64,000 bases of DNA from an uncultured Poribacteria bacterium (GTDB lineage Bacteria; Poribacteria; WGA-4E; WGA-3G), in NCBI GenBank assembly GCA_951828515.1, contig OX639992.1, positions 4,876,217 to 4,940,216 on the forward strand. The letters run 5' to 3'. How positions within the stretch are numbered: position 1 is the first letter of the stretch; each line of letters begins with the position of its first letter. A model generated the notes under the pieces. It made no database searches and was not told where the DNA came from. It was given only the letters and a program-made list of their open reading frames with translations. Positions 1-64,000 of the stretch are shown one piece after another. Both the position numbers and the translations under genes were made by a program.

Positions 1-1
1 A

Positions 2-544
2 GAACATCTCTTCAAATTCCTATTCGACGGATTTGATAATCCTGTCGATCTCATCTACGATTCGCTCACTGCACTTTCACCGGGCAAAGAAGTGAAAACT
101 GCCCGTGAATCCGACGGCTCCCGTTACGGTCCCGCGATTTTTCGAGTGCATTACGAAACGCATAGTTATAAGCCGCACATCGACCACGTCAAGTATCGCG
201 AGCAGCGCACCGATTACGAAGTTTACCGCTTTGAGCATCAGTTCGCAGGTGTGTTGTGTGTCCAAAATGCCGATGAGGACGGAAGGGGCACGCAAGCTAT
301 CCTGCATCGCTGCCTCTGGTCTGAGGAAGTACAACCCCATATCGCCGAGGAAACCTTTGATAGATATGCCGCTGATAACGGGATACAGAACTGTGAAGTC
401 GAGTTACATCAAGGCGACCTCTACTTCTTCAATACACGATGTATCCACGAAGTGCCACCCGTGCAAGGCACGCGCGCCCGTATCGTCTTGGCAGTATTTA
501 TCGGATACTCTCCAGACGATGGCGAAGTGTTCGTCTGGTCGTAA
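2..544 (+). CDS. 2OG-Fe(II) oxygenase-like protein, 5' partial
   Basis: The frame is open from base 2, so the true start lies outside the window; at least 180 residues are visible. The double-stranded beta-helix iron motif can be read: an H-x-D (HID, about residues 59-61 of the visible part), a distal His in HEVPP (about 149) and a following Arg in TRARIVLAVF that would bind 2-oxoglutarate. Members of this fold use Fe(II), O2 and 2-oxoglutarate to hydroxylate small molecules or peptides. The substrate cannot be read from the sequence. The GTG at 92 is an internal codon, not a likely start, because the protein-like sequence continues upstream of it. Confidence 0.7.
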   Translation, partial: EHLFKFLFDGFDNPVDLIYDSLTALSPGKEVKTARESDGSRYGPAIFRVHYETHSYKPHIDHVKYREQRTDYEVYRFEHQFAGVLCVQNADEDGRGTQAILHRCLWSEEVQPHIAEETFDRYAADNGIQNCEVELHQGDLYFFNTRCIHEVPPVQGTRARIVLAVFIGYSPDDGEVFVWS

Positions 545-603
545 ATTTTACTGAATTTTTGACAGCAGAACCGGAAACACAAGATAGAATAGCGCAAAAA
601 AAG

Positions 604-626
604 AGGGACTGGTAAAACCAGTCCCT
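604..626 (-). terminator. Intrinsic terminator of the STAS gene (possibly bidirectional)
   Basis: A perfect 10-bp inverted repeat (604-613 with 617-626, 3-nt loop) lies between the convergent oxygenase and STAS genes. Read on the minus strand it is followed by TCTTTTTTT, a classic U-tract, so it should end STAS transcription. On the plus strand the tail is only TTTCGG, so termination there would be weaker. Confidence 0.8.
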
Positions 627-652
627 TTCGGTATTCTATTGAACTTTGGACC

Positions 653-994
653 TTACGCCGATAGTGCCGAAACTGCCGCATCCTCGTTGTCGAAGTGTTC
701 AAAGAGATTCACGAGCCAATTGAGAGCTACCAGATTTTTGATATGCTTGCCAACATTGATGACCCCGATACGCCCTTGCTTTCCTGTTGCCGCAATACGC
801 GCCTCCATCAGAGCACTGAATCCCGTGCTATCGATCCTATTGACATGCTCGAAATTGATGAGGATACGCGGCTCATCGGAAAACGTAATTTGTGGTGAAA
901 TTACCGCCCGGAACTTTGATACTGAGGATCTGGTTATCTTTCCACTGGGTTCCAAAATTGTGATGCCATCCTGCTTACGAATTTGCGTTGCCAT
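653..994 (-). CDS. STAS-domain anti-sigma factor antagonist
   Basis: This 113-residue protein is a single STAS domain of the SpoIIAA/RsbV type. The motif RIDSTGFSAL (about residues 54-63) matches the region holding the serine or threonine that a partner kinase phosphorylates to switch anti-sigma binding. The protein would act in the cytoplasm in a partner-switching pathway, but no anti-sigma kinase or phosphatase gene is adjacent. A clear AAAGGAG ribosome site precedes the ATG, and a U-tract terminator follows. The STAS fold is clear; the regulon is unknown. Confidence 0.85.
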   Translation of the reverse strand: MATQIRKQDGITILEPSGKITRSSVSKFRAVISPQITFSDEPRILINFEHVNRIDSTGFSALMEARIAATGKQGRIGVINVGKHIKNLVALNWLVNLFEHFDNEDAAVSALSA

Positions 995-1376
995 GATTTT
1001 TTCTCCTTTTCATTTTCCAGAACATTGGAAATTCTAATTTATCTCTCCAAGTTTTTTATCTTACTGAATGTTTAATCTTAGGTATTCGTTACTTTAGTCA
1101 GATGCTATCAAAAAAAGTTCGTTTTTTCTCCATGCGACTGTTTCGAGTTTAGCTTTCCTGAAGCTCCCCGCGCTAATCCACCCACTTGTCAACATTTGTG
1201 CTGCCTGTCCAGATTATGAAAATTTTTGGGCATACCCTGCATAATTTGAGGCATCTTTTTAACTTCCTCGCTACGCTGGATGGTATCTTGTTCGGTAAAA
1301 TATAGGACGGCCACTTTAAAACGAGAAGGCGTTCTCAAGCAAAATTTGTCAAAAAACAAGATTATTTGACTTTTTT

Positions 1377-1406
1377 TTGACTTTTTTTTGACAAACATGT
1401 TATGAT
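1377..1406 (+). promoter_or_regulatory. Candidate promoter for the gene at 1513
   Basis: TTGACT at 1377-1382 and TATGAT at 1401-1406 are 18 bases apart. They sit in an AT-rich 500-base gap that also carries a tandem TTTTTTTGAC repeat (about 1365-1392), so the choice of -35 box is uncertain. I see no gene in the rest of 995-1512. Confidence 0.4.
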
Positions 1407-1512
1407 TTTGCCAGCCGAGTACTGATACGTCTATCAGAAGAAAAGATAAGTGAACTCTTATTTCTTGGGACATGAACAGTTTCCTATTTCATCAAAAGGA
1501 GCTAATCAAGAA

Positions 1513-2301
1513 ATGAAAAGTAATACAATAACGAGTCAATTTCATACTGTTTTAGTGGGTTGTTTGTGTTTCCTCCTTATTGTAGTGATGTTTTCTGTTG
1601 CATCAATAGCTGCGTCAACAAAAAAGGTCCTGATATTGGGGAACAACATAACCCAAGTTGAAGCACCAACGATTAGTAAAAAAGTGAAAAAAATTCAGAA
1701 TTTTACCTTCGATTACGAAATTACGAAAGATCCGAAACTCGCCAAAGCGGATGCCACTGATTTTGATATCCTCTGGCTTGGGCAAGGTGAGATTTGCGAA
1801 GGTGGATGGCGTTTCACGGATCAGGGAGCAGATGCCGTTTTAGCGTTTGTTGAGGCAGGAGGGGTTTGTATTAACGTTGAGCAGGACCATGATGATGCTG
1901 TCGGGTGTCCAACACCTTGGCTCCCTAAACCACTAAACGGTGATGAAACCGATAGGACACAGAATTTTGAACCGACAAAAGCTCCAGAGGTTGGCACGCT
2001 TTTCACCAAGCCAAACAAGATAACAGCGATTGTGACGGATGATAAATGGCACAACCCCGATCGCGCGTATATTCCACTCGCGACGGTTGGTAAACATCTC
2101 ATTGTGGCACTCCTATATCACGGTGATGGCGCATATATCGTCACGGCAATGCAAAATGAAGATCAGGCGAAAGTCGATACGAATCTTCCGTTTATTGAAA
2201 ACTTGTTGTTCTATGCCGCTACCCTTCAGGATAAAATTCTTGCCGTTGAACCGCACCATAAACTTGCTGTGACCTGGGCGCAACTCAAAATGAGCCTGTA
2301 A
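1513..2301 (+). CDS. Exported protein with ThuA-like region and shared C-terminal tail
   Basis: I place the start at the ATG at 1513, preceded by AAAGGAG at 1495-1501, instead of an in-frame start further upstream; this puts a signal peptide at the N-terminus (hydrophobic VLVGCLCFLLIVVMFSVASIAAS). The body (KKVLILGNN, then DFDILWLGQGEIC) resembles the ThuA/glutamine-amidotransferase-like fold, a weak call. The last residues, LAVEPHHKLAVTWAQLK, belong to a tail found at the end of four other exported proteins here. No catalytic residues are recognised. The tail suggests a common route to the cell surface or a compartment; the function is unknown. Confidence 0.75.
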   Translation: MKSNTITSQFHTVLVGCLCFLLIVVMFSVASIAASTKKVLILGNNITQVEAPTISKKVKKIQNFTFDYEITKDPKLAKADATDFDILWLGQGEICEGGWRFTDQGADAVLAFVEAGGVCINVEQDHDDAVGCPTPWLPKPLNGDETDRTQNFEPTKAPEVGTLFTKPNKITAIVTDDKWHNPDRAYIPLATVGKHLIVALLYHGDGAYIVTAMQNEDQAKVDTNLPFIENLLFYAATLQDKILAVEPHHKLAVTWAQLKMSL

Positions 2302-2327
2302 TGCTTTAGCAACATCGGAGGGTGCTC

Positions 2328-2457
2328 ATGAAACTACGAGACATCTTCATTCTTTGTTGCCTCACCTGCGGTCTGCTATGTCCCGTTTTTGCGAAACCTC
2401 TCAGTGGCGAAAAGATTGTGTTTTCGTCAGTTTTCAGCCATGGAAATTCATCTACTA
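2328..2457 (+). pseudogene. Start of an exported protein gene, cut by a MITE
   Basis: A good ribosome site (GGAGG at 2318-2322) precedes an ATG at 2328. About 43 codons follow, beginning with a signal-peptide-like stretch (MKLRDIFILCCLTCGLLCPV) and then KPLSGEKIVFSS. The frame runs into the 122-bp MITE at 2458 and stops inside it. If the MITE and one TACTA duplication are removed, the frame continues only about 25 codons into the next gene, so the original gene was probably already truncated. KIVFSS resembles the start of TolB-like propeller repeats, but this is thin evidence. Confidence 0.5.
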
Positions 2458-2579
2458 TAGGACTTACGCATGCTGCTCTTTTGTAGCATAACCTGTTAGG
2501 TTGTGCCACGAAAACATCTATGTTTTTTACGGTTCTCCCTCTAACAGAGCGTCATATCGTCAAAATTGCGTAAGTCCTG
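2458..2579. mobile_element. 122-bp MITE, copy 1 (5-bp target duplication TACTA)
   Basis: The ends are TAGGACTTACGCA and its near-complement TGCGTAAGTCCTG. The element is exactly 122 bp, as are copies at 15487 and 35380, and is flanked by TACTA on both sides (2453-2457 and 2580-2584). It has no ORF, so a transposase in trans is needed. Confidence 0.85.
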
Positions 2580-2615
2580 TACTATTCGCGGTAGCGGTCA
2601 ACCAAAGGAGAGAAA

Positions 2616-3464
2616 ATGTTTCCGTTTATTATGTACGCATCAAGAAAAAAAGTATTTCTCAGTTTAGTTGCTGTTTTAATCGTTGGATTGGGAATAGGAA
2701 TTCCTGCTGCTGCTCAGACAGTGGTCATCGAAGATGGGTTAATCGGCTACTGGAGTTTCGATAAAGACACCGTAAAAGGCAATACAGTAGAGGACCTCTG
2801 GGGCGACCAAGATGCCGAGATGATAGGGAAAATCCAAATCGTCCAAGGTAAGTTTGGAGAAGCAGTGCAACTCGGTGGTGGTGCCGGTGCCCGTGTCCAA
2901 ATGACCGATGACATCAAAAAAGCCAAACTCCCCACAGAGGGGATGACGGTAGAATTATGGGCGTGGGATGAGCAGTTCATCGAATGGGGTGGGTACATTG
3001 TAGCCGTTCAGGACAATGGAGCTTTTGAAAAAGGTTGGTTGCTCGGTACCCGATGGAAAGCATTCAGCTTCGCACTCTCCTCGGACGGTGCTGATGATGG
3101 TGATGGCCTCTTAACCTACCTCAATTCCGTCAACACATACGACATGAATGAATGGCATCATGTCGTCGGAACATACGACGGTGAGGAGATGAAAATCTAC
3201 ATAGATGGGAAACTGGAGGGCACTTCGGGTGTCCAATCGGGACCGATTAACTATCCGGATCGTGTCTTCTTCTCCATCGGTGCTTACAAAGATGACAACG
3301 AGGATTTCGTGCATAAGGGGAGGCTCGACGAAGTGCGTCTTTATGATCGAGCCCTCAGTGAAAAAGAGGTATCCAACAATTTGGAAGCGGAAGGGTTGGC
3401 GGTGGAGTCTGCTGGAAAACTAAGTCTTACTTGGGGTCAAATCAAGGCTGCTGCGAGTAGATAA
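2616..3464 (+). CDS. Secreted LamG-domain protein with shared C-terminal tail
   Basis: This 282-residue protein starts with a signal peptide (about residues 10-34, ending PAAAQ). A concanavalin-like LamG domain follows: GLIGYWSFD at the start, then WHHVVGTYDGEEMKIYIDG and RLDEVRLYDRALSEKE, all typical LamG strands. Such domains bind carbohydrate or protein ligands outside the cell. The end, LAVESAGKLSLTWGQIK, is the tail shared with four other proteins in the window. AAAGGAG at 2605-2611 sets the ATG at 2616. The ligand is unknown. Confidence 0.85.
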   Translation: MFPFIMYASRKKVFLSLVAVLIVGLGIGIPAAAQTVVIEDGLIGYWSFDKDTVKGNTVEDLWGDQDAEMIGKIQIVQGKFGEAVQLGGGAGARVQMTDDIKKAKLPTEGMTVELWAWDEQFIEWGGYIVAVQDNGAFEKGWLLGTRWKAFSFALSSDGADDGDGLLTYLNSVNTYDMNEWHHVVGTYDGEEMKIYIDGKLEGTSGVQSGPINYPDRVFFSIGAYKDDNEDFVHKGRLDEVRLYDRALSEKEVSNNLEAEGLAVESAGKLSLTWGQIKAAASR

Positions 3465-3482
3465 CCCACAGTCTTCTGTCCG

Positions 3483-4178
3483 TTATAACAGTGCTTCAGC
3501 CAATGCTGTGAAATCGTTCACCGTTACGTCGGGTTGATACGGTGTATCCTCATACGGAAGTTCATAGCGGTTCACAAATGCGCCTCTAAACCCGCACGCT
3601 CGCGCGCCCATAATGTCAAATGAATTCGCAGACACCATCACGCACTCGCCGACTTCAAGCCCTAACTTCCCTGCCGCCGCACGGTAGACCGCCGGATGCG
3701 GTTTAAACGCACCGACCGATGTTACCGAGATCACATCGTCAAAATCCCACGCAACCCGTTCCGTGACGAGATATTCTAAGAACGACGGATCCCCGTTGGA
3801 CAACACCACCAACTGGTACCGAGATTGCATCTTCGCGAGGGCAGACAACACTTCTGGAAAAGGGGAGAGGGACCGCCAGCCACGCATAAATTCCGTTACT
3901 GTATCAGGAACAGCATCAATGCCGTTTGCCCTCAGAACGTAGTGCAGCGCACGTCGAACAGTCTCCAAGTAGCCGCTATGTCCGAGCATTACAATTGTAT
4001 CTTGGTACTGCTCGATTCGCTGACGATACCGCCACTGTGCCCAGAATTCGTCAGCCGATACATCGGCATCCCGGTTCTTCAGTGATGCGTCAATGAACGG
4101 CGTAAGACTACCCCCTAAATCCAAAATCGTGCCGAACAGATCAAATGTCAGTGCTTTCGTCTCCGAAAAATTAGCCAT
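3483..4178 (-). CDS. HAD-superfamily hydrolase, haloacid dehalogenase type II-like
   Basis: The HAD motifs are visible: FDLFGT with nucleophile Asp13 (counting from the chosen start), LSNGD (motif II), KPHPAVY (motif III Lys) and VSANSFDIMGARACGF, which parallels the AHNWDI-GA---G region of L-2-haloacid dehalogenases. Asp13 would form the covalent ester intermediate. I chose the ATG at 4178 because the in-frame ATG at 4205 lies in an intergenic palindromic repeat and adds nine residues with no homology. Whether the substrate is a halo-acid or a phosphate ester cannot be told. It follows the Gfo/Idh gene on the same strand. Confidence 0.8.
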   Translation of the reverse strand: MANFSETKALTFDLFGTILDLGGSLTPFIDASLKNRDADVSADEFWAQWRYRQRIEQYQDTIVMLGHSGYLETVRRALHYVLRANGIDAVPDTVTEFMRGWRSLSPFPEVLSALAKMQSRYQLVVLSNGDPSFLEYLVTERVAWDFDDVISVTSVGAFKPHPAVYRAAAGKLGLEVGECVMVSANSFDIMGARACGFRGAFVNRYELPYEDTPYQPDVTVNDFTALAEALL

Positions 4179-4194
4179 AATAGTTGTTGTTAGA

Positions 4195-4277
4195 ATGATA
4201 GCCATCAGCAGTCAGAATCATAGGTGTTGCCAATCGCCACTCCTGCTGATAGCCGACTGCTGAAAGCCGATAGCCAT
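4195..4277. repeat. Imperfect palindromic repeat (TGACTGC-type units)
   Basis: Degenerate units such as GATAGCCATCAGCAGTCAG on one side and CTGATAGCCGACTGCTGAAA on the other form a long imperfect inverted repeat between two minus-strand genes. The same family recurs in most intergenic gaps of the window. Confidence 0.6.
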
Positions 4278-4285
4278 TTTTTCTG

Positions 4286-5305
4286 CTACGCCAATTCGAC
4301 TGTCCGTCCAGTTGCCATCGCTTCAAACGCCGCATCAATGACACGCATCTGATTCACGCAACTTTCCGGTGAGATACGGTGCGGTTTTCCAGTCCTTAAA
4401 ACATCGCACATGTGCTCCAATTGCAACGCAAACTGGAAACACGGCTCAAAATCAATGACTTCTGTGCCCTCTCGCGTGGTAAGCTCAATATTGACTGCTG
4501 AGTTCTCATTGTTCCACACCCGGTCGAGTCGACACATGCCGCCGGTGCCTGACATTTCAGCATACTGTCCACCAGCACAATTAAAACCGGTAGAGATCTG
4601 CGCAACACGTTCACCCGGGAATACCAACAATAGATAGGAACCATCGTCCACTTCTAACCCGGCTTGAGACATTCCCGATACCCGAATCGGTTCCGCGCCG
4701 AACATAAACCGCGCATGGTGGATATTGTAACACGCCAAATCGTAAATACTGCCGCCACCTTTCGCCTTATTAAACCGCCAATTCATCTCAGGACGTCGCG
4801 TTTCGGGTCCACCGCCACCGCCACCCGTACAGAAGGTGCTTCGGAGCGTCTTAAAGTCCCCGATTGCCCCTGAATCAATCAGTTCTTTCGCCTTCAGGTG
4901 CATCGGATGGTGCCGAAATTTAAACGCTTCCGCCACCAGCACACCATTTTCTTGTGCCGCCCCAACGAACGCTTCCGCCTCCGCCGCTGTTGACGTGAAC
5001 GGTTTCTCACACAAAATCGCTTTGACTTGGCGGGATTCTGAAAGCTGGATACCGACCTCAGCGTGGAAAGCACCCCAGGTACAGATAACAGCGATGTCCA
5101 AATTCTCAGCGTCTAACATCTCCTCTAAAGAGAGATACCGGTTTTCAGGGGCCACATCAAACCGTTCACCGAAATTTGCTAAGGCATTTTCCGACACATC
5201 ACAGATCGCCGCCAATTCAGCACTCGGTGCCTGTTGACACGCGTTGCCGTGTGCATTGGCGATTCCACCTGCTCCGACAAGTCCAACACGGTAGGTAGTT
5301 GACAT
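4286..5305 (-). CDS. Gfo/Idh/MocA-family NAD(P)-dependent oxidoreductase
   Basis: The N-terminus YRVGLVGAGGIANAHG is a Rossmann nucleotide-binding loop, and CEKPF (about residues 108-112) is the signature EKP motif of the family, whose Lys contributes to catalysis on sugars or cyclitols. The C-terminal half is the usual alpha/beta substrate domain. I start at the ATG at 5305 (339 residues), which has AAAGGA eight bases upstream; an upstream in-frame start would translate transposon-derived sequence. A 430-bp mobile element ends only 18 bp upstream, so the native promoter is probably displaced. Confidence 0.88.
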   Translation of the reverse strand: MSTTYRVGLVGAGGIANAHGNACQQAPSAELAAICDVSENALANFGERFDVAPENRYLSLEEMLDAENLDIAVICTWGAFHAEVGIQLSESRQVKAILCEKPFTSTAAEAEAFVGAAQENGVLVAEAFKFRHHPMHLKAKELIDSGAIGDFKTLRSTFCTGGGGGGPETRRPEMNWRFNKAKGGGSIYDLACYNIHHARFMFGAEPIRVSGMSQAGLEVDDGSYLLLVFPGERVAQISTGFNCAGGQYAEMSGTGGMCRLDRVWNNENSAVNIELTTREGTEVIDFEPCFQFALQLEHMCDVLRTGKPHRISPESCVNQMRVIDAAFEAMATGRTVELA

Positions 5306-5404
5306 AATAGTTCCTTTCTTTGTTATCAAACCTTCCGAGACTAAAACCCCGTGCTTTCGTGCGGGGATACAGTCTCGCTTTCGTGAATGAGACAAGGTTT
5401 TTCC

Positions 5405-5433
5405 TTGACAAATCCTGTCAAAAATGCTACAAT
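5405..5433 (+). promoter_or_regulatory. Strong promoter inside element A
   Basis: TTGACA (5405-5410) and TACAAT (5428-5433) are separated by the ideal 17 bases. It reads toward the right-end hairpin of the element and away from the Gfo/Idh gene. Copy B keeps it in slightly decayed form (TTGACC, CACAAT). Confidence 0.75.
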
Positions 5434-5439
5434 ACTCTT

Positions 5440-5752
5440 AGAGTGTAAGGTTGCTATAGAGGGTTGTTACGCACCTCTAAGGTTAGATTCCTATAGTGTA
5501 AAGCTCTCATATCTAAAATCCTGAAAGTCGTAGCTTACAGTCGTTAGTAGGGAAAGACAGGTCATGCTGAATCCCGTTTGAAACAGACGACTCAAAACTT
5601 TTCGTAAGGTGCTTTTTAGCACGCAGTCAGGATAGTGTCTGTTGCAGGAGGCTATAGAAGCCTTGCATATCGCAAGCAGTGGTCGTTGATCGCACGAAAC
5701 TTCTGATGACTTTCTTCAGAAGCACCCATGCTTTAGCAGGGTGTTCTATCAC
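5440..5752 (+). ncRNA. Putative stand-alone guide RNA (TnpB reRNA / omega-RNA type)
   Basis: Transcription from the 5405-5433 promoter would produce about 310 bases of structured, non-coding RNA ending in the right-end hairpin and then running into flanking DNA from 5753. In TnpB systems the scaffold lies 5' and the guide comes from the flank just outside the right end; this arrangement fits. Under that model the guide of this copy matches the 3' end of the neighbouring sulfotransferase gene. No protein partner is encoded in the element, so this is inference from architecture. Confidence 0.5.
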
Positions 5753-6507
5753 GTTGCTGTTAAGGGATAACCGTTCTCAACAATCGCTTCTTTCAGAAAC
5801 TCAAATTCGTATTGTGGTAACGATGCACCAGGCTCTAACGCCGCAAAATCTTTTTTCCAGCGATCTACCGCGTCTGCACGGACAATGATCTTACCCAACG
5901 GGATACCTAAAAACGCCTCAAGTGCCTTGAGTATCCGCTCCTGATCTAAAACGAAGTCCTCAAAGCGGATCTGGATAACGTTTTTAGGCATCGGCGTCGC
6001 TTGCATAAGCTTATACTGATAGATCCAAGAAATCGCCCGTCTTTTATAGATGTCGTCCGTCTCTGGATACACAACGCCGAAGTCCCGAAGGTCATCCGTT
6101 TTGTGGCTACCCCGGATGCTATCCCGTGGGTCCCGAATCCAATGGATATACTTTATATCAGGAAACATCCGAATTATCCACGGATAGACAAGCGTAGTCT
6201 CTGGTATCTTCCAGCCTTTGTGAGGTGCCGGATTCTGAAGCACATCCTCAAGGTAGACGTTGATAAGCCTCTCAAATTCTGGGTCGATCGGCATTGTAAA
6301 CAGAGGTTCAAAATCCCACGATAGCCCGCCTTGCCACTTGACATATTGCGCCATTACCCGACACGCGTCGTACATCGCAAACGGTGGAATCTTATCGCCG
6401 GAAGGGTTCAGCTGGCTTCCCATAAAAACCCCACTGGCGTATAATGTATGAGAGATGGCACGCGTCCCAGAATGACCGCGACCAATCACTGTAATCAAAC
6501 TTTCCAT
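5749..6507 (-). CDS. Sulfotransferase-family protein
   Basis: The P-loop-like 5'-phosphosulfate motif GRGHSGTRAISHTL lies at residues 9-22 and the 3'-phosphate motif WIRDPRDSIRGSH near the middle, so PAPS is the likely sulfate donor. The 252-residue length suits a cytosolic sulfotransferase domain without a membrane anchor. The acceptor is unknown. The stop codon (5749-5751) lies in the terminal TCAC of mobile element A, so the insertion supplied the stop and may have removed a few C-terminal residues. It lies upstream of Gfo/Idh and HAD genes in the same direction. Confidence 0.8.
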   Translation of the reverse strand: MESLITVIGRGHSGTRAISHTLYASGVFMGSQLNPSGDKIPPFAMYDACRVMAQYVKWQGGLSWDFEPLFTMPIDPEFERLINVYLEDVLQNPAPHKGWKIPETTLVYPWIIRMFPDIKYIHWIRDPRDSIRGSHKTDDLRDFGVVYPETDDIYKRRAISWIYQYKLMQATPMPKNVIQIRFEDFVLDQERILKALEAFLGIPLGKIIVRADAVDRWKKDFAALEPGASLPQYEFEFLKEAIVENGYPLTAT

Positions 6508-6509
6508 AA

Positions 6510-6570
6510 TAGATGGCAGTCGGCTATCAGCAGTCGGCAGTCAGCACTTACTGACAACCGATAACCTCTG
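6510..6570. repeat. Imperfect palindromic repeat (TGACTGC-type units)
   Basis: GGCAGTCGGCTATCAGCAGTC-type units directly upstream of the sulfotransferase start; same family as at 4195-4277. Confidence 0.55.
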
Positions 6571-6686
6571 CGTCTTATATCAAATTGACTTGTTTATTTT
6601 CTATATTTAGTATTATATTAAGTTAACGTGAGTTTGAAAAAAAATCAATGTAGGTTGGGTTGAGCGGTAAAAGATCCAAAGATCTA

Positions 6687-6808
6687 TCATTTATACCGAT
6701 TCCCTCTTAAAGTCCCCCTGATAAGGGGGATTTAGGGGGTTTAAAGAACGAAAATTACCGCTTTTTGCGTCTAAATGTCCGATATTTGCTCAATTTGCGT
6801 AAGTCCTG
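6687..6808. mobile_element. Decayed copy of the 122-bp MITE
   Basis: The right end TTTGCGTAAGTCCTG is intact at 6794-6808, and the interior (about 6700-6742) matches the copy at 15487, but the left terminal repeat has been lost. The rest of the 6571-6907 gap shows no gene. Confidence 0.6.
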
Positions 6809-6907
6809 CTACGGTTATACTTACCCAATTGTGTCTCCAACTGTTTGAAGGATATTGTAGCAAATATCTAAAACAAAACAAATCATTTTTTACAAGGAAA
6901 TCTAATA

Positions 6908-8062
6908 ATGTACAAATTTCTAATATACAGTTTGATTGTGTCGGTAGTAGCATTGGTCGGATGCGAAAAGATACAAGAAATAACCGTCTCAGAAGAAGTT
7001 CAATCCCTGAAAATTGGTTTTATTGTTGCAGGCGACCGCGCGCCGTATCTAAACGGTGCCCAACTCGCTGTGGATGAAATTAATGAACTCGGCGGAATCT
7101 TCGGCACACCTATCGAATTGGTTAGCCTTATTAACATTGAAGCATCATTGCCGCTTTCTATCCAAACCGCTGAAGACATGATCCTTAAAGACAGGGTAAT
7201 CGCTATTATTGGACCCAATCGTTCCACACATGCTGTTGCCGTAGGTCCAATCGCACAACGATATCGTGTGCCAATGATTACGACTGCGGCAAGCAACCCC
7301 GATGTCACAAAAGCCGGTGATTTCGTCTTCATGGCATCCGTTACAGACGCATTTCAAGGTAAGGTCCTTGCACAGTTCGCAATTACAGAACTCAACATAA
7401 CCACTGCCGCCATTTTGACATTAAGTGGGGACGTTTATACGGAGGGTATCTCAGAATTTTTCACCCTCAATTTCAGCACACTCGGTGGCGAGATCGTCGC
7501 TAATGAATCCTACGAAAGCGGGATAACGGATTTTACAGAACAACTGACGAGCATTGCTGCGATGCAACCTGGAGCGTTCTTCATCTCCAGCTTCGCACGA
7601 GATGTCGGTCCTATAACGCAGCAGGCAAGGGCAATTCCCTTGCAAAATTCCGTAGGTGCCCCGACCCTATTTCTCGGAACGGATACATGGGATAACGAAG
7701 TGTTGTTAGCCGACGAAGATGCTGAAGTAGAGGGAAGTTTTTTTACGACACACTTTTCACCGAGCACAGATGAACCAGCAGCACGAGCGTTTATCAACGC
7801 TTACCAATCTATCTATGGAGAGGTGCCAACAGGTGGTATCGCTGTCAATTATGATGCCGTCAAATTGCTTTTTGAAGCAATCGAACGGGCAAGCAGTCTC
7901 GCACCCGAGGCGATTCGAGATCAATTGACTGCCACTGAAAATTACGTCGGCGCGACTCGGATCGGGAGTTACGACGAAAACCGGCATCCAACCAAAAGTT
8001 CCGTCATACTCACCATCAAAAACGGCGAAAAGCAGTTCCATAAACAGATTGATCCTTTCTAA
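6908..8062 (+). CDS. ABC-transporter branched-chain amino acid-type binding lipoprotein
   Basis: This 384-residue protein has a lipobox (VALVGC, lipidated Cys19) and a type-1 periplasmic binding fold of the LivK/Peripla_BP_6 family: LKIGFIVAG, YLNGAQLAVDEINELGGIFG, VIAIIGPNRSTHAVAVGPIAQRYRVPMI and GGIAVNYDAVKLLFEAIERA. It would be tethered to the membrane and deliver amino acids, amides or another small ligand to an ABC permease. No permease or ATPase genes are adjacent, so it is an orphan receptor here. AAGGAAA upstream supports the ATG. Confidence 0.88.
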   Translation: MYKFLIYSLIVSVVALVGCEKIQEITVSEEVQSLKIGFIVAGDRAPYLNGAQLAVDEINELGGIFGTPIELVSLINIEASLPLSIQTAEDMILKDRVIAIIGPNRSTHAVAVGPIAQRYRVPMITTAASNPDVTKAGDFVFMASVTDAFQGKVLAQFAITELNITTAAILTLSGDVYTEGISEFFTLNFSTLGGEIVANESYESGITDFTEQLTSIAAMQPGAFFISSFARDVGPITQQARAIPLQNSVGAPTLFLGTDTWDNEVLLADEDAEVEGSFFTTHFSPSTDEPAARAFINAYQSIYGEVPTGGIAVNYDAVKLLFEAIERASSLAPEAIRDQLTATENYVGATRIGSYDENRHPTKSSVILTIKNGEKQFHKQIDPF

Positions 8063-8155
8063 ATATTTACACACCCTCTGCAAAAGACGTGACAGGTTAC
8101 AATTCTTGTGATATATTTATTCTAAGGAAATCCACGAAAATAGAACGCAGGCATC

Positions 8156-9757
8156 ATGAAAATTTCCCTTTTCCTGAGAGGTGCAATACTTACAGTATTC
8201 ATCTGCTGTTTCTCTGCTATCGCTCAAGATTCCACGCAATTCAGTCTGCCCGAGGGGGCAATAGCGCGACTCGGTAAGGGAACATTAGGCGAAATCCACT
8301 TTTCTCCCAACGGCAGACGGCTTGCTGTTTCCAGTTCTATCGGTATCTGGTTCTATGATTCGCAAACCGGTAAAGAATTAGGCTTGCTGACGTACACAGA
8401 TGGGCTCTCTCCCTTCGCGTTTGCGTATTCACCCGATGGAAACACCATCGCCAGTGCGAACACGAGCCAGATGATAGTGGTAACAGGGACAAGAGAGGCG
8501 AGACTTCCTTCAATCGCAGGCAATATAGTGCAACTGTGGGATGTCACCACTGGCGAAAAGAAAACCACACTCAGGCTACAGACACAGAGGGCGGCTTCTA
8601 TTGTATATTCACCCGATGGCAAAACCATTGCTACGGCGAGAAAGCGGGACAACACGGCATATTTGTGGGATGCCGCTACAGGAAAACCCAAAGGAACACT
8701 CGAAAGGACGGTAGGTAGAGGTAGCGTCCAGTCTTTTGTATATGCCCCCGATAGGAAAACAATCGCCACTGCTGGAGGCTGGAAAGACAACACCGTGCGA
8801 TTGCGCGATGCCGCCACGGGTGAAACCAGAGCCGTCCTCGCAGGATATATCCATATCAGCTCTGTTACATATTCACCTGATGGAAGGACGATCGCTACGA
8901 GTGCGGACTATCGCAGCGACGCACTGCAATTGTGGGATGCCAAGACAAGGAAACTCAAAACGACATATACCAAACATACGAAAGGCGACCTTTCTTCAAT
9001 GGTGTATTCACCCGATGGAAAGACAATCGCTGCTGTGAATTTGAGCGATAATACAGTTCGGTTGTGGCTTACAGAAACCGGTAAACACAAAGCCACATTC
9101 AAACATGCCAACATGGACCGTGGATACGATATATCCTCTGTCGCATATTCACCCGATGGCGATACAATCGCTGCCGTCGGTGGACACTATAAAAACCACA
9201 AAGGAACGGTGTACCTCTGGCACGTGCAGACAAGGAATCGTAAAATCATATATGAAGGATCCGATTACATATCTACCGTAGCGTATGCGCCAGACGGCAG
9301 AACGATCGCTACTGGAAGTTGGAACGGCAACATACAAGTCTGGCATACTGTAACGGGTGAGGCACTTAAAACAATACCCACAAAACACAAAGGTGGGGTC
9401 GAGTCATTAGCGTATTCGCCGGATGGGAAGACGATTGCCTCTGGTGGTGGATATCGCGATGACATCGTGCAACTCTGGGATGCGATAACAGGGGAACATA
9501 AAACCAGACTTAGGGGACACACGAAGACTGTCAGTTCTGTTGTATATTCACCTGACGGAAAGAGGATCGCTACCGGGAGTACCGATGGCACCGTCCGACT
9601 CTGGGACGCGATAACAGGGGAACATACAGCCACATTCACAGCACATACGGACATTGTTTCTGTCGTATATTCACCGGATGGGCAAACTTTAGCCACCAGA
9701 AGCACGGATGGCACGGTACTACTCTGGGAAGTCAAACCGACTTCGGAGGGTGAATAG
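8156..9757 (+). CDS. Exported WD40 beta-propeller protein
   Basis: A signal peptide (MKISLFLRGAILTVFICCFSAIAQ) is followed by about twelve WD40 blades over 500 residues, recognisable by repeated YSPDGKTIAT and (V/L)QLWD units. At DNA level the blades keep a recurring TATTCACCCGATGG phrase, pointing to internal duplication. WD40 propellers are binding scaffolds; no enzyme domain is attached. It may be translated with or after the binding lipoprotein 90 bp upstream. The partner is unknown. Confidence 0.85.
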   Translation: MKISLFLRGAILTVFICCFSAIAQDSTQFSLPEGAIARLGKGTLGEIHFSPNGRRLAVSSSIGIWFYDSQTGKELGLLTYTDGLSPFAFAYSPDGNTIASANTSQMIVVTGTREARLPSIAGNIVQLWDVTTGEKKTTLRLQTQRAASIVYSPDGKTIATARKRDNTAYLWDAATGKPKGTLERTVGRGSVQSFVYAPDRKTIATAGGWKDNTVRLRDAATGETRAVLAGYIHISSVTYSPDGRTIATSADYRSDALQLWDAKTRKLKTTYTKHTKGDLSSMVYSPDGKTIAAVNLSDNTVRLWLTETGKHKATFKHANMDRGYDISSVAYSPDGDTIAAVGGHYKNHKGTVYLWHVQTRNRKIIYEGSDYISTVAYAPDGRTIATGSWNGNIQVWHTVTGEALKTIPTKHKGGVESLAYSPDGKTIASGGGYRDDIVQLWDAITGEHKTRLRGHTKTVSSVVYSPDGKRIATGSTDGTVRLWDAITGEHTATFTAHTDIVSVVYSPDGQTLATRSTDGTVLLWEVKPTSEGE

Positions 9758-9771
9758 ACTAAGCCTTTTCT

Positions 9772-9957
9772 AATGAAGTTTAATAAAATATTTGGGTAAT
9801 TCTATGTTCCCCCAAACCCGGTAGGTGCGGTTTTGCGGCGTACTCGCCCCGGTGAATGCCACACGGAGAACCTTCATACCGTTGATTCATGCGATCTGCA
9901 TTCCTAACCGCACCGGGCATCGGTAAAAATTATCCGATTAAATTCTTAATCTTCATA
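9772..9957. mobile_element. MITE of the ATGAAG-TTAA family, copy 1
   Basis: The left end ATGAAGTTTAATAAAATATTT pairs with the right end TTAAATTCTTAATCTTCAT. Inside are halves of the GGTGCGGTT / AACCGCACC hairpin, split by about 90 bases. A shorter relative at 45497-45614 is nested in another MITE. No ORF. Confidence 0.6.
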
Positions 9958-9969
9958 CGAAAAACCTTT

Positions 9970-10045
9970 CAGCCGTCGGGAAGAACGTTTTGTTAAACGA
10001 GAACCTCTTACCGACCGCCGATAGCTGATAGCCGATAGCGATAAA
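9970..10045. repeat. Imperfect palindromic repeat before the dehydrogenase pair
   Basis: Contains the family core TTTTGTTAAACGAGAACCTC followed by CCGACCGCCGATAGC units; same family as at 59480 and 46482. Confidence 0.55.
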
Positions 10046-10061
10046 AAAACAGGAGACCGAT

Positions 10062-11066
10062 ATGAATAGACCGCCAGAAGCCTTCGTTCACGTAGACGAA
10101 GAACGACTGCTCAACTTCTCTACTGCTTGCTTTGAAAAAGCCGGCATCACACACGAACACGCCGCACTCATCAGCCGCTTGCTCGTCAACTCCGACCTGC
10201 GAGGTGTCCGCAGCCACGGCACCGCAACTGTCAACGGATATTGTGGGGGGTTCGAGAACGGAAGTTTTAATCCCAACCCCGATATCCGCGTCATTCATGA
10301 AACACCAACGGCTGTTGTGCTTGACGGAAACGGCACACTCGGCTATCTCCCGATGGTGCGCGCCACTGAACACGCCATTGCCAAAGCGAAAGAAGTCGGC
10401 ATCGGCATGGGATTGGTGCGTTATATTGGACACTACGGGTCTGCCGGACACTATGCACGAATCTGTAACGAAGCCGGTTGTATCGGTTTTTCGGTACAGG
10501 GGTATCAGAACCAAGGCAACGCTGGCAACCAAGATCCCAAACCGCAGCTCGGCTACTACGGCAACCCACCGATCTGTTTCGCTATTCCGTCTGGTGAGGA
10601 ACCACCGGTTGTGCTCGACGCCGCGACCTCTATTATGGCGGATTACCAACGCGGTCCCGATTTCGATGCGCTGCTTTCGGTCATTCCAGCCGCCTTCTTC
10701 AAGAGCGTTGGCTACACCGCCGTGGCGAGTTTGCTCGGTGGCGCACTCACAGGCTTCACTGAACCACCCCCCGAAGATACCGCAAAATGGGGTGGTGCGG
10801 GCATGGGAGGAATGGTGCTCGCTATAGACATCGAATCCGTTGTGCCATCCGATGTTTTCCACGCTGAAGTCGACCGGATGGTGCACGATGTGCGTGAGAC
10901 TTATGAACCGATGCCGGGGACAGACAGAGCACTCCTACCGGGTGCGATCGAAACAGAACGCACAGAACAACACCGCCGCGAAGGCATCCGTTACGGTGAG
11001 AGGGAACAGGGATCCGCACGTGGCGTCAGTGAACGCTTAGGCGTACCAGTGCCGTGGGACGAATAA
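10062..11066 (+). CDS. Ldh2/MDH2-family malate/L-lactate-type dehydrogenase, copy 1
   Basis: The 334-residue protein has the family layout: NSDLRGVRSHGT near residue 50 with the conserved RSHG, then GMGLVRYIGHYGSAGHYA and GNPPICFAIPSGEEPPVVLDAATSIMADY. This family is an NAD(P)-dependent fold distinct from classical LDH and oxidises 2-hydroxy acids such as malate, lactate, sulfolactate or ureidoglycolate. CAGGAGACCGAT precedes the ATG. A close paralogue starts 19 bp downstream. The exact hydroxy-acid substrate cannot be assigned. Confidence 0.85.
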   Translation: MNRPPEAFVHVDEERLLNFSTACFEKAGITHEHAALISRLLVNSDLRGVRSHGTATVNGYCGGFENGSFNPNPDIRVIHETPTAVVLDGNGTLGYLPMVRATEHAIAKAKEVGIGMGLVRYIGHYGSAGHYARICNEAGCIGFSVQGYQNQGNAGNQDPKPQLGYYGNPPICFAIPSGEEPPVVLDAATSIMADYQRGPDFDALLSVIPAAFFKSVGYTAVASLLGGALTGFTEPPPEDTAKWGGAGMGGMVLAIDIESVVPSDVFHAEVDRMVHDVRETYEPMPGTDRALLPGAIETERTEQHRREGIRYGEREQGSARGVSERLGVPVPWDE

Positions 11067-11085
11067 CCTTGCTCAGGAGGAAAAA

Positions 11086-12087
11086 ATGAATAGACCACCA
11101 GAAGATTTCGTCTTAGTAGATGAAGAACGACTTCTCAATTTCTCTACCGCATGCTTTGAAAAAGCCGGCGTTCCATACGAACACGCCGCACTCATCAGCC
11201 GCTTACTCGTTAACTCCGATCTGCGAGGTGTCCGTAGCCACGGTACACGGACCGTTAATAGGTATTGCGCAGGATTTGAAAACGGGAATCTCAATCCGAA
11301 CCCGAATATCCGCGTCATCCATGAAACACCGACGGCTGTCGTGCTTGATGGAAACGGCACACTCGGCTATCTCCCAATGGTGCGCGCCACCGAACACGCC
11401 ATCGCCAAAGCGAAAGAGGTCGGCATCGGGATGGGACTCGTCCGTTACATCGGACACTACGGGTCTGCCGGGCACTATGCCCGTATGTGTAACGAAGCCG
11501 GTTGCATCGGTTTCTCGGTCCAAGGATCCCGGAACCACGGGAATGCCGGAAACCAAGACCCCAAACCGCAACTCGGCTACTACGGTAACCCACCGATCTG
11601 TTTCGCTATCCCCTCCGGTGAGGAACCACCGGTCGTGCTCGATGCCGCGACCTGTATCATGGCGGATTACCAACGCGGTCCCGATTTCGATGCGTTACTT
11701 TCAGTCATTCCAGCCGCCTTCTTCAAGAGCATCGGTTATACCGCTATAGCACACCTCCTCGGTGGTGGACTCACAGGTTTCACCGAACCGCCACCCGAAG
11801 ACACCGCAAAATGGAAACCTCCACAGGGAGGTCTGGTACTCGCTATAGACATTGAATCCGTTGTGCCACCTGATGTTTTCCACGCTGAAGTTGACCGGAT
11901 GGTGCACGATGTACGTGAAACCTATGAGCCGATGCCGGGAACCGACAGAGCACTCTTACCGGGGGCAATTGAAACGGAACGCACAGAACTGCATCGTCGT
12001 GAAGGTATCCGTTACGGGGAAGCGGAACAGGAATCCGCGCGTGCGGTCAGTGAACGGTTGGGCGTGCCGCTGCCGTGGGACGATTAA
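11086..12087 (+). CDS. Ldh2/MDH2-family malate/L-lactate-type dehydrogenase, copy 2
   Basis: This 333-residue protein is nearly the same as the preceding one along its whole length, with the same RSHGT, GHYGSAGHYA and SGEEPPVVLDAAT motifs. Differences cluster at a few places, for example KPPQGGLVL here against GGAGMGGMVL in copy 1. The short 19-bp gap with CAGGAGG indicates one transcript, so this is a tandem duplication that may give two substrate ranges or a dosage effect. A truncated transposase begins directly after the stop codon. Confidence 0.85.
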   Translation: MNRPPEDFVLVDEERLLNFSTACFEKAGVPYEHAALISRLLVNSDLRGVRSHGTRTVNRYCAGFENGNLNPNPNIRVIHETPTAVVLDGNGTLGYLPMVRATEHAIAKAKEVGIGMGLVRYIGHYGSAGHYARMCNEAGCIGFSVQGSRNHGNAGNQDPKPQLGYYGNPPICFAIPSGEEPPVVLDAATCIMADYQRGPDFDALLSVIPAAFFKSIGYTAIAHLLGGGLTGFTEPPPEDTAKWKPPQGGLVLAIDIESVVPPDVFHAEVDRMVHDVRETYEPMPGTDRALLPGAIETERTELHRREGIRYGEAEQESARAVSERLGVPLPWDD

Positions 12088-12529
12088 TTTTCAACGCTAC
12101 CGAATAAACCACGACGCAAGTTTCTGGGGTTTCACGAGCTGCTGCTAAAACTTGCTCAACACGAGAAAGTTTTTCAACAGAATCGACATCAGGACTCCGC
12201 ACAGAGTCCCTGGCACGCTTAGAGCTGATACCTAACCGTGAAAGGATTTGATGAACACCTGAGACGCAGATATCCCTCAACCACGGCACAACCTGCCCCA
12301 AGGTGCGCAGCGTCCAACGCGTTTGCTGCGGATTGACGAGTCCCGGGGGTTGACCGAGCGCCCGTAAAACCTCCGACTCGGCTTCTTCAAGCGACTTCGG
12401 CGAAAAGGCTGGTTTCCGACCTCTGCCGGGTTTATTCGACAGCCCAGAGATGCCATGTTCGCGATACCGAAATACGACTTTAGAAATCGTCCCCGAATTC
12501 TTTCTCCATTGATAGGCTATAGATTTCAT
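12088..12529 (-). pseudogene. IS630-family transposase, N-terminal fragment
   Basis: The first about 145 residues look like the N-terminal helix-turn-helix region of IS630 transposases: VVFRYREHGISGLSNKPGRG, RWTLRTLGQVV and GVHQILSRLGISSKRAR. Similarity stops after ETPETCVVVY, where the DDE catalytic domain should begin, and the frame then runs antisense into the dehydrogenase gene. The catalytic domain is missing, so it is inactive. IS630 elements target TA, the dinucleotide flanking several MITEs here, so a full-length relative is a plausible source of transposase. Confidence 0.75.
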
Positions 12530-12718
12530 ATCCCTCCAACCCTATAAAATCCGGTAAGTTCTCTTCTTATCAACGCGATAAACGCCGTCAATAGTCACGC
12601 CCCTGACCGGTGTCCAGCCGCTGTAGCCAACAGCATAACGCTTTTTCAAACTTTTTCCCGTCGCAGTGGACCCCGTTTCCAAATTACCCGTCTGTTTTTG
12701 AAAAAAAAATCGCTGAAA

Positions 12719-12874
12719 TAGTAAAGCCCGAAAATACTTGCACACTCTCGAAAACACAAAACCCCACATTGCTGGCGAGGTGTTTTTGATAGGGGTTTTT
12801 GATAGGGTGTTTCCTCAATTTTCCCCCTAACCTCGCCGCATTATAGAGTGTAAACTTAATTATGGGTTTTACTA
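12719..12874. mobile_element. TAGTAAA-type MITE, 156 bp, in the leader region of LRR gene 1
   Basis: Ends TAGTAAAGCCC and GGGTTTTACTA are inverted repeats. The corresponding site in the duplicated locus (15290-15300, CTGAAATTCAT) is empty; comparison gives a 2-bp AA duplication at 12717-12718 and 12875-12876. The interior carries the GGCGAGG / CCTCGCC pair. A 132-bp relative is at 61010-61141. Confidence 0.8.
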
Positions 12875-12920
12875 AATTCATGGAATTATGCTTTCTTCGG
12901 ACAAATTATACAAATTTGAT

Positions 12921-12949
12921 TTGACTTCTATGTCGGATTAAAGTATAAT
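12921..12949 (+). promoter_or_regulatory. Promoter of LRR gene 1
   Basis: TTGACT (12921-12926) and TATAAT (12944-12949) are 17 bases apart. The same pair with the same spacing is kept in the paralogous locus at 15340-15368, which supports function. It implies a leader of about 285 bases. Confidence 0.75.
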
Positions 12950-13069
12950 TTCATCTTTATAAGTCAATAAAAATGGATTTTAGAATAATCATGAAAATAA
13001 ACCTAATAGGACACTTATATTTTTGCTTAGACAGAGCCCTTGCCACGTCTGCTATATTTCACAAGAAAA

Positions 13070-13108
13070 TTTGTGTGAGAGACACGTTTGAGTGTCTCTG
13101 TTCACAAA
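13070..13108 (+). promoter_or_regulatory. Hairpin in the long 5' leader of LRR gene 1
   Basis: An 8-bp perfect stem (AGAGACAC at 13078-13085 with GTGTCTCT at 13092-13099) is enclosed by a second pairing, TTTGTG with CACAAA. The outer stem is kept in the paralogue (15616-15655) while the inner stem is partly lost. It may affect stability or translation of the leader. Confidence 0.45.
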
Positions 13109-13240
13109 CCGACATCTTATGTTGAAACATCATCTCCACTGTTGTCCGCCTTTTCAGATGAGGCTCACGGAATCAAATATAGGTTGGGTTGAACCACAAT
13201 CGAAGCCCAACGTTACCCTAAAATGGAAGGAACTGGAACT

Positions 13241-14815
13241 ATGAAACGGTTTTCCACACTTTTATCTATTTTCTTTGCTGCGATCGTATTCAGTCCTGTT
13301 GGATATTCGCAAGTTGCGACGGTCTGTGATCGCACGACGGAAGTCCGCAATGCGATCGTTGCCGCCTTACCAAACGTAAACAATTGCGCCAATGTAACCG
13401 CGGCAGACCTCGCGACAATTACGTCGATTGACATTCAATGGAAGAAAATCACCGCCCTAAAAGAGGGAGACTTCAACGGTCTCACCGCCTTGGAGGAACT
13501 CGACCTGTCTTCTAATGGTTTGAGTAGTTTACCGTCAGGTATTTTTGATGAACTCACGGCTCTGAAGATTCTCTACCTGGACTTCAACTATTTAGGTTCT
13601 TTGCCGTCAGGTGTTTTTGATGAACTCACCGCCTTGACGCATCTCCGCCTGGACGACAACGATTTGAGTTCTTTGCCGTCGGGTATTTTTGATAAAAACA
13701 CCGCCTTGACGACGCTCGACCTGGGGATCAACGATTTGAGTTCTTTGCCGTCGGGTATTTTTGATAAAAACACCGCCTTGACGGGGCTCTACCTGGACCA
13801 GAACGATTTAGGTTCTTTGCCGTCGGATATTTTTGATAAAAACACCGCCTTGACGGAGCTCAGATTGCAGTCTAATGATTTGAGTAGTTTGCCGTCGGGT
13901 ATTTTTGACAACCTCACCGCTTTAACAATACTCAACTTGTCCAGCAACGATTTGAGTTCTTTGCCATCGAGTATTTTTGATAAAAACACCGCCTTGACGA
14001 AGTTCTACCTGGACAAGAACGACTTGATTAGTTTACCGTCGGGTATTTTCGAGGGTCTCACCGCCCTGACGAATCTCCAACTGAACTTTAACAAGTTGAT
14101 TAGTTTACCGTCGGGTATTTTCGAGGGTCTCACCGCCTTGGAGATGCTCCGGCTGTCTGGCAATACTGTTTGGCCGTTACCACTAACGGTGTCCCTTAAA
14201 CGGATTGAGGAAGGTCAGTTCAGGGCAACAGTACATACGGGTGCGCCGCCTTCTATGACAGTGAGGGTCAGAGTTGTCAACGGGAGCATTGATGGTGGAA
14301 GCAATAGCATCACGATACCCGTTGGCAAGATCGAAAGCGAGACCTTCACTGTGACACGCACGACCGGCACGACGGATGCCGTCGTGGTAAAAATCGCAAC
14401 GGTACCGGAGGTTCCTCTTTGGAGAGGGTATGAATACGTCAAATCCACGGATTTACCGCTGACGGTCATAGATGCGTTGGGAAATGCGGCACCGAGAAGG
14501 ATCCCTGTCGACGCAGTACCCAGCGAAACGGCGCTTTCGGCGAACTATCCCAACCCATTCAACCCAGAGACGTGGATCCCCTATCAGTTATCAAATACGA
14601 GCGATGTCAAGATTACGATATATGATATGCGTGGCAGCGTCGTGCGCCGGCTGGAACTCGGACATCAGCGCGAAGGCTACTACACGAGTCGTAGCCGTGC
14701 GGCGTATTGGGATGGTCGCAACAATGTCGGTGAACGCGTTGCGAGTGGCATATATTTCTACCAGTTGGAGGCAGACACTATGTCCCTCCTGCGCAAAATG
14801 GTCATCTTGCAGTAG
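13241..14815 (+). CDS. Secreted leucine-rich-repeat protein, paralogue 1
   Basis: The start is the ATG at 13241, with GGAAGGA upstream and a signal peptide right after it (MKRFSTLLSIFFAAIVFSPV). About ten 24-residue LRRs of the form FD-LTAL--L-L--N-LSSLPSGI follow (residues about 80-320), then a beta-sandwich region and a C-terminal FlgD-like/sorting domain starting NYPNPFNPETWIPYQL and ending SLLRKMVILQ. LRR solenoids bind proteins, so a role in adhesion or host recognition is a fair inference. A 557-residue paralogue follows at 15788 with its own copy of the control region. Confidence 0.88.
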   Translation: MKRFSTLLSIFFAAIVFSPVGYSQVATVCDRTTEVRNAIVAALPNVNNCANVTAADLATITSIDIQWKKITALKEGDFNGLTALEELDLSSNGLSSLPSGIFDELTALKILYLDFNYLGSLPSGVFDELTALTHLRLDDNDLSSLPSGIFDKNTALTTLDLGINDLSSLPSGIFDKNTALTGLYLDQNDLGSLPSDIFDKNTALTELRLQSNDLSSLPSGIFDNLTALTILNLSSNDLSSLPSSIFDKNTALTKFYLDKNDLISLPSGIFEGLTALTNLQLNFNKLISLPSGIFEGLTALEMLRLSGNTVWPLPLTVSLKRIEEGQFRATVHTGAPPSMTVRVRVVNGSIDGGSNSITIPVGKIESETFTVTRTTGTTDAVVVKIATVPEVPLWRGYEYVKSTDLPLTVIDALGNAAPRRIPVDAVPSETALSANYPNPFNPETWIPYQLSNTSDVKITIYDMRGSVVRRLELGHQREGYYTSRSRAAYWDGRNNVGERVASGIYFYQLEADTMSLLRKMVILQ

Positions 14816-14839
14816 ACTCCATCCGTATCAAACCGACAG

Positions 14840-14873
14840 GTGTCACAGTTATGCCATCGTGTAACTGTGACAC
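14840..14873 (+). terminator. Hairpin after LRR gene 1
   Basis: GTGTCACAGTTA (14840-14851) pairs with TAACTGTGACAC (14862-14873), a 12-bp stem soon after the stop codon. It lacks a strong U-tract but is conserved after the paralogue at 17586-17619, consistent with a terminator or 3'-end stabiliser. Confidence 0.6.
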
Positions 14874-15002
14874 TCCCTTAAGACTAATACCATTTCTAAA
14901 AGTTTATATCGCATTAACCGCACCCTTCATCCGGACCCCGGTAGGTGCGGTTTCCTAACCGCACCCTTCACCGATTCCGTCAACCCACCCACATTGCACA
15001 CG

Positions 15003-15110
15003 TCAAGTCGGGCAAAGTTCGTGATACCGCACGCCAGATACGGGAGAAACTGCCACTGACTGGAGAATTCCTCCCCAAACAGGATACGGTTTGATGTCAG
15101 TAATTTTCAT
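15003..15110 (-). pseudogene. Start fragment of an enolase-superfamily-like gene
   Basis: On the minus strand an AGGAGAG site precedes an ATG at 15110. The first about 14 codons read MKITDIKPYPVWGG, like the start of mandelate racemase/muconate cycloisomerase-type enzymes; similarity then ends and a stop follows at 15003. It is probably a relic left by rearrangement during the LRR duplication. The rest of 14874-15339 holds a GGTGCGGTT hairpin repeat and duplicated leader sequence. Confidence 0.35.
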
Positions 15111-15339
15111 GATGCCTCTCTCCTACGCGGACTTCGTACTGGATTTCTAACCCTTATACCAAATTGCTTGGCGTATGTCAATTCGTTTTCGTGTGCTGTT
15201 GGCGCGTTTATGGTGGATTAATGCTGCGAACCATAAGCGTCACAGTGGACCCCGTTTTCAAATTACCCCTCTGTTTTTGAAAAAAATCCCTGAAATTCAT
15301 GGAATTGTGCCTTTTTCGGGCAAGTTATACAGATTTAAT

Positions 15340-15368
15340 TTGACTTGTATGTCGGATTAAAGTATAAT
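15340..15368 (+). promoter_or_regulatory. Promoter of LRR gene 2
   Basis: TTGACT (15340-15345), 17-base spacer, TATAAT (15363-15368); same arrangement as at 12921-12949. The leader is about 415 bases because a 122-bp MITE with its 5-bp duplication has entered it. Confidence 0.75.
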
Positions 15369-15486
15369 TGAGTCTTATTAGGTCTATAAAAATAGATTTT
15401 AGAATAATTCGTAAAATAGACCTATAAGGACACTTATATTTTTTCAGAGACGGAGATCTTGCCACGTCTGCTATATTTCACAAGAA

Positions 15487-15608
15487 TAGGACTTACGCAG
15501 TTCCTCTTAAAGTCCCCCTGATAAGGGGGATTTAGGGGGTTAAATCACTGAAATAACGCTTCTTTGGGTGAAATCTATCGCTTTTTTATCCAATTTGCGT
15601 AAGTCCTA
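15487..15608. mobile_element. 122-bp MITE, copy 2 (5-bp target duplication AAGAA)
   Basis: TAGGACTTACGCA and TGCGTAAGTCCTA ends, flanked by AAGAA at 15482-15486 and 15609-15613. The paralogous locus at about 13062-13074 (CACAAGAAAATTTG) is the empty site and differs by a single base from the reconstructed target. It lies inside the leader of LRR gene 2. Confidence 0.9.
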
Positions 15609-15787
15609 AAGAAGATTTGTGTGTCGAGACACGTTTGAGTATCCCTGTTCACAAACCGACATCTTATGTTGAAACATCATCTCCACTGTTGTCCGCCTTT
15701 TCAGATGAGGCTGACGGAATCAAATATAGGTTGGGTTGAACCACAATCGAAGCCCAACGTTACCCTAAAATGGAAGGAACTGAAACT

Positions 15788-17461
15788 ATGAAACCGCTTT
15801 CCACACTTTTATGTATTCTCTGCGCTGCGATTGTATTCAGTCCTGTTGGATATTCACAACTTGCGGTTGAGCCGGACTTGGATTTCCCGGTCTGTGATCG
15901 CACGACGGAAGTCGGTAATGCGATCGTTGCCGCCTTACCAAACGTAAGCAAGTGCGCCGATGTAACTGCGGCAGACCTCGCGACAATTAGGTTCATTGCT
16001 GCTGACTTGCGGCGGAAAAACATTACCGCCCTAAAAGAGGGCGACTTTGACGGGCTCACGGCCTTGGAGATACTCGACCTGTCTTATAACAGTTTGATTA
16101 GTTTACCGGAGGGTATTTTTGATGACCTCACCGCCTTGGGGGTACTCTACCTGGACCACAGCGGTTTGGATTCTCTGTCATCGGGTGTTTTTGAGGAGCT
16201 TACCGTCTTGGATGAGCTCCACCTGGGCGACAACAATTTGAGTTCTTTGCCGTCGGATATTTTTGAGGATCTCACCGCCTTGAAGATACTTCACCTGGGC
16301 AGCAACGATTTGAGTAGTTTACCGGCGGATATTTTTGATAAAAACATTGCCCTGACGGAGCTCCAGCTGAGGGCCAACGATTTAATTAGTTTACCGGAGG
16401 ATATTTTTGATGAGCTCACCGCTCTGACGGAGCTCGACCTGCAGAACAACGATTTGAGTAGCTTACCTAAGGATGTTTTTGATAAAAACACTGCCCTGAC
16501 AAAGCTCCGCTTGCAGTTTAATGATTTGAGTAGCTTACCGGAGGGTATTTTTGAGGGGCTCACCGCCTTGACGGAGCTCTACCTGAACAGCAATGATTTG
16601 AGTAGCTTACCGGAAAGTGTTTTTGATGACCTCACCGCCTTGACGGATCTCAACTTGAACAGTAACGATTTGAGTAGTTTACCGTCGGGTATTTTTGATA
16701 AGCTCACTGCCTTGACGGATCTCAACTTGAACAGTAACGATTTGAGTAGTTTACCGTCGGGTATTTTTGAGGGTCTCACCGCCCTGGAGAAGCTCTACCT
16801 GGGCCGCAATACTGTTGACCCGCTATCGCTGACGGTGTCACTAAAACAGATTGAGGCAGGTCAGTTCAAGGCAACAGTACCTACCGGTGCACCGCCTTCT
16901 ATGACAGTGACGGTCAGCGTTGTCAACGGGAGCATCGATGGTGGAAGCAATAGCATCACGATACCCGTTGGCACGGTCGAAAGCGAGACCTTCACTGTGA
17001 CACGCACGGCTGGCACGACGGATGCCGTCTCGGTCGATATCGAAACGGTACCGCAGGTCTCTCATTATTTGGCAGGGTATGCATTCGTCAAATCCACGGA
17101 TTTACCGCTCGCGGTCATAGATGCGGTAAAGGGAGCACCGAGAAGGATCCCTGTCGACGCAGTCCCCAGCGAAACGGCGCTTTCGGCGAACTATCCCAAC
17201 CCTTTCAACCCAGAGACGTGGATCCCCTATCAGTTATCAAATACGAGTGATGTCAAGATTACGATCTATGATGTGCGGGGTCGGGTCGTTCGAGCGTTGG
17301 ATCTCGGTCATCAACGTGCGGGTTACTACACGCGTCGGAGTCGTGCGGCGTATTGGGACGGCAGAAATTATACCGGTGAACGTGTTGCGAGTGGCATATA
17401 TTTCTACCAACTGCAGGCGGAGAATATGTCCTTTCTACGCAAAATGGTCATCTTGAAGTAG
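15788..17461 (+). CDS. Secreted leucine-rich-repeat protein, paralogue 2
   Basis: Same architecture as paralogue 1: signal peptide from the ATG at 15788, about eleven 24-residue LRRs (one more than paralogue 1), a shared sandwich region (PSMTV-V-VVNGSIDGGSNSI) and the NYPNPFNPETWIPYQL C-terminal domain ending SFLRKMVILK. The framework residues of the repeats are kept while the residues between the leucines differ strongly from paralogue 1. Promoter, leader and downstream hairpin are duplicated with the gene. The likely site is the cell surface or outside; the ligand is unknown. Confidence 0.88.
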   Translation: MKPLSTLLCILCAAIVFSPVGYSQLAVEPDLDFPVCDRTTEVGNAIVAALPNVSKCADVTAADLATIRFIAADLRRKNITALKEGDFDGLTALEILDLSYNSLISLPEGIFDDLTALGVLYLDHSGLDSLSSGVFEELTVLDELHLGDNNLSSLPSDIFEDLTALKILHLGSNDLSSLPADIFDKNIALTELQLRANDLISLPEDIFDELTALTELDLQNNDLSSLPKDVFDKNTALTKLRLQFNDLSSLPEGIFEGLTALTELYLNSNDLSSLPESVFDDLTALTDLNLNSNDLSSLPSGIFDKLTALTDLNLNSNDLSSLPSGIFEGLTALEKLYLGRNTVDPLSLTVSLKQIEAGQFKATVPTGAPPSMTVTVSVVNGSIDGGSNSITIPVGTVESETFTVTRTAGTTDAVSVDIETVPQVSHYLAGYAFVKSTDLPLAVIDAVKGAPRRIPVDAVPSETALSANYPNPFNPETWIPYQLSNTSDVKITIYDVRGRVVRALDLGHQRAGYYTRRSRAAYWDGRNYTGERVASGIYFYQLQAENMSFLRKMVILK

Positions 17462-17585
17462 ACTCTATCCGTTAGGACTGACGCAGCCCGTATGCTGGCG
17501 AGGTTTGAAACCTCGCCAGTGGTGGGCGGGCCAAACACGACGGCTCGTCATTGTAAAGTAGGGTCAATCCGTATAAAACTTACAA

Positions 17586-17619
17586 GTGTCACAGTTATGC
17601 TATGGTGTATCTGTGACAC
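17586..17619 (+). terminator. Hairpin after LRR gene 2
   Basis: GTGTCACAG pairs with CTGTGACAC around a 16-base loop; counterpart of 14840-14873. A GGCGAGGTTTGAAACCTCGCC hairpin repeat lies just before it (about 17497-17517). Confidence 0.55.
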
Positions 17620-17733
17620 TCTGTTAAGCCTAAGAAAAACGAGTACGTCTCAATCTACCGAATTCCCTCCCTAGTTGTAAGCGACAATCTGCTTATCCTT
17701 TAGAAATTAAAAGTGGTTAATACCACAGAAAAG

Positions 17734-17742
17734 TGCTATAAT
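17734..17742 (+). promoter_or_regulatory. Extended -10 promoter for the HAF-repeat gene
   Basis: TGCTATAAT is a perfect extended -10 box about 100 bases upstream of the ATG at 17840. The -35 region is poor, as is usual for this class. Confidence 0.5.
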
Positions 17743-17839
17743 ATCCATAGAGAATTCCTTTTGGTATTGGTTTGGATAACGCATTTAAACAAAAACCGTT
17801 TACCGACGGTTTCCGAACGCACGTTAAAAAAGGATAGCT

Positions 17840-19657
17840 ATGTATCATTACATAAAGATCGCACTCCTTCTGTTTATATGTCTAATTATCTGTTTCACTG
17901 GATATGCCGTCGCACAGGTTAAAACCGAAACACCGATCGCGGATTACACCTTCGAGACGATTGAAGTTCCGGGTGTCGATTTTCTGGAGGTGACCGCAAG
18001 TAACGACTTCGGAGACTATGCCGGGAACACCCGGAGTCCTGACGGTGAGAAAACCATCGGTTTCACATTGATAGAGGGTGTCTTCGCCACTTACGATTTT
18101 CCCGGTTCCGTCAATACCTTTTTCTATGGACTCGACAACACCGGAAAAGCCGTCGGACACTACATAGATGTAGATGGACTTTACCACGGGATTATCTTAG
18201 AAAATGGCGAACTCCGCCAATACGATTTTCCCGGTGCCGCCGAAACCCACATTTACGGTATTAGCGATGAAACAGGAGCACTGAGCGGTAATATTGTTGA
18301 TGAAACAGGGGTCACCCGCGGATTCTCAGGCGATATGCCAATTGCGTTTCCAGGGGCAGTCACAACTTATGCAGATTTCGTCAACGCCGCAGGGGCTGTC
18401 GTCGGCAGTTACCTGGATCCCGATGGAATGCCCCATGGGTTCATACGTAACCCCGACGGCAGTTTCACCACTATCGACATCCCAGAAACGCCGAATCTTG
18501 AATTCCTATTTGTAAATACCATCACCGATTTCGGTGTTGTCGCCTTCAGAGCCAAAGCTGTAAATGATATTCTGCGCTCCTATATCCTCCTGCCAGATGG
18601 CATCCTCTATGAAGTGCAGCTCCCAGGCAGTGTTAACACCGTCGTCCGAAATGTTAATCAGGATGCGAGTATTATCGGCTATTATGACTTAACAGACGGT
18701 CAGAGATATGGTTTCGTCGGCAGACCTGGGACACCATCAGACCGAAAAAAGTTTGGCAATATCTTCTCAATGCATCTCTCTAAAGGCTTGAACCTGCTGT
18801 CTGTACCGTTGAAACCGACGATCGAGATGACAGCGCGATCGCTGGCTGTAAAGACAGGGGGGACAGCGGTTGTTACGCTTGATGCTTCAAAGCAGAAGTT
18901 TGTCGCATGGACTCCCAACGCACCCGACGATGGATTCCCCATTGAAGGTGCAAAGGGATACATCGTCAACGTGCCGCAAGCACGCAATATCGTCTTCACC
19001 GGCGCGAAATGGACGAATCAGGCACAAGTCGCCGCCGCACCCTTGGCAACGCCTCTCGACCAGACGTGGGCGTTCGTTGTCAGTGGGTACTTAGGAGGCA
19101 CGCAACACTTCAACGGTTATCTCGTCACAATCCGAAATACACGGACGAACGCTGTCATGAAAACCCGTGTGCGTGGTAATTATTTCGCCGCGGCGACTGC
19201 CGATCTAAACTATCGCAGCGTCGTTGAACTCGCGGATACATTGGAATTAACCGTGACGGACACGCACGGAAACATCGCTTCAGAAAGATTCAATTTCACT
19301 GTCGATCCTATGAGTCTCGCAAACGCTGTTCTGAATGTGACACTTGATGACATCGGTGCCCCAAAACAGAGTCTTCTGTTACAGAACTACCCGAACCCCT
19401 TCAACCCTGAGACGTGGATTCCCTATCGTCTCTCGGAGGACAGTCAGGTATTCGTATCTATCTATGACACGAAAGGCATACTTATCCGAACGCTTTCGCT
19501 CGGTTATCAGTCCGCAGGTTTCTATCAGGATCAAGAACGTGCCGCTTATTGGGATGGACGCAACGACTTAGGTGAACCCGTTGCAAGCGGAGTCTATTTC
19601 TATCAATTAGTGACATCCGCTTTCCAGCAAACCCGGCGAATGCTCATTGTGAAATAG
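17840..19657 (+). CDS. Secreted HAF-repeat protein with FlgD-like sorting domain
   Basis: A 605-residue protein with a signal peptide (IALLLFICLIICFTGYAVAQ). Residues about 35-300 carry repeats of the HAF type, each with a phrase like YDFPGSVNTF-YGLDNTGKAVGHY. A middle beta-sandwich follows, and the C-terminus (about 511-605) is the same NYPNPFNPETWIPY / AAYWDGRNDLGEPVASGVYFYQL domain as in the LRR proteins, ending RRMLIVK. The shared C-terminal domain implies the same export or anchoring route. No catalytic motif is recognised. Confidence 0.82.
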   Translation: MYHYIKIALLLFICLIICFTGYAVAQVKTETPIADYTFETIEVPGVDFLEVTASNDFGDYAGNTRSPDGEKTIGFTLIEGVFATYDFPGSVNTFFYGLDNTGKAVGHYIDVDGLYHGIILENGELRQYDFPGAAETHIYGISDETGALSGNIVDETGVTRGFSGDMPIAFPGAVTTYADFVNAAGAVVGSYLDPDGMPHGFIRNPDGSFTTIDIPETPNLEFLFVNTITDFGVVAFRAKAVNDILRSYILLPDGILYEVQLPGSVNTVVRNVNQDASIIGYYDLTDGQRYGFVGRPGTPSDRKKFGNIFSMHLSKGLNLLSVPLKPTIEMTARSLAVKTGGTAVVTLDASKQKFVAWTPNAPDDGFPIEGAKGYIVNVPQARNIVFTGAKWTNQAQVAAAPLATPLDQTWAFVVSGYLGGTQHFNGYLVTIRNTRTNAVMKTRVRGNYFAAATADLNYRSVVELADTLELTVTDTHGNIASERFNFTVDPMSLANAVLNVTLDDIGAPKQSLLLQNYPNPFNPETWIPYRLSEDSQVFVSIYDTKGILIRTLSLGYQSAGFYQDQERAAYWDGRNDLGEPVASGVYFYQLVTSAFQQTRRMLIVK

Positions 19658-19685
19658 TAACACCCAGACATTGGCTGGCATACCG

Positions 19686-19993
19686 CTGGCGAGGTTTCCT
19701 AACCTCGCCAATCATGGAAACCCGTCCCCACGACCGCTGGCGAGGTTTCCAACCTCGCCAATCATGGAAACCCGTCCCCACGACCGCTGGCGAGGTTTCC
19801 TAACCTCGCCAATCTTTGGGAGCATAAGTAATTCTGAAACCCGTCCCCACGACCGCTGGCGAGGTTTCCTAACCTCGCCAATCTTTGGGAGCATAAGTAA
19901 TTCTGAAACCCGTCCCCACGACCGCTGGCGAGGTTTCCTAACCTCGCCAATCTTTGGGAGCATAAGTAATTCTATAATTCACCAGAGGTATTG
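19686..19993. repeat. Tandem array of GGCGAGGTT...AACCTCGCC hairpin units
   Basis: Five hairpins (GGCGAGGTTTCC-TAACCTCGCC) are spaced 51, 50, 69 and 69 bases apart; the longer units include CTTTGGGAGCATAAGTAATTC and all share GAAACCCGTCCCCACGACCG. Frames are open on both strands only because of the repeat. The units are too few and the spacers too alike for a CRISPR array. Confidence 0.8.
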
Positions 19994-20088
19994 TCAGCAG
20001 ACCGTTTGCGTTTTTCGAGCATCCCATCGAACAGAGCCTGCTACGGTCAAAATTATGTGCGTCCTGATAGAATAGACATATCTAAACA

Positions 20089-21192
20089 ATGCAATATCAA
20101 TGTGCCAAATGTAACACCACGTACCAAATCTCGCCGTTGCGCTACAAGTGCGACTGTGGCAACCCACTGAACCTCGTTACGGATTCACGTATCTTGCCGA
20201 ACGCACAGGTTCCAGCGGCGATGTCGCTCTGGCGGTATCGCGAAGCACTACCGATCCGTGAGGAGACAGAGATTGTCACGCTCGGTGAAGGCATGACCCC
20301 TCTCGCGCCACTCGATGTCAACACTCCCGAACACTTCGCAAAATTGGACTATCTCTGTCCGACCGGTTCCTATAAAGATCGAGGCGCGTCCGTCCTGCTC
20401 ACGCACCTTAAGGCACTTGGGGTTGATACTGTTGTTGAAGATTCATCGGGCAATGCGGGTGCCGCGATAGCCGCCTACAGCGCAAGGGCAGGCATCCACT
20501 GCACCATCTACTGTCCTGAGTCCACCTCGAAAGGTAAATTGAGACAGATTTCCGCTTACGGTGCCGAATTAAAACTCGTGGCAGGAAACCGTATGGCAAC
20601 GACAGAGGCAGTGAAACTCGCCGCGGAGACCACCTGCTATGCCTCTCATAATTGGCATCCGTTTTTCTTAGAAGGCACAAAGACGCTTGCTTATGAAATT
20701 ACCGAACAACTCGGATGGCGGGCACCGACACACGTCTTATGTCCAGTCGGATTCGGGAGTATCTATTTAGGACTCGCCATCGGATTCCGTGAATTGCAAA
20801 CACAAGGGATTATCGAAGACGTTCCGCGACTCCTCGGTGTCCAACCCAGTGTCTGCTGTCCAATTTATAACGCATACACTGAGAACGATACATCTATCTC
20901 AAGAATGAAACAGACTGGAGACACACTTGCCGAAGGCATCACCGCGGAACTCCCCATCCGAGGCGACAATATTTTGGAGGCACTCCATTCCACAAACGGC
21001 GCATTTACCACAGTCAACGGCACAGACATCGAGGACGGCATGAAAACGCTTGCCGCCAAAGGGATTTATGTGGAACCGACATCGGCTGTTATCGTTAAAG
21101 CATACCAGAAATTCCGAGAGTCAGGTATCATCGAAGAAGGTGATCTGACGGTCTCAATCCTCACCGGCATCGGTTTAAAGGCAAGCAAATGA
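20089..21192 (+). CDS. thrC: Threonine synthase (PLP-dependent)
   Basis: The 367-residue protein starts with a short zinc-ribbon-like segment (Cys5, Cys8, Cys21, Cys23) followed by a fold-type II PLP domain. PTGSYKDRGAS contains the PLP lysine (Lys96), SSGNAGAA binds the cofactor phosphate, and VEPTSAV closes the active site. It converts O-phosphohomoserine to threonine, the last step of threonine synthesis. No Shine-Dalgarno site is seen; an extended -10-like TGATAGAAT lies 16-24 bases upstream. Its stop overlaps the next start by four bases. A paralogous PLP enzyme of this family is the main alternative. Confidence 0.85.
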   Translation: MQYQCAKCNTTYQISPLRYKCDCGNPLNLVTDSRILPNAQVPAAMSLWRYREALPIREETEIVTLGEGMTPLAPLDVNTPEHFAKLDYLCPTGSYKDRGASVLLTHLKALGVDTVVEDSSGNAGAAIAAYSARAGIHCTIYCPESTSKGKLRQISAYGAELKLVAGNRMATTEAVKLAAETTCYASHNWHPFFLEGTKTLAYEITEQLGWRAPTHVLCPVGFGSIYLGLAIGFRELQTQGIIEDVPRLLGVQPSVCCPIYNAYTENDTSISRMKQTGDTLAEGITAELPIRGDNILEALHSTNGAFTTVNGTDIEDGMKTLAAKGIYVEPTSAVIVKAYQKFRESGIIEEGDLTVSILTGIGLKASK

Positions 21193-22493
21193 GAGAAAAC
21201 AGACTTGACTTCATACGACTCATCACCGTCTGCGCGCTAATCCTGCTCTTTACCTTGGTTATTGGAGCATTACGCGCACGGGAAAACTCGTTCTTCCGGA
21301 TCGGGGCAGGCAACAGTAAAAACCGTGATGCACTTCCTGACACCGTTAAACGGCGCGACGAACTCCAAAGCAAGCGATGGCACAAAGGTTTTCGACTGTT
21401 TCGGTATTGGTGGGAGGGTGGCGCCGCGGTCTATGTTGCAGAGATGGACCGCACGGCGAAAAATCTCCAATTCCGTGTTGAACTCGCCAACAATCAAATC
21501 TTAGGACGCGAAACCATCACCGGGGCGACGAGGCGACTCATGGAAAAAGACGTGCTACCGCTCGCAGGCGTCAATGGAAGTTTCGGCATCCGAGAAGACA
21601 ATCGCGGACGCGGCGGCATGATGTTCAATCTGCATATCCAAAACGGTGAACTCGTCAGTATCTCCACACCGCTCGACAGATGGGGATATTCGCCGCCATC
21701 TCCGTGGGGTGAAACGAGTTTTGGCGTAACGCCCGATGGCGAGTTTCTCTTGGACAGGGTGAAACTCAACGGCGAACTTAAGATTGCTGGCGGCACGCTT
21801 CCGATCAATGCGGTTAACCAAATCTGCGATTCAGTGTGTCCTGCTGTAATCTATACACCACGCTTCGGACGCAGAACTTTAACGCGCCGATGCTACGAAT
21901 TCACGCTCAGACAAATTGAACTTCCACTCACCGGAAAATACACAAGCAGATGCGTTGTCACTGCGGTGAACCCGCGAGGCAACAGTATCATCCCACCCGA
22001 TGGGATCGTTCTTGCGATTGAACCGGGTTTGGCACGCGACTGGACAGACAAAATTACCAAATCCACAGCGGGTACATTGGAAATCGCACTCACCCCTAAA
22101 AAATGGCAACATGTTCAGCAGGGGATCGGCGGGAACTTGCGGCTTGTCCGAGATGGTAAAGTCGAACCTGAACTCATCGAGTTTGGCGAGTCACGCGGGG
22201 GTAGCTCATACAGGCATCGTAACGGTGCGTCCCGTCACCCACGCAGTGCCCTCGGATTTAACGATGAAAAACTGTTCCTCATCGCCATTGACGGTCGGCA
22301 GCCGGGGTATAGTATGGGTATGACGCTCTATCACATGGGAACGTTTTTCAGTGAACTCGGCATCAAACACGCCATCAACTTCGATGGTGGAAGCTCCTCG
22401 ACGTTATGGGCACTCGGAAGAGTCGCGAACAGCCCCGCACACGGCTATGAACGCCGTATTTTCAACGTTGCAATGATCCGCGCAAAAAAATAA
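21189..22493 (+). CDS. NAGPA-type phosphodiester glycosidase-domain protein
   Basis: An N-terminal membrane anchor (residues 9-29, IRLITVCALILLFTLVIGAL) is followed by an extracytoplasmic region whose C-terminal part is the NAGPA domain: HPRSALGFNDEKLFLIAIDG, then GMTLYHMGTFFSELGIKHAINFDGGSSSTLWA. The DGGSSS loop is the family signature. Relatives remove N-acetylglucosamine from phosphodiesters or act on cell-wall phosphosugars. It overlaps thrC by ATGA, so the two are translationally coupled, though no pathway link is evident. Confidence 0.85.
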   Translation: MRENRLDFIRLITVCALILLFTLVIGALRARENSFFRIGAGNSKNRDALPDTVKRRDELQSKRWHKGFRLFRYWWEGGAAVYVAEMDRTAKNLQFRVELANNQILGRETITGATRRLMEKDVLPLAGVNGSFGIREDNRGRGGMMFNLHIQNGELVSISTPLDRWGYSPPSPWGETSFGVTPDGEFLLDRVKLNGELKIAGGTLPINAVNQICDSVCPAVIYTPRFGRRTLTRRCYEFTLRQIELPLTGKYTSRCVVTAVNPRGNSIIPPDGIVLAIEPGLARDWTDKITKSTAGTLEIALTPKKWQHVQQGIGGNLRLVRDGKVEPELIEFGESRGGSSYRHRNGASRHPRSALGFNDEKLFLIAIDGRQPGYSMGMTLYHMGTFFSELGIKHAINFDGGSSSTLWALGRVANSPAHGYERRIFNVAMIRAKK

Positions 22494-22498
22494 GCACA

Positions 22499-22891
22499 AT
22501 GAAATGTAAATATCTCTTATTCGCCATCCTGTTAATACTCGCGTGTTCAAACAGAAACACGCCGCGAGCGGTTAGCGAAGACTTCATCTATAACTACTAC
22601 CAACATGCGGACCAAGCGGCAGCACTCCAACTCAGCCACGGACTCGCCGCAGAAAAATTGGAAGACGAAATCGCTCGTGTGAGTGAAGTTCGATCCTTAG
22701 ATCAACAAATTGATGAGATGCCGGAGATTGAATACGAACTTATTGGCACAGAAGAGGAACCGACACACGTGCTATTCAACTACAGGCTCACCATCGAAAG
22801 CAGAGGCACGACAACGCACACCCGAAATGTCGTCATTAACACCGAACAGATTGACGGACAATGGAAAGTCGTCAATTTTGATGAGTACTAA
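22499..22891 (+). CDS. Small lipoprotein, NTF2/DUF4878-like
   Basis: The 130-residue product has a lipobox LILAC (lipidated Cys16). The rest (DFIYNYYQHADQAAALQLS, then GQWKVVNFDEY) resembles small NTF2-like lipoproteins of the DUF4878 kind, which have no known activity. It begins five bases after the NAGPA gene and is probably the third gene of that operon. Confidence 0.7.
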   Translation: MKCKYLLFAILLILACSNRNTPRAVSEDFIYNYYQHADQAAALQLSHGLAAEKLEDEIARVSEVRSLDQQIDEMPEIEYELIGTEEEPTHVLFNYRLTIESRGTTTHTRNVVINTEQIDGQWKVVNFDEY

Positions 22892-22892
22892 G

Positions 22893-23071
22893 GAGCCGAT
22901 ACCTATCGCGCCGTATATGCAGTGAAAATTGGAGAGCGGGTTTACGTGCTGCATTGTTTTCAAAAAAAATCAAAGCGTGGAATAAAAACTTCCAAGAAAG
23001 AGGTAGATCTTATCAAGAGACGCCTCAGAATGGCGCAAGAATTGGAGGAAGATTATGAGCAAAAAGATTAA
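22893..23071 (+). pseudogene. HigB/RelE-type toxin, C-terminal fragment
   Basis: This frame reads GADTYRAVYAVKIGERVYVL, then HCFQKKSKRGIKTSKKEVDL, the C-terminal half of phage Gp49-like HigB toxins. No start codon or N-terminal half is present: a stop lies immediately upstream, right after the lipoprotein gene. It overlaps the XRE antitoxin start by 17 bases, the normal arrangement of such pairs, so the toxin was truncated by a rearrangement at about 22892. Confidence 0.75.
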
Positions 23072-23378
23072 ATTTGAAAAGAGCTCAGGCAATGTCTTTA
23101 AGGATTTAGACTTACCAGATGCCGAGGAACTACTACTTAAAGCGAAGCTTGGGTTTGAAGTGTTCCAGATTATAGAAGATCGCAGGTTAACCCAAGTTGA
23201 AGCGGCAAAGATTTTAGGTGTGAAGCAGCCCGAGATATCTCGACTGAAACAAGGTAGATTTAATCACTATAGTGTAGAACGACTGTTGATGTTTCTGAAC
23301 CAATTGAATCGCGATATTGAAATCCGCATCATTCCCTCAGAAAATAGAAAGGGACAACAACGGGTCGTTGCCGTTTAG
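23055..23378 (+). CDS. XRE-family antitoxin (HigA-like)
   Basis: A 107-residue protein with a lambda-repressor-type helix-turn-helix: LTQVEAAKILGVKQPEISRLKQGRF (given in two parts: LTQVEAAKILG, VKQPEISRLKQG), followed by a dimerisation helix. GGAGGAAGAT precedes the ATG. In HigBA-type systems the antitoxin binds its operator and neutralises the toxin. Its toxin gene upstream is truncated, so this is a solitary antitoxin that could still repress or counter related toxins. Confidence 0.82.
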   Translation: MSKKIKFEKSSGNVFKDLDLPDAEELLLKAKLGFEVFQIIEDRRLTQVEAAKILGVKQPEISRLKQGRFNHYSVERLLMFLNQLNRDIEIRIIPSENRKGQQRVVAV

Positions 23379-23529
23379 TTCTTACAGAATAGGTTCCTCG
23401 CAAGGAAAATTAGAACATCTATTCTTGTATAACCTAAAAACCGTAGCCCGTAATGAAATGGAGGGCGGATTTATGGAAGGCACATATCTGTGAAACCCTC
23501 ACCGTCCCTCCGCAAGGTAAATTAAAAAT

Positions 23530-24639
23530 ATGGAAACTGGAAAAGTTGCTGTCTTCACAGAAGCGCAAACACCCATGGAATTCCGGGAATACCCGATTCC
23601 ATCCGTCACACCCGATGACATGCTCATCAGGATCCGTATGGCGAACATCTGCGGCTCCGACCTACATTTCTGGCGCGGACACGGACCCAAAATCGAGAGC
23701 GGTATCCCCCAAGTGCTCGGACACGAAATGATCGGCACCATTGAAGCCATGGGACGCAATATCACAACCGATAGCACGGGACAACCCTTAACCGAAGGCG
23801 ACCGTATCGCCTATTCCTACTTCAAACCGTGCCAACACTGTTGGATGTGTCTCAACGGAAAACCCGGATGTCCGAACCGCTACCGAGATTGGCTCGGTGT
23901 CTCCAGCGAGCAGGCACCGCATTTCCACGGTGCTTACGGCGAATACTACTACATGAAACCCGGACATTGGGTGTTCAAGGTACCCGATGCCCTCTCCGAC
24001 GCGCTCGTATCCCCTATCAACTGTGCTTTGTCCGAAGTCATTTACGGACTGAACCAGATCGGCATCACACTCGGCGATACCGTGGTCATCCAAGGCGCAG
24101 GCGGACTCGGACTCTACGCCACCGCAGTCGCACGGGAGATGGGTGCGGGGAAAATCATCGTTTTCGATCGGCTCCCCGCCCGCCTCGCCCTCGCTCGCGA
24201 GTTCGGTGCCGATGAAACCCTCAACGTCGACGAAATCGACATGAAATCCCGTGTCGAATACGTCCTTGATCAGACCGGCGGGATCGGAGCAGACCTCGTC
24301 GCTGAGTTTGTTGGATCACCGCGCGTTCTTGCCGAAGGCGTGGAGATGCTCCGATGGGGTGGACGGTATCTCTGGATCGGCAACATCAACCTCGGATTCC
24401 CCACAGAAATCGATCCGGGTAACATCGTCCGCTGTAGTAAAGCGATTCGCGGTGTAATCGTCTACGAACCGTGGGTTATCCCGCGGGCACTCGATTTCCT
24501 AAGCCGGACGAGAGACAGGTACCCGTTCCACAAAATTATCTCGGATACCTTCCCGTTCGGCGACATCAACGAAGCGTTCTCTTACGCCGACAGCGGCGAG
24601 GCAATCCGAGTCGGATTGGAATTTGAAGCGGTTCATTAA
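23530..24639 (+). CDS. Zinc-dependent MDR-family alcohol/polyol dehydrogenase
   Basis: The 369-residue protein has the catalytic zinc ligands Cys41 (NICGSDLHFW) and GHE with His65-Glu66, a structural-zinc lobe with Cys101, Cys104, Cys107 and Cys114, and the Rossmann loop GAGGLGLYA near residue 190. The last spacing in the zinc lobe is one residue shorter than usual. It should oxidise or reduce an alcohol or polyol with NAD(P). The start is preceded by TCCGCAAGGTAAATTAAAAA, a phrase that recurs near 55890 and 55942. The substrate is unknown. Confidence 0.85.
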   Translation: METGKVAVFTEAQTPMEFREYPIPSVTPDDMLIRIRMANICGSDLHFWRGHGPKIESGIPQVLGHEMIGTIEAMGRNITTDSTGQPLTEGDRIAYSYFKPCQHCWMCLNGKPGCPNRYRDWLGVSSEQAPHFHGAYGEYYYMKPGHWVFKVPDALSDALVSPINCALSEVIYGLNQIGITLGDTVVIQGAGGLGLYATAVAREMGAGKIIVFDRLPARLALAREFGADETLNVDEIDMKSRVEYVLDQTGGIGADLVAEFVGSPRVLAEGVEMLRWGGRYLWIGNINLGFPTEIDPGNIVRCSKAIRGVIVYEPWVIPRALDFLSRTRDRYPFHKIISDTFPFGDINEAFSYADSGEAIRVGLEFEAVH

Positions 24640-25093
24640 TTTATGGTGAATTATAGCATTGTAGGTTTTTGCTTGGGGTGTTTTGGCTTGGGTATTTCTG
24701 CGTATTGATAGGGTGTTTCCCGCGTATTTCTGTGAATTTTCCCCAGGTTAAATGGTATACACCAAGAACATACAACTTACAGAAAAATGCGCCCTGCCTA
24801 AACACGACACATTGAAGATGTATCCAGTGAAATCCAACGCTTTTATTGTAAGGTTTCTGAGCATGTAACAGTGTTAAGTTGGGTTTCACACAAACTTGGG
24901 TGTCTACGGCGGTCCATGGGACTTGAGGTGTGTGGGTCGTTGAAATGATCCCTTTCAATTCCGTTCAACCCAACCTACGGGGACCCTACCAGATGCTAAA
25001 TTGACAGCTATGGGTAGGTAGAACGAACGCGAGCCCCAACTAACCCATGATGCGCGAGACGTTAAATCCACCCATCAAAAAGAGGTTGATATA
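24640..25093. other. 454-base intergenic stretch without a gene
   Basis: The left part resembles the TAGTAAA MITE family (TGATAGGGTGTTTCC core at about 24707-24721). The right part (24870-24985) contains the common AAGTTGGGTTTCAC / TTCAACCCAACCTAC phrases. I see no gene here. Confidence 0.5.
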
Positions 25094-25561
25094 ATGCTTA
25101 AAATAAGGTCTATGGCATTTCTCATCTTCATGGTTATACTCAATATCGGATGTGGTGAAGACTACACAGAAACCATCACGCTAATGTATGCTGAGGCAAC
25201 TGGAATCCAAATATGCTCTCCTGATACAGTATCGCCTTTGGTAAAGAATGCAGATTTAATCAACGAAATAAAACAAAGCAGCCTCCATTCGGTTTTTGCT
25301 ATTATTGAAGGTGCTTTTGGTGGATGTGATAGCTACCATGAAACCCGTCTGTCGTTTGACCGTGTATCTGAACTACCTCCTATATGGCACAATGGAGCTA
25401 CTATAGAAATAGAAGTCATGAAGGTCCACGTTGAAGGAACTGATTGTCCTGAAGGTATCATCCCATACCATGAAGTTGTTTTTATCGGTTTCTTTTTCCC
25501 CGGTCAGTATACACTCAAGGTGAATAATATTGAAAGTCAATTTACTGTAGGAAACTTATAA
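25094..25561 (+). CDS. Hypothetical lipoprotein
   Basis: A 155-residue product with a lipobox LNIGC (Cys20). The rest is beta-rich with three Cys pairs possible (CGED, ICSPD, GGCDS, TDCPE) and ends in a strand-like FPGQYTLKVNNIESQFTV. I do not recognise the family. AAGAGG lies 10 bases upstream. The HemW gene follows after 20 bases, probably on the same transcript. Confidence 0.65.
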   Translation: MLKIRSMAFLIFMVILNIGCGEDYTETITLMYAEATGIQICSPDTVSPLVKNADLINEIKQSSLHSVFAIIEGAFGGCDSYHETRLSFDRVSELPPIWHNGATIEIEVMKVHVEGTDCPEGIIPYHEVVFIGFFFPGQYTLKVNNIESQFTVGNL

Positions 25562-25581
25562 AGGAGTAATCGTAACACAAC

Positions 25582-26724
25582 ATGAACTATCCCCATAAAA
25601 CCGTTTCCTCCATATATCTCCATATTCCCTTTTGCGCCACGAAGTGCTACTACTGCGCCTTCAACACCTACACCTTCCACAAAGAGGAAGCGAAAGCATA
25701 CCTACACGCACTCCGAACGGAGATGGAACTCTATGCCTCTGAAACCGACCCGCTACAAACGCTCTTCATCGGCGGTGGCACCCCTTCTATCCTCTCTGCG
25801 AACGCTCTGGCACAGTTATTTACGGATATACATCAGCATTTCCAAATAACACCGAATGCTGAAATCACTGTAGAGTGCAATCCCGGAACCGTCGATGCTG
25901 AGAAACTGAAGGTGATGCGAGACAACGGCGTGAATCGGCTCAGTTTCGGTCTGCAAGCCATGCAAGACGAAACCTTGAAACAGTTAGGCAGAATCCACAC
26001 CGTCGCTGAATTCCTTCAGAGTTATCGCCTCGCCCGCGAAGCCAACTTTGAAAACATCAACATCGATCTCATCTTCGCACTCCCCGAGCAGACGATGGAG
26101 GCGTGGCACCACACCCTCAACGAAACGATCTCCCTTGAACCCGACCATATCTCAGCCTATAACCTCGTCATAGAGGAAACGACCCCCTTCTATGAATGGT
26201 GGCAAGCCGGTGATCTCCACCTCCCGACCGACGACACCGAAGCGGATATGTTCCAATACACCATTGACACACTCACCTCGCACGGGTACGCCCACTACGA
26301 AATCTGTAACTTCGCCAAACCGAACCGCCTCGCGAGACACAACCTCGTCTACTGGAACAACCAACCGTGTATTGGACTCGGTGTAGGCGCGTGCGGGTAT
26401 ATAAAAGGTATGCGTTACACCAACATTCGGGGGATCGCGCCTTACATTAACAAACTCTCCCAACGCCATAAACCCATCGCCGATACCGAACGCATGACAG
26501 GACACGCTGAGAAAGCAGAAACGCTCATGCTCGCCCTACGGAAACGCGAAGGCATCTCTCTTGACGCTTACCGAAACCGATTCGGAGAAGACATCGAAAC
26601 CGCATTCGGAAGCATCCTCAAAAAATGGATAGATTTACAACTCATAGAACAAACCGCCTCACATCTCCGTCTCACACCTCGCGGCCTTTTCCTCGCAAAC
26701 GAAGTCTTCGTGGAATTGATGTAA
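25582..26724 (+). CDS. hemW: HemW-type radical SAM protein (heme chaperone)
   Basis: The radical SAM cluster motif C-x3-C-x2-C is formed by Cys18, Cys22 and Cys25 (PFCATKCYYCAF), followed by GGGTPS and ECNPGTV. The motif HNLVYW, shared by HemW proteins and associated with heme binding, is present in the C-terminal half, along with the HemW C-terminal domain. The 380-residue length is typical. HemW was long mis-annotated as oxygen-independent coproporphyrinogen oxidase; it lacks the fourth cysteine of HemN and instead delivers heme to respiratory proteins. Confidence 0.88.
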   Translation: MNYPHKTVSSIYLHIPFCATKCYYCAFNTYTFHKEEAKAYLHALRTEMELYASETDPLQTLFIGGGTPSILSANALAQLFTDIHQHFQITPNAEITVECNPGTVDAEKLKVMRDNGVNRLSFGLQAMQDETLKQLGRIHTVAEFLQSYRLAREANFENINIDLIFALPEQTMEAWHHTLNETISLEPDHISAYNLVIEETTPFYEWWQAGDLHLPTDDTEADMFQYTIDTLTSHGYAHYEICNFAKPNRLARHNLVYWNNQPCIGLGVGACGYIKGMRYTNIRGIAPYINKLSQRHKPIADTERMTGHAEKAETLMLALRKREGISLDAYRNRFGEDIETAFGSILKKWIDLQLIEQTASHLRLTPRGLFLANEVFVELM

Positions 26725-26890
26725 TTTTTAAAAGTAGTAGGCAGACGCCGTCTGCCGTCCACTCAGAGCACAAATAACACGCTAAACCATATACATCCAA
26801 AAAACCCGAAAAATCAGAATAGAGACAGAAATCTTTCGTTTGATTATTTTTGCTAAACCTGTTACCATTTATATAAGGAGTTATCATTTA

Positions 26891-27004
26891 TAGTAAAACC
26901 TAAAAATATGTAGCCAGTTTTTCAATAAACAAGCACCCCTCCACCGCTGGCGAGGATTGTATCCTCGCCTCTTTGGAGTGTCTCATTAATTCTAAACTTT
27001 ACTA
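26891..27004. mobile_element. TAGTAAA-type MITE, 114 bp, TA target duplication
   Basis: Left end TAGTAAAACC, right end CTTTACTA, flanked by TA on each side (26889-26890, 27005-27006). The interior has the hairpin GGCGAGGATTGTATCCTCGCC. Confidence 0.7.
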
Positions 27005-27006
27005 TA

Positions 27007-27132
27007 TATGGTGAATGCTAAAAATATATGGACAGTAGGGGTTGGGTACCCCAACCCAAAATGCCCCATCGCGGTAGGTGAGGTTAGAAACCTCGCCGAT
27101 GTAGCGTATCAAAGTAATTCTAAAATCCACTA
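27007..27132. mobile_element. Diverged MITE abutting the previous one
   Basis: Begins TATGGTGAATGC and ends TAATTCTAAAATCCACTA, a degenerate version of the same ends; the interior contains GGTGAGGTTAGAAACCTCGCC. It lies directly upstream of the ribosome site of the LamG gene. Confidence 0.45.
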
Positions 27133-27148
27133 TAAAAGGAGTAAAGAA

Positions 27149-27949
27149 ATGAAAATTAGATGGGTGTGGATCGGTGTGGTCGTTCTATCTATTGTAAGTG
27201 TGTTAACCACTTCAAGTGATGCCGCATTAGACCCTAACACTATCGTAGGCGTATGGAAATTTGACGAAGGCAAGGGAGATATTGCAAAAGATTCCTCTGA
27301 AAACGGGAACGACGGGACGCTCACAAATAAACCCAAATGGGTAGATGGCAAATTTGGCAAGGCTCTTGAATTTGATGGCACATCTTTTGTCGATATGGGA
27401 AATGACGAATCACTTCAGTTCCACGGAGATGTGACAATCGTTTTTTGGGCTAGACCCGAAAACGTAGCCGCGGGTCGCCAAAACATCGTTTGCAAATCTT
27501 ATGGCGGCGAAGGCTGCTTGACACAGGAACCCGATGGCCGGTTAAGTTTTTATTGGGGCGATTGTGGCGGAAATTGTCAACCGTATGTAGAGGTTACGAG
27601 ACCTACCCCCGGTACTTTCGTAGATGATGAATGGATTCACGTCGCTGAGACGAGAAACGTTTCAAAACGCGAGTATCAGATGTACAAAGATGGTGAAGTT
27701 ACCGCCGAGAGTAAGTGGCTGGAATGTGGGGTGCACCCATGCGGAGACTCCACCCCCAGCGGACTTAATTTGCTTATCGGCTCCGGTTATGCCGGTAAAT
27801 ACAGAGGCATCATTGACGATGTGGCTATCTTTAATGTGGTTCTGAGCGAAGGTGAGATTCAGAGTATCATGGATGATGGATTGGAAAGGGCTTTCGCCGT
27901 TTCCCCCAGCGACAAACTTACCACAACATGGGCATACATAAAGCAGTAA
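27149..27949 (+). CDS. Secreted LamG-domain protein with shared C-terminal tail
   Basis: I start at the ATG at 27149 because AAAAGGAG lies at 27135-27142 and a signal peptide begins at once (WVWIGVVVLSIVSVLTTSSDA). A LamG domain spans most of the 266 residues: VGVWKFDEGKGDIAKDSS, ALEFDGTSFVDMGND, WIHVAETRN and GIIDDVAIFNVVLSEGE. It ends FAVSPSDKLTTTWAYIKQ, the shared tail. An upstream in-frame start would translate MITE sequence. The ligand is unknown. Confidence 0.85.
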   Translation: MKIRWVWIGVVVLSIVSVLTTSSDAALDPNTIVGVWKFDEGKGDIAKDSSENGNDGTLTNKPKWVDGKFGKALEFDGTSFVDMGNDESLQFHGDVTIVFWARPENVAAGRQNIVCKSYGGEGCLTQEPDGRLSFYWGDCGGNCQPYVEVTRPTPGTFVDDEWIHVAETRNVSKREYQMYKDGEVTAESKWLECGVHPCGDSTPSGLNLLIGSGYAGKYRGIIDDVAIFNVVLSEGEIQSIMDDGLERAFAVSPSDKLTTTWAYIKQ

Positions 27950-28021
27950 CGGATTTACAGATAAATGCGAGAACACATCGTTCTTGCATTTGTCATTTAA
28001 TCTGTGGGTTGCAACCTCAGA

Positions 28022-28053
28022 CCCGGTAGGTGCGGTTTCCCAACCGCACCGGA
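28022..28053. repeat. GGTGCGGTT...AACCGCACC hairpin repeat
   Basis: CCGGTAGGTGCGGTTTCCCA followed by ACCGCACCGG forms a near-perfect hairpin after the LamG gene. Similar units lie near 9820, 14940, 31242, 45548 and 51441. Confidence 0.65.
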
Positions 28054-28137
28054 TTATCTCCACCCCACCTCTTCTGTAGGAGGGAACTCCGATTCCCGAC
28101 GCTTACTGATTCCTGACCACTGATAGCCAATTTTCGC

Positions 28138-28166
28138 TTGACCTCTCTCCCAAAACCTATTATCAT
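28138..28166 (+). promoter_or_regulatory. Promoter of the R-M gene, apparently leaderless
   Basis: TTGACC (28138-28143), 17-base spacer, TATCAT (28161-28166). The ATG at 28173 lies seven bases after the -10 box, where transcription should begin, and no Shine-Dalgarno site exists. Confidence 0.6.
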
Positions 28167-28172
28167 ACCTCT

Positions 28173-31100
28173 ATGCCCAAATTAAACCTCAAACCCAATC
28201 ACAAAGCGATCCGCGACTACTACGCCACGCTACAGGAATACGATAAACACGACATCACACACGAAGGCGCCGTCAGTTCACCCTTCGATACCCTCCTACA
28301 CGCCTGCGCAAAACAGATAAACGCCACACTCGTCCCCCAATACCCGATGCGCGCCCCAAAAGGCAACCGTATCGTCATCGACGGCGCAATCATCGACGAA
28401 TACGGACTCCCGCTCGCCTATTGGGAAGCAAAAGATATGGAGGACGACCTGTCAAGGTCCGTCATCGACAAACGCGAGACGGGCTATCCACTCGATAACA
28501 TCCTCTTCCAAACCCCACAACGCGCCATCCTCTACCAGAACGGCGCGGATGTGCTCGATCTCGACATCACCGAACCCGCCAACCTGATTGCCGCACTCCA
28601 ATACCTGTTCTCTTATACCGCACCCGCACTCGACAACTGGCAGACCGCTGTCACCGACTTCAGAGAACACGTCCCAGACCTCGCCACCAGACTCAAGGAA
28701 CTCATTGAGCAACGCCACGAAACCGATCCAGCCTTCAAAAAAGCGTTCACCGATTTCTACGAGACCTGCCGCACCTCCATCAACCCCGAACTCTCACAGG
28801 ACGCCGTTGAAGAGATGCTCATCCAACACATCCTCACCGAACGCATGTTCCGCACCGTTTTTAATAACTCCGCTTTCACCCGCCGAAACATCATCGCACG
28901 TGAAATTGAAAACGTCGTCGACGAACTCATCCGACAGGCGTTCAGTCGCGAGGAGTTTCTCAAACCGTTAGATCGGTTCTATGTCGCCATTGAAGAAGCC
29001 GCAATGCTCTGCAAAGACTTCTCTCAGAAACAACACTTCCTCAACACATTCTACGAGAAATTCTTTCAAGGGTTCTCCGAGGACGTAGCCGACACACACG
29101 GCATCGTCTACACACCGCAACCGATCGTCGATTTCATGGTGAACAGCGTTGAACACATCTTGAAGACCGAATTCGGGCGGTCGCTGTCGGATACCGGTGT
29201 ACACATCATCGATCCCTTCGTCGGGACAGGCAACTTCATCGTCCGACTCATGCAGGACATCCAAGGCACAGCATTAGAGTCGAAATACCGACACGAACTC
29301 CACTGCAACGAGGTGATGCTCCTACCCTACTACATCGCCAGCCTCAACATCGAGCAGGAATACTTCCAACGCACAGGGACGTATCTCCCGTTTGAAGGCA
29401 TCGCACTTGCGGATACGTTTGAGTTGATGGAGCAGGAACAAGGAGAACTCTTCACACAGGAAAACACAGAACGTGTGGAACGACAGAAGGCGGCGGACAT
29501 GTTCGTCGTCATAGGAAACCCACCCTACAACATGGGGCAAGTGAATGAAAACGATAATAACAAAAATCGGAAATATGAGTTAATGGACGAGCGGATTGCA
29601 GAGACGTATGTAAAAGGTTCTAAAGCAACGCTTAGAAATAAACTCTACGATCCGTATGTTAAGGCGATTCGATGGGCATCCGATCGGATTGGAGAGGAAG
29701 GGATTGTCGCATTTGTGACAAACAACGGATTTCTCAACGGTGTGGCGTTTGACGGGATGCGGAAACACCTCGCAGACGATTTCGACGCGATTTATATTGT
29801 AGATTTGGGTGGAAATGCCCGGAAGGGGTTGAAGGTCTCTGACGCTAATGTGTTTGGCATTCGGGTGGGTGTGAGCATCAATCTGTTTGTGAAAAATAAA
29901 GAGGATTCATCAGAGAAACCCCGAATCTTTTACCACCGAACTGATGAAATGTGGAACAAAAAACAGAAATTCGATTTTCTAAATGAGTGCCAACACACAG
30001 GCGGTATTGAGTGGCAAACACTTCAACCAGATACCCGACATACATGGCTGACTGAAGGACTCCATGCTGAGTTTGACACCTTTATATCAATTGGGAAAAA
30101 GGAAACGAAAAAGCCAATAGATATAGGAAAAACAATTTTCGGTCTCTACTCTTTAGGTGTTGTTACCAGCAGAGATAATTTGGTATACTCATTTGATCCT
30201 GCGCTGCTACAAGAACGAGTACACACATTTATTGAGATATACAACACGGCTGTTGACAGAAAGAAAAGACACGACCTTAAAACTCCTGTTGAGGACTTCA
30301 TTGACACAAATGATCCACGAATTAAGTGGAGTCGGCAGGTTAAGACATCACTGAGAAAATTAGAACTAAGTGCTTATGAAGATACTCACTTCCGCGCAGC
30401 CTTGTATCGTCCGTTCTGTCAGAAATATCTCTACTTTGATAACTTTTGGAATGAGGAACGTTATCAACAATACCGAATTTTTCCCACACCAGAAATTGAA
30501 ATGGAAAATTGGATGATTTGTCTGACAGATAAAGGATCTGAAAAACCCTTCATGATTCTTATGAGCAACCAAGTCACTGATTTTCACGTTGTGGGTCCAG
30601 GTTGTAGTACTCAATGCTTTCCCTTCTACACCTACGACGAAGACGGCACCAACCGACAGGAGAACATCACCGATTGGGCGTTAGCAGAATTCCGAACGCG
30701 TTACAACGACAACACCATCACCAAGTGGGACATCTTCCACTACAACTACGGTCTCCTGCACCATCCCACCTACCGCGAGAAATACAAGATGAACCTCAAG
30801 CGTGATCTCCCGCATATCCCCTTTGCCGAAGACTTCTGGGGATTCGCCAACGCCGGTGCAGCGTTAGCAGATCTCCACGTCAACTACGAATCCGCTCCCA
30901 AATACGACGGACTGGAATTCATTGAAACAGAAGGTATGAAGGTAGATTGGAACGTCGAGAAAATGAAACTCTCCAAAGACAAGACACAGTTGAAATACAA
31001 CGATTTCCTGACATTAGACGGCATCCCTACGGAAGTCTATGACTATCAGCTCGGCAACCGTTCCGCGTTGGAGTGGGTCGTAGATCAATATCGCGTCAAG

Positions 31101-31235
31101 GTAGACAAACGAAGCGGGATTGTGAACGACCCGAACCGTGAGTCGGAACAGCGGCATATCATGGATCTGATTGGTCGCGTCATCACCGTCAGCCTGAAGA
31201 CGGTGGAGATTGTTAACGGGTTACCTCCATTGTAA
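28173..31235 (+). CDS. Single-chain restriction-modification enzyme (type IIG / ISP-like, no helicase)
   Basis: The 1020-residue protein begins with a PD-(D/E)xK-like nuclease region: VIDGAIIDEYGLPLAYWEAKD (split: VIDGAIIDEYG, LPLAYWEAKD). An adenine N6-methyltransferase follows, with AdoMet motif DPFVGTGNFIVRL near residue 350 and catalytic NPPY near residue 450. The C-terminal part should hold the target recognition domain. Type ISP enzymes also carry a RecA-type helicase, which I do not see, so a type IIG-like enzyme is more likely. The 29.5-30.6 kb part is visibly more AT-rich than the ends of the gene, consistent with exchange of the recognition region. Confidence 0.8.
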   Translation: MPKLNLKPNHKAIRDYYATLQEYDKHDITHEGAVSSPFDTLLHACAKQINATLVPQYPMRAPKGNRIVIDGAIIDEYGLPLAYWEAKDMEDDLSRSVIDKRETGYPLDNILFQTPQRAILYQNGADVLDLDITEPANLIAALQYLFSYTAPALDNWQTAVTDFREHVPDLATRLKELIEQRHETDPAFKKAFTDFYETCRTSINPELSQDAVEEMLIQHILTERMFRTVFNNSAFTRRNIIAREIENVVDELIRQAFSREEFLKPLDRFYVAIEEAAMLCKDFSQKQHFLNTFYEKFFQGFSEDVADTHGIVYTPQPIVDFMVNSVEHILKTEFGRSLSDTGVHIIDPFVGTGNFIVRLMQDIQGTALESKYRHELHCNEVMLLPYYIASLNIEQEYFQRTGTYLPFEGIALADTFELMEQEQGELFTQENTERVERQKAADMFVVIGNPPYNMGQVNENDNNKNRKYELMDERIAETYVKGSKATLRNKLYDPYVKAIRWASDRIGEEGIVAFVTNNGFLNGVAFDGMRKHLADDFDAIYIVDLGGNARKGLKVSDANVFGIRVGVSINLFVKNKEDSSEKPRIFYHRTDEMWNKKQKFDFLNECQHTGGIEWQTLQPDTRHTWLTEGLHAEFDTFISIGKKETKKPIDIGKTIFGLYSLGVVTSRDNLVYSFDPALLQERVHTFIEIYNTAVDRKKRHDLKTPVEDFIDTNDPRIKWSRQVKTSLRKLELSAYEDTHFRAALYRPFCQKYLYFDNFWNEERYQQYRIFPTPEIEMENWMICLTDKGSEKPFMILMSNQVTDFHVVGPGCSTQCFPFYTYDEDGTNRQENITDWALAEFRTRYNDNTITKWDIFHYNYGLLHHPTYREKYKMNLKRDLPHIPFAEDFWGFANAGAALADLHVNYESAPKYDGLEFIETEGMKVDWNVEKMKLSKDKTQLKYNDFLTLDGIPTEVYDYQLGNRSALEWVVDQYRVKVDKRSGIVNDPNRESEQRHIMDLIGRVITVSLKTVEIVNGLPPL

Positions 31236-31241
31236 CCCCTA

Positions 31242-31271
31242 ACCGGTAGGTGCGGTTTCCTAACCGCACGG
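31242..31271. repeat. GGTGCGGTT...AACCGCACC hairpin repeat
   Basis: Hairpin just after the R-M stop codon; GTGCGGTT pairs with AACCGCAC. Confidence 0.65.
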
Positions 31272-31346
31272 GTTGCGCCGAAGGCTTTACCTACGCTTAA
31301 AAAACCTAAAAGATCGTAACTTCGGTCCTGTTGGAAGATGTCGCAC

Positions 31347-31697
31347 TCATCGCTTGGTTAACCCGACAGAAAACCTTGGACTTCGCGAAACACTGACCAC
31401 GGCATCAGCATGTTCAAGCTGCTTGGCAACCCTAGGCGTACAGGTAATGAACAACATATTGAAAACTGTCGGTTCTTCAATCTTGAAAACCTCAGCATCC
31501 AATCCATGCTTTTTAATCCACATTTTAATTTCATTCTTGCGTTTGACAGAATTCGCCTTTAATAATTTATACTTCCCTGCCCGGTCAACTTCCGCTAGAT
31601 CCTCGGACGAGGGGCGGTTTACCCTTACCAGGAATTCAGCCATATTTGACGGTGGGACCGAGTGGATAATTTCTGTTTTACGGATTTTCGTTCCCAT
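31347..31697 (-). CDS. Small partner of the subtilase, possible propeptide-like inhibitor
   Basis: I start at the ATG at 31697 (116 residues); it overlaps the end of the subtilase gene by 20 bases, so the two are coupled. The sequence (FLVRVNRPSSEDLAEVDRAG, then AKQLEHADAVVSVSRSP) has the size and alternating pattern of an inhibitor_I9-like subtilase propeptide, where the final strand runs toward the protease active site. This match is by eye and weak. No signal peptide is present, as in the protease. An alternative is an unrelated adaptor. Confidence 0.55.
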   Translation of the reverse strand: MGTKIRKTEIIHSVPPSNMAEFLVRVNRPSSEDLAEVDRAGKYKLLKANSVKRKNEIKMWIKKHGLDAEVFKIEEPTVFNMLFITCTPRVAKQLEHADAVVSVSRSPRFSVGLTKR

Positions 31698-33003
31698 CTT
31701 CTGTGAACCTCGCAAGTCCTGCTCCAATCCTATCCGCGGGTGCTTGGAGAGGGAGAGCTGTATTGAGAAGGTGTCGCCGAAGTGCCTCCCCATAGAACTT
31801 TGCATCCGCTGAGGCATAAAGGGCAGCAATTCCAGCAACATAAGGCGTGGCCATGCTCGTTCCACTCATATGCTTGTATAAACTTCTATTGTCTTTGTCT
31901 CGTTCTAAACTTGAAAAAATATTAACACCATAGCCTGCAATGTCAGGTTGTGTTCCCTCTCCAGTAGGTGAGAGACCTCCACTACTGAACCAAGCTGGCT
32001 CGTGATTAAAATCAACTGCGCCAACCGATAAGGTTTCGGGAAAGTATCCAGGTGCACGCATTTTGCCGGGACCATCATTGCCGATAGCAACTACAGGAAG
32101 AACATCGAAATCTTCAACTAAAGTTGAAATAAGATCTTGGATACCAACCATCAAGGTAGCCCGATCACTTTTAGGAATGTGTTCCGGTGCAAACCCTAAG
32201 GACATATTTACAATAACAGGTTTACTGCGATTTTTCTCACTTTTGAATTGAGAAAGCATCCAATCTAAAGCAATACTAATGCGTGATAAACTTGTCTGGT
32301 ATGTATCACTTTCGATGACTGAGGCAACCATGAGATCTGCACCAGGGGCAACTCCGACGTGTTGGCCTGCAACAATACCACAAACATGGGTGCCATGTCC
32401 ACCCACGTCAAACCCGCGAACTGCACGTAGGTTGTCAACTCCAGAATAAGGTGGTACATAACGAAAATCAATTCCCTTTTGACGAAATTGAATATGGTCG
32501 GCATCACAACCGGTATCAAGTACACCAACCAAAACGCCTTTTCCTGTAATGCCGTTGCTGTGTGCTTGATGAATCCCACTTTCGGCCGACCAGGCTATCT
32601 GCCTCCTGCGCCGGTAAACTCTTTCGGAAGATGTCGGCTTTGATAGAGAGAACTGAACATCATTGATAATATCATATTCTAACTCATCAAACGGCTTCTG
32701 AGCTTCTTTAATCTTCTTGCTGTCTGAACTATTGACTACGTACGCCCCTAGATAATTGAGAGGCATAAAATTTGATCCTTGTTCATTATCTAATGCCTGT
32801 TCGTCAATAGGGGCTTCCAGGGTGACTTGCTTGAACCCCAAAACGGATAGTGCCTCAGTGATCTTCTGAGTTAGGGCATTTGCGAGTTTTGGGAATAGTT
32901 TATTGCTGCCCCCTTGTGATTGTTGTTTATCATCTACCGACAAGGTTCCGGAGTTTATTGTCTGAGAGTTTGGCTTCTTAACTAACGCGATAAAACTATG
33001 CAT
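31678..33003 (-). CDS. Cytoplasmic subtilisin-like serine protease (S8)
   Basis: The catalytic triad is clear: Asp163 in VLDTG, His203 in GGHGTH and Ser383 in GTSMATP, with the oxyanion Asn in AIGNDGPG. The first about 120 residues contain a propeptide-like segment and no signal peptide or membrane segment, so the 441-residue protein probably acts inside the cell. AAGGA lies nine bases before the ATG. Together with the overlapping small gene, next to R-M and IsrB genes, it looks like an imported accessory module; the locus is more AT-rich than the riboflavin region. Confidence 0.88.
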   Translation of the reverse strand: MHSFIALVKKPNSQTINSGTLSVDDKQQSQGGSNKLFPKLANALTQKITEALSVLGFKQVTLEAPIDEQALDNEQGSNFMPLNYLGAYVVNSSDSKKIKEAQKPFDELEYDIINDVQFSLSKPTSSERVYRRRRQIAWSAESGIHQAHSNGITGKGVLVGVLDTGCDADHIQFRQKGIDFRYVPPYSGVDNLRAVRGFDVGGHGTHVCGIVAGQHVGVAPGADLMVASVIESDTYQTSLSRISIALDWMLSQFKSEKNRSKPVIVNMSLGFAPEHIPKSDRATLMVGIQDLISTLVEDFDVLPVVAIGNDGPGKMRAPGYFPETLSVGAVDFNHEPAWFSSGGLSPTGEGTQPDIAGYGVNIFSSLERDKDNRSLYKHMSGTSMATPYVAGIAALYASADAKFYGEALRRHLLNTALPLQAPADRIGAGLARFTEDGNENP

Positions 33004-33250
33004 CTACAATTTCCTTTTTCACTTCATACGAGGTAATTCTTGCCATATTTCTGTTTTCCATGTGTATAGAAATAGAATACTAAGAAAGCATTAAAATTGC
33101 AACCAAAATTTGTATGCAAGCAAGAACCACTAGATATCACACGATAGGTCTTCATATCCAGTTACAAGGACTTGTTAAGTTAATGATACCATAAAAAGCA
33201 GTGAAAAGCAACGAATTCAATGAGGGACTGCCTTAGCAGTAGGAAAACCA

Positions 33251-33463
33251 CTACATCCCATGAATCCGTTTATGGCATCCGCCGCACACTGCTGTCAGGT
33301 CCTTGAGTCGTTCTCTGCCGACGCGTTTATAGGTCTCGTGATGCACCTGTGTAGCGCGTCTCCCACACTTCCGACATTTGTACCCCGCACGCTTCATAAT
33401 CGTCCGGCGTTTGGTTCGCCATCGTTTTGATTTCCGGTATCTGCTATATGATTTCTTGTTCAT
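33251..33463 (-). CDS. Small HNH-type nuclease-like protein
   Basis: A 70-residue basic protein with a compact treble-clef: CRKCGRR, then VHHETYKRVG and CGGCHKRIHGM. The two CxxC pairs would bind zinc and the HH plus final H fit a beta-beta-alpha-metal (HNH) core. The N-terminal 25 residues are Lys/Arg rich. It may be a nicking enzyme or homing-type relic. It is divergent to the interrupted antitoxin gene. Between it and the subtilase (33004-33250) I see no gene. Confidence 0.7.
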   Translation of the reverse strand: MNKKSYSRYRKSKRWRTKRRTIMKRAGYKCRKCGRRATQVHHETYKRVGRERLKDLTAVCGGCHKRIHGM

Positions 33464-33584
33464 TCATTACCCTCAAAATAAGCTTCAGAGTAATCAAGAA
33501 CATTATTGCTTTTACTTCTTAAAATTGTAGCATAGTTGATGAGGACATTCAAGGCAGAATCGCGATCCGAACGAACTCCCTACC

Positions 33585-33613
33585 TTGACTTATAGAAGCG
33601 AATCTGCTATTAT
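33585..33613 (+). promoter_or_regulatory. Promoter of the interrupted antitoxin-like gene
   Basis: TTGACT (33585-33590), 17-base spacer, TATTAT (33608-33613), about 40 bases before the ATG at 33655. It may now also drive RNA that crosses into the IsrB element. Confidence 0.7.
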
Positions 33614-33703
33614 TTACTATGAACAATTTTGACCTTCTCTATAAAGGAAAATCTATGAGTCAAACAACACCCAATCAACAGGATCCAGATATGCTCGGTC
33701 AAT

Positions 33704-33904
33704 AACCCCAAGCTAAAGCATGGGGCTTGTGCGAAGCGTATACCAAACGTTCACTCCACAAGTTAAACTATTTTCTACAGTAAAATATCGCAGTATCTTG
33801 GGCGTGGTAGCCTACCCTATGTATTGGATACTCCCCTCGTCTGATACCGCTTGGATACTGTGATCTGGAAGGGGCAATACAAACTCCTATGAGAATTACA
33901 AACT
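33704..33904 (+). ncRNA. Putative omega-RNA of the IsrB element
   Basis: In IscB and IsrB loci the omega-RNA is encoded just upstream of the protein gene, with its guide taken from the flank outside the left end. The 201 bases before the IsrB ATG are non-coding, begin with the left-end hairpin, and the guide would be about 33684-33703, the start of the interrupted gene. In the intact allele this guide sequence is followed by ATGA, which fits the NTGA TAM I recall for a characterised IsrB. Confidence 0.6.
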
Positions 33905-34933
33905 ATGTTTGTTCCTGTCGTTGATAAAGCACAAAAGCCACTCATGCCTACCAAGCCTTCGCGGGCAAGGAAGTGGATTAGAGACAAGAAGGCAACACCG
34001 TTTTGGAAAAATGGGATATTCTGCGTGCGTTTAAATGTAGAGCCATCGGATAGATACTTCCAAGAGATTGCTGTGGGGGTAGACCCTGGTAGTAAGAAGG
34101 AAGGCTTTACCGTGAAAAGTGAGTCGCATACCTACTTGAATGTGCAAGCAGACGCGCATAACAAGGTGGGTAAGAAGGTTGAAAAGCGTCGTGAGTTGCG
34201 GAGGGGTCGTCGGTCACGTAAGTGTCCGAACCGCAAGAACCGCACCAATAGACTTGCGAACAAAGCACGCATCCCTGCTGGCACGCGTGCGAGGTGGGAC
34301 TGGAAACTGCGTATATTAGACTGGTTTTCCAAACTCTATCCAATCACACACGTTTGTGTTGAAGATATAAAAGCCCGGAGTATAGAACGTGCAAAGAAGT
34401 GGAATCAGTCGTTTAGTCCTTTGGAAGTTGGTAAGCAGTGGTTCTACACAGAAGTTGAGAAACGGTGGAAGTTGCGAACACTTCAAGGATGGGAAACAAA
34501 AGAGATACGCGATAGACTTGGACTCAAAAAATCGTCAAAGAAACTATCAGAAACCTTTGAGGCACATTGCGTAGATAGCTGGTGTCTCGCGTATCATACC
34601 GTAGGCGGTTCTGATATACCCGAGCATCGGGATATATTCTGTATATCGCCAATCCCGATCCAGCGAAGGGCGTTACACAGAGAGCAACCGAAAAAGGGCG
34701 GGATTCGTTCAAGGTATGGCGGAACAGCATTGGGAAACGGTCTCGTTAAGAACGTCCTTGTCAAGCATGTTATGTATGGTTTCTCACGTCTGTCGGGCAT
34801 CAACGCAAAAGGTTTATTTGCTATCTATAGTCTTGATGGGAAACGCTTAACAACAAGTGCGAAGCAAAACAGTTTCAAAGTCCTCACACGGCTTAACTTT
34901 ACCTATAGGAGCGGGCATTCCTCCCCAACCTAA
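33905..34933 (+). CDS. isrB: IsrB-type RNA-guided nickase (PLMP plus RuvC, no HNH)
   Basis: The 342-residue protein opens with the PLMP domain (KPLMPTKPSRARKWIRD, residues 11-27). RuvC-I is GVDPGSK with Asp60, an arginine-rich bridge helix spans about 88-130, RuvC-II has Glu153 in VCVEDIK and RuvC-III has His221 and Asp224 in EAHCVDSW. Only about 65 residues separate RuvC-II and RuvC-III, so the HNH domain of IscB is absent; this is the IsrB class, ancestor-like relatives of Cas9 that nick DNA with an omega-RNA. All catalytic positions look intact. The length matches the roughly 350 residues usual for IsrB. Confidence 0.85.
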   Translation: MFVPVVDKAQKPLMPTKPSRARKWIRDKKATPFWKNGIFCVRLNVEPSDRYFQEIAVGVDPGSKKEGFTVKSESHTYLNVQADAHNKVGKKVEKRRELRRGRRSRKCPNRKNRTNRLANKARIPAGTRARWDWKLRILDWFSKLYPITHVCVEDIKARSIERAKKWNQSFSPLEVGKQWFYTEVEKRWKLRTLQGWETKEIRDRLGLKKSSKKLSETFEAHCVDSWCLAYHTVGGSDIPEHRDIFCISPIPIQRRALHREQPKKGGIRSRYGGTALGNGLVKNVLVKHVMYGFSRLSGINAKGLFAIYSLDGKRLTTSAKQNSFKVLTRLNFTYRSGHSSPT

Positions 34934-35133
34934 AGGATGGGGTCTCCTGCCCGAAGATTGATGATTTCAGTAAAGGGGTTCGGGGCAAATATGCGGAGCG
35001 ATACCACGCAGGCACAAACCTGATTCGGCTGGACGACGACGTAGCCGAAATGTTCCCAGACGCGAAATCTGTTAACGATGCCTTGAGAGCGTTAGGAAAA
35101 ATCATCGCCGAGCACCAGCAAAAAACTTCATAA

Positions 35134-35345
35134 GCCAGAACCATTTTCTCTTCGGCACCTTCCAACCTTACCCAACACCCTTGTTAAGGGAGCACCCCTG
35201 CTATACACTTGCCGCCCCGCTGGGGCTTTGTCTTTTCTGAAACGTTTTTCTACACACATGTCGCCCCGCTGGGGCTGAAGATACCGCAATACACAATTAC
35301 CAAAATCCGCGCAATCCGCACAATCCGTGTCATCCGCGATTCAGA
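35134..35345. repeat. Intergenic repeats: CGCCCCGCTGGGGCT pair and AATCCGCG iterations
   Basis: Two copies of CGCCCCGCTGGGGCT (35214-35228 and 35262-35276) are followed by a degenerate array ATCCGCGCAATCCGCACAAT (about 35308-35345). The same AATCCG array, and an AATCCTG array like the one at 35650-35695, recur at 52120-52216. No gene is seen between 35134 and 35755. Confidence 0.6.
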
Positions 35346-35379
35346 CAATGAACACCCACATTCCCCAATTACAATTCTT

Positions 35380-35501
35380 TAGGACTTACGCAGTTGACCC
35401 ATTGTCGCGCAGTCTTTGGTTCGTAGTAGCGCAATTCATTGCGCTTTCTTCGGGAATATCCCCTCAATCTTGGCATGGAATCCAATGTTGCGTAAGTCCT
35501 G
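35380..35501. mobile_element. 122-bp MITE, copy 3 (5-bp target duplication TTCTT)
   Basis: TAGGACTTACGCA and TGCGTAAGTCCTG ends, exactly 122 bp, flanked by TTCTT at 35375-35379 and 35502-35506. Confidence 0.88.
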
Positions 35502-35720
35502 TTCTTATCTTCATTTTCAGAGTAACTTTTTAGAAATTGTCCAGCAAAACCATCGAAAACCCAGTCATCGCCTACGTTCACAGCTTTTTTTAAATCCACC
35601 CTTTTTCAGAGTTTACTCTGAATCCTCTGAAACTCACAACATCAGCAAAAACACCACAATCCTGAAAATCCTTGAATCCTGTGAATCCTGATTCTGACGA
35701 ATGAGCCATCTACGAAAGCC

Positions 35721-35749
35721 TTGACATGCACCGCACTTTCTGATACAGT
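35721..35749 (+). promoter_or_regulatory. Promoter of the candidate selenoprotein, leaderless
   Basis: TTGACA (35721-35726), 17-base spacer, TACAGT (35744-35749). The ATG at 35756 is seven bases downstream, at the expected transcription start, and no ribosome site is present. Confidence 0.65.
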
Positions 35750-35755
35750 ATACCC

Positions 35756-36253
35756 ATGCCACGGAAAAACAAAGTTCTCAACATCGGTGATACCGCGCCA
35801 CCATTCACGCTCCCATCACATCAACGCGGAGAAGTATCGCTCGAAACGTATCACGGGACACACCACGTCGTCCTAACCTTTTTTCGGGGGACGTGGTGAC
35901 CGAACAGCCGTCGTCAGTTGGCGGCTGTGCAAGAAAACGTCGCAGGCTACGCCGCATACGTAGCCACCCCGCTCGCCATTGCCGGGCAGTGGCCCCGTGA
36001 ACTTCGAGGCTATGCCGAGAAAAACGGTATCACATTCCCGCTACTGGTAGATAAAACAAGAGACATCATCAGAAGCTACGGTGTCTACCACTGGCTCAGC
36101 TTAGAGGCTTACAACATCGCGCGTCCGGCAACATTCATCATTGACAAGACAGGGATTATTAAATATATGTACATCGGTTCGCATCAATTCGACCTCGCAA
36201 AGCAGTCAGAAATCCTCGAATCCCTGAAAGAGATCGCCGCGCCGCAAAAATGA
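35756..36253 (+). CDS. Peroxiredoxin-like (AhpC/TSA) candidate selenoprotein, UGA = Sec48
   Basis: Read through one in-frame TGA (35897-35899), the gene encodes 165 residues of an AhpC/TSA-type thioredoxin fold: IGDTAPPFTLPSHQRGEVSL, then VVLTFFRGTW-U-PNSRRQLAAV, then FPLLVDKTRDIIRSYGVY and ARPATFIIDKTGIIKYMYIG. Homologues have Cys at the TGA position (FFRGTWCPxCR), so the stop replaces exactly the peroxidatic residue; the usual second Cys is Ser51. Both sides of the TGA are intact, with no frameshift, and a hairpin follows at once. Sec48 would reduce peroxides or disulfides. The alternative is a single nonsense mutation in a Cys-type gene. Confidence 0.75.
35904..35928 (+). promoter_or_regulatory. 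SECIS-like hairpin following the in-frame UGA
   Basis: ACAGCCG (35904-35910) pairs perfectly with CGGCTGT (35922-35928); a U-G and a C-G pair can extend the stem, leaving the apical loop GTCAGTT with G at its first position, as bacterial SECIS loops require. The loop begins 13 bases after the UGA, slightly nearer than the usual 16-37. Confidence 0.6.
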
Positions 36254-36255
36254 TT

Positions 36256-36283
36256 TTGACTTCTCATCAAAATGTGATATAAT
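36256..36283 (+). promoter_or_regulatory. Promoter of the riboflavin operon
   Basis: TTGACT (36256-36261), 16-base spacer, TATAAT (36278-36283) with an extended TGA before it. About 30 bases of leader precede ribD, so there is no room for an FMN riboswitch. Confidence 0.75.
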
Positions 36284-36321
36284 TTAAAAAATAGACTTTC
36301 GGGTGTAGATAACACATCGCC

Positions 36322-37422
36322 ATGGACGAAACACACATAGCCTTTATGCAACGCGCACTGGATTTAGCACGGCAGGCAAAAGGACGCACGAGTCCCAACC
36401 CGCTCGTCGGTGCCGTCATTGTAAAAGACGGAAAGGTTATCGGTGAAGGGTATCACCAGAAAGCGGGATCCCCACACGCCGAAGTCCATGCGTTGAACGC
36501 CGCCGGTGAGGACGCCAAAGGCGCAACGCTTTACACAACACTTGAGCCGTGTTGCCATTGGGGACGGACACCCCCCTGCACAGAGGCACTCATCCGCGCA
36601 GGTATCGCGCACGTCTACGTCGCAGACGGCGATCCGAATCCGAAGGTCGCTGGTAAGGGGGTTCAGCAACTCCAAGATGCCGGCATAAACGTCCATGTAG
36701 GTGTCCACAGACAAAAAGCGTCAGACCTAAACGAGGTGCATCGGAAATATATTCAGACCGGTAGACCGTTTGTAATCCTCAAAACCGCTATGAGCCTCGA
36801 CGGGAAAATCGCCACCGCTTCTGGGGAATCGCAATGGATTACGTCCGAAGCATCAAGGCAGCGGGGACACGAAATTCGGGATACCGTAGATGCGATCCTC
36901 GTCGGTAGAGGGACAGTCGCAAGCGATAATCCTACACTAACGACACGGCTTCAGGACAGAGAAGGACAAGACGCAACCCGAATTGTGTTAGATTCGCACG
37001 GGAGAACGCACACGGATGCACGCATCTTCAACGCCGAAAGCGAGGCGGGTGTTATCGTGGCAGTAACGCCAACGGCACCCTCTGAAAATATTGATGCTCT
37101 CGAAAAGGCGGGCGCGGAAGTGATAACCGTTCCAGACGCACACAGTAAGGTCTGTTTCAAGCATTTGATGGAAATATTGGGGAAACGTGAAATAACAAGC
37201 GTCCTCATAGAAGGTGGCAGCGAAATCAATGCCTCAGCACTCGCCGCAGAGGTCGTGGACAAAGTTATGTGCTTCATCGCACCGAAACTCATCGGCGGAC
37301 AGAACGCACCTGGACCGATCGGGGGTGTAGGAATCCGAAGTTTAACCGAGGCAGTGAACCTACAGCGAGTAAGCATCACACCGATTGCTGAGCACGACTT
37401 TCTAATTGAAGGGTATCTATAG
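36322..37422 (+). CDS. ribD: Bifunctional riboflavin deaminase-reductase
   Basis: The N-terminal cytidine-deaminase-like domain shows HAEVHAL (His52) and PCCHWGRTPPC (Cys77, Cys86), the zinc ligands and catalytic Glu54 of the pyrimidine deaminase. The C-terminal reductase domain begins at about residue 150 (RPFVILKTAMSLDGKIAT) and includes LIEGGSEINASAL. Together they convert the GTP cyclohydrolase II product to the ribitylamino-uracil precursor. 366 residues is the normal size. It is followed after one base by ribE. Confidence 0.95.
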   Translation: MDETHIAFMQRALDLARQAKGRTSPNPLVGAVIVKDGKVIGEGYHQKAGSPHAEVHALNAAGEDAKGATLYTTLEPCCHWGRTPPCTEALIRAGIAHVYVADGDPNPKVAGKGVQQLQDAGINVHVGVHRQKASDLNEVHRKYIQTGRPFVILKTAMSLDGKIATASGESQWITSEASRQRGHEIRDTVDAILVGRGTVASDNPTLTTRLQDREGQDATRIVLDSHGRTHTDARIFNAESEAGVIVAVTPTAPSENIDALEKAGAEVITVPDAHSKVCFKHLMEILGKREITSVLIEGGSEINASALAAEVVDKVMCFIAPKLIGGQNAPGPIGGVGIRSLTEAVNLQRVSITPIAEHDFLIEGYL

Positions 37423-37423
37423 C

Positions 37424-38095
37424 ATGTTCACCGGGATCGTCGAAGAACTCGGAACGATTAGAAGTATTCAGGTTAAATCGCAAGATGCGACGCTTGAGAT
37501 TCAGGCGACCGATGTTCTCAGTGATGCGAAAGTCGGTGACAGCATCGCCATTGACGGTGCCTGTCTGACGATCCGTTTCCTTACATCGGAAACATTCACC
37601 GTGGATGCATCCGCTGAGACCTTGCGCCGCACAACCTTGGGTGAACGGAAGGTAGGAGAGCACGTCAATTTAGAGCGTTCACTCCGGCTCAGCGATAGAT
37701 TAGGCGGACACCTCGTACTCGGACACGTTGATGAGGTCGCGACAATCCGCTCGTGGAAAGATGAGGGTGACGCCTCTGTGATGCAGATAACAATGAGTCG
37801 CACCGCCAGACCGTATGTCGCATACAAAGGATCCATCACAGTTGACGGTGTCAGTTTAACTGTATCAAATGTACACGCGGATGCCTTTGAAGTCACGCTG
37901 ATTCCACACACAAAAGACGTTACGACCTTCGGAACGAAACGGACAGGTGATACGGTTAACCTCGAAGTCGACATCGTCGCGCGTTATCTCGAAACGCTGT
38001 TAAAAAATACCGAAGAGGAGACGGAGTTGCATAAACAATCCTCTTCTGAAACCCTTAATTTAAGCTTTTTAGCGAAACACGGTTATATCGATTAA
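37424..38095 (+). CDS. ribE: Riboflavin synthase, alpha chain
   Basis: The start is the ATG at 37424, one base after the ribD stop, giving the canonical MFTGIVEELGTI. The two internally repeated lumazine-binding domains are visible: GACLTIRFL near residue 47 and SITVDGVSLTV near 144. The trimeric enzyme dismutates two lumazine molecules into riboflavin. The 223-residue length is typical; the last 25 residues extend slightly past the core. Confidence 0.95.
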   Translation: MFTGIVEELGTIRSIQVKSQDATLEIQATDVLSDAKVGDSIAIDGACLTIRFLTSETFTVDASAETLRRTTLGERKVGEHVNLERSLRLSDRLGGHLVLGHVDEVATIRSWKDEGDASVMQITMSRTARPYVAYKGSITVDGVSLTVSNVHADAFEVTLIPHTKDVTTFGTKRTGDTVNLEVDIVARYLETLLKNTEEETELHKQSSSETLNLSFLAKHGYID

Positions 38096-38254
38096 ATGGT
38101 TTTCAGCACGGGTTGCTGCACAATCCTTTCAGTTTTCAGTCATTGTTAAGAGGTTTTCGTTTAACAAAGGTTTCCTCTTGTTACCGATAACTGAAGACCG
38201 ATAACCATTAAATCACATAAGGCGTCATTTAACGCTTGGCGTATCATTAAAAAA
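38096..38254. repeat. Imperfect palindromic repeat between ribE and ribBA
   Basis: Contains the family core TTAAGAGGTTTTCGTTTAACA and AACTGAAGACCGATAACC-type units, which fold back on each other. No FMN riboswitch motif was found. Confidence 0.55.
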
Positions 38255-39487
38255 ATGTCAGACACATTTAATACCATTCCTGAAGCACTCTCTGCAATCC
38301 GAGACGGTGAAATGATCATCGTCATTGATGACCCCGATCGCGAAAACGAAGGCGATCTCATCATGGCGGCAGAAAAAGTGACAGCAGAGCGGATCAATTT
38401 CATGGCGAAATTCGGCAGAGGGTTGATATGCCTACCGACCTGTTCAGAACGCCTTGCCGAACTTGAACTCCACCCTATGGTAGCATCCAACACGGCGCAA
38501 ATGCAGACCGCCTTCACTGTCACCATCGATGCGAAAGAGGTGACGACCGGTATCTCCGCACAAGAACGCGCCTATACCATCCTAAAATTCGTTGAGTCCA
38601 ACGCTGAACCCGCAGATTTCGTCCGTCCCGGACACATCTTCCCCTTAGAAGCGAAACCGGGAGGCGTCCTCCGGCGCGCAGGACATACCGAAGCCACTGT
38701 CGATTTAGCGCGAATGGCAGGGCTATACCCAGCGGGTGTCCTCTGTGAGATACTCAACGAAGACGGCAGCATGGCACGCGTCCCTGAACTCATGGAATTC
38801 GCCGCACAACACCAGCTCATAATCATCACGATCGCTGACCTCATCGCATACCGGCGTGAAACAGAAACACTGATCCGACGCGTCGCAACCGCTGATATAC
38901 CAACCGCACACGGTGAGTTCAAACTCTACGCCTATGAAAGCACCGATACAGGTGGCGAAACCGTCGAGGCGGATAAAACACATATCGCACTCACGAAAGG
39001 CGATCTTACCGATCCGGCACCACTCTTAGTCCGAGTCCATTCGCAATGTCTCACCGGTGATGTCTTCGGTTCCCTCAGATGCGATTGCGGTGAACAACTC
39101 GAAATCGCACTGAAAACCATCGAGCAGGAAGGCAGAGGTGTCCTTGTCTACATGCGACAAGAAGGCAGAGGGATGGGACTCAAAGAGAAACTCAGGGCAT
39201 ATCAGTTGCAGGACAACGATGGGTTAGACACCGTCGAAGCGAATGAACATCTTGGGTTCCCCGCAGATTTGCGAGATTACGGCATCGGGGCACAGATATT
39301 AGCCGATTTAGGCGTTCAGAAAATGCGATTGATGACAAACAATCCGCAGAAAGTTACAGGATTGTCAGGACACGGACTTGAAATCGTCGAGCGCATCCCG
39401 TTGCAAACCAAGCCGAATGCATTTAACCGCCGATATTTAGAAACAAAACGTTCCAAACTCGGCCACCTCCTCCTACATGAGGAATAA
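38255..39487 (+). CDS. ribBA: Bifunctional DHBP synthase / GTP cyclohydrolase II
   Basis: Residues 1-200 are 3,4-dihydroxy-2-butanone-4-phosphate synthase ([19 protein letters not shown], then [20 protein letters not shown]... shown as RPGHIFPL and [14 protein letters not shown]). Residues about 215-410 are GTP cyclohydrolase II with the zinc site [20 protein letters not shown] and [13 protein letters not shown]. It provides both substrates of the lumazine branch. No Shine-Dalgarno site is present; the ATG follows an A-rich tract. Confidence 0.95.
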
Positions 39488-39494
39488 TACAGAA

Positions 39495-39533
39495 TGGAGA
39501 ATGTAGGGGCAGCCCTTGTGGCTGCCCTCCGAT
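39495..39533. repeat. GGGGCAGCC hairpin repeat before ribH
   Basis: GTAGGGGCAGCCCTTGTGGC continuing TGCCCT forms a hairpin (GGGCAGCC with GGCTGCCC) ending 7 bases before the ribH start. It could attenuate or stabilise the message. Confidence 0.55.
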
Positions 39534-39539
39534 AAAAAT

Positions 39540-40019
39540 ATGCCAAACGTCTATGAAGGACATTTCCTCGGCGAAGGTCTCACGTTCGGTATTATCGTCA
39601 GTCGATTCAATAGTTTCGTTACCGAAAAACTCCTCGCTGGCGCCCTCGATGCTCTCAAGCGACACGGCGTCGATTTGGACGATGTCGATGTTTTCTGGAC
39701 CCCCGGTGCCTTTGAAATCCCCGGAATCGCTAAACGCCTCGCAGAGAGCAAACGTTATGACGCTCTCCTCTGCCTCGGGGCAGTTATCCGAGGAGCGACC
39801 CCCCATTTTGATTATGTCGCCGCCGAAAGCGCGAAAGGAATCGCCAACGTCTCATTCAACACCAACATTCCCGTTATCTACGGGGTCATCACCACAGATA
39901 CAATAGAACAAGCACTTGAACGTGCCGGCATCAAGGCAGGGAACAAAGGTTCTGAAGCCGCTATCGCTGGAATCGAGACAGCCAACCTTTATAAAACCGT
40001 CGAAAAAGTGACTACATGA
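39540..40019 (+). CDS. ribH: 6,7-dimethyl-8-ribityllumazine synthase
   Basis: I start at the ATG at 39540, giving [20 protein letters not shown] and a 159-residue protein of normal size. [30 protein letters not shown] (with the catalytic-region His) and [20 protein letters not shown] are family signatures. The enzyme joins the ribitylamino-uracil and the butanone phosphate; it usually forms a 60-subunit shell or a pentamer. It is the last riboflavin gene of the cluster. Confidence 0.95.
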
Positions 40020-40175
40020 ATTATCTGTTATCGGTTTGCCTCGCAGTGTCCCGTAAGTCTCTATAGTCCAGCACAGAGTTGTCAATCGCTCGTGTGGCAT
40101 TGGCAATCGTTTGCAACTGCTGCAACGATCTCTTAACTGAAAACTGAAAACTGATAACTGATAACTATAAAAAAC

Positions 40176-40796
40176 ATGATTGCAATTATAGATTACGAAG
40201 CGGGGAACCTGACGAGTGTGGCGCGTGCCTTGACATACCTCGGCTATAAAAACGAGATTACGTCCGCCGCTGAAACGATACTTGATGCTGAACGCGTGAT
40301 TTTTCCCGGCGTCGGTGCCGCAAAAGCCACAATGCAAACATTACAGAAACGCGGACTGAACGAGGTCCTCAAAGACTTCTTCCAAACTGGCAAACCGATG
40401 CTCGGTATCTGTATCGGTATCCAGGTTCTCTTTGAACACAGCGAAGAAGAGGATGCCGAATGCTTAAATCTTCTACCCGGATGTGTAAAAAAATATCCAG
40501 CGACAGATACAGAAACACAAACTGAGACGCTCAAGGTCCCACAAATCGGTTGGAACGAAGTGTATCAGACGAAACCCCACGCAATCTTTGACAATGTTCC
40601 GAATCCCGCACACTTCTATTTCGTCAATTCCTATTATCCGGAGCCAGCGTCGGATGACATTGTGATCGGAAGGACGAAGTATGGACTTGAATTTTGCAGC
40701 GCGATTGCTCAAGACAATCTCATCGCAACACAGTTCCACCTTGAAAAAAGTGGGCGCGTCGGGCTAAAGATGCTCAATAACTTTCTAAAAGAATAG
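40176..40796 (+). CDS. hisH: Imidazole glycerol phosphate synthase, glutaminase subunit
   Basis: A class I glutamine amidotransferase of 206 residues: nucleophile Cys79 in MLGICIGIQVLFEHSEE, and His188/Glu190 in QFHLEKSG. The start MIAIIDYEAGNLTSVARAL is characteristic of HisH. It supplies ammonia to HisF for imidazole glycerol phosphate. No other his gene is adjacent, so it is separated from its partner. The gap before it (40020-40175) holds an ACTGATAACTG-type palindromic repeat. Confidence 0.9.
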   Translation: MIAIIDYEAGNLTSVARALTYLGYKNEITSAAETILDAERVIFPGVGAAKATMQTLQKRGLNEVLKDFFQTGKPMLGICIGIQVLFEHSEEEDAECLNLLPGCVKKYPATDTETQTETLKVPQIGWNEVYQTKPHAIFDNVPNPAHFYFVNSYYPEPASDDIVIGRTKYGLEFCSAIAQDNLIATQFHLEKSGRVGLKMLNNFLKE

Positions 40797-40885
40797 CCAT
40801 CAGCAAATTGGCTATCCGCAAAGAGGTGTTCTGCTGAATCTATCCTCTCTTTCTGATTGCTGATTGCTGACCGCTGATTGCCGTA
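40797..40885. repeat. Imperfect palindromic repeat before the kinase gene
   Basis: AGCCATCAGCAAATTGGCTA at one end and TGATTGCTGACCGCTGATTG at the other surround a AGAGGTG...CCTCTCTTT core; same family as at 42500 and 44043. Confidence 0.55.
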
Positions 40886-40890
40886 AAAAG

Positions 40891-42462
40891 ATGCTAACGT
40901 TCTTTCTCGCACTCTTCGTGCTTCTCATTAACGTCAGTACACACCTGTTTCAGGTATCGGAATATTATCCAGCGATAAGCCACTGCTACTACGGGGTGAT
41001 CGTCCTTTCAGTTCTCTACATGAAACCTCGCGGACAGAACATTCTGTTCGGCATCACGACCATAGCCAATTGGATTTACGTCTTCCGCTATCCGAAACAT
41101 ACTGAAAGCATTATCATAGCACTGCTCTATCCGTTCGTCGTCTACGGCGTTATCCGCATTATCCGTCACTTCCAAACCCAGAGGCGCAGTGGGGTCGAAC
41201 AGATAGAAGAGATAAACAGCGTTAACGCAAATTTAGAGAAACAGGTAAGAGACATCTCCACGCTCTTTGAGGTGAGCCAGTCAGCGAACACCAACCTCGA
41301 TCTGGAAGGACTCTTTCAGCGTATCATTGAAATTCTTTCTAAGCGACTCGGTATCTATCGCGGGGCTTTGCATCTCTATGAAAACGGGAAGGTCGTTACC
41401 TCCACAGAAGCCGTTTTAGGACTCACCCCAGCGGAGATGAAACGTGGTACTGATGATCAGATGGAAGACATCCAGAAACAGGTACTCGCGTCAGGAAAAG
41501 CGATCGGCGTTCCGCAAACCCGAAGCCCACGCAGCTACGTCAAACTCTTTGAGCCGGAACGGGTTGAATCCAAAGACGTGATCGCCTTTTGGTGCATCCC
41601 GATTATCGTCGAAGAAAACGTCATCGGTACACTGACGATAGACAAAGCCTCAGACGAATTTTCCCCAGAGGACGACCGGCGGCTCTTGACAATCATCGCC
41701 TCCATTATCGCACAGCGCGTCAAAATCCAACAGACAATCGACGCACTCGTTGAATCTGAACGGATGGCGACCCTCGGTCGATTGGTCAGAACGATAGCAC
41801 ACGAGGTCCGAAACCCTTTAGGGAGCATCCGACTCGGCACACAGCTCCTCCAACACAGCGACGTAGAGTTCGGTTCAAAAATCGAAACCTATTCCGAAAA
41901 CGTCCAACTCTCTCAAAATGAGATTAATGAATACACAGGTATCATTATAAAAGAGGTGGACAGGCTGAACCGATTCATTGAACAATTACTCGCCTTCAGC
42001 AAGCCTACGATGGAAGTCGCAAAACGCTGCGACATCCATCAACTGCTTGATAGTAGCCTCGCTATCTGCCGACCAGAGTTGGAGATTCGCGCCACCACAG
42101 TCATCACGCAATATGGCGACTGCCCAGAGGTCAATGTAAATGAGGACGGGATCACACAGGTGCTTCTCAATCTATTTTACAACGCCATAGAAGCCATGGA
42201 CACAGACGGAACTTTGGCAATTCAGACGGAATACGTCTCAGAAACGGGAATCGTGCATGTCCGAGTTCAAGATGACGGACCCGGAATTTCACCTGAAGAT
42301 ATACCGATGCTGTTCGATCCGTTCTACACCACTAAACAGAAAGGGACAGGATTGGGACTTTACATCAGCCAAAAAATTCTCGCTGAACACCGAGGTAGCA
42401 TTGAAGTCGATGCGAACCTCGAAGTCGGTACAGCGTTTGTTATGTCCCTCCCGGCTAATTAA
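40891..42462 (+). CDS. Membrane sensor histidine kinase with GAF domain
   Basis: From the ATG at 40891 the 523-residue protein has three or four N-terminal membrane segments (about residues 1-90), a coiled linker, a GAF domain (about 130-290, like those of NifA-type sensors), a HisKA helix with phospho-acceptor His304 in IAHEVRNPLGSIRLG, and a HATPase domain with NLFYNAIEAM (N box), DDGPGI (G1) and GTGLGLYI (G2). It lies directly before an NtrC-family regulator, which is its likely partner. The signal sensed is unknown. Confidence 0.9.
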   Translation: MLTFFLALFVLLINVSTHLFQVSEYYPAISHCYYGVIVLSVLYMKPRGQNILFGITTIANWIYVFRYPKHTESIIIALLYPFVVYGVIRIIRHFQTQRRSGVEQIEEINSVNANLEKQVRDISTLFEVSQSANTNLDLEGLFQRIIEILSKRLGIYRGALHLYENGKVVTSTEAVLGLTPAEMKRGTDDQMEDIQKQVLASGKAIGVPQTRSPRSYVKLFEPERVESKDVIAFWCIPIIVEENVIGTLTIDKASDEFSPEDDRRLLTIIASIIAQRVKIQQTIDALVESERMATLGRLVRTIAHEVRNPLGSIRLGTQLLQHSDVEFGSKIETYSENVQLSQNEINEYTGIIIKEVDRLNRFIEQLLAFSKPTMEVAKRCDIHQLLDSSLAICRPELEIRATTVITQYGDCPEVNVNEDGITQVLLNLFYNAIEAMDTDGTLAIQTEYVSETGIVHVRVQDDGPGISPEDIPMLFDPFYTTKQKGTGLGLYISQKILAEHRGSIEVDANLEVGTAFVMSLPAN

Positions 42463-42499
42463 CTGCTTGTGGACGTGTCCTTCACACTCACAACGCAAC

Positions 42500-42612
42500 A
42501 GAGGAGATAGTCATCAGTTTTCAGTTAAGAACTACCTTATGGTGGTTACCATAAACTCGATTGTTACAACACACCTCTTCCACTGACTGCTGACTGCTGA
42601 TGACTGACAACT
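42500..42612. repeat. Imperfect palindromic repeat before the NtrC-type gene
   Basis: TAGTCATCAGTTTTCAGTTA on the left and ACTGACTGCTGACTGCTGAT on the right fold back; a CCTTATGGTGGTTACCATAA hairpin lies between. Confidence 0.55.
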
Positions 42613-42620
42613 ATTAAAAA

Positions 42621-44042
42621 ATGTCAAATCTTGTGCTGATTGCTGACGATGACGACAGTCTCCGACAAATACTCGCCGCGACACTTCAGAGAGCCGGGTA
42701 TGAGACGCTCAAAGCCCGAAATGGGGCGGAGACGCTTGCCTGCCTCAAGGAAACGAACGCCGATGTCATTCTACTCGATATTTGGTTAGGGGATGCCAAC
42801 GGAATTGAACTCATTGAAGATATTCGGGGCTACAACAGCACCGCCTCCATTATTATAATCACTGCACACGGAACCACACAAACCGCTATTGACGCCGCAA
42901 AGCAACGCGCCTACGGATACCTCACAAAACCGATCGATCAGCGGCAGTTGCTCGACCTCGTGACACGTGCCGCAGATGCCAGCAACCAAACGAAGAACGT
43001 CAAGACCGCCACACCCTCCATTGACGTTGAAGGACAGGGGAGAATGGTCGGTCAGAGTCCGGCGATGCAGGAGGTCTATCACAAGATCGGGCGCGCCGCT
43101 GTCAGTGACGAAACCGTCCTCGTTTTAGGTGAAAGCGGAACCGGTAAAGAACTTGTCGCCCAACTCATCCATCAAAATAGTGACCGAGCCGACAATCCCT
43201 TCGTGGTCGTCGATTGCGGTGCCATGCCTTCGAGCCTTATCGAGAGCGCGCTGTTTGGACACGTCAAAGGCGCATATACCGATGCACACACCGCAAGAAA
43301 GGGTAAATTCCAACAGGCAGACAGCGGAACTATTTTCCTCGATGAAATCGGTGAATTGCCGGTTGAAGTTCAGACCAAATTGTTGCGCGTCCTCCAAGAA
43401 CGAGAGGTCGAACCGATGGGCGGAACCGAGACGCACGCTGTTGATGTCAGAATCATCGCCGCAACCAACCAACGACTGGAAACCGCAATCGAGCAGAAAG
43501 CCTTCAGGGAGGATCTCTACTATCGTCTCAATGTTATCCCGATTTCCCTGCCGCCGCTCCGAGAACGAAAAGAGGACATACCAGAACTCATCAACCTGTT
43601 CACCCGCCGATTTGTCGAAGAATATCAACTGCCCAATATCGGCATCTCCGCGGAAGTTGCTAAACTTCTCACGGTACATGAGTGGCACGGGAACGTGCGT
43701 GAATTAGAAAATGCGATCAAGCGAGCGCTCGTGATGTGTTCAGGACAAATGTTGTTGCCTGAGCATTTCGATCTGATACTCAAAAAAGCGACACCCACCA
43801 GTGAGTCGGGAAATCTTGATACCCAAATTTATAATTTGCTTCAAACGCACGTTCAACACTACATGGAATCCGAAACATCGCCAGACGAACTTTACGCTGA
43901 AATCCGAGCACTCTTTGAGAAACCGCTCTTTAAAATCGTGCTTGAGCATACCAAAGGAAATCGGAGCAAAGCGTCAGACATCCTCGGCATTAACCGGAAT
44001 ACGCTCCATACAAAACTTGTTGAGTACAATCTCGTTTCTTAA
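42621..44042 (+). CDS. Sigma-54-dependent response regulator, NtrC family
   Basis: The 473-residue protein has a receiver domain (phospho-acceptor Asp53 in ILLDIWLGD), an AAA+ domain with Walker A GESGTGKE (about 170-177), Walker [11 protein letters not shown] and arginine fingers, and a C-terminal Fis-type helix-turn-helix ([20 protein letters not shown]). The sigma-54 contact loop reads GAYTDA (about 217-222) where GAFTGA is the rule. It would activate sigma-54 promoters on phosphorylation by the preceding kinase. The two microcompartment genes just downstream are candidate targets by position only. Confidence 0.92.
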
Positions 44043-44195
44043 TGGCTGTCGGCAATCGGCTTTCAGCCATCAGTCATCAGAGGAGGAGTTTTCAGTTTTT
44101 AGTTTTCAGTTTCCAAAGAGCATTGTGGTGGAAAAATGTCTGCCACCGCTATACGAGTATCCGACTGCTGACAACTGACGGCTGACGGCTAATCA
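44043..44195. repeat. Imperfect palindromic repeat before the EutN genes
   Basis: GGCTGTCGGCAATCGGCTTT on the left and GACTGCTGACAACTGACGGC on the right with AGGAGGAG...CTGCCACC between; same repeat family. Confidence 0.55.
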
Positions 44196-44199
44196 AAAA

Positions 44200-44499
44200 A
44201 TGGATTTAGGAAAAGTTATTGGAACCGTCGTCGCAACTCGAAAAGATCCGAGTTTAGAAGGCACACGTCTTCTCATTGTGCAACCCTTAGACGAAAAACG
44301 CAACCCCATTTCTGAACCGCTCGTCGCTGTGGATACGCTACACGACGCAGGGGTCGGCGAAACTGTCTATTTCGTTACAGGTGGCGATGCAGTCAGTGTC
44401 ATCCCCGGTAAGCGGATGCCCGTCGATGTCGCCATTGTTGGCATCGTCGATTCTATTTCGTTGCTTGACCCACCAAGCACCCCTGAAACGGAGTCGTAA
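44200..44499 (+). CDS. EutN/CcmL-type microcompartment vertex protein 1
   Basis: A 99-residue BMC-P protein: MDLGKVIGTVVATRKDPSLE, then LLIVQPLD, VAVDTLHDAGVGETVYFVTGGDA and VDVAIVGIVDSI, the strand pattern of EutN/CcmL pentamers that cap the twelve vertices of bacterial microcompartment shells. No BMC-H hexamer gene or encapsulated enzyme is seen within the window, so the shell genes must be elsewhere. It is followed after four bases by a second homologue. Confidence 0.9.
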   Translation: MDLGKVIGTVVATRKDPSLEGTRLLIVQPLDEKRNPISEPLVAVDTLHDAGVGETVYFVTGGDAVSVIPGKRMPVDVAIVGIVDSISLLDPPSTPETES

Positions 44500-44503
44500 A
44501 AAA

Positions 44504-44791
44504 ATGTACATCGCCAAAGTAATCGGAAAAGTCGTTTCTATCGTTAAACATCCTGCTTATGAAAATCGTACACTACTGCTCATCCAACCGTTGAGCGTCA
44601 AATCCGAACTCGTTCGCACCCCAACGATTGCTATCGACTATGTCGGTGCCGGCGAAGGAGATACAGTGATAGTTGGTGCGGGTCCCGGTGTTGCCCAAGA
44701 GGTATTTGGCATTGAAGACGCACCTATCCGAGAACTCGTCATGGGGATTGTTGATCGGGTCGATATAACACTTCAGGAGGAACCACAATGA
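44504..44791 (+). CDS. EutN/CcmL-type microcompartment vertex protein 2
   Basis: Start at the ATG at 44504 (95 residues): MYIAKVIGKVVSIVKHPAYE, then LLLIQPLS, AIDYVGAGEGDTVIVGAGPG and VMGIVDRVDI. It is only moderately similar to vertex protein 1, so the pair are distinct paralogues that might occupy different shells or mix in one pentamer. Its stop overlaps the next start in ATGA, so the lipoprotein is translationally coupled. No Shine-Dalgarno site; an A-rich tract precedes the ATG. Confidence 0.9.
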   Translation: MYIAKVIGKVVSIVKHPAYENRTLLLIQPLSVKSELVRTPTIAIDYVGAGEGDTVIVGAGPGVAQEVFGIEDAPIRELVMGIVDRVDITLQEEPQ

Positions 44792-45381
44792 GACGCACGA
44801 TGCTAACTATCTGTTGCCTCATAGGAATCTGCTTACACCTCAATGCGTGTAGAGTTGCGCAGGTGTTGTCCACACAGTACAGCGTAAATATAGCGAGTGC
44901 CGCCTACGGCACCGAAGCGACCCATCCCGGGATGAACGATGGCAGTCTGGAGACGTTGGCAACACTCCCAGCACGCAATGAACGGAATTTCATCATCAGA
45001 TTCTCTGACGTGCATCCCGTCCGTAAAATTATTATTCACAACGGCAACCTTTTCCGGTTCGAGATGGCGTACCTGAACTCCGAAACTGGCGAATGGGAAA
45101 CTTTTCATACAGTCATTCAACGCCGCAATATCGGCGACGAACGCGCACAACCCGAATTCGTCTTTGATAGATTGAACTTCCAGACGAAGATGATTCGCGT
45201 CGCTGTTACCCGAACCGTCGATGATGTTATTGTGAATAAAATAGTGGCAGAACCGGGGGACAAAGTCGTTGACCGTCGGACGACCCTCGTGGGGCAATAC
45301 TATCCACACTACCGCGTTATGCAACCCGCAATCGCTCAAATCCGAGAGATAGAAATCTATCACCTCGCTGAGAACAAATAA
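44788..45381 (+). CDS. Lipoprotein with discoidin (F5/8 type C)-like domain
   Basis: A 197-residue product with a lipobox LNAC (Cys21). The mature part (SAAYGTEATHPGMNDGSLET, RFSDVHPVRKIIIHNGNLFR, and AQIREIEIYHLAENK at the end) follows the F5/8 type C pattern, in which metal-free loops bind glycans or lipids. AGGAGGAACCACA lies before the ATG inside the vertex-2 gene. Coupling of a surface lipoprotein to microcompartment genes is unexpected. Binding target unknown. Confidence 0.75.
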   Translation: MRRTMLTICCLIGICLHLNACRVAQVLSTQYSVNIASAAYGTEATHPGMNDGSLETLATLPARNERNFIIRFSDVHPVRKIIIHNGNLFRFEMAYLNSETGEWETFHTVIQRRNIGDERAQPEFVFDRLNFQTKMIRVAVTRTVDDVIVNKIVAEPGDKVVDRRTTLVGQYYPHYRVMQPAIAQIREIEIYHLAENK

Positions 45382-45440
45382 GGCAAAATAGCAGTCAGTG
45401 TCAGTCGTCAGTTACCTACTTGTAGTGGACAAAACTATTT

Positions 45441-45661
45441 TATGGTAAACCAGAAAAATAAGCAGACATTCTCCCCTCCCTGGGTAGGCGAGGTTAGATG
45501 AAGTTTCACTAAATATTTCGGTAATGCTATGTTTTCCCCAGACCCGGTAGGTGCGGTTTGCAACCGCACCGGGCATCATTCGGAAATTACCGAATTAAAT
45601 TCTGAATCTTCATCTAACCTCGCCGGTGCAGAGTGTACAATTAATTCTAAAGTTTACCATA
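45441..45661. mobile_element. MITE with TATGGTAAAC ends, interrupted by a second MITE
   Basis: Perfect 10-bp terminal repeats TATGGTAAAC (45441-45450) and GTTTACCATA (45652-45661) enclose a GGCGAGGTTA...TAACCTCGCC hairpin that has been split by the element at 45497-45614. Removing the insert gives an element of about 101 bp. Confidence 0.75.
45497..45614. mobile_element. Nested MITE of the ATGAAG family, 118 bp, TA duplication
   Basis: GATGAAGTTTCAC and GAATCTTCATC ends. Flanking TA (45495-45496 and 45615-45616) collapses to GGCGAGGTTAACCTCGCC when the insert is removed, restoring the outer hairpin exactly. Contains its own GGTGCGGTTTGCAACCGCACC hairpin. A longer relative is at 9772-9957. 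Confidence 0.8.
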
Positions 45662-45756
45662 GATGCCACACGAACGACTGGCAGCCGACGGCTGACTGCT
45701 AAAAGCCGCTTCTCACATTATTTTAAAGAAAAACGGAACGACTCGCAACAAAGCCT

Positions 45757-46185
45757 GTGATAGAACATCCTGCTAAAGCATGGGTGCTTCTGAAGAAAGT
45801 CATCAGAAGTTTCGTGCGATCAACGACCACTGCTTGCGATATGCAAGGCTTCTATAGCCTCCTGCAACAGACACTATCCTGACTGCGTGCTAAAAAGCAC
45901 CTTACGAAAAGTTTTGAGTCGTCTGTTTCAAACGGGATTCAGCATGACCTGTCTTTCCCTACTAACGACTGTAAACTACGACTTTCAGGATTTTAGATAT
46001 TAGAGCTTTACACTATAGGCATCTAACCTTAGAGGTGCGTAACAACCCTTTATAGCAACCTTACACTCTAAGAGTATTGTGGCATTTTTGACAGGATTGG
46101 TCAAGGAAAAACCTCGTCTCATTCACGAAAGCGAGACTGTATCCCCCCACGAAAGCACAGGGTTTTAGGCTCGGAAGGTTTGATA
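45757..46185 (-). mobile_element. ORF-less guide-RNA-type element, copy B (inverted)
   Basis: Reverse complement of element A at 5323-5752 over its full length, with scattered substitutions. On the minus strand it runs from TATCAAACCTTCC to TTCTATCAC, with hairpins at both ends. The promoter is weakened (TTGACC, 17 bases, CACAAT). Its left end stops five bases before the ATG of the C25 protease gene, and GGAAGG from the element may serve as that gene's ribosome site. Confidence 0.75.
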
Positions 46186-46189
46186 AAAA

Positions 46190-49100
46190 ATGCAAATTCG
46201 CCCCTTATCACTGCACGCTCCTACATATAAGCGGTTACCACTATTATTAGTAGCATTCCTCCTCTGTTTGAATACCTCTCCTGTGCCTACCCCGAACTTG
46301 GAAACCCGCTCTTTTGGGATCGCGACTGCCGCACCGATTACCTTAAGAAACCAAACCGCTCGTGCCTCAACACGTAACAGCGCAAAAACCCACAGAGAGA
46401 TTGAATTGATCAGTAGCACCTCGCAAGGTGTAACGATCCAACTCGTCATCCCTAAATCCGATTTCCTTTTCGAGAACAGCGGAATGGCAGTCGGCAGTCA
46501 GCAGTCGGCAGTCAGCAAGGACACTTTGTTAAACGCAGACCTCTTTACCGAAAGCCGAGAGCCGAAAGCCGAGAGCCAATCTATATCTTTCCCAGGATGC
46601 AACTTCATTACCGAATTCGGTATGCCGCACCTTCCGATGCAATCTACGCTTATGAGTGTCCCATCCGACGTAGATTTCCAAGTGCGGGTGATTGATAAAG
46701 ATTTTAGCACACATAAGATAGAAACAACTACGCGCACTTCGAGCCAACAAAAAGATCGCTTCTTTCCAGAGCGTCTCGCAGTCACCAGAAAAGCCGGTTG
46801 GATCCGAGAAAACCGTGTCCTCCCGATTCAACTGAATCCTGTCCAGTACAATCCTGTCCGCCGGGAAGTGAGGCTCTACCACCGGCTTGTGGTAGAGGTA
46901 CGCTTTAGGGACGAGGTGACCTCATCCCGACCAATGCCTGCGCAGCCTACGCTGTCATCTACTATACCAATCGGTTCACATACCGAATCTACAGCATTTG
47001 ATGCAATCTTCGCGGATATGCTTGTTAACCCACAGAGTGCCATGAAATGGCGTTCTTCCCCCATTTCATCTGTAAAAGCACGATCACCTGCGGCACCAAG
47101 CATTCCTTTCACAGGTCCGCGTTATAAAATCAGTATCACCGAATCCGGCATGTACAGCATCACGGCACAGGATCTCGCAGCTGCCGGTGCCAACTTAGAG
47201 ACCATAATACCAGCGACATTGACGCTAACAAACAAAGGAAAGTATATCCCGATTTATGTCCGTGGCGAAGACGACAAGAGATTCGACCCAACAGACGAAA
47301 TAGTTTTCTATGGTGAACACCAGCAAGGAGAGACCAGTTATATCGATCCCTATTCCGATGAAAATATCTATTGGCTTTCTTGGAACGCAGGACCAGGAAT
47401 CCGAATGGGAACGAAGACCTCGTTCCCAAAAGCAAATAACATGCAAACGTATCGGCGTTTCCTCACACGTGCGCATATTGAGAAAGACCTACAGTTCAGA
47501 CGCTTCCGCCATGTAAACCTGACAGCCAGCCAGACATATATAGAATTTAGTCAAGGACTACTACAGCGTCAGTTCCGATTAACTGAGTTGCCACCCCTCC
47601 CAAATGATAGTTGGTTCTGGTCACAACTGAGTGCTCCGTCATTAAAAACGTTTAACTTCAATCTACCCGGTGTTTCAGAAACTGCACTCCCTACAACCGT
47701 CCGAGTCAATCTCCACGGTAGATCCAACACAGCACACAATTGCACTATTTGGCTCAACGATAAAATCGAATTTGGAGAGGCACATTGGATTGGTGAAACC
47801 GAATACCAAATTCAGAATCAGGAAGTCTCCCAGTCCTTTTTTAATTCAGGGAAAAACGCGATTCGGATTACCAATCCTGTCAACCCTGAATCACCTATCG
47901 ATATCATCCTGTTCAATTGGCTCCAAATCGACTATTGGCGCGATTTTATAGCAGAAGCAGATGTGCTCCCGTTTGCGATCACCCCTTTTCCTGACGAAAC
48001 GGGTGCCGTGAATCCTAACTTTGAAGTCGAATTAAAGAACTTTACCACACCAAACATCGAAATTTACGGCATCGATGGCACTCGTTACGTGGGTTTATCT
48101 CCGATTGTTGACGTTAAACTCCCCGGCACCTATAAGATTTTTCTCCGTTCAACCCAAATCCGCCCTAAGGATGTGAGCGATCCTACAATCCAATACATCG
48201 CACTCACTCGGAGCCAATTCCGTAAACCGAAAATCTCGGTAGATGCCCCATCCGATCTGCATGGTACCCACAATGCCGCAGACTACATTATCATTACACA
48301 TAACCACTTTATTCAGGACGTTCAACCCCTTGCTGACTTTCGCGCACAACAAGGCTTACGCACCAAAGTCGTCGATATCCAAAATATCTACGATGAATTT
48401 AACCACGGTATACTTAATCCTAAAGCCATCCGTGAATTCCTGAGCTACGCCTATCACAATTGGCAACCTCCTGCGCCAACCTATGTCTTTCTCGTAGGCG
48501 ACACAAATATCAACATCAAAAATAAACCTAATTTTGTGCCAACGCAGCAGGTGCAAATCCCTGGCTATGGAGCCGGTGCCTCCGACCACCAATTCGTTAC
48601 ATTTCGAGGCGAAGATAGTTTTCCAGACATGCTCATTGGTAGAATGCCCGCTAACAATCGCGTGGATCTCCGCATATTTATCGAACGCACCATCGACTAT
48701 GAGACCTCCTCGTCAGTTGGGTCTTGGCACAAGCGACTCCTCATGCTCGCAGGTTCAGATCTCAGATTTCACTGGCAAACCAGTCAACTGATTTCCATCA
48801 ATCAACTCAGTGGCAGATACGAAACCCAACGTATCTACGCGCCCCACACGGACAATCCGGTTTTGACTTCAGACAGTGCCATCACCCCCATCGGTAGACG
48901 AGTTATTGACGGCTTTAATGACGGAGCCAGTATCGTCAACTATATCGGGCACGGTGGCGGCGGGAGGTGGGCTTCCAGTCGGATGCTCGACTTTCAAGAC
49001 CCCGAACAGAACCTAACCAATATTTCACAACTCCCCTTGGTTATCAGTATGACCTGCTATACCGGCTCGTTTGACGGGGATAAAAATAGCCTTGCTGAAG

Positions 49101-51397
49101 AACTCCTCCGTTCTGAAAATGGCGGTGCCATCGCTGTCATCGGCGCAACCAGTATCGGGCTGCTCGATGGCGATTACTACCTGAACGCCGAAATTTTTGA
49201 CGTTATTTTCAATAAACAGACATACAATTTCGGTGCTATTCTTGCGCAGGCAAAGACCCAGTTCCTCATCAATACACCCAGATTCCTCGATCTCGCTGAA
49301 GTCTTCACGCTTTTCGGAGACCCCGCAACTAACCTGAAGATACCGAGTAACACAATACAGGTCACAGCAGACATTAGTGCTAACCAAGGGCGCAACGTTT
49401 CTCAAGGCGATACCTTTCTCTCGGTCTCTGGGAAATTACTCGACCGGAACTTTAGTGGAGATGCCGAAATAACCGTTGTGCCGACAACTGAGACCGCACT
49501 CTCAAAAGACATAAAACTGAAATCAGACATCGTTCCTATCAGCAAAGGACTGTTCAGCACAGAAATACGAGTCCCCGCGGATCCTGACTTCGATGTCGGT
49601 GCTGTCCAAATTTACGCATCGAACGCAGATGAAGAGGCTTTAGGGTATGCTACCTACAACATCTTAGATCGATATGTCAATAACGTACGCCTTGTTCCCT
49701 TCCCTGTTGCACCGAACCAATCGATGCACCTTTACGTGGAAGTCGTGGACGTAGCCGCGATTGACGAAATTACCCTGTTTTGGAGTTTAGATGGTCACGA
49801 ATTCTTCACGATTCCTGTTGGACTGCATGCTGGCACCACTTACAGAAGTCTGCGGCCTATTCCGGGGCATGCGTACGGAGAAATTATCGATTATTACGCC
49901 GAGATCAAAGTCAAAAGTGGGCGCACATTTCAAACAGAGTTAATTACTTTCGATGTAGGATATGATGAAATTGACATCGATCTCGTTGCTCTGGATCAAA
50001 CCCTTATATGGGACACCATACCCCCCTTTACACTCTCAGTACAAGTCCTTAACCGAGAGAACCAAACTGCTCGAAACGTACCCGTTCAGTTCTTTGTAAA
50101 AACGTTAAGTGGTAACACCGATACTCCCAACACAACCGTCAGTATTCCTGTAATCCTCAAGGAGCTCCAGGACGCGATTCCCATCGGGGACCTCCAAATA
50201 CTTCCCGAAGTTCTACCCGGTAGCCAAGTTGCCGTAAGTGTTCCTTGGACACCGTCCCCAGGTGAATATCTGGTCACGGTCTACATAGATCCACCATCCG
50301 CTGAACTCCCACATGGAAGTATCATTGAAGAACGGGAAAGTAATAACTGGACATCGCGGCAGTTTTCGGGCAACCGTATTATTCTTACACCCGAAACGCT
50401 CGATCAACCGATTCAGAGTCCAGACGGCATCTTTCGGATCGCCGTGCCGTCCGGCAGCGTGCAAACGAGTACCGTTCTGACTTATGCCGAAGAACCCCTT
50501 ACCATTACAAACCAACCCGATATTACAGCGGCACTCTCAACATCGGAAACCCTCGCCTATCAATTTGACGTGACTGCGCTCACTGAACTGGCAGTAACCG
50601 CCACTTTCCAAAAGGTAGGAGGGAACTCCGATTCCCGAAAAGACGTTCATATCTATCAGCGTGACATTGATAATGGAAATTGGATTCGGGTCGGCGAGGA
50701 AACAACGAGTGGAGATACTATCTCTGCGGAGGTTAAACTGCCGGGAACATTTGCACTGCTCTCACACGGTGACACGAGTCCACCCGCGCTTGAACTGACC
50801 TTTGATCACCAAGGTTTCGTTGACGGCGACTATGTCTCTGATACACCAACCATCTCGGCACAAATTGAGGACGCAAATGGGGTCGATTCACGTCCGGAGA
50901 ATATCATCCTCACCAAAAACGGTGAACACGTGCCGCAAGATGAATATGTGATTGGGGCATCGCCTACGAACAATAACTTGCTCCTGATTACCTATACCCC
51001 TATCTTAGAACCCGGCGAATACCGTATCCGGTTACAGGCACAGGACGCAAACGGCAATACCTCAGACACGGAGCGCACCGCGACTGTCGCTGGGGAATTT
51101 GAAATCAAAAATATTGCCAACTTCCCGAATCCATTTGTACCGGGAAGCGGCACCTATTTCGCTTACTACCTCACGGAAAGTGCAGACGAGGTCAGCCTGA
51201 AAATCTACACGATTACAGGGCGCCGTATCCTCGCCATAGACACACTGGATGCATCCGTCTCTTTCAACGAATTCCACTATGACGGTTACGACGCTGATGG
51301 CGAACCACTTGCGAACGGGGTCTATCTCTACAAATTTACCGCTCGCAAAGGGGATGTCCGTAAACAGAAAGTCGGAAAAATCGCCGTGCGGAAGTAG
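46190..51397 (+). CDS. Gingipain/PorU-like C25 cysteine protease, very large, secreted
   Basis: The 1735-residue protein has an N-terminal signal peptide (RLPLLLVAFLLCLNTSPV), a prodomain-like region, and a C25 peptidase domain (about 690-1060) with the catalytic pair His921 in NYIGHGGGG and Cys956 in SMTCYTGSFDG. Ig-like and CARDB-like sandwiches follow. The C-terminus (NFPNPFVPGSGTYFAYYL, then YDADGEPLANGVYLYKF) is a FlgD-like domain related to the one in the LRR and HAF proteins. C25 includes gingipains and PorU, the sortase of type IX secretion. Residues about 98-131 are encoded by an inserted palindromic repeat. Confidence 0.88.
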   Translation: MQIRPLSLHAPTYKRLPLLLVAFLLCLNTSPVPTPNLETRSFGIATAAPITLRNQTARASTRNSAKTHREIELISSTSQGVTIQLVIPKSDFLFENSGMAVGSQQSAVSKDTLLNADLFTESREPKAESQSISFPGCNFITEFGMPHLPMQSTLMSVPSDVDFQVRVIDKDFSTHKIETTTRTSSQQKDRFFPERLAVTRKAGWIRENRVLPIQLNPVQYNPVRREVRLYHRLVVEVRFRDEVTSSRPMPAQPTLSSTIPIGSHTESTAFDAIFADMLVNPQSAMKWRSSPISSVKARSPAAPSIPFTGPRYKISITESGMYSITAQDLAAAGANLETIIPATLTLTNKGKYIPIYVRGEDDKRFDPTDEIVFYGEHQQGETSYIDPYSDENIYWLSWNAGPGIRMGTKTSFPKANNMQTYRRFLTRAHIEKDLQFRRFRHVNLTASQTYIEFSQGLLQRQFRLTELPPLPNDSWFWSQLSAPSLKTFNFNLPGVSETALPTTVRVNLHGRSNTAHNCTIWLNDKIEFGEAHWIGETEYQIQNQEVSQSFFNSGKNAIRITNPVNPESPIDIILFNWLQIDYWRDFIAEADVLPFAITPFPDETGAVNPNFEVELKNFTTPNIEIYGIDGTRYVGLSPIVDVKLPGTYKIFLRSTQIRPKDVSDPTIQYIALTRSQFRKPKISVDAPSDLHGTHNAADYIIITHNHFIQDVQPLADFRAQQGLRTKVVDIQNIYDEFNHGILNPKAIREFLSYAYHNWQPPAPTYVFLVGDTNINIKNKPNFVPTQQVQIPGYGAGASDHQFVTFRGEDSFPDMLIGRMPANNRVDLRIFIERTIDYETSSSVGSWHKRLLMLAGSDLRFHWQTSQLISINQLSGRYETQRIYAPHTDNPVLTSDSAITPIGRRVIDGFNDGASIVNYIGHGGGGRWASSRMLDFQDPEQNLTNISQLPLVISMTCYTGSFDGDKNSLAEELLRSENGGAIAVIGATSIGLLDGDYYLNAEIFDVIFNKQTYNFGAILAQAKTQFLINTPRFLDLAEVFTLFGDPATNLKIPSNTIQVTADISANQGRNVSQGDTFLSVSGKLLDRNFSGDAEITVVPTTETALSKDIKLKSDIVPISKGLFSTEIRVPADPDFDVGAVQIYASNADEEALGYATYNILDRYVNNVRLVPFPVAPNQSMHLYVEVVDVAAIDEITLFWSLDGHEFFTIPVGLHAGTTYRSLRPIPGHAYGEIIDYYAEIKVKSGRTFQTELITFDVGYDEIDIDLVALDQTLIWDTIPPFTLSVQVLNRENQTARNVPVQFFVKTLSGNTDTPNTTVSIPVILKELQDAIPIGDLQILPEVLPGSQVAVSVPWTPSPGEYLVTVYIDPPSAELPHGSIIEERESNNWTSRQFSGNRIILTPETLDQPIQSPDGIFRIAVPSGSVQTSTVLTYAEEPLTITNQPDITAALSTSETLAYQFDVTALTELAVTATFQKVGGNSDSRKDVHIYQRDIDNGNWIRVGEETTSGDTISAEVKLPGTFALLSHGDTSPPALELTFDHQGFVDGDYVSDTPTISAQIEDANGVDSRPENIILTKNGEHVPQDEYVIGASPTNNNLLLITYTPILEPGEYRIRLQAQDANGNTSDTERTATVAGEFEIKNIANFPNPFVPGSGTYFAYYLTESADEVSLKIYTITGRRILAIDTLDASVSFNEFHYDGYDADGEPLANGVYLYKFTARKGDVRKQKVGKIAVRK
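46482..46581. repeat. Palindromic repeat inserted in frame in the C25 gene
   Basis: GGCAGTCGGCAGTCAGCAGT units, the core TTTGTTAAACGCAGACCTCTTTA (given as TTTGTTAAACGCAGACC) and GAAAGCCGAGAGCC units match the intergenic family, yet here they are translated (GSQQSAVSKDTLLNADLFTE). Confidence 0.8.
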
Positions 51398-51429
51398 CAT
51401 AGCGATTTAGTTAGCCGTTTTCGTGCCGG

Positions 51430-51520
51430 TGTTTCCCCCCGGACCCGGTAGGAGCGGTTTCCTAACCTCGCCGCATTACAGAGTGTAAACTTAATTATGG
51501 GTTTTACTATAACACAATCT
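51430..51520. repeat. Chimeric repeat: GGTAGGAGCGGTT unit fused to half of a TAGTAAA MITE
   Basis: The left part starts like the GGTGCGGTT hairpin repeat, but after TTTCCTAACC it continues as TCGCCGCATTACAGAGTGTA and GGGTTTTACTATA, the right half of the MITE at 61010. This looks like recombination between two repeat families. The rest of the gap up to 51594 shows no gene. Confidence 0.6.
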
Positions 51521-51594
51521 TCTGAGTGCAATACCATAGTTACCCACAATCTTTTGGAAACGGAACCCCGTAGGGGTGGCATGTTTATAGAGAA

Positions 51595-52119
51595 ATGAAC
51601 ACCAAAATCATCATCGGTATCGTTGGCGTTTTTGCAGTCGGATTCATTGGATTTCAAGTGCTGAAGGTTCAATCGCCTAACGCAACAGAACCGCAACGCG
51701 TCATCAAGTCGGTGGATCGGCGGATTACCATGTCTCCGTTTATCGCGCGTACACCTGAGACACTCATCAATGAAACGGTAACGAACACACCACAAGAAGA
51801 TACGAATATTGAGCCTCCTGACATAGAGACGATACCTGTTCCCGAACACGTGCCTACGGCTGAAAGCAGCGATGACGAAATTAGAGAATTCCATGCATGG
51901 CTTTCTACGATCCTCGAGGCGGAGGATACTACTGAGGAAATAGAACAGGAGGATTTCACCGCAGAAGAGGATACAATCGATGATGATTTAGAGAAATCCG
52001 TGATAAACTCCGTGATTGAGGAGCAATGGGGAAATAGTCTCGAAACTTCGGCTTGCGTAAGATCAGGAGTCCGGAGTATTTGGAACAAGAGGTCCTTGGC
52101 TGACTTCCCTTTCTCCTGA
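51595..52119 (+). CDS. Hypothetical membrane-anchored acidic protein
   Basis: A 174-residue frame with an N-terminal membrane segment (IIIGIVGVFAVGFIGFQVL) and then a very acidic, low-complexity region (ILEAEDTTEEIEQEDFTAEE). The last 25 residues (ACVRSGVRSIWNKR) are basic and unlike the rest and run into an AATCCTG repeat array, so the original C-terminus is probably lost. The family is not recognised. Confidence 0.5.
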   Translation: MNTKIIIGIVGVFAVGFIGFQVLKVQSPNATEPQRVIKSVDRRITMSPFIARTPETLINETVTNTPQEDTNIEPPDIETIPVPEHVPTAESSDDEIREFHAWLSTILEAEDTTEEIEQEDFTAEEDTIDDDLEKSVINSVIEEQWGNSLETSACVRSGVRSIWNKRSLADFPFS

Positions 52120-52216
52120 AAATCCTAAAATCCTGAAAATCCTGATTCTGACGGCTCTTCCTCACCCTTACCAAAATCCGCGCAATCCGTATAATCCGTG
52201 AAAATCCGCGATTCAG
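52120..52216. repeat. AATCCTG and AATCCGCG repeat arrays
   Basis: AAATCCTAAAATCCTGAAAA followed by AAATCCGCGCAATCCGTATA arrays, the same two motifs that occur around 35300-35345 and 35650-35700. They separate the convergent genes at 51595 and 52221. Confidence 0.6.
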
Positions 52217-52220
52217 GCAA

Positions 52221-53198
52221 CTACCCCCGCCCAAATACCAAAACATCATAGGACTGTCCGCTGTATGTGAATTGGTCTTTGAACCGACCTTCACAGGTAA
52301 ATCCAGCGGTTTCCAATACCGCCGCCTTCTTCTCAGCACCGCTGTCGACATAACACTGAACCTTTGATGCAGGAAACGCTACTGCAGAAAGCAACGCAGG
52401 AACAGCATCCGCAAAATTCGGATGAAAGAAGAGATCCAACACCGCAGTTACGGGTCGCCAACGCGTATCGCGACTGACGGTTGCCCATCCCACGATCGCA
52501 CCACCCGACGACCTGAGTAACTTCGCATCAGCGTAGGTATCTTCGGTTTCCAGATCGTGTTTGAAACTGAGAAAACCGCCTTCAAGGTTCGTGGGACCGT
52601 AAACATTCCACGCAAGACTCCGCAGCGTGTCCCATCCGACAATACCTGACAACGCCGTGACTTTCGGCCAATCGTGCCATTCCACGGGCTTCGGGTGTGC
52701 AGGCGCAGGCGCGAAGTAACGTTCCTCGAAGTCTTCATTCACATGATACTTCATAAAACCGGATTCTGGATACACACTCTCAAATCCGAAACTGTGATAG
52801 ATGTAATACGGATGGCTATTGTAACCCGTTCCGAGGTACAGGGCGCTGCCTGTTCGTTGTCGAAAATCCTCCATCTGATACGCCATCACGCCTTTCGCTG
52901 CCCCCTTCCTGCGCTGGTTGGGAATCGTGAAGACGTGCCCTAAAATACCGACCCCTTCGTACTCGACGGTCATGATGTTGGTAATCACATTTCCGTCAAG
53001 TTTGCCGACATAGAAACGCGTTTCTAACGCATCGAGCACCTCTGTAACGCACCGTTCAATATGCCACTTATAGTTGCCCGGTTTATGTCCAAGGAATTGC
53101 TTCATCTCTTCGGCATGCAGCGCATCCGGCGCGGTAATCACACCCACTTCCATCCGTTCTTCTGTTTTCAGTAATACCTCTCCGAGTTTATCGTACAT
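52221..53198 (-). CDS. GNAT-family acetyltransferase-like protein
   Basis: I start at the ATG at 53198 (325 residues), just after AGAGGTGG. The N-terminal half has the acetyl-CoA binding pattern HVFTIPNQRRKGAAKGVMAY and YLGTGYNSHPYYIYHSFGFE, typical of GNAT motif A and B. The second half (WATVSRDTRWRPVTAVLDLF, then KKAAVLETAGFTCEGRF) looks like a second, degenerate GNAT unit. It should transfer an acyl group to an amine; the substrate is unknown. Confidence 0.78.
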   Translation of the reverse strand: MYDKLGEVLLKTEERMEVGVITAPDALHAEEMKQFLGHKPGNYKWHIERCVTEVLDALETRFYVGKLDGNVITNIMTVEYEGVGILGHVFTIPNQRRKGAAKGVMAYQMEDFRQRTGSALYLGTGYNSHPYYIYHSFGFESVYPESGFMKYHVNEDFEERYFAPAPAHPKPVEWHDWPKVTALSGIVGWDTLRSLAWNVYGPTNLEGGFLSFKHDLETEDTYADAKLLRSSGGAIVGWATVSRDTRWRPVTAVLDLFFHPNFADAVPALLSAVAFPASKVQCYVDSGAEKKAAVLETAGFTCEGRFKDQFTYSGQSYDVLVFGRG

Positions 53199-53234
53199 AA
53201 CCACCTCTACTGGATCGATTTCGGGAAAATAAAA

Positions 53235-53265
53235 TTGGCAAACACCGTGAAAAATATGGTATACT
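53235..53265 (+). promoter_or_regulatory. Promoter of ndk
   Basis: An extended -10 box TGGTATACT (53257-53265) with a TTGGCA (53235-53240) 19 bases upstream of the hexamer. About 95 bases of leader follow before the ATG at 53361. Confidence 0.6.
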
Positions 53266-53360
53266 TAAAGTGGCTTGATGTCAAGTCCGAATGCTTATAT
53301 CGCAGAATGTTAATATGGGCGTGCTGTGTAGGCGCGTGCCGAGGTTAAAATGGAGGGACT

Positions 53361-53825
53361 ATGGAAACAGAACAAACACTGGTTCTCATCAAACCGGACG
53401 GTGTTCAACGTGGGCTTATTGGTGAAGTCATTGCTCGCTATGAACGTAAGGGACTCAAAATCGCTGGAATGAAATTGTTGCAGTTGCCGAGCGACACAGC
53501 AGAAGAACTCTATGTTGTCCATCAAGGAAAATCCTTTTACGATGTACTTATCGAATTCATAACTTCAGCCCCTATTGTTGCCTTAGCCATTGAGGGACGC
53601 GGCGCAATAGAATTAGTTCGCATTATTAATGGGGAAACCGACCCCAAGAAATCACAACCCGGAAGTATCCGTGGCGACTTCTCAATCAATATCACACATA
53701 ACGTTGTGCACGCTTCCGACTCTGCAATGAGTGCTCAACGTGAATTGGGGATCGTATTTGCCCCCGATGAACGCTACAAATATCACCGAATTGACGAAGC
53801 GATTCTGCACCCTTCGGTTGTGTAA
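53361..53825 (+). CDS. ndk: Nucleoside diphosphate kinase
   Basis: The 154-residue protein begins METEQTLVLIKPDGVQRGLI and has the active-site motif ITHNVVHASDS with phospho-accepting His117. It exchanges gamma-phosphates among nucleoside triphosphates in the cytoplasm, using a ping-pong mechanism. The length fits the hexameric or tetrameric bacterial enzyme. GGAGGG sits eight bases before the ATG. It is transcribed alone. Confidence 0.96.
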   Translation: METEQTLVLIKPDGVQRGLIGEVIARYERKGLKIAGMKLLQLPSDTAEELYVVHQGKSFYDVLIEFITSAPIVALAIEGRGAIELVRIINGETDPKKSQPGSIRGDFSINITHNVVHASDSAMSAQRELGIVFAPDERYKYHRIDEAILHPSVV

Positions 53826-53927
53826 CGGATACGTATCAAACTGCGTTTTTTCACCACGCACAGTTCTAAAACCTTAGCCGAGAACTCTCATGCAAAAAAC
53901 ACGAAAAACAGATGGAGGTCAAAACAA

Positions 53928-54704
53928 GTGAAAACTCTTAATGTATGCACACTCATTCTCATGCTTACCGTTGGATTAGCCTTCAGTGCCTATGCCGGTA
54001 AAGCCGACTGTGAAAACATAGATGGCGACGGCGCGAAACCTATTAAAGAGGTCGCTAAAGAAGATGCTGGGAAGCAGAACGACTACGACGAGGTTGTCGA
54101 AGAAGATGACCGTAAGGGTGTTACCTATCTCGCTTTCATTGGCGGCAGCACACCAAAACCGAATAAGTGTGGACTTAATCCCAAAAACTCGGAAGCTGAA
54201 TGGACGGGTTGGGGCGGTCCCCTTAATGTAGACAACGCGACTATCGGTGAAGGTGGCGGTACCCGTAACCATATCGTGATTGGTGGTATCTACTTTGAAC
54301 GCGGAATCGGCTCGCATGCGATCGCAACCATGGTCTACGATCTCGGTGGGGATGGTTACCTCAAATTTGAAGGCTACGTCGGTATGTCAGACGAGAAAGA
54401 CCCAGCAGAATGTAACCACGGTGGTAGTAGCGATTTCATTTTCAGTGTTGACGGAAAAGAGGTTTTCAAATCCGATACGCTTCAAGGCACCGATGGCGGA
54501 AAACAGGTCGAGGCTGTCAAAGTGGAATTTGACATTCCTGCCAACGCAAAAGAACTTGAAATCATCATGGGGGATGGCGGCGACGGAATCGGCTGCGACC
54601 ACTCTGCGATTGGCGATGCCAAACTTCTCAATGCTCAAGCACTCGCCGTTGAACCCGCTAATAAACTCCCCACAATCTGGGGACATTTGAAAGATAGTTA
54701 TTAG
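53928..54704 (+). CDS. Secreted NPCBM-domain protein with shared C-terminal tail
   Basis: Translation should begin at the GTG at 53928, since GGAGG lies 12 bases upstream and a signal peptide follows (VCTLILMLTVGLAFSAYAG). An acidic linker leads to an NPCBM/NEW2 carbohydrate-binding domain (GGIYFERGIGSHAIATMVYD, FEGYVGMSDEKD, FIFSVDGKEVFKSD). The end, LAVEPANKLPTIWGHLKDSY, is the shared tail. Such domains bind sugars, usually attached to glycosidases; here the domain stands alone. Confidence 0.85.
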   Translation: MKTLNVCTLILMLTVGLAFSAYAGKADCENIDGDGAKPIKEVAKEDAGKQNDYDEVVEEDDRKGVTYLAFIGGSTPKPNKCGLNPKNSEAEWTGWGGPLNVDNATIGEGGGTRNHIVIGGIYFERGIGSHAIATMVYDLGGDGYLKFEGYVGMSDEKDPAECNHGGSSDFIFSVDGKEVFKSDTLQGTDGGKQVEAVKVEFDIPANAKELEIIMGDGGDGIGCDHSAIGDAKLLNAQALAVEPANKLPTIWGHLKDSY

Positions 54705-54934
54705 ACGTTGAGAATCACTTTACGTGAGTCGTGAAGGAAATTCCCAAACGACGTTCCTAAACTTGATTTAGAAAAGCCACAGTGTGTACAAACACGGAAG
54801 GCTTTACTGAATCAGGTTTTTTCTTTCAAATTTTTACGATATACGCTATTATAGTTAGGTGTGTAAAAGTGAAATTCAATCCCGTAGGCGCGCATTTCAA
54901 GCGTGCTCACGGCCAACATTAGAAGGAAACAACT

Positions 54935-55705
54935 ATGAAAAAAGTATTGCTTATTCTCGGCATGGTGTGTTTCAGCCTCATCGCTGTTCATATCAGCACC
55001 GCCGAGATCGATTTTGAGACGGCGGTCGGTGTTTGGCTCTTTGATGAAGGCAAAGGCGGTGTCGCTGAAGACATATCCGGTGAAGGAAACGATGGCGAAG
55101 TCGTCAAAGCCAAATGGGTGGATGGAAAATTCGGCAAGGCGCTCGACTTTGATGGAAAAGCTGGCTGTGTTAAGACCGGAGCGAAACTTCTTGAGGCTCT
55201 CGAAGAATTCACCATTCTTTCATGGATACAAAGCACGTCCGCACCACCCGCCCGGACTGGACTCGTCGGACAGAACAATGCACCAGAGTTCGGCTTCATT
55301 ACGACGAATGAGCTGAGTCTCTGGACCCCTTCAGCTGGCTTGACAAATAATCCTTGGAAACACAAGCATGGTGATGGTAAATGGCATCACGTCGGATGTG
55401 TCGCTACGCAGGATTACGTCCATACTTATATCGATGGTGAATACGTTGAACAGAAGGGGAAGTGGGCGAATCACGGCGCAGCGCCGTTTGATGTTAACAT
55501 CGGGGGATGTGGAGTCTGGGATCCAGGTGGAAACTTTTTCCCGGGTCTCATGGACGAAGTCATGATTTTCCACTCGGCACTCGAACAAGAAGATATCCAA
55601 GATCTAATGGACAAAGGCTATGTAAATTATTTGGCTGTTGACCCCAAAGATAAACTCGGTACAACCTGGGGGCATATTAAGTCAACGCATCATATCAAGC
55701 AATAG
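54935..55705 (+). CDS. Secreted LamG-domain protein with shared C-terminal tail
   Basis: The 256-residue protein has a signal peptide (VLLILGMVCFSLIAVHIST), then a LamG domain closely related to that of the gene at 27149: VGVWLFDEGKGGVAEDIS, ALDFDGKAGCVKTG, WHHVGCVATQ and GLMDEVMIFHSALEQEDIQD. It ends LAVDPKDKLGTTWGHIKS plus seven more residues, the shared tail. AGAAGGAAA lies eight bases before the ATG. It follows the NPCBM gene after 230 bases and is probably separately transcribed. Confidence 0.86.
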   Translation: MKKVLLILGMVCFSLIAVHISTAEIDFETAVGVWLFDEGKGGVAEDISGEGNDGEVVKAKWVDGKFGKALDFDGKAGCVKTGAKLLEALEEFTILSWIQSTSAPPARTGLVGQNNAPEFGFITTNELSLWTPSAGLTNNPWKHKHGDGKWHHVGCVATQDYVHTYIDGEYVEQKGKWANHGAAPFDVNIGGCGVWDPGGNFFPGLMDEVMIFHSALEQEDIQDLMDKGYVNYLAVDPKDKLGTTWGHIKSTHHIKQ

Positions 55706-55858
55706 CCTCTCCGCTTTTCAACGCTCATAGACGTACTGGGTTATAGCAAATTCCACAGCGCGTCTATGAGTAACCTTCCCGATCACATAATTCTACACTT
55801 TACTATAAAATTAGTTTAAGAAAGCAGCCTGCAACAACGGCGCAGGCGGATCTACCCC

Positions 55859-55960
55859 AACCCTTTCAAAGTTCCAACCCGCATATCTCTCCGCAAGGTA
55901 AAATTAAAACCCTTTTCAAAGTTCCAACCCGCGTATCTCTCCGCAAGATAAAATTAAAAA
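55859..55960. repeat. 50-bp direct repeat, two copies
   Basis: CCTTTCAAAGTTCCAACCCG plus CATATCTCTCCGCAAGGTAA is repeated with few changes directly after the TPR gene. The TCCGCAAGGTAAATTAAAA phrase also precedes the dehydrogenase at 23530. Confidence 0.65.
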
Positions 55961-55961
55961 T

Positions 55962-57632
55962 CTACTTTGAGTCATGCAGTTCCCTGAGTTTGTCTAACGC
56001 AACCTTATTCCCCGGTTCTAATTCTAAAACCCGTTCAAAGATACCAATCGCCTCTGAAATATTCCCAAGTTCCTGATAAGCAACACCTAATGCGCCATAA
56101 GCGCGAACGTGCGTCGCCTCAATTGCGAGAACCTTCTTAAAGAGTGAGACAGCATCGAGATAGTCCTCCTTCATCAGAGAAATTAAACCGAGTCTATAAA
56201 TGGCTTGGACATCCGTTGCGTCATGGGTGATAACCTGTTTGTAGTGCGGCTCGGCTGCTGTATAACGTCGTTTTTTCCAATAGGCACCGGCAAGATCGCG
56301 ATGCACGGACAGTTGAGATGGCACGAGTTCAAGTGCCGCCTGATAGTGCCGAATTGCCTCTCCAAGTTGCCCTCTGTTTTCATACACTGTCGCGAGATTC
56401 GCGTGTACATTTGAGAAAAAAGTGTCGTAATTTGAAGGGCTCAACTGTTTGGGAGATTCGCTATCTGTTTTATTTTTTTTAAACTGAAGTGCCATTCGGC
56501 AAGCGCGGATCGCCGCAGCGGTCTGTCCGGTTTCATAATAGATCTGTCCTATATAGTTATGTGCCTGCGCTTTCAAGTAGGCTATCTCCTCTGCACTTCT
56601 CTCCTTCTGAACCTCAATATCCTTGTCGAGTAGCAACAAAAGGCGTTCTAATACTGTTAAGGCTTCGGGGTGCCGGGTCCCCGTATAGAGGAGTGAAGTG
56701 CCATAGTCGAACCAGACCTTTATATCTTTCTGTCCGTCTGAGATAAGCGGCTCAAATTCAGCAACAGCACGGGCGTAGTCTCCGGTTGACATATAGCGCC
56801 TACCGCGTTCTGCATACAGCGGAGCAGTAACACCCGCTTCCAAGACTTCCCACCAAACGGGATCCGGTAACTCACCGTATTCGCTCGGATGGCGCGATGC
56901 CTGTGCGTGCTGTCTCGCTGTTTTTGGGTCTCCCAAGGCAATAGCGACTTGCGCCATCAGTGCGTGCGCTTCACTTTGTCTTGGGTTCAAGCGGAGTGCC
57001 TTCTCTAAATGCGTCCGAGCGAGGTTCACCTGCTGTTTCATAAACGCGATTTCACCGAGCCAGAGTTCAGAAAACGGATTATCAGGTTGGAGTTGTTTCG
57101 CTCGCTCCAAATGGTGTTGGGCTTCATCAAGCCGTCCTAAAATGCGGAACGCGGAAGCGAGATAAAGATGCGCAGGTACGTATGTCGGGTGCAAAGCGAG
57201 GGCGCGGGTGAGATGTTCAACAGCCACCTCAGGCTGGTGCTGCCTGTTCAGCCTTCCGAGTAAGTAGTGCCACCGGAATTCCTGTGGAGCAATTTGACTT
57301 GCCCGGCGATAACACGGTATCGCTGGAATCTCCCAGCCGTGGCTGAGGTAGACATGCCCCAATTGTCCCCAAACATCGGCAGTGTCAGGCGAACGCCGGA
57401 CCTTGCCTTGTGCAGTGTCAATCGCCTGTAGAAGCGGTTTTTCTTCAACCAAGTCAAGATCCGCAGGTTGAGGGATATCAACGTCGCTACCCGCAAAAAC
57501 AGGCACACTGATCAGAATTAAATAAATAAAGAGCATCTGATGAAGGATCGAAGGATGAAAAGATGGAAGGATGGGGGTCCCCAATCTTCCTACCTTCCAA
57601 TCTTCCTGCTTTCCAATCTCCAATTTCTTCAA
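55962..57632 (-). CDS. Exported TPR-repeat protein
   Basis: I use the TTG at 57632, which overlaps the upstream stop (TTGA) and has AAAGGGG eight bases before it; the alternative is the ATG at 57536, where the signal peptide (FIYLILISVPVFAG) begins but no ribosome site is seen. The first 32 residues derive from a GGAAGATTGGAAG repeat. The remaining protein is about eleven tetratricopeptide repeats (for example AEPHYKQVITHDATDVQAIY), forming a protein-binding superhelix. It is coupled to the UnbV-type protein upstream, so the two probably work together outside the cytoplasm. Confidence 0.82.
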   Translation of the reverse strand: MKKLEIGKQEDWKVGRLGTPILPSFHPSILHQMLFIYLILISVPVFAGSDVDIPQPADLDLVEEKPLLQAIDTAQGKVRRSPDTADVWGQLGHVYLSHGWEIPAIPCYRRASQIAPQEFRWHYLLGRLNRQHQPEVAVEHLTRALALHPTYVPAHLYLASAFRILGRLDEAQHHLERAKQLQPDNPFSELWLGEIAFMKQQVNLARTHLEKALRLNPRQSEAHALMAQVAIALGDPKTARQHAQASRHPSEYGELPDPVWWEVLEAGVTAPLYAERGRRYMSTGDYARAVAEFEPLISDGQKDIKVWFDYGTSLLYTGTRHPEALTVLERLLLLLDKDIEVQKERSAEEIAYLKAQAHNYIGQIYYETGQTAAAIRACRMALQFKKNKTDSESPKQLSPSNYDTFFSNVHANLATVYENRGQLGEAIRHYQAALELVPSQLSVHRDLAGAYWKKRRYTAAEPHYKQVITHDATDVQAIYRLGLISLMKEDYLDAVSLFKKVLAIEATHVRAYGALGVAYQELGNISEAIGIFERVLELEPGNKVALDKLRELHDSK

Positions 57633-59476
57633 AATGATACCCCTTTCCCTTGATAAACCCTTACGCGCTGATTGATGCTCACTCCGGGAAACCTCTCACG
57701 ACTTCCATCTTGCCAGTGGACCTCAATCGCCTGAATTGTATCGATTGTCCCCAATCCGAAATGCACACTCGGTTCACTGCTACTGAGATAACTCGTCCCC
57801 GATAGCACGTATCTCGTCAATGCACCTGAATCAGTCCGGAGTGTCACTTGCGCGCCAAGCGCATCGCGTCCATGGGTAATCGCTTGCACAGAAAGATAGT
57901 GATGTTGTGGGGGTGGTGCATCGTTTCGGAAGAAACGGAGCCGATTGTCGAGTCCGCTCACGACCATATCAATATCGCCATCTCTATCAACATCACCGAA
58001 AGCCATTCCGCGACTCACTTCAATCCGTCCCGTGAAATCGGGAGCGCGCGAACTCACATCGGTGAAAAGGGCTGTCGGCTGTCGGCTTTCAGCGGTCAGC
58101 ACAGATACCGTCGACGACGTTTCTTCTCTTTGCTGACTGCCGATGGCTGACTGCCGACTGCTATCTTCCCGACTGCCGACTGCCGACTGCTGACTGCTAT
58201 CTTCCTGACTGCCGACTGCTGACTGCCGACTGCTATCTTCCTGACTGCTGACTGCTGATTGCCGACCGCTATTTTGAAAGAGAAGATTCGGTTCTGCGTA
58301 GAAATTCCAGAAATCACCAGTGCTCGCACCCTCAAGCACAGCACCGCGCTTTACCCGACCGTTGACGAGTGCGATGTCCAGATCGGCATCATTATCGAAA
58401 TCCACGAAACCGCACCCAAATCCTGTAAAGGGTAGATCACGCCCGGCAAAACCTGCCATTTCCGTCATATCAACGAATACAGAGAAGGTGGAAGCTGTAT
58501 AAAACGTATTTGTTTCACCAGACAAGTGCGTTACAAACAGATCCGGACGCCTATCACCGTTGACATCACCGACAGCGATGCCCATACTCCCTTCGGGTTG
58601 CCCATACGCGTTAAACGCCAGACCGTACAATATAGCCTCCTCAGCAAAGGTGCCATCTTTCTGGTTCACCCAGAGTTGATTGGCTTCGCCATCGTTCGCG
58701 ACAAAAAAATCCGCCCACCCGTCACCTGTCAGATCGAGACACACAACACCGAGCCCTCTGCCGGGCATTGCGGCGATCCTCGCCTGTTGCGATACATCCG
58801 TAAATGTACCGTCACCGTTGTTTCGAAACAACCGATCCGCGGCGGGTTCAAAAACCTGTGGATTGCAGTAATCTGGTGCCCCGTGTTTCCCACGACACAC
58901 CGCCTCCGGATCGAACTGAACGTAGTTCGCGACATAGAGATCGAGGTATCCGTCCCTGTCATAATCGCCAAAGGTCGCAGATGTGCCCCACGCTTCGTTC
59001 GAGAGTCCTACCGCTTGTAAAGCAAACGTCCCATCACCATTGTTACGGTAGAACACATCAGCACCGTAGTTCGTCACATAGACATCCGCATCACCGTCGT
59101 TGTCTACATCGCCGATTGCGACACCTTGTCCATAGCCTTCATGTCCGATGCCAGCGGCTTCCGTAACGTCGACAAACGTCCCATCAGTTTGCTGCCGAAA
59201 CAGTCGATTCGGTGCAGAGGTCTCCACTTTTCCGGGGGGCGGAAATCGGACATGCAGAACATCGATCGCGCCATCGTTATCGTAATCAAACAGGGCAACT
59301 CCACTCCCGATTACTTCCGGTAAGGCGTGCGTCCCTGCTTGCCAAGATGTCTCTGTCTGTGTGAAACCGAGCGCAGCGGTCACTTCCGTAAAAAAGGGGG
59401 TGTCCGTCTCCGCTTGTGCTGTCCATAAACAGAGTGTAATGAGGATGAGTGTTACAGAAAATAGTTTAGTAAGCAT
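57629..59476 (-). CDS. FG-GAP / ASPIC-UnbV (CRTAC1-like) exported protein
   Basis: The 615-residue protein has a signal peptide (LFSVTLILITLCLWTAQAE) and seven calcium-binding FG-GAP loops of the form DYDNDGAIDVL, DVDNDGDADVYV, DYDRDGYLDLYV, DLTGDGWADFFV, DVNGDRRPDLFV, DFDNDADLDIAL and DVDRDGDIDMVV, making a beta-propeller. The C-terminal ASPIC/UnbV domain ends VHWQDGSRERFPGVSINQRV. Such proteins are usually adhesive or scaffold proteins, often paired with TPR proteins as here. A stretch of about 68 residues before the last loop is encoded by palindromic repeat DNA. Confidence 0.88.
   Translation of the reverse strand: MLTKLFSVTLILITLCLWTAQAETDTPFFTEVTAALGFTQTETSWQAGTHALPEVIGSGVALFDYDNDGAIDVLHVRFPPPGKVETSAPNRLFRQQTDGTFVDVTEAAGIGHEGYGQGVAIGDVDNDGDADVYVTNYGADVFYRNNGDGTFALQAVGLSNEAWGTSATFGDYDRDGYLDLYVANYVQFDPEAVCRGKHGAPDYCNPQVFEPAADRLFRNNGDGTFTDVSQQARIAAMPGRGLGVVCLDLTGDGWADFFVANDGEANQLWVNQKDGTFAEEAILYGLAFNAYGQPEGSMGIAVGDVNGDRRPDLFVTHLSGETNTFYTASTFSVFVDMTEMAGFAGRDLPFTGFGCGFVDFDNDADLDIALVNGRVKRGAVLEGASTGDFWNFYAEPNLLFQNSGRQSAVSSQEDSSRQSAVGSQEDSSQQSAVGSREDSSRQSAIGSQQREETSSTVSVLTAESRQPTALFTDVSSRAPDFTGRIEVSRGMAFGDVDRDGDIDMVVSGLDNRLRFFRNDAPPPQHHYLSVQAITHGRDALGAQVTLRTDSGALTRYVLSGTSYLSSSEPSVHFGLGTIDTIQAIEVHWQDGSRERFPGVSINQRVRVYQGKGVSF
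58064..58272. repeat. Palindromic repeat array inserted in frame in the UnbV-type gene
   Basis: About five units of CTGACTGCCGACTGCTATCT are translated as (S/Q)QSAVGSQEDSS repeats between the sixth and seventh FG-GAP loops. Unit length (30 or 33 bases) keeps the frame. Confidence 0.8.
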
Positions 59477-59479
59477 ATT

Positions 59480-59637
59480 ATTTAAGGGCTGTCAGCGGTC
59501 GGCAATCAGCCGTCAGCAAAGAGAGTGAATCTTAAACGATCCCCTCTTTACCGACACCCGAGAGGTTTTTCGCAAGAAAAAACCGCCCCGAGTGCCGACA
59601 GCCATTCTTGCTGACTGCTAACTGCTGATTGCTATTC
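59480..59637. repeat. Imperfect palindromic repeat, well preserved copy
   Basis: GGGCTGTCAGCGGTCGGCAA at the left, GCCGACAGCCATTC at the right, a TTAAACGATCCCCTCTTTAC core, and a GAGAGGTTTTTCGCAAGAAA hairpin. It lies between two co-directional genes. Confidence 0.65.
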
Positions 59638-60894
59638 TCACGCCAGAATCACAAATTCCAACTGTCGGTGCGCTTCACGTAATGCCGCTTCCACCGCCTC
59701 TGGTGTTTCAGCGCGAGCGAAGATGAAACCGAGATACCGTGCTCCCTCCGGTAGTGGGACGACCTCGCCACCGATAGGAATTGTGATGTTAACCTCTACA
59801 ATTCCGTCTACGCAATACGCCGCTGTTTTACCACGCACCTCGCCCAAGATACCCGCCTTTGGGACAGGAATCATCATCACACCCGCTGCCCGATTTTCAC
59901 GCTGCAATTCTTCCACCTGTTGCCCAATGGCATGTCGGATAACGAGTTCCTCAAGTGCCATCCCAGTTCCGAACCGCAGTGTCCGAGCACAGAGTCCACC
60001 AATCGTCCGAGCCGCAATCTCAATAAGGTGCGCGCCTTTGTCGTTAGAGCGCAGTTCGGCGTGGATAGGTCCGTGTCTTAACCCCAAAGCATCGGCGGCT
60101 TCCGCAGTCGCACGGTGCAACGCATCTTGGATCTCCACCGGCAAACGAGAAGGCGTAACATAGAGCGTCTCCTCGAAAAAGGGACCTTCCAGCGGATCGG
60201 GTTTATCGAAAAGCGCGAGTGTCTTCAGTTCACCGTCTAACAGGATACCCTCCAGTGCCACTTCTATCCCCGGAATATAGTCCTCAACGAGTAGAGATTG
60301 TGTGGGAGGGTCGGCGGATTCTTGTAAGGTCCGAAGGAGTTTCGTCGTCCGCTGGAAGGCTTCAATGAATTCAGCGGGTGTGTCTGCCCTGATAACACCG
60401 CGGCTTGCAGAAAGGGAGAGTGGTTTGATAATACACGGAAAGTTGACGTGTGTATCTGTTCCAAGTTTCGATGCTATCTCAGCGGGATCGTCTTCGATGG
60501 AAAAGCATTCATAGGCAGGCACCGAGACACCGTTTGTTGCCAATGTGTGCCGCAAGAGATACTTATTCCGTGTCGCTTTTGCAGAATCAACAGGGTTGTG
60601 GGGGAGTCCCAACGCTTCTGACGCCGCTGTCGCTAACAGCGTCGTATCATCATCAACACCGACGATTGCCGAAATTGGATAGGTTTCAGCGAATTCAACA
60701 ATTGTCTGTGTGGCAGCAGTTGGCTCGCTGAAATCAAGCACGAGCGTGTGCCGCGGCGACAGCTCTGCTGTCGTCGCCGCTTCCTCTGATGCGACAACCG
60801 CCTCTACATTCAGTTTCAGAGCGGCTTCGAGGAAATCCGTCGCTCGGTAAGTGCGCGTTGGAAGGAGCAAGAGGACACGCGGTTTATTAGTCAT
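59638..60894 (-). CDS. ATP-grasp family ligase
   Basis: The 418-residue protein has the ATP-grasp layout: an N-terminal Rossmann-like region (PRVLLLLPTRTYRATDF), KATRNKYLLRHTLATNGV, the glycine-containing lid with CIIKPLSLSASRGVIRA, the LLVEDYIPGIEVALEGIL strand and the metal ligands in IHAELRSNDKGAHLIEIAAR. Enzymes of this type (L-amino-acid ligases, carboxylase-like) join a carboxylate to an amine using ATP. Neither substrate can be inferred, and no biosynthetic cluster surrounds it. Confidence 0.85.
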   Translation of the reverse strand: MTNKPRVLLLLPTRTYRATDFLEAALKLNVEAVVASEEAATTAELSPRHTLVLDFSEPTAATQTIVEFAETYPISAIVGVDDDTTLLATAASEALGLPHNPVDSAKATRNKYLLRHTLATNGVSVPAYECFSIEDDPAEIASKLGTDTHVNFPCIIKPLSLSASRGVIRADTPAEFIEAFQRTTKLLRTLQESADPPTQSLLVEDYIPGIEVALEGILLDGELKTLALFDKPDPLEGPFFEETLYVTPSRLPVEIQDALHRATAEAADALGLRHGPIHAELRSNDKGAHLIEIAARTIGGLCARTLRFGTGMALEELVIRHAIGQQVEELQRENRAAGVMMIPVPKAGILGEVRGKTAAYCVDGIVEVNITIPIGGEVVPLPEGARYLGFIFARAETPEAVEAALREAHRQLEFVILA

Positions 60895-61009
60895 TATGCT
60901 TCGTAGTGAGAACAGTTATGGGTTATCAGAATCATTCGTTTTCATGCTTGGCAGTGAGAACAGTTATCAGAAGTTATGCCTTCCAAACTTCCTAACTTGC
61001 GCACACTTA

Positions 61010-61141
61010 TAGTAAAGCCCGAAAATACTTGCACGCTCTTGAAAACACAAAACCCACATTGCTGGCGAGGTGTTTTTGATAGGGCGTTTCCCCCTAACCT
61101 CGCCGCATTACAGAGTGTAAACTTAATTATGGGTTTTACTA
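61010..61141. mobile_element. TAGTAAA-type MITE, 132 bp, TA target duplication
   Basis: TAGTAAAGCCC and GGGTTTTACTA ends flanked by TA (61008-61009, 61142-61143). It is collinear with the 156-bp copy at 12719-12874 except for the loss of one GTTTTTGATAGGG unit and a few bases nearby. Confidence 0.8.
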
Positions 61142-61190
61142 TAATAACTTTCTGATTGCTGACGGCTGATTACCCCAAAGCGGATTGTCG

Positions 61191-62150
61191 CTAACTCGTC
61201 CGGGAACCTCGTAACAATTTCTGATACTCCGCATGGGCCTTCTGGGGATCGTCCTCACCATCAAGGACACGCCGCAGGCACTGGACAAAGCCTATCGGTT
61301 CATCTTCACCGAAGATCGTGCGTCCAAATAGGATAGCACGTCCACCGTTGCTGACGACATTATGCCCGAGCGCAAACGTGCTACGCGCATTCTGACGCGC
61401 CCCTCCCAATGCACCGATCACCAGCGTTGTATCGAATTGGCACAACTCGTTCCAAACATCGGGGGTCGTATATGCCGTCTTGATAAAACGCGGGCGTTGG
61501 TGTTTTCGGAGATAACTCATCGTCCGGACGATAGAATCGGCGACATACATGCCTCGCTTCTCCTCATCCATCCCCGGCATTTTTATATTCGGTAAAAATA
61601 CCTCTAAGAGGTGATCGAATCCCTCGATTTCACCGACGACGTGTGCGAACTGCACATACGCTTGTAACATGCGTTCATCAGCGATCGGATCGTTGTTGAG
61701 CGTAATGGAATACAACCCAAGGTTGACTCGACATTCAAGTGCGGGACCGATCAGTGCCTCACAATAGCGTTGCATGTCCTCTGGAAATACCGTCTGAAAC
61801 GGCATTGATAGCCGAGAAGTATAGACCCCAAACCTCGGATTCCAGATAGCCGTCTCTGAGTTCATCCGGACGATGGGTGTAATGGGTGTGTTTTCAAACA
61901 GGTTTTCTTCAAGGGCAAGGGTTTCGGCATCGGCGGGTGTCATTAGAAGCCCGTCTAATTTGCCATCTGCAACAAGGTCGCGCTGGAGTTGCAAAAACTC
62001 GGCATGCGTTCGGTAGTGCGGTTTCGGGTGTTGTACTTGTCCGAGCCCCTTAATCCCGGCTGATGCAAGCGGGTCCGCCGCAAAAACCAGAATCGGGCTA
62101 CGGGCAAGTAAATCAGTATCAGCAAGTTTGTCAAATATCCGGTTACCCAT
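61191..62150 (-). CDS. Putative class I (Schiff-base) aldolase-like TIM-barrel protein
   Basis: The 319-residue protein looks like a DeoC/FbaB-LacD type barrel: KLDGLLMTPADAETLAL, LECRVNLGLYS, DHLLEVFLPNIK and the candidate Schiff-base lysine Lys224 in RPRFIKTAYTTPDVW. The later strand TLVIGALGGARQN followed by GRAILFGRTIFG would form the phosphate site. It may cleave or form a sugar phosphate or keto acid. The family call is by eye and the reaction is not known. Confidence 0.55.
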   Translation of the reverse strand: MGNRIFDKLADTDLLARSPILVFAADPLASAGIKGLGQVQHPKPHYRTHAEFLQLQRDLVADGKLDGLLMTPADAETLALEENLFENTPITPIVRMNSETAIWNPRFGVYTSRLSMPFQTVFPEDMQRYCEALIGPALECRVNLGLYSITLNNDPIADERMLQAYVQFAHVVGEIEGFDHLLEVFLPNIKMPGMDEEKRGMYVADSIVRTMSYLRKHQRPRFIKTAYTTPDVWNELCQFDTTLVIGALGGARQNARSTFALGHNVVSNGGRAILFGRTIFGEDEPIGFVQCLRRVLDGEDDPQKAHAEYQKLLRGSRTS

Positions 62151-62164
62151 GTATAATTATTCCT

Positions 62165-62282
62165 TTAAATTAACTATCAGCAAATTGGCTGTCAGCTTTC
62201 TGCCATTGGCTGTCGGTTGAGAGATACTCGTTTAGCAAATGCCTCTTGTGACTGACTGCCGACTGCTGATGGCTGACGGCTA
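62165..62282. repeat. Imperfect palindromic repeat downstream of priA
   Basis: ACTATCAGCAAATTGGCTGT at the left and GACTGACTGCCGACTGCTGA at the right around a CTCGTTTAGCAAATGCCTCT core. Confidence 0.6.
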
Positions 62283-64000
62283 TTAGAGGATACTCGTTGG
62301 ATCGATGTCTATCACAAACTCAATAGCATTCGATTTAATAGCGACGGGTGGCTCGTCAGTTAAGTGCTTAAGGAGTTGACTGATTCTCTCAACGGAACTG
62401 CTTCGAAGTAAAAAATGCCACCGAAATTTTCCTTCGATTTTCGAGAGCGGTGCTGGCGCGGGACCGAGGATGTCTACGTCGGCTTCTCTCTCATCTAACT
62501 GAGCGGCAGGGGCTGGATCTGTCTGCCAAACCTGAAGTTGATCCCGGACAGCGTGCGCCGCCTCTTCAACCTGTTTTTCGTCCGCGCCACGGAGTAGGAG
62601 CGTCCCGACATGCGAGAAAGGTGGATATCGTAACGCCCCGCGTGCTTCAACCTCTTGCGCATAGAAACCGAGATAATCGTGATTCTGTGCAGCGGAAATA
62701 CAGTAATGATCAGGCATATAGGTCTGAATAACGACTTTCCCCTCAAGTTCGGCGCGCCCTGAACGTCCAGCGACCTGTGTCAACAGACTAAACGTCTGCT
62801 CACTCGCTCGAAAGTCCGGTAGATTCAAACTGGTATCCGCGGCGATGACCCCGACAAGTGTGACATTCGGGAAGTCTAACCCCTTTGATACCATCTGTGT
62901 GCCTATCAGAATATCAATCTCCTGTTGCTCAAATGCGCGCAAAATCTGCTGATGTGCGTTCTTTCGTGTCGTGGAATCGGCATCAAACCGTTTTACACGT
63001 GCCTGTGGAAACGCTTTCCTTACCTCTTGTTCAACCGCTTCTGTCCCCAATCCAAAATAACGGATAGCTGGGCTGCTACACTGTGGACAGGTCGGATGTG
63101 TCGGACGTTTATCACCACAATGATGACAAACGAGGCGTTTCGTTTCAAAGTGAAAAGTCAATGAGATAGAGCAATTTTCGCAGCGTTCAACATAACCACA
63201 CGTTCGGCAAAACACGTATGTGGAATGCCCGCGTCTGTTGAGAAACAGTATGATTTGCTCTTGCCTTTCCAACCGTTCTTGAATCGAACTTCGGAGGATA
63301 TCGGAGAAGATGGTGCGGTTGCCTTTTTTCAATTCCGTCCGCATATCCACAATGTGGACATCGGGCATTTTTCTATCAAGCACACGATCTGGTAAACTGA
63401 GAAGCCGATAACTCCCGTTTTTCGCACGATGAAAACTTTCGAGGGAAGGGGTCGCACTCCCAAGTAGGACAGGGCAGTTTGAGAGTTCACCCCGTTTCTG
63501 TGCTACCTCCCGTGCGTGGTAACGCGGGACGTTATCCGACTTATAGGACTCTGAATGCTCTTCGTCTATAATCAGCATACCGAGTTCTTTCACTGGGGCA
63601 AAGACAGCAGAACGCGGTCCAATCACGATATCCGCTTCACCTTTCTGGATGCGATGCCACTGATCATAACGTTCTCCATCACTCAACCGACTGTGTAGCA
63701 GTGCCACCCGTTCCCCGAACCTCCCAACAAACCGGGAGGTTGCCTGAGGTGTGAGCGATATTTCTGGCACTAACGCAATGATAGATTTCCCGCTTCCAAG
63801 AACTTCTGTCATCGCTTGCATGTAGACCTCGGTTTTTCCGCTCCCCGTTACACCGTGGAGCAGAAACGTGGGTGAACTTTCAGCCGCAGAGCCGGAGGAC
63901 GCATCCATAGCATGCGGTGCGAGTATATTTTGGATCTCCGCGAACGCCATTGATTGTGCAGAATTCAAGTCAAGCGGCTGTGTTGACGCGATCGGTTCAG
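62283..64000 (-). CDS. priA: Primosomal protein N' (PriA helicase), 5' partial
   Basis: The frame is open to the window edge, so the N-terminal DNA-binding part is cut off; about 572 residues are seen. Walker A is GVTGSGKTEVY, the DEAH-like box is IDEEHSESYK, and motif III is GSATPS. Between the helicase lobes lies the zinc cluster CRTCGYVERCENC, then CHHCG and CPQCSS, a PriA hallmark. PriA reloads the replisome at stalled forks. The TTG at 63968 is internal. Confidence 0.93.
   Translation of the reverse strand, partial: EPIASTQPLDLNSAQSMAFAEIQNILAPHAMDASSGSAAESSPTFLLHGVTGSGKTEVYMQAMTEVLGSGKSIIALVPEISLTPQATSRFVGRFGERVALLHSRLSDGERYDQWHRIQKGEADIVIGPRSAVFAPVKELGMLIIDEEHSESYKSDNVPRYHAREVAQKRGELSNCPVLLGSATPSLESFHRAKNGSYRLLSLPDRVLDRKMPDVHIVDMRTELKKGNRTIFSDILRSSIQERLERQEQIILFLNRRGHSTYVFCRTCGYVERCENCSISLTFHFETKRLVCHHCGDKRPTHPTCPQCSSPAIRYFGLGTEAVEQEVRKAFPQARVKRFDADSTTRKNAHQQILRAFEQQEIDILIGTQMVSKGLDFPNVTLVGVIAADTSLNLPDFRASEQTFSLLTQVAGRSGRAELEGKVVIQTYMPDHYCISAAQNHDYLGFYAQEVEARGALRYPPFSHVGTLLLRGADEKQVEEAAHAVRDQLQVWQTDPAPAAQLDEREADVDILGPAPAPLSKIEGKFRWHFLLRSSSVERISQLLKHLTDEPPVAIKSNAIEFVIDIDPTSIL

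Follow-up and report, generated by a model that had tools for sequence, protein, structure and literature searches.

The question raised by this locus is whether an in-frame TGA in a gene of the AhpC/TSA type encodes selenocysteine (Sec) and, if so, what kind of protein results. The gene lies within a stretch of 64,000 nucleotides that was analysed as a whole (the window), in a genome that consists of a single 5.85-Mb contig and belongs to Candidatus Poribacteria, which are marine sponge symbionts. The first-pass annotation had described an ATG at 35756, a TGA at codon 48 and intact halves on both sides, and all of this can be read directly from the sequence: the frame is open before and after codon 48 (FFRGTW-U-PNSRRQ), and it ends with a terminal TGA at 36251-36253. 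The assignment to the AhpC/TSA fold proved correct as well. The 165-aa protein matches the AhpC-TSA Pfam family with 95.6 bits (E 2.7e-27, cut-off 26), its predicted structure (pLDDT 86.9) has a peroxiredoxin-type fold, and the best PDB matches in Foldseek are Bcp4 (E 3.6e-16) and the 1-Cys peroxiredoxin AhpE (TM 0.85), which places the protein in the PF00578 superfamily. Without recoding, the longest ordinary open reading frame begins only at 35918, 3' of the UGA, and standard gene calling would therefore truncate or split the protein. For this reason, the annotation of redox genes may be faulty throughout this phylum of sponge symbionts. The features of the locus are compiled in Table 1.

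Table 1. Features of the Poribacterial locus, numbered by position in the window
Feature	Position	Strand	Basis
Putative selenoprotein gene, 165-aa AhpC/TSA-fold UxxS peroxiredoxin-like oxidoreductase	35756..36253	+	reading frame, Pfam, orthologues, structure model
In-frame TGA, read as Sec48	35897..35899	+	TGA kept in orthologues, Cys in homologues
Codon 51 (Ser), opposite the peroxidatic Cys/Sec of true peroxiredoxins	35906..35908	+	alignments
bSECIS-like hairpin	35904..35928	+	folding, conservation, synonymous constraint, published rules
Conserved hairpin core: 6-bp stem with loop AGTT	stem 35910-35915/35920-35925, loop 35916-35919	+	best kept in relatives
Promoter TTGACA-17-TACAGT with its 3' end 6 nt upstream of the ATG, predicting a leaderless mRNA	35721..35749	+	conserved in relatives
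ribD, conserved downstream neighbour, followed by riboflavin genes	36322..37422	+	position in loci

Conservation of the TGA and the selenocysteine machinery

In a set of 60 genomes, own genome included, orthologues of at least 56% identity were found in 45 (the own genome, 34 others of its genus and 10 of its order), and when these were read base by base, all 45 had kept the TGA, with one such codon per protein interior. A named collection, whose loci come in part from the same genomes as this set (many are shared), contained 57 orthologues from Candidatus Poribacteria, 56 with TGA and one with TGT, a Cys codon. Removal of duplicates left 66 distinct orthologue sequences from several families, 65 of them with TGA. 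All close orthologues from named genomes belong to Candidatus Poribacteria, and Ser51 is present in every orthologue extracted. The occurrence of TGT at the same codon in a close relative is what one would expect if the TGA were a nonsense mutation or a sequencing error in a Cys gene, but the protein sequence is conserved on both sides of the TGA, and the downstream frames are intact in orthologues of several families. We regard this explanation as refuted by the conservation of the TGA across independent assemblies, and its probability as practically nil.

The single TGT orthologue (L117) is 81% identical, is nested among the Sec forms (support 95/89), has the motif FFRGTW-C-PNSRRQ with Ser51 kept, and comes from a genome that retains tRNA-Sec. 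Taken together, these sequence data make it look like a natural Sec-to-Cys swap, and the clade thus offers a natural pair of Sec and Cys forms with the same flanking residues. Furthermore, homologues of about 40% identity in Brevibacillus and Armatimonadota possess a CxxC motif with Cys at the Sec position. The alternation of Cys and Sec at position 48, for which a comparison of homologues had been recommended, was thus found, and a UGA that is conserved among orthologues and stands opposite Cys in homologues is the exchange expected of a bacterial selenoprotein.

The first-pass annotation had held that the absence of selB and tRNA-Sec would argue for a plain nonsense mutation or error, but both are present, and the search for all four decoding components succeeded in this same single-contig genome: selA (594 bits), selB (347 bits), tRNA-Sec (78 bits, anticodon TCA, lying some 160 nt downstream of selB), and selD (359 bits), which carries a TGA of its own. 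selB scored above the curated cut-off in 53 of the 60 genomes, that is, in the own genome and relatives. SelA and SelB have been described to co-occur in most sponge-symbiont bins and rarely in their relatives (PMC5649159), and the Poribacterial gene now represents a concrete client for SelA/SelB of sponge symbionts. A genome-wide reassignment of TGA to an ordinary sense codon, for example for Trp or Gly, would account for the several genes with internal TGA in this genome. However, TGA also terminates the Sec48 gene itself, orthologues end with TGA, TAA or TAG, most AhpC/TSA matches, and the other genes that were read, lack an internal TGA, the internal TGAs examined lie in redox motifs where homologues have Cys, and the Sec system is complete. 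We therefore rejected reassignment as highly improbable.

In agreement with the original proposal of a selenoenzyme, the conservation of the TGA, the exchange of Sec and Cys, and the presence of all four sel genes argue at the sequence level for a genuine selenoprotein. We infer, with a probability of roughly 0.93, that the gene encodes a UxxS peroxiredoxin-like selenoprotein, and that UGA codon 48 would be recoded by SelB and Sec-tRNA(UCA), guided by a hairpin that begins 4 nt downstream of the UGA.

The hairpin downstream of the UGA

The description of the hairpin as a perfect 7-bp stem with a loop that starts with G was right with regard to the stem, which pairs 35904-35910 with 35922-35928. 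It was wrong with regard to the loop, as the loop of this stem begins with T-C-G, and in the register that is best kept in relatives, with the loop AGUU, the G is second. The region 35890-35945 folds with -24 kcal/mol (z = -2.6), and only 1 of 200 shuffles was equally good. The 36 nt after the UGA have a minimum free energy (MFE) of -16.8 kcal/mol, a value that is reached by 0.46% of synonymous recodings of the same peptide. AGUU is found 16 nt after codon 48 in all distinct orthologues, and the loop codons are unchanged in them: codon 54 is CAG in 66/66 and codon 55 is TTR in 66/66, whereas the other Gln codons are divided into 225 CAG and 228 CAA, and about 26% of the other Leu codons are TTR, all counts ignoring shared ancestry. 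In line with this, 5.2 of 6 pairs of the fixed-register stem form in the real sequences, compared with 3.6 +/- 0.2 with random synonymous codons, and the synonymous sites of codons 51-55 are among the most constrained of the gene.

Published rules for bSECIS elements demand a loop of 3-9 nt, a stem of 4-16 bp, a G within the first two loop bases, a spacing of 16-37 nt, and an MFE of at most -7.5 (PMC13188914). The hairpin in the window falls within these limits, with its loop AGUU, 6 bp, 16 nt, and -16.8 kcal/mol. The loop had been thought to be slightly too near to the UGA, but at 16 nt it lies inside the usual range. Neither the window nor the hairpin had a match in Rfam, which may lack a general bacterial SECIS model.

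As to the exact pairing, the 6-bp AGUU register is likely, not proven, since a stem shifted by 3 nt is still 73-76% paired and the covariation is modest, with few double-sided pair changes (6 cells at one pair). The fold of lowest free energy is itself in a shifted register, and in several orthologues folding is weaker than the -7.5 threshold. Covariation does not single out one register because the CGN-CGN codons allow slips by 3 nt.

A peroxiredoxin-like rather than a canonical peroxiredoxin active site

The TGA had been placed exactly at the peroxidatic position, and this part of the initial interpretation had to be abandoned. In alignments with AhpE, 1-Cys and PrxQ/Bcp-type peroxiredoxins, Sec48 falls three residues upstream, on the Thr of the TxxC/TxxU motif, Ser51 is aligned with the peroxidatic Cys, and Pro124 takes the place of the catalytic Arg. 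The peroxidatic Cys and the catalytic Arg of AhpE served as landmarks. The Sec of the genome's own TxxU Sec-peroxiredoxin (motif TGGU, C1:2238444 on the genome contig) likewise falls on Ser51, as does that of the adjacent GRGU protein (C1:2238894), which puts Sec48 where the first Cys of a CxxC-type motif would stand; the suggestion that Ser51 replaces the second Cys was thus borne out by the alignments. With respect to the canonical PxxxTxx(C/U) signature, Ser51 occupies the C/U position and Sec the Thr position, and the active-site Arg before the FIID strand is replaced by Pro124. In comparison with the UxxC/UxxU subfamily, the residue at +3 from Sec is Ser51, and not Cys or Sec. On the basis of these alignments, the protein is therefore best described as a UxxS peroxiredoxin-like oxidoreductase. 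TxxU versus UxxC likewise separates peroxiredoxins from peroxiredoxin-like selenoproteins (PMC1088965). The AhpC-TSA Pfam match and the peroxiredoxin fold could also point to a canonical enzyme whose Sec occupies the peroxidatic site, but the three alignment positions speak against it, the scores fall well short of the curated cut-offs for PrxU, AhpC and PrxQ, and the true TxxU peroxiredoxin of this genome is encoded elsewhere (C1:2238444). We consider a canonical enzyme unlikely.

Compared with known systems, the UxxS protein resembles the UxxC/UxxU thiol:disulfide oxidoreductases of PF00578, which share the Pfam domain, the Sec that opens the motif, and the combination of a peroxiredoxin fold with a thioredoxin-like motif (PMC13188914, PMC1088965), whereas the Poribacterial protein has Ser as the second motif residue and no other Cys in this species. 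PrxU (TxxU) shares the AhpC/TSA fold and a Sec active site, but its Sec is located three residues further on and is accompanied by the catalytic Arg; in the Poribacterial protein, the Thr, Sec and Arg of PrxU are replaced by Sec, Ser and Pro, respectively. M. tuberculosis AhpE, among the best structural matches, also depends on a single redox residue, a Cys at the TxxC position combined with Arg, where the Poribacterial protein has its Sec at the Thr position. The glutathione peroxidase-like UxxT proteins resemble it in having Sec first in the motif, a hydroxyl residue at +3, and no resolving Cys in the motif, but they belong to a different family, PF00255, to which the Poribacterial protein has no match. 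A UxxS protein of the Olavius algarvensis delta-1 symbiont, also of the AhpC/TSA superfamily and also from a marine-invertebrate symbiont, is listed under pfam13911 (PMC9312934) or cd02970 (PMC13188914). By this listing it would belong to a different Pfam family, and PF13911 does not match the Poribacterial protein at E 0.001. The UxxS selenoproteins listed for AhpC/TSA are CAB1081847.1 / MDX2448127.1. In published tables, the PF00578 selenoproteins are TxxU, UxxC, UxxU and UGC (PMC13188914, PMC9312934), and UxxS appears only for an AhpC-TSA_2/cd02970 protein that was originally described from the Olavius symbiont; proteins that share a domain but differ in their Sec motif are regarded as separate subfamilies (PMC9312934). 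Poribacterial selenoproteins are mentioned in none of the papers searched. The gene thus appears to encode a conserved selenoprotein of a broadly known kind, with a UxxS motif in PF00578 that is absent from these tables.

As the protein of this species contains no Cys, only Sec48 can serve as a chalcogen redox centre. In the predicted model, Sec48 lies just before the N-terminus of helix 49-60, as expected for an activated selenolate. This selenolate could reduce a hydroperoxide or a disulfide, which makes peroxidase and disulfide-reductase activity the candidate roles. Without another Cys, an external thiol must resolve the oxidised Sec, presumably in a 1-Cys or glutathione peroxidase-like cycle. 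An active site whose sole redox residue is Sec lends itself to examining what Sec contributes when no resolving Cys is present. Tentatively, and at somewhat less than even odds, we propose a PF00578 subfamily that is absent from published tables (U-P-N-S, Cys-free here), fixed across several families of the Poribacteria and linked to riboflavin genes. It would act as a glutathione peroxidase-like single-Sec peroxidase or reductase, be recycled by an external reductant that may depend on flavin, and form part of a large Poribacterial selenoproteome that has so far gone unreported.

Genomic surroundings and further TGA-containing genes

Seven AhpC/TSA matches with TGA, the Sec48 gene included, were found in this genome and, together with selD and the DUF3179 and CMD genes described below, they point to a sizeable selenoproteome. 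Two adjacent genes at C1:2238444-2239262 (L002, L004), with the motifs FTGGU (TxxU) and FGRGU (GxxU), are tandem Sec-peroxiredoxin candidates. The four others (C1:1764278, 614342, 2064408 and 2266215; L003, L005, L008 and L030) have the TGA in the contexts WUPFC, TUGDC, GURTC and WUGC. One TGA each was seen in a DUF3179 gene (C1:1555264-1556175, TTWUPLC) and in a CMD-domain gene (C1:5446728-5446919, CHYU). A scan of the window for TGA read-through frames gave 44 longer candidates, none of which, by eye, had a comparably clear redox context.

The gene had appeared to be leaderless, and a conserved promoter bears this out: in 52 of the 66 orthologues, the -10 box of a TTGACA-17-TACAGT/TATAAT-type promoter lies 6 nt upstream of the ATG, so that the selenoprotein mRNA, judged from this spacing, is probably leaderless. 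The promoter score was reached by 0.08% of pooled shuffles. ribD follows downstream in 45 of the 57 Poribacteria loci, and some of the remaining loci end at a contig end. This conserved position directly upstream of ribD suggests a link of the selenoprotein gene to flavin metabolism. In the window, ribD is followed by what appear by eye to be ribE, ribBA and ribH (36322-40019, +). On the other side of the gene, a 342-aa RRXRR-domain protein is encoded at 33905-34933 (+; PF14239, 116 bits), a domain associated with IscB-type transposon proteins, and further upstream, at 28173-31235 (+), a 1020-aa Type ISP restriction-modification enzyme with methylase, coupler and specificity domains.
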